This document shows, in pieces, positions 1 to 32,168 of a stretch of 32,168 nt of DNA. Position 1 is the first letter of the stretch. Each line of letters starts with the position of its first letter. The notes under the pieces were generated by a model, which was not told the DNA's origin, ran no database searches, and was given only the letters and a program-made list of their open reading frames with translations. The stretch lies in contig CANQFZ010000022.1 in NCBI GenBank assembly GCA_947600065.1, positions 1 to 32,168 of the forward strand. The letters are read 5' to 3'. This DNA is from an uncultured Clostridia bacterium. Lineage in GTDB: Bacteria > Bacillota > Clostridia > Oscillospirales > Ruminococcaceae. Made by a program: the position numbers and the translations under genes.

Positions 1-110
1 AAAACTTTTTTGACAAAAAAGTTTTTCCCTCTGGACTCCCTTTTCAAAAAACTTTCGTGCGCCCGCTCGTTAGGTGGTTTGAATGGAAAAGTGCTTTGCC
101 GCTCAAAACA
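1..110 (-). repeat. Dispersed ~110-bp repeat, copy 1 (cut by window start)
   Basis: This stretch matches the reverse complement of 9608-9716. Shared parts in order are a palindrome of AAACTTTTTT with its complement, CTCTGGACT, TCAAAAAACTT, TGCGCC, CGTTAGGTGGTTT and TTTGCCGCTC. It lies just downstream of the ABC exporter gene on the minus strand. The palindrome is followed by no clear T-run suited to that transcript, so I call it a dispersed repeat rather than a terminator. The start of the element may lie outside the window. Confidence 0.7.
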
Positions 111-113
111 GTT

Positions 114-150
114 TCTAGCCTCTAGCCTCTAACTTCTAGTCTCTAGTCTA
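114..150. repeat. Heptamer array overlapping an exporter stop codon
   Basis: Five tandem 7-bp units of the form TCTAGCC / TCTAACT / TCTAGTC. The array runs into the 3' end of the minus-strand ABC gene: the last residues (Leu-Asp) and the TAG stop (143-145) are written in repeat sequence. Related CTAACCT/CTTACCT arrays lie at 4663-4697, 4794-4828, 5165-5186, 5228-5262 and 9820-9855. Confidence 0.8.
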
Positions 151-2107
151 GTTCAAAAGCCCCCGTATACAGTCTATAATACTGCCCTTTCTCGGCGATA
201 AGTTTATCATGCGAGCCGCGCTCGATTATTCTGCCGTGGTCTAAAACCATTATAACGTCCGAATTTCTGACGGTCGAAAGTCTGTGCGCAATTACAAAGA
301 CCGTTCTCCCTTTCATAAGCGCGTCCATTCCTGCTTGAACTATCGCTTCCGTGCGGGTATCTATCGAGCTTGTCGCCTCGTCAAGTATCATAACGGGCGG
401 GTCTGCAACCGCCGCTCTCGCTATCGAGATAAGCTGTCTCTGCCCCTGCGAAAGTCCGCTTCCGTCGCCGCGAAGCACCGTATTATAACCCTCGGGCAGC
501 ATTCTTATAAAGCTGTCCGCATTTGCAAGCTTCGCCGCCGCTATACATTCTTCGTCCGTCGCGTCGGGCTTTCCATAGCGCAAGTTGTCCATAACCGTTC
601 CCGTAAACAGATTTACGTCCTGCAAAACAACTCCAAGCGAGCGCCTTAAATCACTCTTTTTTATCTTGTTTACGTTTATCCCGTCATAGCGAATTTTTCC
701 GTCGTCTATGTCATAGAAACGGTTTATAAGGTTCGTTATGGTCGTCTTGCCTGCGCCCGTCGCACCGACAAAAGCCACCTTCTGCCCGGGCTCGGCATAG
801 ATGTTTATATCCTGCAACACAAGCTTTTCGGGTACATATCCGAAATCAACATTATCGAGAACAATATCGCCCTTAAGTTCCTCGTATGTTACGGTGCCGT
901 CGGCGCTGTGCGGGTGTTTCCATGCCCACAGACCCGTATGCTCGGCGGTCTCGATAAGCTCGCCGTTCTTGCCGCGCTTTGCGTTTACAAGCGTTACATA
1001 GCCGTTGTCGGTCTCGCTCGGCTCGTCAATAAGCGCGAATATTCTTCCCGCGCCCGCCATTGCCATAGCGACGGAGTTCAACTGCTGTGACACCTGTCCT
1101 ATAGGACCGATAAAGCTCCTCGAAAGCTGCAGGAACGAAGCGATAGCTCCGAGCGTCAGCGTATTCACCGCAAAGCAAGCTACGTTTGTTACTCCGTTTA
1201 TCGCAAGATAACCGCCCACTATCGCCAGCACCACATACAGAAAATATCCCAGGCAGTTATTTATCGGCATAAGAACATTTGCATAAGCGTTCGCGCGGCA
1301 GGTGTTTTCGGAGAGGTCGAAGTTTCTTGTGTCAAAGCCCTCTTTGGATTTCTGTTCGCGGCAGAAGATCTTTATAACGCGCTGTCCGTTTATCATTTCT
1401 TCGATATAGCCGTTTACTTTCGCCATCGAGCCCTGCTGACGGATAAAATACGTTCCCGATTTTTTGGCAATTATCGCGGTTATACACAGTATTAACAGCA
1501 GGAAAACCAACACCGTCAGCGTCAGCCACAATGACAGCGAAAGCATTGAACAGAAAATTGAAAACAGCGTTATTCCCGAGGAAATGGCCTGCGGCAAAGA
1601 CTGCGACAACATCTGCTGCATAGCGTCCGCGTCGTTTGTATAAAAGCTCATAACGTCGCCGTGGGTGTGGGTGTCAAAGTATTTTATCGGAAGCGTCTGC
1701 ATATGCGAGAACATTTCGTCTCGGATCTTTTTTAATACGCCCTGTGAAACGGTCGCCATTATCCTTGCCTGAATAAGAGAGCTTCCCGCTCCCGCAAGAA
1801 ACAGCGCCGCCATGAGGATAATTGTCCTCAATAATCCCGAATAATCGGGAACGTCGCCGTTTTTATGCACTTCTACAAGCGGAAGTATATAGTCGTCGAT
1901 AAGCGTTTTTATAAACAGCGACGACGCAACGCTCGCCAGCGCGCTTACTACAATACACACAACGACAAGTATAAGCCTTTTCCTGAACGGCTTCATATAA
2001 CCGAAAAGCCGCTTTATTACCTTTTTGTCGAACTTCATCGGAACTCTCGCTCCGCGCGGCGGTCTGCCTGTTCTTGTCGGCATTTTTTCTTCTTTCATGT
2101 CGCTCAT
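143..2107 (-). CDS. ABC multidrug-type exporter half, catalytic subunit
   Basis: A 654-residue membrane-domain plus ATPase-domain fusion. It forms a heterodimeric exporter with the product of the overlapping upstream gene; its ATG overlaps that gene's stop by 4 bp, so translation is coupled. The N-terminal ~340 residues hold six hydrophobic segments. The nucleotide-binding domain has Walker A GATGAGKTT near residue 450, an atypical signature LSQGQ, Walker B MILDEATSSID with the catalytic Glu near 574, and the H-loop His in IAHRLST near 605. An insertion of about 50 residues (near 370-415) lies between the membrane and ATPase domains. In BmrCD/LmrCD/TM287-288-type exporters this pattern marks the half with the working Walker B. 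The substrate cannot be read; a drug, lipid or peptide is possible. The last codons lie in a heptamer repeat, so the natural C-terminus may have been altered by repeat spread. Confidence 0.9.
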   Translation of the reverse strand: MSDMKEEKMPTRTGRPPRGARVPMKFDKKVIKRLFGYMKPFRKRLILVVVCIVVSALASVASSLFIKTLIDDYILPLVEVHKNGDVPDYSGLLRTIILMAALFLAGAGSSLIQARIMATVSQGVLKKIRDEMFSHMQTLPIKYFDTHTHGDVMSFYTNDADAMQQMLSQSLPQAISSGITLFSIFCSMLSLSLWLTLTVLVFLLLILCITAIIAKKSGTYFIRQQGSMAKVNGYIEEMINGQRVIKIFCREQKSKEGFDTRNFDLSENTCRANAYANVLMPINNCLGYFLYVVLAIVGGYLAINGVTNVACFAVNTLTLGAIASFLQLSRSFIGPIGQVSQQLNSVAMAMAGAGRIFALIDEPSETDNGYVTLVNAKRGKNGELIETAEHTGLWAWKHPHSADGTVTYEELKGDIVLDNVDFGYVPEKLVLQDINIYAEPGQKVAFVGATGAGKTTITNLINRFYDIDDGKIRYDGINVNKIKKSDLRRSLGVVLQDVNLFTGTVMDNLRYGKPDATDEECIAAAKLANADSFIRMLPEGYNTVLRGDGSGLSQGQRQLISIARAAVADPPVMILDEATSSIDTRTEAIVQAGMDALMKGRTVFVIAHRLSTVRNSDVIMVLDHGRIIERGSHDKLIAEKGQYYRLYTGAFELD

Positions 2108-3855
2108 TCTTCCGCCGCTCCTTTCGTCTGAGAATCGTATATCTCGCGGTAAATTCCCCCGCGCTCGTAAAGCTCTTCATGCGTTCCTATCTCGGATATT
2201 CTGCCGTTGTCCATTATTATTATCCTGTCGGCGTCGCAGACCGACGAAACGCGCTGGGCTATGATTATCTTTGTAGTGTCGGGAATTTCCTCGCGGAAAG
2301 CCTTTCTTATCATTGCGTCCGTGTGGGTATCAACAGCCGAAGTCGAGTCGTCAAGTATAAGTATCTTCGGCTTTTTAAGAAGCGCCCTCGCTATGCACAA
2401 TCTCTGCTTTTGTCCGCCCGAAACGTTCGTTCCGCCTTGTTCTATATAGGTATTGTATTTATCGGGGAAGGTCTGTATAAATTCGTCCGCGCATGCCAGC
2501 TTGCACACCTTTTCAACTTCTTCGTCAGTTGCGTTTTCGTCGCCCCAGCGGATATTCTCGGCGATCGTTCCCGAAAAGAGCGTGTTTTTCTGGAGCACCA
2601 TTGCGACGTTGTTTCTGAGCGCCTCAATGTTATAGTCCTTTACGTTTTCCCCGCCGACAAGAACTTCTCCCTCGTCGGCGTCGTAAAGGCGCGGTATCAT
2701 CTGAACGAGCGTGGATTTTGAAGAACCCGTGCCGCCGATAATGCCGATAGTCTCGCCGCTCTTTATTTTAAGATCAATGTTATTCAGCGCGGCTTTTTCC
2801 GAAGTCTTAAAGTATCTGAAACCGACGTTCTTAAACTCAATAGAGCCGTCTTTGACTTCGGTCAAGTTGCGCTCGCCGTCGCGCAGGTCGCTCTTTTCAT
2901 TTAATACCTCGCAGACGCGGTCTGCGCTTGCCTTCGACATTGTCAGCATAACGAAGATCATCGACAGCATCATAAGGCTCATAAGTATCTGCATTGTATA
3001 TGTAAACAGCTCCATTAGACTTCCCGTGGTAAGTCCTAACGCCTCGTTATTGCCGCTTGCAACGACCGCCTGCGCGCCGAGCCATGAAATGGCAATAATG
3101 CAGGTGTAGACGGAAATCTGCATTGCGGGAGCATTGAATGCAACGGTTTTTTCGGCTTTGGTGAAACGGTCGTAGATAAGCTTTGAGATCTTGCCGAACT
3201 TTCCTATTTCGTGATCCTCGCGCACAAAGCTCTTTACAACGCGTATTCCTCTTAAATTTTCCTCAACGACATTATTTAAATCGTCATAAGTCGTAAACAC
3301 CTTTCTGAACATCGGGAAAGCCGTCTTGACGATAATTGCAAGCACAATAACAAGAAACGGTATTACGCAAAGGAATATCATCGAAAGCTCTTTGCTTGCT
3401 CTAAACGAGAATGTAAACGCGAAAATGAGCATTGCGGGCGCGCGGAAAACAATTCTCGTCAGCATCTGAAACGACATCTGAACGTTTGTGACGTCTGTCG
3501 TAAGGCGCGTTACAAGGCTCGCAGGAGAAAACTTGTCTATGTTTGAAAAGCTGAAATTCTGGATATTGTAGTACATATCGTGCCTTAAATTCCTCGAAAA
3601 ATAAGACGAGGCGCGCGACGCGGTATATCCCGCGATAACGCCGAAGCACAGCGCCGTAAGCGTTCTTATCAGCAGTTCAATTCCGTATCTCAAGACCATA
3701 TCCATATTTCCGACGGTTATGCCGTCGTCTATAAGGTGCGCCATGGTGCTTGGAATTGACACCTCTACAAAGCTCTCGCACAATACGAAAATCGGCGTTA
3801 ATATTGCGGGCAAAAGCGCTTGCCTTACGCATTTCGCAAGTGTTTTAATCATCAT
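2104..3855 (-). CDS. ABC multidrug-type exporter half, degenerate-site subunit
   Basis: A 583-residue half-transporter with six membrane segments in the first ~310 residues and a C-terminal ATPase domain. The Walker motifs are degenerate in the way expected of the non-hydrolysing site of a heterodimer: Walker A reads GGTGSSKST (near residue 377), Walker B ends LILDDSTSAVD with Asp in place of the catalytic Glu (near 500), and the H-loop reads IIAQRVSS with Gln for His. Its signature VSGGQ is canonical and would complete the active site of the partner. The start ATG follows AGAGGAA and lies 11 bp inside the end of the marR gene. Operon order marR - this gene - partner suggests de-repression by the exported compound, which is inference from similar operons. 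Confidence 0.9.
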   Translation of the reverse strand: MMIKTLAKCVRQALLPAILTPIFVLCESFVEVSIPSTMAHLIDDGITVGNMDMVLRYGIELLIRTLTALCFGVIAGYTASRASSYFSRNLRHDMYYNIQNFSFSNIDKFSPASLVTRLTTDVTNVQMSFQMLTRIVFRAPAMLIFAFTFSFRASKELSMIFLCVIPFLVIVLAIIVKTAFPMFRKVFTTYDDLNNVVEENLRGIRVVKSFVREDHEIGKFGKISKLIYDRFTKAEKTVAFNAPAMQISVYTCIIAISWLGAQAVVASGNNEALGLTTGSLMELFTYTMQILMSLMMLSMIFVMLTMSKASADRVCEVLNEKSDLRDGERNLTEVKDGSIEFKNVGFRYFKTSEKAALNNIDLKIKSGETIGIIGGTGSSKSTLVQMIPRLYDADEGEVLVGGENVKDYNIEALRNNVAMVLQKNTLFSGTIAENIRWGDENATDEEVEKVCKLACADEFIQTFPDKYNTYIEQGGTNVSGGQKQRLCIARALLKKPKILILDDSTSAVDTHTDAMIRKAFREEIPDTTKIIIAQRVSSVCDADRIIIMDNGRISEIGTHEELYERGGIYREIYDSQTKGAAEE

Positions 3856-4345
3856 TTCCTCTTTTCTCAGCGCCTTTTCTTTCTCTGGCGGCGCTGTCTA
3901 TATTATTTTCGAGACGGTCGAAATATTCGTTCAGCTGTTTAAGCTCGGCTTCGGAAAAACCCTTTACGAGCTTTTCTTCTATATCGTTTACCTCGCCGCG
4001 CATGGCTCTGCCAAGCTCGCGGGATTTTTCAGTCAGCACTATCTTTCTGAGCCTCGCGTCATGCGACACGACAACCCTGCGCACAAGCTCCTTCTTTTCT
4101 AAGAGCGACAGCATTTTCGACACGGTCGAGCGCGTTATGCCGAATTTCTCCTCGAAATCTTTCTGGAAAATATCGCGCTGCTCCTGTTCGGCTTCATACA
4201 GATAGCCTATTATCCATTTGTTGGAGCAAGTGAGTTTGTCGAGTTCTTCTTTCAGCTCCGAGTTTCCGTCAAGATAGCGCCTTATGGCGTTGCTTATCAT
4301 TCTCAGCCTTAAGCCTACGCCCTTGTTGCCATTGTTATCCGTCAA
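3845..4345 (-). CDS. MarR-family transcriptional regulator
   Basis: A 166-residue winged helix-turn-helix protein, slightly longer than the usual ~145. The wing/recognition region is FGITRSTVSKMLSLLEKKELV followed by RRVV, SHDARLRKIVLTEKS, the typical MarR pattern (D-x-R in the wing). The start is TTG at 4345, preceded at a good distance by AGGGGTGA. It is the first gene of the exporter operon and its 3' end overlaps the first transporter gene, so it probably represses its own operon and responds to a transported ligand. I could not identify a convincing operator: the 120 bp upstream is occupied by TGTACAC-type heptamers, with an A/T-rich stretch (about 4362-4381) as the only candidate. Confidence 0.9.
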   Translation of the reverse strand: MTDNNGNKGVGLRLRMISNAIRRYLDGNSELKEELDKLTCSNKWIIGYLYEAEQEQRDIFQKDFEEKFGITRSTVSKMLSLLEKKELVRRVVVSHDARLRKIVLTEKSRELGRAMRGEVNDIEEKLVKGFSEAELKQLNEYFDRLENNIDSAARERKGAEKRGNDD

Positions 4346-4401
4346 GGAAATTCACCCCTTTACCTAAAATTCGTAATTGATTCCTCTGAAACCCCTGTCG
4401 G

Positions 4402-4441
4402 CTGTTGACAGTTTACAGTGTACAATGGACAGTGTACAGTT
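4402..4441. repeat. TGTACAC-type heptamer array
   Basis: Six 7-bp units in register (CTGTTGA, CAGTTTA, CAGTGTA, CAATGGA, CAGTGTA, CAGTTAT). Arrays of the same class are at about 4999-5034, 9984-10018, 10146-10205 (interrupted by the 28-bp module) and 13655-13687. Confidence 0.7.
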
Positions 4442-4446
4442 ATGGT

Positions 4447-4575
4447 ATCCGCCTTGCGGCGGATATAATTTAGATTGTTATCGGACTGAAACGTTTTCAA
4501 GCGCTACCGTAACAGTTTTGCTTGTGTACCTATTGACTTAAAACAATCTAAATAACGCCCGCGACAGCGGGCACA
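4447..4575. repeat. Small inverted-repeat element with 12-bp perfect arms
   Basis: ATTTAGATTGTT at 4468-4479 is exactly complementary to AACAATCTAAAT at 4542-4553, enclosing 62 bp. A hairpin ATCCGCC-TTGC-GGCGGAT lies just outside the left arm and CCCGC-GACA-GCGGG just outside the right arm. A related ATCCGC-TTC-GCGGAT hairpin sits at about 26453-26468. No ORF is inside. It is either a tiny non-autonomous mobile element or a structured RNA segment. Confidence 0.6.
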
Positions 4576-4594
4576 TTTTACTGAATACTGTACA

Positions 4595-4622
4595 CAGCGT
4601 TGTACGCGAAGCGTTCAATGCG
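4595..4622 (+). repeat. 28-bp dispersed module, copy a
   Basis: Begins CAGCGTTGTACGC and ends GTTCAATGCG, with internal complementarity between GTACGC and GCGTAC (the latter using the flanking TAC). Identical copies are at 7767-7794 and 10158-10185, and reverse-strand copies at 18326-18353 (one mismatch) and 26404-26431. It interrupts a TGTACAC-type heptamer array here. Confidence 0.85.
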
Positions 4623-4660
4623 TACACTGTCAACTGACTACAGCCCTATCCCCCTGCCCT

Positions 4661-4765
4661 TCTAGAGGTTAGATGTAAGAAGTAAGAGGTAAGAATTTCG
4701 GGGAACTTCTGAGATAAAAAGTTGTTTGGTTTTCGGAGAAAGAGGCTGGAGGCTAGAATGCTAAC
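4661..4765 (+). repeat. Heptamer-bracketed core, left copy
   Basis: A purine-rich heptamer array (TAGAGGT, TAGATGT, AAGAAGT, AAGAGGT, AAGAATT), then a ~50-bp core containing GGGGAACTTCTGAG and AAAAGTTGTTTGGTTTTC, then GAGGCTGGAGGCTAGA. The same unit is inverted at 5160-5265 and repeated directly, diverged, at about 9818-9925. Confidence 0.75.
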
Positions 4766-4839
4766 GAGAAACGAACTGCCTTTCAGTTACAACTCTAACC
4801 TCTTACCTCTAACCTCTAACCTCTAGAAGGGGAAGGGGG

Positions 4840-4871
4840 AGGGTTCGGGGCGCTGGCGCGCCCCGAACCCT
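4840..4871. repeat. GC-rich hairpin, 14-bp perfect stem
   Basis: AGGGTTCGGGGCGC, loop TGGC, then its exact complement. It sits next to GGGGAAGGGGG (4831-4841 region), the half-site that elsewhere forms a partner hairpin. No T-run follows, so it is not a simple terminator. Confidence 0.7.
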
Positions 4872-5042
4872 GCCTTGGTCTAACCTCCCGTTTCTCTTAA
4901 ACGCGCGTTCAATACCAAAAGTGGAAAACGCGCAAATCGGGCGGGTAAGCCGGTTTGGAGTTGAGAAGGTACGGGCGAGCAATTGCCTTTCCGCTCTTAC
5001 TGCATACTGTACCCTGTCTCCTGTCACCTGCCGGCAGGGGCA

Positions 5043-5107
5043 GCGGGGACGAAGTCCCCGCGACTTTCCCCCTTCCCCATCGGGGAAGGGGGTCAGGGGG
5101 ATAGGGC
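5043..5107 (+). repeat. Paired GC-rich hairpins, repeat copy
   Basis: Hairpin one is GCGGGGAC-GAA-GTCCCCGC (5043-5061). Hairpin two is CCCCCTTCCCC-ATC-GGGGAAGGGGG (5068-5092), followed by TCAGGGGGATAGGGCGA. The second hairpin and its tail recur at 10049-10090 and, inverted, at 13461-13500. Confidence 0.8.
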
Positions 5108-5159
5108 GAAAGTGCGTTATTGAGCGAAATAGCGTTTGAAAAGAAATAAGATGTTGGAG

Positions 5160-5265
5160 TTAAACTCTAGCCTCTAGCCTCTTACTTTGAAAACCAACAA
5201 CTTTTTCTCTCGAAAGTTCCTCGAAAGTCTTACCTCTTACCTCTTACATCTTACCTCTAGAAGGT
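5160..5265 (-). repeat. Heptamer-bracketed core, inverted copy
   Basis: Reverse-complement counterpart of 4661-4765: TCTAGCC units, then ACTTTGAAAACCAACAACTT, CTCTCGAAAGTTCC, then TCTTACC units ending at CTAGAAGG. With the left copy it makes the 4.66-5.27 kb region a large inverted repeat. Confidence 0.75.
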
Positions 5266-5408
5266 TTAAGCTCTAAACAACTTCTAAATTTGTTGGATAT
5301 TCCACATTATAATGCATTTTATATAATTTGTCAATACATAATTTGTGAAAATATTATGAAACTTTATTCGGAATTTCACGGTAATTCACGCTCAGTGTCA
5401 AAAAACTA

Positions 5409-5437
5409 TTGAATTTTTCGTTGTGTTGTGATATAAT
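5409..5437 (+). promoter_or_regulatory. Promoter of the nfnA-nfnB operon
   Basis: -35 TTGAAT (5409-5414), 17-bp spacer, -10 TATAAT (5432-5437). Transcription would begin near 5444. A strong ribosome site GGGGAGGAG (5456-5464) follows before the ATG at 5476. Confidence 0.75.
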
Positions 5438-5475
5438 TACAATGTACAATTATATGGGGAGGAGTTTATTTTACA

Positions 5476-6315
5476 ATGTATAAGATACTTAGGAAAAAAG
5501 AGCTTAATCCTACGGTCACGCTTATGGATATCGAAGCGCCGCTTATCGCAAAGAAAGCAGAACCCGGACAGTTCGTCATTCTGCGCGTAAATGAAAACGG
5601 CGAGAGAATACCGCTGACCGTGGCGGACTATGACCGCGAAAAAGGAACGGTTACCATTATCTTCCAGATAGTAGGCGGAACGACCGAGCTTTTAAACCAC
5701 AAAAACGAGGGCGAGTACATTCAGGACTTTGTCGGTCCTTTGGGAAAGGCTACCGAAACGGAGGGGCTGAAAAAGGTCGCTGTTGTGGGCGGCGGCGTTG
5801 GCTGCGCTATAGCATATCCCGTAGCGAAAAAGCTCCACGACAACGGCTGCGAGGTGCACTCGATAGTAGGCTTTAGAAACAAGGATCTTGTTATTCTTGA
5901 GGACGAATTTAAGGCGGCTTCGACCGAGCTTAAAATAATGACCGACGACGGCACTTACGGGACAAAGGGTCTTGTAACAGACGCTCTGAAGGCTCTTATA
6001 GAAGCGGGCAACAAATATGACGAGGTAATTGCGATAGGTCCCGTTATAATGATGAAGTTTGTCTGCAAGCTGACGAAAGAATACGGCATAAAGACCGTTG
6101 TTTCCATGAACCCCATTATGATAGACGGAACGGGAATGTGCGGCGGCTGCAGACTTACGGTCGGCGGGGAAACAAAGTTTGCCTGCGTTGACGGTCCCGA
6201 CTTTGACGGACATCTTGTAGACTTTGACGAAGCGCTGGAGCGCGGCTCTATGTACCGCGAATTTGAAGCGAAAAAACGCGAAGAAGTCTGCAATCTCTTT
6301 AAGGAGGTAAAGTAA
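5476..6315 (+). CDS. NfnA-like FAD/2Fe-2S subunit (sulfide/dihydroorotate dehydrogenase-like)
   Basis: A 279-residue ferredoxin-NADP reductase-fold subunit. The N-terminal ~95 residues form the FAD barrel (GQFVILR and ERIPLTVAD), followed by a pyridine nucleotide site around VVGGGVGCAIA (near 105-115). A C-terminal 2Fe-2S site is seen as Cys222, Cys225 and Cys237 in GMCGGCRLTVGG...FACVDGP. In NfnA this cluster is reported to use Asp as a fourth ligand; Asp217 is a candidate. With the adjacent gene it would form NfnAB, which couples NADH and reduced ferredoxin oxidation to NADP reduction by electron bifurcation in anaerobes. Databases often label it ferredoxin-NADP reductase subunit alpha or SudB. 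The partner starts 1 bp after the stop, so the pair is one transcript. Confidence 0.9.
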   Translation: MYKILRKKELNPTVTLMDIEAPLIAKKAEPGQFVILRVNENGERIPLTVADYDREKGTVTIIFQIVGGTTELLNHKNEGEYIQDFVGPLGKATETEGLKKVAVVGGGVGCAIAYPVAKKLHDNGCEVHSIVGFRNKDLVILEDEFKAASTELKIMTDDGTYGTKGLVTDALKALIEAGNKYDEVIAIGPVIMMKFVCKLTKEYGIKTVVSMNPIMIDGTGMCGGCRLTVGGETKFACVDGPDFDGHLVDFDEALERGSMYREFEAKKREEVCNLFKEVK

Positions 6316-6316
6316 A

Positions 6317-7705
6317 ATGCCGAACATGAGCTTAAAGAAAAACGAAATGCCGACGCAGGATCCCAATGTCAGAAACAAGAATTTCAGCGAGGTTGCTCTC
6401 GGCTATACCGAAGAACAGGCAGTTGATGAGGCTAACCGCTGCTTAAACTGCAAAAACAAGCCCTGCGTTTCGGGCTGCCCCGTGTCGATAGACATTCCCG
6501 CATTTATCGCGAAGATACGCGAAAAGGACTTTGAGGGAGCTTATGATACAATTGCAAAGAGCAGTTCTCTGCCCGCGGTCTGCGGACGCGTGTGCCCGCA
6601 GGAAACGCAGTGCGAAAGCAAGTGCGTGAGAGGAATAAAGGGCGAGCCTGTCGCAATCGGCAGACTGGAGCGCTTTGTAGCGGACTATCACAACAAGAAC
6701 TGTACAGAAGCCCCGAAAGCCCCCGAAAAGAACGGTCACAAGTGCGCTGTTATCGGCGCGGGACCCAGCGGACTTACCTGCGCGGGCGACCTCGCGAAAA
6801 TGGGATATGACGTTACGGTATTCGAGGCGCTTCACCTCGCGGGAGGAGTTCTCGTATACGGTATTCCCGAATTCAGACTTCCGAAAGCTATCGTTGCACA
6901 TGAAGTTGAAAATCTGAAAGCCCTCGGCGTTAAGATAGAAACAAATGTTGTTATAGGAAAGACAATTGAAGTTGACGAGCTATTTGAAGAAGGCTATGAG
7001 GCAATTTTCATAGGCTCGGGCGCGGGACTTCCGAGATTTATGAACATTCCCGGCGAAAACTTAAAGGGCGTATATTCCGCGAACGAGTTTTTGACGCGCG
7101 TTAATCTTATGAAAGCCTACAAGGACGGCTCGGACACGCCAATAAAGAAAAACACGAACGTTGCCGTTGTGGGCGGAGGAAACGTCGCAATGGACGCGGC
7201 GAGATGTGCTAAGCGCCTGGGCGCGGAAAATGTCTACATAGTATACCGCAGAGGACTTGAAGAAATGCCCGCGCGTAAAGAAGAAGTCGAGCACGCTATG
7301 GAAGAAGGCATTATCTTTAAAACACTCAACAACCCCGTTGAGATACTCGGCGACGAGCATAAGTTTGTAACAGGCATGAAGTGCATAGAAATGGAGCTTG
7401 GCGAGCCCGACGCAAGCGGCAGGCGCAGACCCGTTGAAAAACCCGACAGCGAGTTTACTATTGACGTTGACTGCGTAGTAATGTCGATAGGAACTTCTCC
7501 TAACCCGCTTATCAGAAACACAACGAAAGGTCTTGAAACCAACAAGCACGGCTGTTTCATTGCCGACGAAAACGGGCAGACCTCGCGAGAGGGCGTTTTC
7601 GCGGGCGGCGACGCAGTAACGGGCGCGGCGACCGTTATTCTCGCAATGGGCGCGGGAAAAACTGCGGCAAAGGCAATGGATGAATATATTTCAGGCTGTC
7701 GATAA
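6317..7705 (+). CDS. gltA: NfnB / glutamate synthase small-subunit-like NADPH oxidoreductase
   Basis: A 462-residue flavoprotein. The N-terminal 4Fe-4S domain has Cys42, 45, 50, 54 (CLNCKNKPCVSGCP) and Cys89, 93, 99, 103. Next come an FAD Rossmann motif GAGPSGLTCAGDLA (near 145) and an NADPH motif VVGGGNVAMDAARCAKRLG (near 283). Automated pipelines call it gltA, NADPH-dependent glutamate synthase. No glutamate synthase large subunit is nearby, and the partner upstream points to the NfnAB transhydrogenase role instead; that assignment is inference from context. The ribosome site AAGGAGGT lies in the end of the preceding gene. The last codons (Ser-Gly-Cys-Arg-stop) are written inside the left arm of an inverted-repeat element (7691-7821), so the element seems to have supplied the stop codon. 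Confidence 0.9.
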   Translation: MPNMSLKKNEMPTQDPNVRNKNFSEVALGYTEEQAVDEANRCLNCKNKPCVSGCPVSIDIPAFIAKIREKDFEGAYDTIAKSSSLPAVCGRVCPQETQCESKCVRGIKGEPVAIGRLERFVADYHNKNCTEAPKAPEKNGHKCAVIGAGPSGLTCAGDLAKMGYDVTVFEALHLAGGVLVYGIPEFRLPKAIVAHEVENLKALGVKIETNVVIGKTIEVDELFEEGYEAIFIGSGAGLPRFMNIPGENLKGVYSANEFLTRVNLMKAYKDGSDTPIKKNTNVAVVGGGNVAMDAARCAKRLGAENVYIVYRRGLEEMPARKEEVEHAMEEGIIFKTLNNPVEILGDEHKFVTGMKCIEMELGEPDASGRRRPVEKPDSEFTIDVDCVVMSIGTSPNPLIRNTTKGLETNKHGCFIADENGQTSREGVFAGGDAVTGAATVILAMGAGKTAAKAMDEYISGCR

Positions 7706-7821
7706 AGCCCCATCTACGTCGTCAGCGCAACTGCGGCAGGCACAAAGCCTAGCCGCAGCCGCGCTTCAGCGTTGTACGCGAAGCGTTCAATGCGGTATCT
7801 GGGACTTTCTCAACAGCCTGA
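7691..7821. repeat. Inverted-repeat element, copy 1 (carries 28-bp module)
   Basis: The arms TCAGGCTGTCGATAAAG and CTTTCTCAACAGCCTGA pair over 17 bp with two mismatches. An inner hairpin is built from TGCGGC..GGC and GCC..GCCGCA. It shares GATAAAGCCCCATCTACGTC, AAAGCCTAGCCGCAG and TATCTGGGACTTTCTC with copy 2 (20920-21027). The loop after the inner hairpin carries the 28-bp module (7767-7794), absent from copy 2. The element covers most of the gap between gltA and the next gene and has no ORF; 7822-7897 holds nothing else recognised except the ribosome site. Confidence 0.85.
7767..7794 (+). repeat. 28-bp dispersed module, copy b
   Basis: Identical to copy a but lodged in the loop of the inverted-repeat element rather than in a heptamer array. 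Confidence 0.85.
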
Positions 7822-7897
7822 GGATAACAAATGACCTTAGGCGCTGTTTCCCCGAAACGGCGCTTATAATTAAACAAAACAAAAAGGAGAACAAACT

Positions 7898-9580
7898 ATG
7901 AAAATGAAGAAAATTGCCGCTTCAATGCTCGCGGCGACGGCAGCGCTTTCGGCGTTCACGTTCTGCGCGTCTGCCGAAGAAGCAAAGGAGAGCAAGCTCT
8001 CGCTTCTGTCTTCGGAAATAAAAGCCGAGATGAAGTCCGACTTGATCTACATTGAGGGCTATGGTCTTGTTGACATCACGGGCAAGGGAATTGCTTCGAG
8101 CGAGAACAGTAACGCTGATAAAGACGCGAACCTTGACGTTGATTTTGAAAGCATTTCTTATCTCAGCAAGGAAGATCTGAACAAATGGCAGGAAACGGGC
8201 GAGCTTAAGCTTACTACCCTTAAAGCCGATTTCGACACCACGGGCTTGAAGTGGGGAATGTTCAACGACGAGAACGGTTATGTTCAGCTTGTGAAAATGG
8301 AAAAGCAGAAAGTCGAAGGCAGCGAGGAAGAAGAAAATGTTGTCACATACAGAGGGCTTTACAAGATCGAAAACGGCGAAATAAAGAAATGCTGCGACCT
8401 TGATACTTTCTGGACAACTTCGAGATCAAACGGCGTTTCGGTTGGCTTTAAAGAAGAATATGCAACTATCCACCGCATTGAGACCGCCAAAGACGAGGAG
8501 ACAGGCGAAGTCAAGACGACCGAAACCGACGAAAAATACCTTGTAGGAATGAAAATGGTCGTTACTCAGCCCGACGGCACTAAAAAGGAAACCGTTATTG
8601 CAGAAGCTCCGCTTAAAGATATGGAAATCACCGTCGACTATACCGACGAGAATTTCAACGAGGAAGAGTTCTTAAAGCAGTTTGAAGATCTGTACTATTT
8701 CAACAGCCATTATTATAATTTTTCCGTCAGAAACGACGGCACTGTATATTCGACCCTTATTCGCCAGAATGGGTTTACCTCCGGGAATGACGATCTCGGC
8801 TTTGCAATATATAAGGCTGACTTAGACGGAAATGTAGAAACAGTCTATGAAACAACAAACGAGGATAAAACGACATATCACGGCAATGCATACAGAATAG
8901 GCGACTATTATTACTGGAACGAGGTAGACGCTCTCGGACAGAAAATCTGGACCAGGATCTGTTTTTATGACACCGAGAGCAAAAAAGTAAGCTCCGTTGA
9001 TTATAAAACAGACGGTCTTTCCTACTTCGATCCGTATTTTGTGATGGACAGCGGCAAAATAGTTGGCGAAGTACAGACATATTCCGAAGAGGACGACACC
9101 TGGAGCGTTAAAGGCTGCGCAATATTCGACAATGTTGAAGACATAGCAAACTGGGAGAGCAAGACATACTATAAAGATCTTACTTATTATACCTTTGACG
9201 AGGGCGACGTAAAGGCCATTCTGACGTTTGAGGACAATGACGGCAAGAAAGGCTATATGGACGAAAGCGGAAAAGTTCTCGCTTATTTCGACGTTGCGGG
9301 CGGCTTTAAGGCTGAACTTTACGCTCCCGTTGTAAAGAACGGAAAGGCTTTTCTTATCGACAAGGAAATGAATGAGGTTTCGACCGAGATAGAGGCTGAC
9401 GACGTTGTTGCGATAGACGACGATCTGTTTATTGCAATAAACGGCGACAAGACCTATCTTGTGACTTATACAACGGAAGGCGAACCCTCGAACCCCGAAA
9501 CGGGCTTTGGCGGCGCTGCAATGGCGGTAGTTGCTCTCGCGGGCGCGGCGATAGTGGTTTCAAGAAAGAAGACACGCTGA
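7898..9580 (+). CDS. Secreted protein of unknown function with NPETG sorting signal
   Basis: A 560-residue acidic protein. An N-terminal signal peptide (MKMKK, then a hydrophobic stretch, likely cut after FCASA near residue 26) and a C-terminal NPETG followed by a hydrophobic segment and the basic tail SRKKTR form a sortase-type wall anchor. Variants of LPXTG beginning NP are common in gut Clostridia. The ~500 residues between are rich in Asp/Glu, Tyr and Lys with repeated short strand-like stretches such as YYFNSHYYNFSV and YYWNEVD, reminiscent of beta-propeller or WG-like surface proteins, but I recognise no domain. AAAAAGGAG precedes the ATG. It stands alone between two repeat regions; no sortase gene is in the window. 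Confidence 0.85.
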   Translation: MKMKKIAASMLAATAALSAFTFCASAEEAKESKLSLLSSEIKAEMKSDLIYIEGYGLVDITGKGIASSENSNADKDANLDVDFESISYLSKEDLNKWQETGELKLTTLKADFDTTGLKWGMFNDENGYVQLVKMEKQKVEGSEEEENVVTYRGLYKIENGEIKKCCDLDTFWTTSRSNGVSVGFKEEYATIHRIETAKDEETGEVKTTETDEKYLVGMKMVVTQPDGTKKETVIAEAPLKDMEITVDYTDENFNEEEFLKQFEDLYYFNSHYYNFSVRNDGTVYSTLIRQNGFTSGNDDLGFAIYKADLDGNVETVYETTNEDKTTYHGNAYRIGDYYYWNEVDALGQKIWTRICFYDTESKKVSSVDYKTDGLSYFDPYFVMDSGKIVGEVQTYSEEDDTWSVKGCAIFDNVEDIANWESKTYYKDLTYYTFDEGDVKAILTFEDNDGKKGYMDESGKVLAYFDVAGGFKAELYAPVVKNGKAFLIDKEMNEVSTEIEADDVVAIDDDLFIAINGDKTYLVTYTTEGEPSNPETGFGGAAMAVVALAGAAIVVSRKKTR

Positions 9581-9607
9581 TAATTGAGAACATTTAGAAG
9601 CTGTTCC

Positions 9608-9716
9608 GAGCGGCAAACAACGTTTGATTTACAAACCACCTAACGGGCGGCGCATTGAAGTTTTTTGAAGGAAAGTCCAGAGAGGAAACTTTTTTGCAAA
9701 AAAGTTTCCTCTCTGG
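9608..9716 (+). repeat. Dispersed ~110-bp repeat, copy 2, with 40-bp perfect palindrome
   Basis: Opposite-orientation relative of 1-110. At its end, 9677-9695 and 9698-9716 are exact complements over 19 bp around a 2-nt GC centre; the sequence runs CCAGAGAGGAAAC then six T, then the mirror. It might terminate transcription of the upstream surface-protein gene, but it is also a mobile-looking module seen elsewhere in the window. Confidence 0.75.
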
Positions 9717-9817
9717 CAGGGGTATGGGGGCAGCGCCCCCATCGCGTCAGCAAGCGCATTAGATTAAATGCCTGCGGCATTGAATCTGGGGTGCGGGGAA
9801 AACAAGAGTTTTCCCTG

Positions 9818-9925
9818 CTAGAGGTAAGAAGTAAGAGATAAGAGGTAAGAATTTCAAGGAGCTTTTGAAAGATAAAGTTTATTGATACTCAGAAAAAGAA
9901 GCTAGAGGCTAGAGTTTTGAACCCT
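9818..9925 (+). repeat. Heptamer-bracketed core, third copy
   Basis: AGAGGTAAGAAGTAAGAG array, core AATTTCAAGGAGCTTTTG...AAAGTTTATTGATACTC, then GAAGCTAGAGGCTAGAG. Same layout as 4661-4765, with diverged core. Confidence 0.65.
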
Positions 9926-10019
9926 AGCCACTTTTTCTTTTTATGCGTTATAATCATCGGACAACCTTTCGGCAATTACTGAATACTGTACCCTGTCAAT
10001 TGTCAACTGCCGACAGCGG

Positions 10020-10090
10020 GTGCAGGGCGCGCAGCGCCCTGCACTCTTCCCCCTTCCCCTTCGGGGAAGGGGGTCAGGGGGTTGGGGCGA
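10020..10090 (+). repeat. Paired GC-rich hairpins, repeat copy
   Basis: GTGCAGGGCGC-GCA-GCGCCCTGCAC (10020-10044) followed by CCCCCTTCCCC-TTC-GGGGAAGGGGG (10049-10073), then the conserved tail TCAGGGGGTTGGGGCGA. Confidence 0.8.
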
Positions 10091-10157
10091 GATAACGTTA
10101 TTGAGAGAAACAACGTTTGAAAAGAACAACCTTTCCGCTCTTACTGAATACTGTATA

Positions 10158-10185
10158 CAGCGTTGTACGCGAAGCGTTCAATGCG
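10158..10185 (+). repeat. 28-bp dispersed module, copy c
   Basis: Identical to copy a, inserted in a TGTACAC-type heptamer array (ACTGTATA before, TACACTGTCAACTG after). It ends 60 bp before the csoR promoter. Confidence 0.85.
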
Positions 10186-10244
10186 TACACTGTCAACTGC
10201 CAACAGGGTGTCGCTTTTTTTCACCAAATTTTCACATTTCCCTC

Positions 10245-10273
10245 TTGACAAATACCCCACGGGGGTATATAAT
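10245..10273 (+). promoter_or_regulatory. Copper operon promoter with CsoR operator in the spacer
   Basis: A perfect -35 TTGACA (10245-10250), 17-bp spacer and perfect -10 TATAAT (10268-10273). The spacer is filled by ATACCCC-ACG-GGGGTAT (10252-10268), the TACCCC/GGGGTA palindrome that CsoR-type repressors bind. Apo-CsoR bound here would block RNA polymerase directly and copper would release it. The operator placement is seen in the sequence; the mechanism is from known CsoR systems. Confidence 0.9.
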
Positions 10274-10289
10274 ATACTCGTGAGCAGAC

Positions 10290-10557
10290 GGCTAACTTGA
10301 TAAGCTTTAAGCGTTTAGCGGGCAAAGGGCTAAACAACCAACCGTTTGGCTAACTTGCCGACTACTAAGTATTTGGCGTGCATATGGCTAAATGGCTAAC
10401 TTGATAAGTGCTAAGCGTTTAGTGGGCAAGGGGCTAACTGCTATCTGGCTAACTTGCTGACTACTAAGTATTTGACGTGCATATGGCTAAACGGCTAACT
10501 TGATAAGCGCTAAGCGTTTAGCGGGCAAGGGGCTAACTGCTATTCGGCTGAACAAGC
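10290..10557 (+). repeat. 99-bp tandem repeats in the csoR leader
   Basis: About 2.6 copies of a ~99-104 bp unit fill the untranslated leader between the promoter and csoR. GGCTAACTTGATAAG begins units at 10290, 10394 and 10493; a second half-unit GGCTAACTTGC with GACTACTAAGTATTTG begins at 10348 and 10447; a degenerate GGCTGAACAAGCG closes the array at about 10546. Short complementary stretches such as CGCTAA and TTAGCG recur. There is no ORF with a ribosome site and no T-run after the hairpins. Confidence 0.85.
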
Positions 10558-10581
10558 GTGAAGAAAGCAAGAGGTGATAAA

Positions 10582-10881
10582 ATGCGCGAGTGTGATTGTT
10601 CAAAAAAGCGAAAAGACCGCTCCCCCGAAGAATATAAAAGCCTTATAAACCGCCTGAACAGAATTTCGGGACAGATAAACGGAATAAAGAAAATGGTCGA
10701 GGAGAGCGCCTATTGCACCGACATTCTTATACAGGTGTCGGCGGTGAACTCCGCCCTTAATTCCTTTAACAAGGCTCTGCTTTCCGAGCATATAAGGACG
10801 TGCGTTGCGGATAATATAAGAGAAGGCGACGACGAAATAGTTGAAGAACTTGTCGAAACTCTCCGAAAACTTATGAAATAG
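10582..10881 (+). CDS. csoR: Copper-sensing repressor CsoR
   Basis: A 99-residue all-helical DUF156 repressor. The Cu(I) ligands of the family fit exactly: Cys45 (SAYCTD), His70 and Cys74 (EHIRTC), with the same spacing (25 and 4) as Cys36/His61/Cys65 of Mycobacterium tuberculosis CsoR, which separates it from RcnR and FrmR. I chose the ATG at 10582 because GAGGTGAT sits just before it; the in-frame GTG at 10558 has no ribosome site. Two extra Cys (4 and 6) lie in the N-terminal arm. It controls the promoter at 10245-10273 and hence itself and copA, 9 bp downstream. Confidence 0.93.
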   Translation: MRECDCSKKRKDRSPEEYKSLINRLNRISGQINGIKKMVEESAYCTDILIQVSAVNSALNSFNKALLSEHIRTCVADNIREGDDEIVEELVETLRKLMK

Positions 10882-10890
10882 GGGATAGAA

Positions 10891-13410
10891 ATGGTCTTGT
10901 ATAATGTCACGGGAATGAGCTGTGCGGCTTGTTCCGCAAGAATTGAAAAAGCTGTAAGCGCTGTAAAAGGCGTTAAACAGTGCTCGGTTAATTTACTCAC
11001 AAACTCAATGAGCGTTGAGGGCGGAGAAAGCGCCGACATAATAAGCGCTGTTGAAAAAGCGGGCTACGGCGCGGCGCTGAAGGATAAGCCCGCCGAAAAA
11101 TCCGCCGACGACAGTTCTCTCGAAGATAAAGAGTCCCCGAAAATAAAACGCAGACTTTTCTGGAGTTTGGGTTTTATGGTGGTGCTTTTGTATATCTCAA
11201 TGGGCGGCATGATGTGGGGCGCTCCGCTCCCGCCGTTTTTAGCTGACGATCATGTTTCCATGGCGATAGTCCAGCTTTTGCTTTCGGGCATTATAATGGT
11301 TATAAACCAAAAGTTCTTTATCAGCGGCTTTAAGGGAATTATACACCGCGCACCGAATATGGATACGCTCGTTGCGTTGGGCTCTGCCGCGGCATTTATT
11401 TACAGCGTCTATGCAACATTTGTTATGTCAAACGCACAAGCGGCCGGAGACCACGAGCTTGTTATGACTTATATGCACGAGCTTTATTTCGAGAGCGCAG
11501 GCACTATCCTAACGCTCATTACTCTCGGAAAATATCTCGAAGCCCGCTCTAAAGGCAGGACGACAGACGCCCTTAAAAGCCTTATAAAGCTGGCGCCGAA
11601 AACCGCCGTTTTAATTAAAGACGGACAGGAAATAACCGTTCCGATCGAACAAGTAAAGGTCGGCGACATTTTTGCCGTTAAGGCGGGAGAAAATATCCCG
11701 ACAGACGCAGTAATAATCGAGGGAGAAACTTCCGTAAATGAAAGCGCTCTAACGGGCGAAAGCATTCCCGCGGATAAATCTGTAGGAGATGATGTTTCGG
11801 CGGCGACAATAAACCTTTCGGGGTATATTCGCTGTAGGGCTACACGCGTCGGAGAAGACACCTCTCTTTCGCAGATAATAAAAATGGTAAGCGACGCGTC
11901 CGCAACAAAAGCTCCGATAGCAAAGATAGCGGATAAGGTTTCGGGAGTGTTCGTGCCTGCGGTTATTTCAATTGCGCTTGTGACGATCGCCGTTTGGCTC
12001 ATAACGGGCGGCGGCGCAGGCTATGCGATAGAGCGCGGGATATCCGTCCTCGTCATCTCCTGCCCCTGCGCTTTAGGACTTGCAACCCCCGTGGCGATAA
12101 TGGTTGGAAGCGGAATGGGCGCGAAAAACGGGATATTGTTTAAAACCGCCGTTTCACTTGAACAGGCAGGAAAAACGGAAATTGTCCTGCTCGATAAGAC
12201 AGGCACAATAACCGGCGGAGAACCCGCCGTTACGGATATAATTCCCTTTGGCATTTCAGAAGACGAGCTTTTGAAAACCGCCTGCGCCCTAGAAAAGCGC
12301 AGCGAACACCCTCTCGCAAAAGCAATAGTAAACCTCGGCAGCGAAAAGGGATACACCGCGGACGAACCCGAAAGGTTTGAGGTATTAAAGGGCGCGGGAG
12401 TTGCGGCAGTAATAAACGGCGAAAATTATTCCGCCGGCAATTTAAAGCTCTGCGAGGGTATCTGCGATATTCCTAAAAGCATTCGCGAAAATGCCGACAA
12501 GCTCTCAAACGACGGGAAAACACCGCTGTTTTTCTGTCGGGAAAAGTCGCTTTTGGGCATGATTGCCGTTGCGGACAAGATAAAGCCCGAAAGCCCCTCT
12601 GCTGTGTCCGAGCTTAAAAACATGGGAATAAAGACCGTTATGCTGACGGGCGACAACAAGCGCACCGCCGAAGCCGTCGGAAAGCTCGCGGGAATAGACG
12701 AGGTGATCGCCGAAGTTATGCCCGCAGATAAAGAAAGCGTCGTAAGGCGTTTTCAAAAAGAAGGCAAGGTCGCAATGGTCGGCGACGGCATAAACGACGC
12801 GCCCGCTCTGACGCGCGCCGATACGGGAATAGCGATAGGCGCGGGAGCAGACGTAGCCGTAGACGCGGCGGACGTTGTCCTTATGAAAAGCAGGCTCTCG
12901 GACGTTCCCGCGGCGATAAGGCTTTCAAGAAAAACGCTCCGCAACATAAGGCAGAACCTTTTCTGGGCGTTCTTCTATAACGTTATAGGAATACCTCTTG
13001 CGGCGGGAGTATGGATACCGCTTTTCGGGTGGCGGCTCAATCCGATGTTCGGGGCGCTGGCTATGTCGCTTTCGAGCTTTTTCGTAGTGACAAACGCTTT
13101 GCGGCTCAATTTCTGCAATATCTACGACCCAAAGCATGACAGGAAAATCAAAGCGAAACATTCGCTTGAAAATAATAATGAAAATCAGGAGGAACAGACA
13201 ATGGAAGTAACAATGAAAATCGAAGGTATGATGTGCGGTCACTGCGAGGCGACTGTTAAAAAGGCGCTCGAAGCGGTAGACGGAGTTTCCGAAGCCACAG
13301 TTAGCCACGAAAACGGAACGGCTGTAGTTAAACTAAGCGGAAACGTTGACAAAGAAGTTCTCAAAAAAGCCGTTGAGGACAAAGACTATAAAGTGACGGA
13401 TATTCAGTAA
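10891..13410 (+). CDS. copA: Cu(I)-exporting P1B-type ATPase with C-terminal CopZ-like domain
   Basis: An 839-residue copper pump. In order: an N-terminal heavy-metal domain (GMSCAAC, Cys11/Cys14), eight predicted membrane helices, actuator motif TGES, ion site CPC (391-393), phosphorylation motif DKTGT (Asp435), HP motif with His473, TGDN (Asp588), GDGINDAP (631 on), and helix 7-8 motifs YN and MSLSS that mark the Cu(I) P1B-1 class. It expels cytosolic copper with ATP. Unusually, after the last helix and a charged linker (KHSLENNNENQEEQT) it continues in frame into a second complete heavy-metal domain (GMMCGHC, Cys782/Cys785). That domain carries its own ribosome site and ATG; see the nested copZ entry. 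It lies 9 bp after csoR in the same operon. Confidence 0.95.
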   Translation: MVLYNVTGMSCAACSARIEKAVSAVKGVKQCSVNLLTNSMSVEGGESADIISAVEKAGYGAALKDKPAEKSADDSSLEDKESPKIKRRLFWSLGFMVVLLYISMGGMMWGAPLPPFLADDHVSMAIVQLLLSGIIMVINQKFFISGFKGIIHRAPNMDTLVALGSAAAFIYSVYATFVMSNAQAAGDHELVMTYMHELYFESAGTILTLITLGKYLEARSKGRTTDALKSLIKLAPKTAVLIKDGQEITVPIEQVKVGDIFAVKAGENIPTDAVIIEGETSVNESALTGESIPADKSVGDDVSAATINLSGYIRCRATRVGEDTSLSQIIKMVSDASATKAPIAKIADKVSGVFVPAVISIALVTIAVWLITGGGAGYAIERGISVLVISCPCALGLATPVAIMVGSGMGAKNGILFKTAVSLEQAGKTEIVLLDKTGTITGGEPAVTDIIPFGISEDELLKTACALEKRSEHPLAKAIVNLGSEKGYTADEPERFEVLKGAGVAAVINGENYSAGNLKLCEGICDIPKSIRENADKLSNDGKTPLFFCREKSLLGMIAVADKIKPESPSAVSELKNMGIKTVMLTGDNKRTAEAVGKLAGIDEVIAEVMPADKESVVRRFQKEGKVAMVGDGINDAPALTRADTGIAIGAGADVAVDAADVVLMKSRLSDVPAAIRLSRKTLRNIRQNLFWAFFYNVIGIPLAAGVWIPLFGWRLNPMFGALAMSLSSFFVVTNALRLNFCNIYDPKHDRKIKAKHSLENNNENQEEQTMEVTMKIEGMMCGHCEATVKKALEAVDGVSEATVSHENGTAVVKLSGNVDKEVLKKAVEDKDYKVTDIQ
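13201..13410 (+). CDS. copZ: Copper chaperone CopZ, nested in-frame start within copA
   Basis: A 69-residue heavy-metal-associated protein that would be made from an internal start. AGGAGGA (13187-13193) is followed after 7 bp by ATG (13201), which is ideal spacing; the codons around it belong to the unstructured linker of CopA. The product MEVTMKIEGMMCGHCEA... has the length and MxCxxC site (Cys12, Cys15) of free CopZ, which ferries Cu(I) to CopA and CsoR. The gene would thus give both a CopA-CopZ fusion and free CopZ. It may have arisen by loss of the copA stop before a neighbouring copZ. Translation from this site is inference. Confidence 0.6.
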   Translation: MEVTMKIEGMMCGHCEATVKKALEAVDGVSEATVSHENGTAVVKLSGNVDKEVLKKAVEDKDYKVTDIQ

Positions 13411-13704
13411 ATTTGCGGTGGTTCTTTTCAAACGTTCTTTTCTTTAAATAAAGTTAATTCGCCCTAACCCCCTAACCCCCTTCCCCGAAGGGGAAGGGGG
13501 AAAATGGCGGGGCGCGCAGCGCCCCGCCGCCCCGCCGTGCGCTGTGCGATGCGCGCGCAAAACGCTGTAAACGCGCGGTGGTTATTATGCTGTTCACTAT
13601 AAACTTTTAACTGTACACTGATACAAAAAGTACTGTCTGACTTGTATTATACTGTACACTGTACATTGTACACTGTATACTGTCAACAAAGGAGTTGATA
13701 TAAC
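13411..13704. other. Intergenic repeats between copA and clpB
   Basis: Holds an inverted copy of the paired-hairpin repeat (TTCTTTTCAAACG at about 13425, CCCCCTTCCCC-GAA-GGGGAAGGGGG at 13476-13500, GGCGGGGCGC-GCA-GCGCCCCGCC at 13506-13528) and a TGTACAC-type heptamer array (about 13655-13687) ending next to the clpB ribosome site. I see no CIRCE inverted repeat (TTAGCACTC type), no CtsR box and no convincing promoter. Confidence 0.75.
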
Positions 13705-16302
13705 ATGAACCCAAACAAGATGACCAAAAAGTCAATAGAAGCCGTTCAAAGCGCACAGGACGTTTCGGTTTCCTATCAGAACAACTGCGTAGAACAAATG
13801 CACTTGTTCTACGCGCTGTTAAACGACGAGGGCGGACTTTGCCCGCAGATACTCACAAAAACGGGAGTTGACGCAAACGGCGTAAGAACGGCGGCGCTTC
13901 GTTTTATCGAGGGAATGTCGCGCGTTTCGGGAAGCGGCAGAGAAGCGGGAAAGATCTATGTTTCCCCCGACCTTGATAAGGTGTTTACAGAAGCCGAAGC
14001 AATGGCGGAGAGAATGAAAGACGATTATGTGTCTGTAGAACACCTGCTTATGGCGCTTATAGAAAAGGCTGACAGCGGCGTTTCGGGAATAATAAAGAGC
14101 TTCGGAATTGATAAAAACAAGCTGCTTAAAGCATTGCAGGAAATACGCGGAAATCAGCGCGTCACTTCCCAAGACCCCGAGGACACCTACGACGTTTTAA
14201 GAAAATACGGACAGGATCTTGTCGAGCTTGCCCGCCAGAACAAGCTAGACCCCGTTATCGGGCGCGACAGCGAGATAAGAAACGTTATCCGCATACTGTC
14301 ACGAAAGACCAAAAATAACCCCTGCCTTATCGGCGAGCCGGGCGTAGGAAAAACGGCTATTGCCGAGGGGCTTGCGCTTAGAATAGTGCGCGGAGACGTT
14401 CCCTCTAACCTTAAAGACAGAAAGCTTTTTTCGCTGGATATGGGCGCGCTTATCGCGGGCGCTAAATATCAGGGAGAATTTGAGGAGCGCTTAAAGGCTG
14501 TACTAAACGAAATTAAAAAGAGCGAAGGACAGATAATTCTCTTTATCGACGAGCTTCATCTTATTGTCGGAGCGGGAAAATCGAGCGGTGCTATGGACGC
14601 GGGAAACCTCTTAAAGCCCATGCTTGCGCGCGGAGAACTGCACTGTATAGGTGCGACAACGCTCGATGAATATTCAAAGTACATCGAAAAAGACCCTGCG
14701 CTCGAACGCCGTTTCCAGAAAGTGCTTGTAGACGAGCCGACGGTTGAAGACACCGTTTCAATTCTGCGCGGACTTAAAGAAAGATACGAGGTCTTTCACG
14801 GCGTTAAAATTCAGGACAACGCCATAATTGCCGCCGCGACAATGTCCGACCGCTATATAACCGACAGATTTCTCCCCGATAAGGCAATAGACCTTATAGA
14901 CGAAGCCTGCGCAATGATAAGAACGGAAATGGAGAGTATGCCCGCAGAGCTTGATGAAATTTCGAGGAGCATTCTACAGCTTGAAATCGAGGAGACCGCG
15001 CTTAAAAAGGAAACCGACGCGCTGTCGCAGGAACATCTTGCAGAGCTTCAGAAAGAGCTTGCCGAAAAGCGCGAGAAGTTCTCCGCAATGAAAGCAAAGT
15101 GGGAAAACGAAAAGAACGCCATTTCCAAAGTTCAGGACCTGCGCAAGGAAATCGAGCAGACAAATGCCGACATAGAAAAAGCAAAGCGCGAGTATAACAT
15201 GAATAAAGCCGCCGAGCTTATGTACGGAAAGCTCCCGAAATTGCAGGCGGATCTTAAAACCGAAGAAGAGCTTGCCGAGAAGGCAAAGTCCGATTCGCTC
15301 CTTCGCGACAAGGTAACGGACGACGAAATTGCGCTCATAATAGCCAGAAGAACGGGTATCCCCGTAGATAAACTTGCAGAGGGCGAGCGCGAAAAGATAC
15401 TGCGCCTTTCCGACACTCTCCACAAGAGAGTTATGGGGCAGGACGAAGCTGTCGAGCGCGTAAGCGAGAGCATTATGCGTTCAAGAGCGGGAATAAACGA
15501 CCCGAGAAAACCGCTGGGCTCGTTCTTGTTCTTAGGTCCTACGGGCGTAGGAAAAACGGAGCTTGCAAAATCGCTCGCCGAGGCGCTGTTTGACGACGAG
15601 AAAAACCTAATTCGCCTTGACATGAGCGAGTATATGGAAAAGCACACCGTTTCGCGTCTTATCGGCGCGCCTCCGGGATATGTCGGTTATGAAGAAGGCG
15701 GACAGCTGACTGACGCCGTCCGCAGAAAACCGTATTCCGTGGTGCTTTTCGACGAGGTGGAAAAGGCTCACCCCGACGTGTTCAACGTCCTTTTGCAGGT
15801 ACTTGACGACGGAAGAATAACCGACAGCCAAGGTAGGCTCATTGATTTCAAAAACACGATAATCATACTCACCTCAAATTTAGGCTCGCAGTTTATTCTT
15901 GAAGGCATTGACGAAAACGGCGAAATAACCGAAGAAGCGAGGAATAATGTCGAAGCTTTGCTTAAACGGTCGTTCAGACCCGAATTTCTGAACAGGCTCG
16001 ATGAGATAGTATTCTACAAGCCTTTGTCTAAGGATAATATCTTCGGCATAATCGACATTCAGGCGAACGACCTTGCAAAGCGCCTGAAAGAAAAACAGCT
16101 TGGTCTGGAGATAACCGAAGAAGCCAAGCAGTTTATCGTTGACGAAAGCTACGATCCCGCATTTGGCGCAAGACCGCTCAAGCGCTATATGCAGCGCAAT
16201 CTCGAAACCCTTATCGCAAAGGAAATTCTGGAGGACAAACTCCACCAGGGCGATACGATAAAGGTCGGCACAATGGACGGAAAACTTGCCATTATCCGAT
16301 AA
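13705..16302 (+). CDS. clpB: ATP-dependent disaggregase ClpB
   Basis: An 865-residue AAA+ chaperone that, with DnaK, pulls apart protein aggregates after stress. In order: Clp N-domain (1-145), first ATPase domain with Walker A GEPGVGKT (near 210) and Walker B ILFIDELH, the long coiled-coil middle domain (about 405-525, rich in Glu/Lys/Ala) that distinguishes ClpB from ClpA/ClpC, second ATPase domain with Walker A GPTGVGKT (near 611) and [14 protein letters not shown], and the C-terminal domain. Length and motif order are normal. AAAGGAG lies 12 bp before the ATG. It stands as a single gene with a strong terminator after it. Heat-shock control signals are not evident upstream, where heptamer repeats reach almost to the ribosome site. 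Confidence 0.95.
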
Positions 16303-16318
16303 ACCGACACAAAACAAC

Positions 16319-16353
16319 AAAAGCGCTGTTCGCAAAGGACAGCGCTTTTTTTT
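16319..16353. terminator. Bidirectional terminator between clpB and the zinc-ribbon gene
   Basis: AAAAGCGCTGT and ACAGCGCTTTT form a perfect 11-bp stem with a 9-nt loop, with eight T on the plus side and A-rich flank on the other, so it can end both convergent transcripts. Confidence 0.9.
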
Positions 16354-16367
16354 ATTTGATTTTAATT

Positions 16368-18104
16368 TTACTTGTTCATGCCCATTATGATTATTACAAT
16401 TATTGCAATTATCAGCGCTATGACCGCCGCAACGAAAAGCCCCACGGGAACGCCTTTCTTCTGCGGTACGGGCGGCTGTTCAACGGTTTGAACGGGCGGT
16501 TCTTCCTGCCTGACAGGCTCGGCGGGCTGAACAGTGGGAACAGCGGGCTGAACGGGCGTTATGGGCGGTGTAGTTTCCTTAACGGGTTGCTCTGTCGGTT
16601 GTGGAATAACGGGAGCTTCTTCAACTACGGGTTCTTCAATCTCTTGCTCCGCAACGGGTTCTTCGACTGCTTGCTCAACAACTGGTTCTTCAACTTCTTG
16701 CTCAACAACAGGTTCTTCAACCGCTTGCTCCTCTACGGGTTCTTCAACTGCTTGCTCAACAACAGGTTCTTCGACTGCCTGCTCGGCAACTGGTTCTTCG
16801 ACTGCTTGCTCTGCAATGGGTTCTTCAACCTCTTGCTCTGCAATGGGTTCTTCAGCTTCTTGCTCAGCAACGGGTTCTTCAGCTTCTTGCTCAGCAACGG
16901 GTTCTTCGACTGCTTGCTCAACAACAGGTTCTTCAACTTCCTGTTCTGCAACAGGTTCTTCGACTGCTTGCTCAACAACAACTTCTTCAACCGCTTGCTC
17001 CTCTACGGGTTCTTCAGCTGCTTGCTCGGCAACAGGTTCTTCGACTGCTTGCTCTGCAACTGGTTCTTCAATCTCTTGCTCCGCAACGGGTTCTTCAACT
17101 TCTGGCTCTGCAACAGGTTCTTCAACCACTTGCTCTGCAACGGGTTCTTCAGCTACTTGCTCCGCAACAGGTTCTTCAACTTCCTGTTCAACTACAGCTT
17201 CTTCGACTGCTTGCTCTGCAATAGGTTCTTCGACTTCCTGTTCTGCAACAGGTTCTTCAACTGCTTGCTCTGCAACAGGTTCTTCAGCTTCTTGCTCAAC
17301 AACTGGTTCTTCAACCACTTGCTCTGCAACGGGTTCTTCGACTACTTGCTCAACAACGGGTTCTTCAACTACTTGCTCAGCAACGGGTTCTTCAACCGCT
17401 TGCTCCGCAACGGTTTCTTCAACTACTTGCTCGGCAACGGGTTCTTCAACTTCTTGCTCAGCAACGGGTTCTTCATATACCGTAGGCTGAATATCGGGCT
17501 CGGCAGCAAGCGCCGCAAAATTGTCCGCCATTCCCGCAAATGTAACGGGTTCGACAGTGACAGGCTCGGCGGTTGCGGCTTTAGGCTGCTCGGGCATAGT
17601 CTGTTCGGGTTCGAGCGAAACTTCATCCATAGAGCCGCCAAGAAAACGATAAGGGTCAAGTATAACGTCAAGCTCGGCATTTTCTTCCATAGAACAGCCG
17701 TCTATAACGGGAATGTTGTTCGTTATCTCAATGTTTTCACCGCCGTCGCTCATCGAAAAGTTCTCGACGCGCATTTCGTCGCCCTTCTTCGGAGCTTTCT
17801 GGCGAACGCGCCCTGTCGATAAATCAACCGCCTCAATTGTCGGCACCTGAAAACCTTCCGCGCCAAACGCGTTTATTGCGCCCGAGACCGCCGAAACTGC
17901 TTCTTCGGAAAAGCTGTTCGTTCCGAAAAGATCCGCTTCGCCCGAAGCACCGAAGGGTGCGCTGCTGTCAGGCGCGTCCGTATAGGCAGGGTTCTGCTGT
18001 ACGGGAGGTTTTTTCGGAAATCTTCCCACAGGCACAGGCGTGCCGCACTCCATACAGAACAAACTTCCGTCTATAAGCTTTTTACCGCAATTTCCGCAAA
18101 ACAT
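16368..18104 (-). CDS. Zinc-ribbon, acidic nonapeptide-repeat, tail-anchored protein
   Basis: A 578-residue protein of unknown function. The N-terminus is a zinc ribbon (MFCGNCGKKL...FCMECGTPV, two CxxC pairs). A low-complexity acidic region follows, then 32 tandem nonapeptides of consensus EEPVAEQAV (DNA 16611-17474, exactly 32 x 27 bp), a Pro/Gln/Val/Thr-rich stretch, and a C-terminal hydrophobic helix (GLFVAAVIALIIAIIVIII) ending MGMNK. The likely topology is cytosolic ribbon and stalk held to the membrane by the tail helix. I chose the ATG at 18104: GGGGGAA precedes it, and an upstream in-frame ATG at 18176 falls within the -35 box of the gene's own promoter. The function may be scaffolding or spacing, by analogy only. 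The units differ at many third positions, so the array is not a recent single expansion. Confidence 0.85.
   Translation of the reverse strand: MFCGNCGKKLIDGSLFCMECGTPVPVGRFPKKPPVQQNPAYTDAPDSSAPFGASGEADLFGTNSFSEEAVSAVSGAINAFGAEGFQVPTIEAVDLSTGRVRQKAPKKGDEMRVENFSMSDGGENIEITNNIPVIDGCSMEENAELDVILDPYRFLGGSMDEVSLEPEQTMPEQPKAATAEPVTVEPVTFAGMADNFAALAAEPDIQPTVYEEPVAEQEVEEPVAEQVVEETVAEQAVEEPVAEQVVEEPVVEQVVEEPVAEQVVEEPVVEQEAEEPVAEQAVEEPVAEQEVEEPIAEQAVEEAVVEQEVEEPVAEQVAEEPVAEQVVEEPVAEPEVEEPVAEQEIEEPVAEQAVEEPVAEQAAEEPVEEQAVEEVVVEQAVEEPVAEQEVEEPVVEQAVEEPVAEQEAEEPVAEQEAEEPIAEQEVEEPIAEQAVEEPVAEQAVEEPVVEQAVEEPVEEQAVEEPVVEQEVEEPVVEQAVEEPVAEQEIEEPVVEEAPVIPQPTEQPVKETTPPITPVQPAVPTVQPAEPVRQEEPPVQTVEQPPVPQKKGVPVGLFVAAVIALIIAIIVIIIMGMNK
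16611..17474 (-). repeat. 32 x 27-bp coding tandem repeat
   Basis: In-frame units encoding EEP(V/I)(A/V/E)EQ plus two variable residues drawn from A, E, V and I. Every unit keeps the 27-bp length. Variation is concentrated at position 5 (A/V/E) and positions 8-9. Confidence 0.95.
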
Positions 18105-18147
18105 ATGTATTCCCCCGTTGCTAACAAAGCACAAAATTACTAATCTT

Positions 18148-18176
18148 ATTATACAATATTTAAAGCGTGATGTCAA
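18148..18176 (-). promoter_or_regulatory. Promoter of the nonapeptide-repeat gene
   Basis: On the minus strand, -35 TTGACA (18176-18171), 17-bp spacer, -10 TATAAT (18153-18148). This is a full consensus match and fixes the start codon at 18104. Confidence 0.85.
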
Positions 18177-18325
18177 TTGAATTTATGAAAATTGTACAAT
18201 TGATTAAAAGAACACGTCAGTTTTTGTGCTAATCCACTGAAAAAGCCGCACATAAGCAAGCCCTTTTGTGGTGCAAGCTTTCTTATTTAGTGCAGCTTTG
18301 TTGTTAGTTGACAGGGTACAATGTA

Positions 18326-18353
18326 CGCATTGAACGCTTTGCGTACAACGCTG
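18326..18353 (-). repeat. 28-bp dispersed module, copy d
   Basis: Reverse-strand copy with one mismatch (GCTTTGCG in place of GCTTCGCG). Confidence 0.85.
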
Positions 18354-18445
18354 TATTCGGTAATTGCCTAAAGGTTGTTCTTTTCAAACGGTATTTACTC
18401 TAAATAACGTTTGAAAAGAACAACAAACAGGTTTTTATACAAACT

Positions 18446-18481
18446 AAAGCACCGCATAAGAACGCCCTTATGCGGTGCTTT
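18446..18481 (-). terminator. Terminator-like hairpin after the second zinc-ribbon gene
   Basis: AAAGCACCGCATAAG and CTTATGCGGTGCTTT pair perfectly over 15 bp around a 6-nt loop. It follows the stop of the minus-strand gene by about 25 bp. The T-run is weak on both strands, so termination strength is uncertain. Confidence 0.7.
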
Positions 18482-18506
18482 TGATCTTTTACATTCTTTT
18501 TAACAA

Positions 18507-19214
18507 TTACAGCCCTGCAAAGTATAACCCCGCGAAAATTCCCGCGGCAATTGCAAAGATCGCCGTTGAAGCAAGGCACATCATCAAATGAGCAAAAGTA
18601 TATTTGCGCTCGGGCTCTTTCTTTGTGGGAACATTCGGAATATTAACAACATTCGGAACATTAGCAGCATTCCCTGTATTTACGGTCATATCCGCGCCCG
18701 TCCAAGGCGTTTCGTTAAGCTGTCTTCCCGTTGCGCTGTTTACGGTCTCTGCAGGACGGTAGTTGAATGTCGGCTGAGAAAGCGCTTGTTCGGATATCGG
18801 TCTGTCAATTGCTTGTTCAACATTCTGCCCCACAGGCTCAACTTCCGCCCTCGGCATAACGGGCTCGGAAATTTGCTGTTCAATTCTTTCCTGTTCAACT
18901 GTCTGCCCAAAAAACTCATTAGCCGTCTGTTCAATAGACTGAAAAACAACTTGTTCAGTCTGCTCTGCCGCTTCTGCCCTCTGAATAACGGGCTCGGAGA
19001 TCTGCTCTTTTTCTTGTTCAACATTCTGCCCCATAAGACCGGCCGCCGCCTGCTCGACAGGCTGAAACGTTTCAACGGATTGTACAGGCTCTACAGGTTG
19101 TACAGATTGTATCGGCTGAGCGGGTCTTATAACATTTCCCGAAACGGCTTTTCCGCAAAAGCTGCAAAATCTCGCTCCGTCGCCAAGCTGCTTTCCGCAA
19201 TAAGAACAAAACAT
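18507..19214 (-). CDS. Zinc-ribbon, Gln/Pro-rich, tail-anchored protein
   Basis: A 235-residue protein with the same plan as the nonapeptide-repeat protein downstream: N-terminal zinc ribbon (MFCSYCGKQL...FCSFCGKAV), a Gln/Glu/Pro/Val-rich middle with irregular motifs such as EPVQSVE, EQAAAGLMGQNVEQE and ISEPV, a short Asn/Val-rich NVPNVVNIPNVP stretch, a basic patch, and a C-terminal hydrophobic helix (about 210-235). The function is unknown; membrane attachment is inferred. AAAGGAAGG precedes the ATG. It starts 24 bp after the glycosylase gene and is probably transcribed with it. It looks like a paralogue of 16368-18104 that lacks the ordered repeat array. Confidence 0.8.
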   Translation of the reverse strand: MFCSYCGKQLGDGARFCSFCGKAVSGNVIRPAQPIQSVQPVEPVQSVETFQPVEQAAAGLMGQNVEQEKEQISEPVIQRAEAAEQTEQVVFQSIEQTANEFFGQTVEQERIEQQISEPVMPRAEVEPVGQNVEQAIDRPISEQALSQPTFNYRPAETVNSATGRQLNETPWTGADMTVNTGNAANVPNVVNIPNVPTKKEPERKYTFAHLMMCLASTAIFAIAAGIFAGLYFAGL

Positions 19215-19238
19215 AATTTATACCTTCCTTTAAATTCA

Positions 19239-20051
19239 TTACACCGAAACTGCTTCTTTATTTTGAATATTCCTGAAATAATCAAACAGATATTGCTGGG
19301 CTATGCCCTCTATGCCTTTTGTGCATTCGGGAAGCCCGCTCGGAAAATATTCGCTCATTATCCGCTTTATCCATACATCTTTCGGAAATGCACTAAGCTT
19401 ATGAAACGCAAATAACAGCACGCAGTCCGCTACCTTATCCCCTACGCCCACTATGGTTTTGAGCTTTTCCCTCGCGGGGTCGAGCGCCAGCGCATCTATC
19501 TCCTCAAAGTTTATTTCCCCGCGGTTTATCTTTGAAACCGCGTCAACAATATACCTTGCGCGAAAACCCGCCCTCAGCTCTGAGAGGTCGCCTTCTTCTA
19601 TCCCTCTTAAACTTTCGGCTGTCGGAAAAGCACAGCCGCCCGCTATCTTCTCTCCAAACTTTTCGCAAAACCGCGAGATAATTCCCGAAATGCGCGGAAT
19701 GTTGTTGTTTTGGGAGATGATAAAACTCAAAAGCGTTTCAAACGGCTCTTGCTTTAAGATCCTTATGCCGTATGACGCTTCGCAGGCTTTTTTCAGCGTT
19801 TCATCTTTAGAAAGCCGCGCTATGTATTCATTATAATCCGCATTAAGGTCGAAATATTCGTTCCAGAATTTATTGTCGGTTGTCGTCACGCCGTCAATTT
19901 CTACGGTTTCGCCTTTTTGAGTTACAGTCAGTTTCCGCCCACGGACAATGCCCGTAAAATTCCCGCTTTCGTCCGCGCTCCAGCGGAAACACTGTCCGCA
20001 AAGGAAAGTACGCGCGGGAGAAAGTTCGCTTTTGTTTATTATGATTTTCAA
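19239..20051 (-). CDS. ogg: 8-oxoguanine DNA glycosylase/AP lyase (OGG1 type)
   Basis: A 270-residue base-excision repair enzyme that removes 8-oxoguanine and nicks the strand. The N-terminal OGG domain carries CGQCFRW (residues 18-24, typical FRQCFRW motif). The helix-hairpin-helix ends in VGVGDKVADC with the catalytic Lys206, and the conserved Asp225 (FPKDVW) is 19 residues on, the same spacing as Lys249/Asp268 in human OGG1. The start is TTG at 20051; the ribosome site (AAGGGG, about 13 bp away) is weak, so modest expression is likely. It has its own promoter and leads a two-gene unit with the zinc-ribbon protein. Confidence 0.9.
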   Translation of the reverse strand: MKIIINKSELSPARTFLCGQCFRWSADESGNFTGIVRGRKLTVTQKGETVEIDGVTTTDNKFWNEYFDLNADYNEYIARLSKDETLKKACEASYGIRILKQEPFETLLSFIISQNNNIPRISGIISRFCEKFGEKIAGGCAFPTAESLRGIEEGDLSELRAGFRARYIVDAVSKINRGEINFEEIDALALDPAREKLKTIVGVGDKVADCVLLFAFHKLSAFPKDVWIKRIMSEYFPSGLPECTKGIEGIAQQYLFDYFRNIQNKEAVSV

Positions 20052-20084
20052 AATTTTTCAAAAACCCCTTGATTATTTACTTTA

Positions 20085-20113
20085 ATTATAATATAATTTT
20101 ATTGGGATTTCAA
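20085..20113 (-). promoter_or_regulatory. Promoter of ogg
   Basis: Minus strand -35 TTGAAA (20113-20108), 17-bp spacer, -10 TATAAT (20090-20085). Confidence 0.65.
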
Positions 20114-20198
20114 GTGTTTTCTCATTTTTTTCACTTATACAACACACAATTTTCTATCGGTCTTAAACGACTTTTGGATTTACGGAGGACAGAGAGCA

Positions 20199-20918
20199 GT
20201 GAACAAAAACATTCTGACTATCCGCGTAGACGACATTTTCGGGCAGAAATGCGGCTGTCCTATCTGCCTTACAAAAAGGATATCCGAGGAAAACGCCTGC
20301 GAATATATTGCGGGTTCGGCTATGATGACGCCCGAAATACGCATTGAAACAAACAAACTCGGCTTTTGCGAAAGGCATTTCGATATGCTCCTTAAAACAA
20401 GCGCAAGGCTTCCTATCGCGCTTATACTAAGCACCCACCTCGACGAGATAGAAGCCAAAGCCTATGAAAGCGAAACTGCGTTTGGGAAAAACACCAAAGC
20501 CGAGCGCGGCGCGGAATTTGAAAAGACCTGTTATGTCTGCAATCGTATGAACGACGACCTCGACCGCTTTTTACACGGAATGTTTAAAATGTACGCGGAG
20601 GACGAGAGCTTTAGAAAGCTTTTTTCCGAGCAGGAATACATTTGCTTTCCGCACAGAAATCTTCTGTTGAACAATGCCCGAAAGTATCTCAAAAAGGATA
20701 TTCTGAAACAGTTTTCACAGGAGACCGAGCGGCTCTCAAAAGAAAAGCTGAAGCTTATAAGAAGCGGGCTTGAAGAGCTTTGCAGGAGCTTTGATTACCG
20801 CAACGTCGGAAAGCCTCTTTCCGAAAACGCCGAAGTGTCTCCCGAAAACGCGGTCTGCTTTTTAACGGGAAGGCAGACCGAGAATGAAATAGAGATAATG
20901 AAAGACAGAGAAGAATAA
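20199..20918 (+). CDS. DUF6062-like cysteine-rich protein of unknown function
   Basis: A 239-residue soluble protein resembling the Firmicutes family labelled DUF6062 (recognised from CGCPIC near the N-terminus, then AMMTPEIRIETNKLGFCERHF). A second set of Cys/His motifs (CYVCNRM near 110 and CFPHRN near 150) repeats the pattern, so it may be an internal duplication binding two metal ions. The C-terminal third is helical and charged. No function is known to me. The start is GTG at 20199, preceded at 9 bp by GGAGGA. The inverted-repeat element begins right after its stop; tsaD follows. Confidence 0.75.
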   Translation: MNKNILTIRVDDIFGQKCGCPICLTKRISEENACEYIAGSAMMTPEIRIETNKLGFCERHFDMLLKTSARLPIALILSTHLDEIEAKAYESETAFGKNTKAERGAEFEKTCYVCNRMNDDLDRFLHGMFKMYAEDESFRKLFSEQEYICFPHRNLLLNNARKYLKKDILKQFSQETERLSKEKLKLIRSGLEELCRSFDYRNVGKPLSENAEVSPENAVCFLTGRQTENEIEIMKDREE

Positions 20919-20919
20919 C

Positions 20920-21027
20920 TTCAGACTGTAGATAAAGCCCCATCTACGTCGTCAGAAACCCAGCGGCAGGCAAAAGCCTAGCCGCAGGATTTCTTCCTAG
21001 TATCTGGGACTTTCTCTACAGTCTGAA
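20920..21027. repeat. Inverted-repeat element, copy 2
   Basis: A 108-bp element. Arms TTCAGACTGTAGATAAAG and CTTTCTCTACAGTCTGAA pair over 18 bp with one mismatch, CCCA/TGGG extends the stem, and AGCGGC..GGC with GCC..GCCGC forms the inner hairpin. Compared with copy 1, both arms changed together (AGGC/GCCT versus AGAC/GTCT), which keeps the pairing. It starts 2 bp after the stop of the preceding gene. Confidence 0.85.
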
Positions 21028-21064
21028 ACAAGATTTCTATACAGTTTAAAAAACAGAGGGATTT

Positions 21065-22078
21065 ATGGATATATTAGCAATAGAAAGCTCCTGCGACGAA
21101 ACTGCCGCAGCCGTTGTGCGCGACGGGCGGGAAATAATTTCCTCGGTCGTAGCCACGCAGATAGAAGAACACCGTCTATACGGCGGCGTTGTTCCCGAAA
21201 TTGCTTCAAGACGGCACTGCGAGAGCATTTGCGGGGTGGTGTCCGAGGCTCTCGAAAAAGCACAAGTGACGGCGAAAGAGGTTGACGCAATTGCGGTGTC
21301 GTTTGCGCCGGGGCTTGTGGGAGCGCTTCTTGTGGGAGTTAATTTCGCAAAGGGACTTGCGTTTTCGCTCGGAAAACCGCTTATCCCCGTTCATCACATA
21401 AGAGGGCATATCGCGGCGAACTATCTCGCTCACAAAGAGCTTGAACCGCCCTATATGTGCCTTGTCGTTTCGGGAAGTCACTCGCACATAGTAAAAGTAA
21501 AAAGCCACACCGAGTTTGAAACGCTCGGAAGAACTATAGACGACGCGGCGGGAGAAGCCTTTGACAAAGCCGCGCGGGCTATGGGCTTTCCCTATCCCGG
21601 AGGAGTTTTTATCGACAGCGCCGCAAAGCTCGGCGACAGCTCGAAATATAAGCTCCCCCGCCCGCATACGCAAAACCCCTATGATTTCAGCTTTTCGGGG
21701 CTTAAAACCGCCGTCCTTAATCTTATCCACAACACCGAACAGCGCGGAGAAGAAATTGACGTAAATTCCCTTTCGGCTTGCTTTCAGGAAACAGTGTGCG
21801 AAATGCTGACGGAAAAATTCATCTCCGCCGCAGTTGAAAACAACTATAAGACAATTGCCGTCGCGGGAGGCGTAGCCGCAAACAGCGGACTGCGCTCGGC
21901 ATTGTCAAAAGCCGCCGCAGAACACGGTATGACGCTTTTTGCGCCGCCGCTGTCGCTTTGCGGGGACAATGCCGCGATGATAGGCTGTCAGGGGTATTAT
22001 GAGTTTATGGCGGGGAATATTGCAAAGACTGACCTTAATGCTTATGCGACAATGCCGCTCGATGAGGTGAGGTGGTGA
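21065..22078 (+). CDS. tsaD: tRNA N6-adenosine threonylcarbamoyltransferase TsaD
   Basis: A 337-residue Kae1/Qri7/YgjD enzyme that transfers threonylcarbamoyl to A37 of ANN-decoding tRNAs, working with TsaB, TsaC and TsaE (not in this window). Seen are ESSCDETAAAV (7-17), metal ligands His111 and His115 (HHIRGHIAANY), FSGLKTAVL, GGVAANSGLR and Asp301 in CGDNAAMIG. Length is normal. GAGGG lies 4 bp before the ATG. aroK follows 7 bp downstream. Confidence 0.95.
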   Translation: MDILAIESSCDETAAAVVRDGREIISSVVATQIEEHRLYGGVVPEIASRRHCESICGVVSEALEKAQVTAKEVDAIAVSFAPGLVGALLVGVNFAKGLAFSLGKPLIPVHHIRGHIAANYLAHKELEPPYMCLVVSGSHSHIVKVKSHTEFETLGRTIDDAAGEAFDKAARAMGFPYPGGVFIDSAAKLGDSSKYKLPRPHTQNPYDFSFSGLKTAVLNLIHNTEQRGEEIDVNSLSACFQETVCEMLTEKFISAAVENNYKTIAVAGGVAANSGLRSALSKAAAEHGMTLFAPPLSLCGDNAAMIGCQGYYEFMAGNIAKTDLNAYATMPLDEVRW

Positions 22079-22085
22079 GGTTCTG

Positions 22086-22598
22086 ATGAAAAACATTGTG
22101 CTTATCGGAATGCCCGCCGCGGGAAAGTCAACAATAGGCGTTCTGCTGGCGAAATCTCTTGGATATGAGTTTATCGACACCGACCTTATTATTCAGAAAC
22201 AAACGGGCAGGCTCTTGCAGGATATGATCGACAGCGACGGGCTCGACGCCTTTTGTATAGCCGAAGAACGCGCGATACTCTCCGTTTCCGACACGGAAAA
22301 CGCCGTTATCGCAACGGGCGGGAGCGCGGTCTACAGCAGAGACGCCATGCTGTATCTAAAGAAAAACGGGGCTGTCTATTATCTGTCGCTGCCGTCCGAG
22401 GAGCTTCTCCCGCGCCTTAAAAACATAAAAACGCGCGGCATAGCCATGCGCAAAGGTCAGAGCGTAGAAGAGGTCTTTAAAAACAGGCGCGCGCTTTATG
22501 AAGAATATTGCGATATTGAAGTCGATTGTCACGGAAAGTCCGCCGAGGACGTCGTAGCCGAGATAGCCGATTATCACAGAATGATAGGAGCAAAGTAA
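22086..22598 (+). CDS. aroK: Shikimate kinase
   Basis: A 170-residue P-loop kinase that phosphorylates shikimate in aromatic amino acid synthesis. Seen are Walker A GMPAAGKST (8-16), the shikimate-binding DTDLIIQ, GGSAVYS, and the lid region around RLKNIKTRGIAM. The lid stretch is short and has the atypical TRGI in place of the more usual RPLL, a variant seen in some Clostridia. It follows tsaD and is 1 bp from the protease gene, so the three are probably co-transcribed. Confidence 0.88.
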   Translation: MKNIVLIGMPAAGKSTIGVLLAKSLGYEFIDTDLIIQKQTGRLLQDMIDSDGLDAFCIAEERAILSVSDTENAVIATGGSAVYSRDAMLYLKKNGAVYYLSLPSEELLPRLKNIKTRGIAMRKGQSVEEVFKNRRALYEEYCDIEVDCHGKSAEDVVAEIADYHRMIGAK

Positions 22599-22599
22599 A

Positions 22600-23664
22600 A
22601 TGTCCGAAGAGATCACTACCGAAAACAACAAGCCCGCCGATCTCCGCGAGGGCTTTAAGTCCGTGAGCCTAAAGCTCGGCATTATGATAATAATCATCTT
22701 CTGTGCAAGAGGAATTGCCGAGATAATTTTAAGCTTAGCTTCCGACGCGCTCGATAACCTCGACGTTACAACGGCTTATATCATAAAAACGCTTATCTCT
22801 ATTTTATTTCTGAACGTTATTCCCATTTCGCTTACGCTTATAGTGTTAAAAAAGCCGATAAGCGAAGTCGGCAGAACGAGCTACAAAAAACCTAAGTATT
22901 TCGGAAGCGCCCTCGGGACCTTCCCCGCTCTTTATGCGGCGGGAATGGTGACAAATCTTATAACTATGTTTATCTCTCAGTTTTTTAAACAAACGGACGT
23001 AAACGAGAGTTTCAATACCGCGAACAGTTTTGCCGCGCCGAATTTCACCTGCGGGCTTATATTATTCTTCCAGATGGCGATACTTGCGCCGATAGTAGAG
23101 GAGTTTTGGTTTAGGGGAATAGTCCTCGAAAGCATGCGCCCGTATGGAAACGGCGTAGCGATTTTCATTTCGGGGCTTCTGTTCGGGCTTACTCATGCGA
23201 ATTTCGCGCAGTTCTTCTATGCTGCCATTCTGGGAATTTGCCTGGGATATATCGCCGTTTCAACAAAAAGCGTTATCACAACTACCGTTCTCCACGCCAT
23301 GTTTAACAGCGTCGCGGCGCTTCTGCTGCTTCTTATAACCGATAAGAGCGTAGGGGATTATATCCTTGCAACAGCGTCGGGCAGACAAGCGGAGATAACT
23401 CCCGCGGTCGGCATTTATATCGGGCTTATGGTATTTATGGCGGTGCTTATTGCTGTGGGATTGTTTATGCTTATCGCAAAGCTTATAAAGCTAAATAAAT
23501 ACCGCGTGCCGAAGGTTCAAGAAGAATTGTCGCCCGCAAAGCGCTGGGGAATATTCTTTTCGAGCGTTACGGTCATAATCGGTTTATTTCTCGCGGCAGA
23601 CAGCTTTACTTTTCAGTTTATACCGACAGGTATCTATAATGTTCTTTCAAAAATGATTAGTTGA
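22600..23664 (+). CDS. CPBP-family intramembrane metalloprotease
   Basis: A 354-residue membrane protein with about eight hydrophobic segments. The Abi/CPBP (Rce1-like) motifs are present: Glu167-Glu168 with Arg172 (EEFWFRG), His199 (GLTHANF) and His232-Asn (HAMFN). Members act on prenylated or other membrane substrates, and several protect against bacteriocins; the substrate here is unknown. AGGAGC just inside the previous gene serves as ribosome site. Confidence 0.88.
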   Translation: MSEEITTENNKPADLREGFKSVSLKLGIMIIIIFCARGIAEIILSLASDALDNLDVTTAYIIKTLISILFLNVIPISLTLIVLKKPISEVGRTSYKKPKYFGSALGTFPALYAAGMVTNLITMFISQFFKQTDVNESFNTANSFAAPNFTCGLILFFQMAILAPIVEEFWFRGIVLESMRPYGNGVAIFISGLLFGLTHANFAQFFYAAILGICLGYIAVSTKSVITTTVLHAMFNSVAALLLLLITDKSVGDYILATASGRQAEITPAVGIYIGLMVFMAVLIAVGLFMLIAKLIKLNKYRVPKVQEELSPAKRWGIFFSSVTVIIGLFLAADSFTFQFIPTGIYNVLSKMIS

Positions 23665-23720
23665 ATGGTTGAATAGTTTATTGTCTAATTAACAATATTT
23701 AAAAAAGGAGGCTTTTTAAT

Positions 23721-24368
23721 ATGGATGACAACAGCAGACTTAGCCTTAAGAAAAGGGGCTGGACCGACCCGCAGACGGGAGAATACTATCCCGGCGGAAA
23801 TCCCAATGAAATAAGCAAAGCCAACACTTCCTCGCAGACAGGCGCGTTTTCAAATCAGACATCGTTTCCCGAATTTTCGCAGATACCTCAGCCCGTTAAT
23901 AATCAAAATCAGCAAAATCAGTCGGGTCGATATTCATCTCCCTCAAGCGTCCAAGTTGAACGAGGCGAAAATTTGAAGTTCTGCAAATACTGCGGAAAGC
24001 TTATACACATGGACGCTGTTATTTGCACAAACTGCGGGCGGCAGGTCGAGACGCTCAAATCCGAGCAAAATTATGTCAACCAGACGACCGTTATTCAAAC
24101 GAACATTCCCCAAACCCAAACCGTTGTGACCGTTCCCGCAAATGTAAGAATACTTAACAGAGTAGTAAGTATAATTCTTTGCATTCTTTTCGGGGGTTTA
24201 GGATTTCACCGTTTTTATGAGGGCAAGGTCGGAACAGGAATTTTGTGGCTGTTTACGGGCGGAATGTTCGGCATAGGCTGGCTTGTGGATATAATAATTC
24301 TGGCATCCCTTAAAAACAACGATTATTATATAGACGGTTCGGGAAGGCGCATAGAATTACCAAAATAA
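23721..24368 (+). CDS. Zinc-ribbon and TM2-domain membrane protein
   Basis: A 215-residue protein. An N-terminal Asn/Gln/Ser-rich region is followed by a zinc ribbon (FCKYCGKLIHMDAVICTNCG, near 91-110), a linker, and a C-terminal TM2 domain of two helices with the family motif GGLGFHRFYEGKVGTGILWL...GIGWLVDII (about 155-200). TM2 proteins are widespread with no agreed biochemical role. It has the ideal ribosome site AAAGGAGG and follows the protease gene after 56 bp. It is the third zinc-ribbon membrane protein in this window. Confidence 0.88.
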   Translation: MDDNSRLSLKKRGWTDPQTGEYYPGGNPNEISKANTSSQTGAFSNQTSFPEFSQIPQPVNNQNQQNQSGRYSSPSSVQVERGENLKFCKYCGKLIHMDAVICTNCGRQVETLKSEQNYVNQTTVIQTNIPQTQTVVTVPANVRILNRVVSIILCILFGGLGFHRFYEGKVGTGILWLFTGGMFGIGWLVDIIILASLKNNDYYIDGSGRRIELPK

Positions 24369-24475
24369 AGCAGTTGACAATAACCATTTAACTTGTTAAA
24401 CTAGACCATATTTTTTGGCGCATACGGGGAAAAATGTCGCTTTTGCATAAATCTTGAAAAATTATGTGAAAAGGC

Positions 24476-24504
24476 TTTACTTTTTTGGAGATTTCCTGTA
24501 TAAT
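24476..24504 (+). promoter_or_regulatory. Promoter of the Na/Pi cotransporter gene
   Basis: -35 TTTACT (24476-24481), 17-bp spacer, -10 TATAAT (24499-24504). Confidence 0.65.
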
Positions 24505-24563
24505 GTAAAGTGAGATAGAAGAATGATAAAGTAAAACGACAGAAAATTTTTTGGGAGTAACGT

Positions 24564-26333
24564 ATGAGCTTTCAAGATGTGGTGTCAATGATAGCGGGAT
24601 TGTGCGTATTTATGTTCGGAATGCACACGCTCTCCGCGTCGCTCGAAAAATTTGCGGGAAGCAGGATAGAAGACCTGCTCAATAAAATGACCTCAAACCC
24701 CATAAAGGGCGTGGCTCTGGGCGCGGCTGTAACGGCGCTTATTCAGTCGTCGGCGGCTACCACCGTAATGATGGTAGGCTTTGTAAACTCGGGACTTTTA
24801 AAGCTCTCCCAGGCGATAAGCGTTATTATGGGCGCAAACATCGGAACGACCGCTACGGCGTGGCTTGTGAGCCTTTCTTCGCTCGCGGGCGACGAGGTTT
24901 CGGGAATAATGAACATTTTCAGCTTTAACACCGTAATAACCGTTATCGCATTTATCGGAATAATCCTCGCAATGTTTACAAAATCCGACAGAAAAAAGAC
25001 TATCGGAAATATACTTATGGGCTTTGCGCTTCTGATGTTCGGAATGAATATGATGTCCGACGCTTCGGAAAAGCTAAAGGACGTACCCGAATTTACGCAG
25101 TTTATGACAATGTTCTCAAATCCGATACTCGGAGTTATCGCCGGCGCGATACTTACGGCGGTGTTACAGTCGTCGTCCGTTTCTATAGGTATTTTACAGT
25201 CTGTCGCAAATCAGACGGGAACTATCACATATAAAATAGCGCTCCCCATTCTTCTCGGACAGAACATAGGCTCGTGCGTTACGGCGCTTATTTCTTCGAT
25301 AGGCGCGAACAAAGCCGCAAAGCGCGTGGCTATTGTTCATCTTTATTTCAACGTTATAGGAACGATCGTGTTCCTGGGGCTGTTCTATCTTATTACGGCG
25401 TTTATTGATATACCGATAGTAAACGAACAGCTTAACGCTGTCGGGATAGCCGTTATTCACTCGCTGTTCAACATTTTAGCTACCGCGCTGTTTCTGCCGT
25501 TTACAAAGCAGCTCGAAAAGCTGGCGTGCCTTACTATCCGCGACAGCAAGGACGACGAAGCGAAAATGCCTATACTGGACAAGCGTCTGCTTAATACTCC
25601 CGCAGTAGCAATTGAAGAATGTAAGAACGTTGCGTATAAAATGGCTGAGCTTACGCACAAAACACTTCTTGCGTCAATTGACCTTGTGGGAAATTATGAC
25701 GCGAAGATCGCCGCGGAAATTGTCGAAAATGAAAACACCATAGACATATACGAGGACAAGATCGGCTCGTATATCCTACAGGTCGCTTCTAAAGACCTCT
25801 CGGTAAACGACGGACAAGCAGTTTCAAATCTGCTTCATACTATAGGCGACCTCGAGCGCATTTCAGACCATGCTGTAAACATAACCGAAGCCGCCGAAGA
25901 AATGCACGACAAGAAGATAAAGTTCTCAAAAGCCGCAGAAAACGAAATGGCGGTCATGACGGCGGCGCTGAAAGAGATACTAGATATGTCGCTTAGGGCG
26001 TTTTTAACTGATGATGTTGCACTTGCGAAAGAGGTAGAGCCGCTCGAGGACGTTATAGACGGGCTTAGAACAGAGCTTAAAAACCGCCATGTCGAGCGAC
26101 TGAAAACAGGAAAATGCACGATAGAGCTTGGGTTTATCCTACAGGACCTGCTGACGAATTATGAGAGGGTTTCGGACCACTGCTCGAATATTGCGGTATG
26201 TCTTATCCAGATAAAGGAAAACAGCCTTGATACTCACGAGTATATAAACGAGCTGAAAAAGCTCGACAAGTCCGAGTTTATGGACGAGTTTAACGACTAT
26301 CGCTCTAAGTACACGCTTCCCGAGAGGAGATAA
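24564..26333 (+). CDS. Na/Pi cotransporter with C-terminal PhoU-like domain
   Basis: A 589-residue phosphate transporter of the NptA/YjbB type. Two inverted NaPi repeats carry the QSS signatures (QSSAATT at 61-67 and QSSSVS near 202-207), each followed by GANIGTT or GQNIGSC. Membrane segments end near residue 315. The rest (about 345-560) is a helical PhoU-like domain in two similar halves, with the family ExxLxxxxD pattern in IGDLERISDHAVNI and TNYERVSDHCSNIA. It imports or exports phosphate with sodium; the PhoU part probably adjusts flux. GGGAG precedes the ATG. It is a single gene with its own promoter. Confidence 0.92.
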   Translation: MSFQDVVSMIAGLCVFMFGMHTLSASLEKFAGSRIEDLLNKMTSNPIKGVALGAAVTALIQSSAATTVMMVGFVNSGLLKLSQAISVIMGANIGTTATAWLVSLSSLAGDEVSGIMNIFSFNTVITVIAFIGIILAMFTKSDRKKTIGNILMGFALLMFGMNMMSDASEKLKDVPEFTQFMTMFSNPILGVIAGAILTAVLQSSSVSIGILQSVANQTGTITYKIALPILLGQNIGSCVTALISSIGANKAAKRVAIVHLYFNVIGTIVFLGLFYLITAFIDIPIVNEQLNAVGIAVIHSLFNILATALFLPFTKQLEKLACLTIRDSKDDEAKMPILDKRLLNTPAVAIEECKNVAYKMAELTHKTLLASIDLVGNYDAKIAAEIVENENTIDIYEDKIGSYILQVASKDLSVNDGQAVSNLLHTIGDLERISDHAVNITEAAEEMHDKKIKFSKAAENEMAVMTAALKEILDMSLRAFLTDDVALAKEVEPLEDVIDGLRTELKNRHVERLKTGKCTIELGFILQDLLTNYERVSDHCSNIAVCLIQIKENSLDTHEYINELKKLDKSEFMDEFNDYRSKYTLPERR

Positions 26334-26403
26334 GGGATTTAAAGTATTTTTTCAATGAAACGTTGACAATGGTCGAAAGATGTCGTGTACAGTATACAGG
26401 GTA

Positions 26404-26431
26404 CGCATTGAACGCTTCGCGTACAACGCTG
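26404..26431 (-). repeat. 28-bp dispersed module, copy e
   Basis: Exact reverse-strand copy, flanked by GGGTA and TGTACAGTATTCAG. Confidence 0.85.
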
Positions 26432-26492
26432 TGTACAGTATTCAGTAAAGGTATCCGCTTCGCGGATAATATTCAGATCGTTTTGAAATTAT

Positions 26493-26533
26493 AAGGGCGT
26501 ATGAAACCATTAGGTTTTATACGCCCTTTTTTG
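26493..26533 (+). terminator. Rho-independent terminator after the transporter
   Basis: AAGGGCGTATGAAACC and GGTTTTATACGCCCTT form a 16-bp stem with one G-U pair and a 4-nt loop, then TTTT. It lies 160 bp after the stop codon, with repeat sequence between. Confidence 0.88.
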
Positions 26534-26584
26534 GCAAACAATGTTCTGCCGAACACTTTAACATGGGAAAATCTCCGATAACTA

Positions 26585-26613
26585 TTGACAAACTATAAGT
26601 CTTGTGGTATAAT
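26585..26613 (+). promoter_or_regulatory. Consensus promoter of the structured RNA
   Basis: -35 TTGACA (26585-26590), 17-bp spacer, extended -10 TGGTATAAT (26605-26613). It is among the strongest promoters in the window and points at a region with no credible ORF. Confidence 0.88.
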
Positions 26614-26619
26614 TATCGT

Positions 26620-26774
26620 GCGACACAATTGAATATTTCTGCAAAAAATGCACAGTTTTACTATGGTAAAAGTGTGTGCTCTTTTCGTGTCATTTTTTGT
26701 AGAAACGAAAATTGAGTCGCAGCAATCGGAGCCGGCATTTTTACAGGTGCGTGGTTTCGGCTGCGCACTTTTTT
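26620..26774 (+). ncRNA. Unidentified structured small RNA (~155 nt)
   Basis: A consensus promoter predicts a 5' end at about 26620, exactly where a long stem begins. Stem 1: GCGACACAATT (26620-26630) with AATTGAGTCGC (26710-26720), one mismatch. Stem 2: TTTCTGCAAAAAATG (26636-26650) with CATTTTTTGTAGAAA (26690-26704), 15 pairs with one G-U. A hairpin CACAGTTTTAC-TATG-GTAAAAGTGTG (26651-26676) tops it, leaving a 3' bulge of about 13 nt. A 26-nt single-stranded stretch follows, then a terminator (GTGCGTGG/CTGCGCAC, 26747-26768, and six T). Size and rod shape recall 6S RNA, but I cannot place the 6S central bubble. It could be another trans-acting RNA. No ORF with a ribosome site fits inside. 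Confidence 0.72.
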
Positions 26775-26915
26775 ATTTCCAAATTTCGGTTTATAAGTTT
26801 ATGCAATAACGTTTTGCATAAGGCGGAATATTGTCGCGAGGGTTTTTGCGTTCCGATATTGCCGCAAATGAATAAGTCCTTCAAGAGAAGATAATTTCAC
26901 AAACTCTCTTTTTTT
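26775..26915. other. Structured AT-rich patch, no gene identified
   Basis: TTATGCAA (26799-26806) pairs perfectly with TTGCATAA (26814-26821), and CGGAA (26824-26828) with TTCCG (26851-26855) around an inner CGC/GCG. It lies between the small RNA terminator and the dnaE terminator. A short ORF (26712-26894) crosses both structured parts and lacks a ribosome site. Confidence 0.45.
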
Positions 26916-26918
26916 AGG

Positions 26919-26952
26919 AAGAACAAATCCCGCAGAAATGCGGGATAGTTCT
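26919..26952 (-). terminator. Terminator of dnaE
   Basis: TCCCGCA-GAAA-TGCGGGA (26928-26945), extended outward after short internal loops by AAGAAC and GTTCTT. On the minus strand it is followed by TTTGTTCTT. It begins within 8 bp of the dnaE stop. Confidence 0.85.
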
Positions 26953-29900
26953 TTACTTTACGACCACATTCCCGCCGCCGAGAATGTCTTTTAATCTCTT
27001 TAGGAGCTCGTTGCAAACGCACACCCCGCGAAGCCCGTTTATCCGCCTTACTTCGCGTTTATCACGAAAGCATACTCTTGCGGCGCTTATCCCGCAATAC
27101 TCGAAAAGAAGCGCCGTTACCCTCGGTATGCGCGGGTCGTTTTCATTCTCAAAATTGACATAAAGCGTTTTAGTGCGCCCCTCGGGGAGACTTTCTCCGC
27201 GCCTTATGCTGTTTACTATTAGGCTCGTTTTCCCGTCTTTCTTTTGTATTTTTCCGCCGAAATAGTACACCTTCCCGACAGACAGCCGCTCCGAAACCGA
27301 AAAAACGCTCGGAAATACAACCGCCGATATTGTCCCGCTTTCGTCCTCAATATCCGCAAACGCCATTTCCCCGCTCTTTGAAAAATGCGTTCTTACATTC
27401 TGCACAAGCGCGACTACCGAAGCAACAGCGCCGTCTTTCCTCTCGAGAGCGTCCGCTATAAACATAAAACTCTCATGATCGGGAGCGTTTTCCGCTCGCG
27501 GCAGGTAAATGCTCGCGGGGTGACACGAAACATAAAACCCGATCATCTCTGTTTCAAGGCTAAGGAGCTTTGTTTTAGGAAATTCTTCCGAGTGCGGAAA
27601 AGTAAACTTCGTTTGCGTTTCTTCGCTTCCGAGCAGATCAAGCTGCCCGCTCTCCCGCCTGAAATTTTCGCGCTCCGCATAGTTCATAAGCCCGTCTAAT
27701 CCCAAAAGCATACTTGCGCGCGTAACGCCCAAGTTGTCCATAGCTCCGCATTTTATAAGCGCTTCGGTATATCTGCGGTTGTTTCCAAGCGCCTCCGTTC
27801 TTACGGCAAAATCTTCGGGAGAGGAATAAAGCCCGTTTTTATCGCGCTCTCTTGCGGCTTCTTCGGAAAAGCTCCTGCCGAGGCTTTTTACCGCCGAAAG
27901 TCCGAACCTTATCGCGTTTCCCTCGACTACAAAATCCGCATAGCTTTTGTTTATATCGGGCGGGAGCAGTTTATATCCGCTCGCTTTTATATCCGCGGCA
28001 TATTCTGCAAGCTTCGAGTTGTAGTCCTCAACGCTTGAACAAAGCGCGCTCATATACTCTTTGTAATAATGACAACGAAGAAAAGCCGTCTGATAAGCTA
28101 CCGTGGCATAAGCCGCCGCATGGGATTTGTTAAAGGCATAGCTCGAAAACTTTTCCATTTCGTCAAATATCTCGTTTGCAATATCCTCGGGTACGCCGTT
28201 TTTTATCGCTCCGCAGTTGGTTTCAGTGCCATAAACGAACGCGTCATGCTCTTTTTCCATAACGCCGTGTTTTTTCTTTGACATCGCGCGCCTTACAAGG
28301 TCCGCTCTGCCGTATGAATACCCGCCTATCTCGCGGCATATCTGCATTACCTGCTCTTGGTATACTATACAGCCGTATGTTACGGAGAGTATATTTTTTA
28401 GAAGCGGGTGTTTGTATTTTATCTCTTCGGGCTTTTTGTGCCTGTTTTCAATATATGCGGGAATTGAATCCATAGGTCCCGGGCGGTATAATGCAATTGC
28501 CGCCGTAAGGTCTTCTATAGACTGCGGTTTCAATCGCGCAATAACCGACGACATTCCGTCCGATTCAAGCTGAAATACGCCGCAGGTCTTTCCCTCTCCG
28601 AGCATTTTAAATGTTTTTTCGTCATTTTCGCTTATTTTCTTTATGTCAAAATTCGGCTCCGAAATGCGTATCTTTTCGCAAGCCTTGTGAATGACCGTGA
28701 GATTTCTAAGCCCCAAAAAGTCCATTTTCAGCAGTCCGAGCCGTTCAAGCGCGGTCATGGTAAACTGCGTTTTTGCGCCGTCCGCGTTTACTTCTACGGG
28801 CGCATATTCTACGACAGGCTCGCGTGTTATAACTATCCCCGCCGCATGAACGGTAGTATGCCGCGGAAATCCCTCGATAAGCATAGCCGCGTCAATAAGC
28901 GTTTTTATCTCGCCGTCCGTTTCATAGAGCGCTTTAAGCTCCCCGCGCTTTATTTCCTCCGAAAGGAGCGGATTTATGAGCGGCGGCACGGCTCTTGCGG
29001 CGGCGTCTATCTTGCGCTGGGGAATAGCAAGCGCCCGCCCCGCGTCGCGTATCGCCGCTTTTGATTTAAGGGTATCGAACGCGGCGATTTGCGCAACACA
29101 AGGCGCGCCGTAACGCCTGCGGACATATTCTATGACTTCTCCCCTGCGCTCGTTGCAGAAGTCTATATCAAAATCGGGCATTGAAACTCTTTCGGGATTT
29201 AAAAATCTCTCGAACAGAAGATTGTATCTTAACGGGTCAATTTCCGTTATCCCCATGCAGTATGCGCAAAGCGACCCTGCGCCGCTGCCTCTGCCGGGTC
29301 CTACGGGGATATCGTTCGTTTTTGCATAGCGCACAAAATCCCATACTATCAGAAAATAGTCCACAAAGCCCATTTTTTCTATTATCGAAAGCTCGTAATC
29401 AAGGCGGTTCTTTATCTCGTCCGTCACTGTGCCATAGCGCTTTTCCGCGCCTTTTTCGCACAGCCTGCGAAAATACGCGGCGTTGTCCGAAACTCCCTCT
29501 TTTTTGAAAAGCGGGAGCTTTGTAACGCCAAACTCAAATTTAAAATTGCATTTTTCGGCAATTGTTTCGGTTTGCGAGATCTCCTCGGCGGTGAAAAAGC
29601 GTTTCATCTCCTGTGCGCTTTTCAGATAATATTCGTCGTTTAAAAGCCCGCCGCTCGATTTGTCGGAGAGCCTACGGTTTTCTTTTATACATTCAAGGAG
29701 CTTCTGCGCCCTGCTCTGCGATTTTTCGACATAGTGAACATTGTTTGTGGGGCAGGTTTTTATTCCCGTTGTTTCGGACAATGCCCGAAGCCCCCTGCAA
29801 AGCGCCGTTTCCTCGGAGGTATCGTGGCTGTTCAGTTCAAGATAAAAGTCCTCGCCGAATATCGACCTATACCATTCGGCGCACTTTTTCGCTTCGGCGG

Positions 29901-30339
29901 TCCTTCTCTCCCGAATTAAGCGGGCAATTTCGCCCCTGTTCCCGCCCGAAAGCGCAATAAGCCCCTCGGCGTGTTTTTCAATGCAGTCCTTGTCGCTTAC
30001 AAATTCGCCCATTACTTCGACTTGCTCGGAGATAAGGCGGCAAAGGTTTTTATAGCCCGTTTCATTTTTGCACAAAAGCGTAAGTCTGCTCGGAGCGGAG
30101 GACGCTTTCATAAATCTGCTGTTTTCGCTGACCCTAATTTCACAGCCGATTATCGCTTTTATGCCGAGTTCTTCGCAGATGTCGAAAAAGTCGATTGCGC
30201 CGTAGAGTGCGCCCGTGTCGGTTACCGCAAGCGCGGGCATATTAAGCGATTTTGCTTTTTCGCATAGTTCTCTAAGCCTGCAAGCTCCCTCAAGCAGACT
30301 GTAACCCGTGTGAACATTTAAGTGTACAAATCCCGACAA
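26953..30339 (-). CDS. dnaE: DNA polymerase III alpha subunit (DnaE)
   Basis: A 1128-residue C-family polymerase. In order: N-terminal PHP domain (1-~220), palm with GPGRGSGAGS near 350 and the catalytic carboxylates in PDFDIDF near 390, thumb and fingers with GCIVYQEQVMQI and RADLVRRAMSKK, tandem helix-hairpin-helix, and a C-terminal OB fold (GEMAFADIEDESGTI). The PHP domain has lost metal ligands: HLNVHTGYS in place of HLHVHT, and TDTGALYG in place of TDHGxxYG, so intrinsic proofreading is unlikely. Bacillus subtilis DnaE (DnaE3) is degenerate at the same places, which suggests a lagging-strand/primer-extension role beside PolC. I chose the TTG at 30339: AGAGGTG lies 9 bp before it and the product begins MSGFVHLNVHT like other DnaE; an in-frame GTG at 30348 overlaps that ribosome site. 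Confidence 0.93.
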   Translation of the reverse strand: MSGFVHLNVHTGYSLLEGACRLRELCEKAKSLNMPALAVTDTGALYGAIDFFDICEELGIKAIIGCEIRVSENSRFMKASSAPSRLTLLCKNETGYKNLCRLISEQVEVMGEFVSDKDCIEKHAEGLIALSGGNRGEIARLIRERRTAEAKKCAEWYRSIFGEDFYLELNSHDTSEETALCRGLRALSETTGIKTCPTNNVHYVEKSQSRAQKLLECIKENRRLSDKSSGGLLNDEYYLKSAQEMKRFFTAEEISQTETIAEKCNFKFEFGVTKLPLFKKEGVSDNAAYFRRLCEKGAEKRYGTVTDEIKNRLDYELSIIEKMGFVDYFLIVWDFVRYAKTNDIPVGPGRGSGAGSLCAYCMGITEIDPLRYNLLFERFLNPERVSMPDFDIDFCNERRGEVIEYVRRRYGAPCVAQIAAFDTLKSKAAIRDAGRALAIPQRKIDAAARAVPPLINPLLSEEIKRGELKALYETDGEIKTLIDAAMLIEGFPRHTTVHAAGIVITREPVVEYAPVEVNADGAKTQFTMTALERLGLLKMDFLGLRNLTVIHKACEKIRISEPNFDIKKISENDEKTFKMLGEGKTCGVFQLESDGMSSVIARLKPQSIEDLTAAIALYRPGPMDSIPAYIENRHKKPEEIKYKHPLLKNILSVTYGCIVYQEQVMQICREIGGYSYGRADLVRRAMSKKKHGVMEKEHDAFVYGTETNCGAIKNGVPEDIANEIFDEMEKFSSYAFNKSHAAAYATVAYQTAFLRCHYYKEYMSALCSSVEDYNSKLAEYAADIKASGYKLLPPDINKSYADFVVEGNAIRFGLSAVKSLGRSFSEEAARERDKNGLYSSPEDFAVRTEALGNNRRYTEALIKCGAMDNLGVTRASMLLGLDGLMNYAERENFRRESGQLDLLGSEETQTKFTFPHSEEFPKTKLLSLETEMIGFYVSCHPASIYLPRAENAPDHESFMFIADALERKDGAVASVVALVQNVRTHFSKSGEMAFADIEDESGTISAVVFPSVFSVSERLSVGKVYYFGGKIQKKDGKTSLIVNSIRRGESLPEGRTKTLYVNFENENDPRIPRVTALLFEYCGISAARVCFRDKREVRRINGLRGVCVCNELLKRLKDILGGGNVVVK

Positions 30340-30389
30340 TAGACACACCTCTTTTCTTACGAACGGGGATTTTTGATATAGCGCAGATA

Positions 30390-30776
30390 TTATTCGTTAA
30401 AGTCGTACTTATCATATCGGTACTTTATATGAAACTCTCCTGCTTCTATAATAAAATGCTCGCCTTCATAGTCGGCAGTAGGGTGACTATCGCTGATACT
30501 GATTTTAATATCGCCGATGCTTGTTTCCTTGAAATCATCGGGATCGCCTGCTATTAAATATTGAACCATCGGATAATCCATATACCCGTCTACAGGATCG
30601 TCGGGCAGAAACACTTCAAAAGGTCTTTCAATATCAACTCCCAATGACGAGAGATATTCCGCCACATCGGGATAGGCTTGTTTTATTTCGTCTATCAGAT
30701 TTTGACAATAGATACATTTGCACATATCCTCTCTTTTCATACCCGCGTAATATTCTTTTGTTTTTTCAATATCCAT
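30390..30776 (-). CDS. Small conserved protein of unknown function
   Basis: A 128-residue soluble acidic protein. It starts MDIEKTKEYYAGMKREDMCKCIYCQN, with a Cys cluster (C-x-C-x2-C) that could bind metal, and continues with a proline/aspartate-rich turn (EVFLPDDPVDGYM) and a beta-rich end (IGDIKISISDSHPTADYEGEHFIIEAGEFHIKY). Similar proteins, some beside toxin or immunity genes, occur in gut Firmicutes, but I know no function and no toxin gene is visible here. AGGGGC precedes the ATG. It lies 50 bp before dnaE on the same strand. Upstream, TTGACTG (30799-30805) and CAGTCAA (30815-30821) form a small inverted repeat. Confidence 0.75.
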   Translation of the reverse strand: MDIEKTKEYYAGMKREDMCKCIYCQNLIDEIKQAYPDVAEYLSSLGVDIERPFEVFLPDDPVDGYMDYPMVQYLIAGDPDDFKETSIGDIKISISDSHPTADYEGEHFIIEAGEFHIKYRYDKYDFNE

Positions 30777-30833
30777 AAAAGCCCCTACAAATTACGATTT
30801 GACTGTGCCGACAACAGTCAAGGCTAATGTATA

Positions 30834-31643
30834 TTAACTGCTTTTTAAATAAATGTTAATAACGATCATAGAAAGACCGAGCACGAGCAATACCGCTCCC
30901 GTGACATAACCTACCGTCTTGCTGTTTGCCTTGTTTGCAAACTTTGCGCTGATAAGCGAAAACAATGTCGCGACTACAATCGCTATCAAAAGGAAATCCC
31001 AACATTCAAGAATGATAGTCGGCTCAATAAGAATATGGCTGACCGACGCTATCAATGCCGTGAAAGTCATAATAAAGGTTGAAGTGCCGACTGCGGTTTT
31101 TCGCTCGTAACCGAGCATTGCGGTAAACACAATAAGCATCATCATGCCGCCGCCCGAACCGAAAAATCCCGTTCCAAAACCGATAGTAAGTCCGAAGAAC
31201 AGGGAAACCGCAACTTCCTTGAACGTAAGTTTTACCTTGCCGTCCTTTGCGGGGCGCTCCTTCGAGTCGGGCTTTACAAGAAAGCGAATACCGATAGCGA
31301 CGCAAAGAAACAGTGAGAAACCTCCAAGCACCGATTGATGTGTAAAGTAAGCCGCAATCGAACCGACGGTACATATACCGATAATACAGGCGGCGATAAG
31401 CCAACCGTGCTTTAAGTCGATCTTCTTGTTTTTTGCATAAACGCCTGTCGTAACAGCCGAGCCGAGTATGTCGCTTGCAAGAGCGATTGCCGTTGCCATA
31501 TACGCGCCGTGTTCTCCGCCGAAAGTCGGACAAAGCACGATTAAGAGCGGGACCATTGCAGTCGCCGCGCTCAACCCCACCAATCCTGTTCCTATGCCCG
31601 CAAGCGCCGCCGCAAGCGTTACAACTAAATATTCATACCACAC
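30834..31643 (-). CDS. TauE/SafE-family (TSUP) membrane permease
   Basis: A 269-residue protein with about eight membrane helices in two similar halves: TGLVGLSAATAMVPLLIV near the N-terminus and GFFGSGGGMMMLIVFTAMLGYERKTAVGTSTFIM after the midpoint, the G-x-G-G-G and AVGTS motifs of the family. Members export sulfite, sulfoacetate or other organic anions; the substrate here is not evident. I place the start at GTG 31643, after TATGGAGAT; a longer TTG-initiated reading frame from 31703 would begin inside the terminator hairpin of the preceding gene. Only 37 bp separate that hairpin from the start, so a separate promoter hardly fits. Confidence 0.88.
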   Translation of the reverse strand: MWYEYLVVTLAAALAGIGTGLVGLSAATAMVPLLIVLCPTFGGEHGAYMATAIALASDILGSAVTTGVYAKNKKIDLKHGWLIAACIIGICTVGSIAAYFTHQSVLGGFSLFLCVAIGIRFLVKPDSKERPAKDGKVKLTFKEVAVSLFFGLTIGFGTGFFGSGGGMMMLIVFTAMLGYERKTAVGTSTFIMTFTALIASVSHILIEPTIILECWDFLLIAIVVATLFSLISAKFANKANSKTVGYVTGAVLLVLGLSMIVINIYLKSS

Positions 31644-31675
31644 AATAATATCTCCATACCCGTATCTCCCTACAG

Positions 31676-31708
31676 AAAAACGGGCTTGGCGAATTTCCGC
31701 CAAGCCCG
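31676..31708 (-). terminator. Terminator of rpmF
   Basis: CGGGCTTGGCG and CGCCAAGCCCG form a perfect 11-bp stem with a 6-nt loop (31681-31708). Five T follow on the minus strand. It lies 22 bp after the rpmF stop and 37 bp before the permease start. Confidence 0.9.
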
Positions 31709-31730
31709 TGATCGGTCATTTTTAAAAAGA

Positions 31731-31916
31731 TCATTCAGCCTCTTTAGCAATAACAACCTTATTATTGTAATAACCGCAATTCCCGCAAACTCTGTGCGCG
31801 AGTTTAAGCTCGCCGCAGTTCCTGCATCTCGTAAAGTTCGGAGCGTCTATCTTCCAAACAGCCGAACGTCTTTTATCACGTCTTGCGCGGGAAACCTTTC
31901 TCTTTGGTACTGCCAT
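31731..31916 (-). CDS. rpmF: 50S ribosomal protein bL32
   Basis: A 61-residue ribosomal protein. It begins MAVPKRKVSRARRDKRRS as is standard for bL32 and carries a zinc ribbon of two Cys pairs (CRNCGELK, CGNCGYY), the zinc-binding C+ form. AGAGGGGGTG lies just before the ATG. Its promoter is at 31999-32027 and a terminator follows. Confidence 0.96.
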   Translation of the reverse strand: MAVPKRKVSRARRDKRRSAVWKIDAPNFTRCRNCGELKLAHRVCGNCGYYNNKVVIAKEAE

Positions 31917-31998
31917 TATCGTACACCCCCTCTAAGAAGTAAAGAAACAAGAAACAACATCTGTTCTTGCGATTTGTAACTTTCATCAAGTAAATACC

Positions 31999-32027
31999 AT
32001 TATATCACACAAAAACAGGTTTGTCAA
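31999..32027 (-). promoter_or_regulatory. Promoter of rpmF
   Basis: Minus strand -35 TTGACA (32027-32022), 17-bp spacer, -10 TATAAT (32004-31999), all consensus. The leader is about 75 nt. No DUF177 (YceD) gene, which often precedes rpmF, is present between the promoter and rpmF. Confidence 0.88.
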
Positions 32028-32123
32028 GGGGTTTTAGAAAATTTAACCGATAAATTTGTACGTTTGTCAATGATATGTTACACTTTTCTCAAAAAAAATA
32101 TGATGTTAATAACTTTGAACGAC

Positions 32124-32168
32124 ATCAGCCGCTAGGGAGGAGCCGTAGGCGACGAGCTAGCGGCTGAT
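32124..32168. repeat. Inverted repeat at the window edge
   Basis: ATCAGCCGCTAG (32124-32135) and CTAGCGGCTGAT (32157-32168) are exact 12-bp complements around a 21-bp GC-rich centre with GCCGTAGGC. It may extend past the end of the window. It is unlike the other repeats here and has no T-run. Confidence 0.75.

Follow-up and report, generated by a model that had tools for sequence, protein, structure and literature searches.

The window, by which we mean the whole 32,168-nt stretch of DNA analysed here, carries a csoR-copA locus. A csoR-like metal-sensing repressor gene (10582..10881, + strand) was identified by Pfam PF02583 at 107.8 bits; its product scored 78.5 bits against NCBIfam RicR, under the cut-off of 175. 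It is followed by copA (10891..13410, + strand), which encodes a Cu(I)-type P1B ATPase of 839 aa (NCBIfam TIGR01511, 604.7 bits; cut-off 397). Pfam recognized E1-E2_ATPase, Hydrolase and two HMA stretches in this product, the N-terminal HMA being encoded at 10900-11067 and the C-terminal HMA at 13210-13392 (both + strand). The translation contains CPCALG and an N-terminal GMSCAAC; that is, the profile match, the CPC motif and the N-terminal GMxCxxC by which we recognized CopA are all present, and no stop lies inside the ORF 10891-13410. An intergenic stretch separates copA from clpB, which runs from 13705.

Upstream of csoR, a probable csoR-copA promoter (TTGACA, 17 nt, TATAAT; 10245..10273, + strand) was read by eye, and its spacer holds the palindrome ATACCCC-ACG-GGGGTAT (10252-10268), a candidate CsoR operator that presumably resembles CsoR boxes. 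Because this palindrome is located between the promoter hexamers, copper would be predicted to induce csoR-copA. The leader between the probable promoter and csoR (10288-10544) contains inexact copies of a GGCTAACTTG unit, among them two in tandem over 99 nt with 94% identity. Further intergenic repeats, a number of which bear hairpins of the CCCCCTTCCCC type, are dispersed at 4578-5145, at 9813-10206 and near 13417-13510, and approximately 31 register copies with 27-nt spacing at 16507-17589 correspond to a 9-aa tandem repeat in ORF 16356-17822 or 16561-17490.

A nested copZ frame and its putative ribosome site

The linker of CopA, from NALRLN at the end of the last membrane segment to an internal ATG (13111..13200, + strand), holds a putative internal ribosome site at its 3' end. 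The Shine-Dalgarno (SD) sequence AGGAGG (13187..13192, + strand) is separated by an 8-nt spacer (13193-13200) from an ATG (13201-13203) that opens a nested in-frame copZ of 69 aa (13201..13410, + strand) with copA's stop in common. The signals ahead of the C-terminal HMA are thus those of the original prediction, which had counted them as AGGAGGA plus 7 nt, and the predicted product is CopZ-sized, as had also been claimed. It begins MEVTMKIEGMMCGHC, and HMA spans nearly its whole length (Pfam, 61.6 bits); the solved CopZ 6ff2 was matched at E 5e-11, and the free 69-aa form, with the motif GMMCGHC, scored 67.4 bits against NCBIfam CopZ_AFE_1862, for which the cut-off is 85.

With an assumed anti-SD sequence, as in all SD energies reported here, the pairing ahead of ATG 13201 was -10.3 kcal/mol, which is the strongest value among the 45 in-frame ATG/GTG/TTG codons of the copA ORF and also ranks first among the 86 start-type codons in all of its frames. 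The values for copA's own start (-6.4), csoR (-7.1) and clpB (-8.2) were all weaker. A search of the assembly of the window's organism did not recover the 3' end of its 16S rRNA, and a short match in one congener was not recognizable as rRNA. Folding at the internal site was -1.0 kcal/mol per 40 nt, compared with -7.8 at other ATGs, a difference that carries no weight because it is confounded by the lower G+C (0.31 versus 0.50). An in-frame start behind a strong and conserved SD inside a longer gene, as found here, is the sequence mark of a putative in-frame internal initiation gene, in which ribosomes would start at the internal codon and the short protein would accumulate.

Start and SD among fused relatives

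Within the genus, a match to CopA at E <= 1e-100 was obtained in 39 of 43 genomes, and 37 of these 39 read fused, three of them at 96% identity; a locus was called fused here when the match reached the C-terminal domain without a stop or when the fetched locus showed the fusion. Of the remaining two, one (L031) is truncated where its contig ends, and the other (L213) is split, with copA and copZ out of frame and the break at a homopolymer run, which could reflect either an assembly error or a recent split. The possibility raised originally, that a sequencing error conceals a stop before 13201, is untenable because the fusion recurs across the genus genomes and the wider set of loci.

The wider set comprised 80 loci from species genomes, 100 from the class list and 40 from the phylum list. 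The first 80 were found with peptide patterns including MKIEGMMC, and their class was inferred from record titles (Clostridia, Oscillospiraceae, Lachnospiraceae, Ruminococcus and so on). The class and phylum loci were hand-picked among the matches listed by similarity, mostly as fused ones, with their SD status then unknown to the picker. The C-terminal HMA was fused in 221 of 250 copA loci, which is no measure of prevalence because the loci were hand-picked and mostly fused; 202 fused loci remained after near-duplicates were dropped. Two loci (L144 and L176) that had no C-terminal domain by a narrow motif were fused by a wider one and were counted so.

For each fused locus, the 16 codons ending 5 codons before GMxC served as the test window, and 8254 same-size windows from the same genes served as controls. 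An in-frame ATG, GTG or TTG with SD <= -6 kcal/mol was present in 187 of 202 fused loci versus 963 of 8254 controls, and one with SD <= -8 kcal/mol in 171 of 202 versus 206 of 8254, comparisons for which Fisher p-values are inflated by relatedness among loci. For the internal ATG alone in 94 loci, SD <= -8 was obtained in 88, versus 1.6% of 2687 other in-frame ATGs, and the mean SD energy in these loci was -8.7 for copA's own starts and -10.4 for the internal starts. The internal start codon was ATG in 184 of the 187 loci and GTG in three (in L127 and L138, GTG replaces ATG with the SD retained), and it stood 8 codons ahead of GMxC in 168 of 187. Among the cultured species that have the site is Ruminococcus bromii ATCC 27255 (L097). 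The linker from NALRL to this start varied from 12 to 62 aa (median 28; 180 loci).

The expectation that relatives with the fused domain would keep these signals held for most of them, but not for all: 187 of 202 retain start and SD, and a minority of 15 have weak signals or none. Four of these have no start codon in the test window (L111, from R. flavefaciens ND2009, L162, L181 and L243), one has only a weak non-ATG start (L236), two have an ATG without a real SD (L159 and L253) and eight have an ATG with an SD of -5.3 to -5.7 kcal/mol (L052, L076, L135, L139, L172, L186, L245 and L250). The 15 are scattered tips on the tree; L163 (G604), at first an apparent loss, proved to have both start and SD under a wider search. 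A search for a replacement copZ covered 25 genomes, three of them exceptions, too few to test site loss against a separate copZ. G454, whose L159 lacks a real SD ahead of the C-terminal HMA, carries a CopZ-like gene (L216) between csoR and copA; G623 (L181) encodes a CopZ-like protein (L215) at an unlinked position; and no CopZ-like protein was found among those read from G535 (L162), which yielded only the Zn-type L217 and a weak 85-aa match. In three of the 25 genomes (G004, G375 and G516), the two HMA domains of copA were the sole HMA matches.

The window's genome, which is 98.6% complete, encodes two other free HMA proteins. One (L003, 1500-1760) is a Zn-type protein with the motif LDCANC and is followed by a second P-type ATPase; the other (L221) is a 77-aa protein of GMMCGMC type, similar to one in G526 (L224). 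Because of these two proteins, the window's organism may not depend on the nested copZ for a free chaperone.

Nucleotide-level selection at the internal site

Codon choice was analysed in the 182 of 202 loci that have ATG or GTG exactly 8 codons before GMxC. Lys at position -5 was encoded by AAG in 101 of 119 cases, compared with 111 of 476 in the linker just upstream; at position -4, GAG accounted for 129 of 140 Glu codons (linker, 28 of 125) and GGA for 29 of 30 Gly codons (linker, 23 of 80). Outside the SD core, there was no such codon choice (Glu at -3, GAG 11/79; Lys at -2, AAG 19/63). When the codons were resampled synonymously from linker codon usage, SD <= -8 was reached in 12% of loci (200 draws, highest 17.6%), whereas 156 of 182 was observed; permuted linker codons gave 1.4%, and 3.3% when the SD codons were permuted along with them. 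In 93 distant representatives of the 182, the SD was <= -6 in 85, and the preferred codons were again used (AAG 45/60, GAG 55/61, GGA 24/25). Single-gene synonymous tests were weak (P < 0.05 in 1 of 94), the signal being in the sum. Chance or composition as the source of the internal SD was ruled out by the control windows, codon permutation and synonymous resampling.

The same SD was found in different codon phases, as AAG GAG GAx (Lys-Glu-Glu/Asp) and AAA GGA GAx (Lys-Gly-Glu/Asp), and a third phase, AGG AGA (Arg-Arg), was clear once (L145). Among 150 loci with clear matches, the three phases were represented 123, 26 and 1 times, and a FastTree tree built on the pump core requires 14 or more changes between them, compared with 25.5 on average for shuffled phase labels; all 187 loci gave 146, 38 and 3, with at least 18 changes. 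Within 22 congeners, synonymous conservation in copA peaks in the 10-codon window that begins at codon 758 and has its end on the SD (0.85 versus a gene mean of 0.51), and the Glu codon of the SD was identical in 210 of 210 congener pairs. Taken as a comparison of sequences, these results indicate that selection at the internal SD is acting on nucleotides, beyond the peptide. The Glu codon directly 3' of the internal ATG (13201-13206) was also identical in 210 of 210 congener pairs; this constancy perhaps keeps the start region without structure or a second SD.

If only the fused protein mattered, KEE/KGE-Met would be the conserved terminus of the linker, with the ribosome site arising as a by-product. 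The linker is indeed rich in Lys and Glu, whose codons are able to build AAGGAG, and the C-terminal HMA is well conserved. However, the preference for particular codons at the SD positions is far above that in the linker and is absent from adjacent codons, identical nucleotides underlie unlike peptides through a change of phase, and neither the synonymous nor the permutation null reproduces the SD; we consider this explanation improbable. A free CopZ might also be translated from an mRNA of its own, transcribed from an internal promoter, instead of by initiation on copA mRNA; whichever the mRNA, the internal start would be the one used. This is improbable, as a promoter scan from 10300 found no + strand sigma-70-like site near 13201, and codons upstream of the SD are modestly conserved at synonymous positions (0.60 at codon 740, the 91st percentile; 0.54 at codon 750, the 75th).

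Origin of the fusion and comparison with known systems

The original prediction had proposed to look for relatives in which a stop precedes the ATG and copZ is a gene of its own. Such loci were found: a copZ-like frame lies directly downstream of copA in 23 of 28 non-fused loci. When the start of each separate copZ was taken as the best-SD candidate within 5-14 codons, its distance to GMxC was 8 codons in 17 of 23, and its SD was <= -6 in 21 of 23. On a tree of 230 rows, the fused and split states require four changes, and a single clade unites 25 of the 28 split loci; the split locus L173, with several stops, lies among fused ones. Because the tree is unrooted, fusion rather than fission is a direction that we infer.

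Since related genomes have separate copA-copZ pairs with the same start position, the internal site could be a fossil of the fusion with no present role. This is very improbable, however, as 202 non-redundant fused loci and only the four changes noted above mark the fusion as old, the SD has been kept through the 14 or more phase changes, and the site shows the gene's strongest synonymous constraint within the genus. Least credible of all is -1 frameshifting that would release a free chaperone from the N-terminal domain. It would serve the same biological end as in E. coli CopA(Z), and two of eight genes (L013 and L022) have heptamers with a stop in the -1 frame no more than 60 nt away, but CCCAAAG was absent within 400 nt after the N-terminal motif in all eight, and the window's copA has two heptamers without a -1 stop within 60 nt. 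The pairing of a slippery site with an early -1-frame stop that marks E. coli-type frameshifting was not found in the window's copA. The claim of a mechanism other than the E. coli frameshift, the subject, reportedly, of papers by Meydan (2017) and Drees (2017) on CopA and its product CopA(Z), is supported by the lack of CCCAAAG in the eight genes checked and by the conserved internal site.

Internal initiation, the reading of the nested copZ offered originally, is supported by strong comparative evidence for a conserved internal ribosome site. We propose that copA of the csoR-copA operon very probably yields both a pump with a tethered domain and a free 69-aa CopZ through the internal start at 13201, having arisen by a copA-copZ fusion in which the site was kept. 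Initiation at 10891 would produce the copper pump with its tethered C-terminal heavy-metal domain, and ribosomes binding 13187-13192 and initiating at 13201 would produce the same domain as a free CopZ, which would act as a cytosolic Cu(I) carrier delivering the metal to the pump. We infer that the start at 13201 is used in cells, that both forms work and that the ratio of tethered to free domain would be set by the two ribosome sites. Most likely, an ancestral copA-copZ pair lost the stop between its genes and retained the ribosome site of copZ.

More broadly, the nested in-frame copZ is probably a common source of a CopA-linked free chaperone in much of Clostridia and neighbouring groups, with the fused and free forms both selected and the site kept at the nucleotide level through repeated phase and linker changes. 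It would then be a widespread dual-coding device, missed by one-protein-per-gene annotation and convergent with E. coli CopA(Z), though the mechanism differs. If so, a fused domain in an annotated protein can conceal a second gene, and copA would offer a deeply conserved, testable case of in-frame internal initiation, with relatives that have a separate copZ and relatives without the site as natural controls. No description of an in-frame copZ inside copA was found in open-licence PubMed Central titles and abstracts.

The separate copA-copZ pairs of the 23 non-fused loci share with the present locus the order of pump then chaperone, a mostly identical chaperone start and an SD; unlike them, the window's copA has no stop between the two, and the chaperone coding region doubles as the end of the pump. 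In-frame internal initiation is known in bacteria, E. coli arcB being one such gene. There, as predicted here, an internal SD and start codon give a free C-terminal domain; the protein family is another one, and in copA many divergent relatives keep the site and pairs resembling the state before fusion are visible. In E. coli, as a passage of PMC5009743 describes, copA gives the pump and an approximately 70-aa chaperone, CopA(Z), by -1 frameshifting. Both systems would obtain from one copA a pump and a free chaperone of approximately 70 aa that is also a pump domain, but E. coli frees the N-terminal part by a -1 frameshift, whereas here the C-terminal domain would be freed by in-frame internal initiation with a stop codon common to both products. 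What is new relative to the E. coli case is the domain, C- rather than N-terminal, and the mechanism, internal initiation itself being already known. If this is true, two unrelated lineages have met the same problem, a pump and a free copper carrier from one gene, with different translational tricks.
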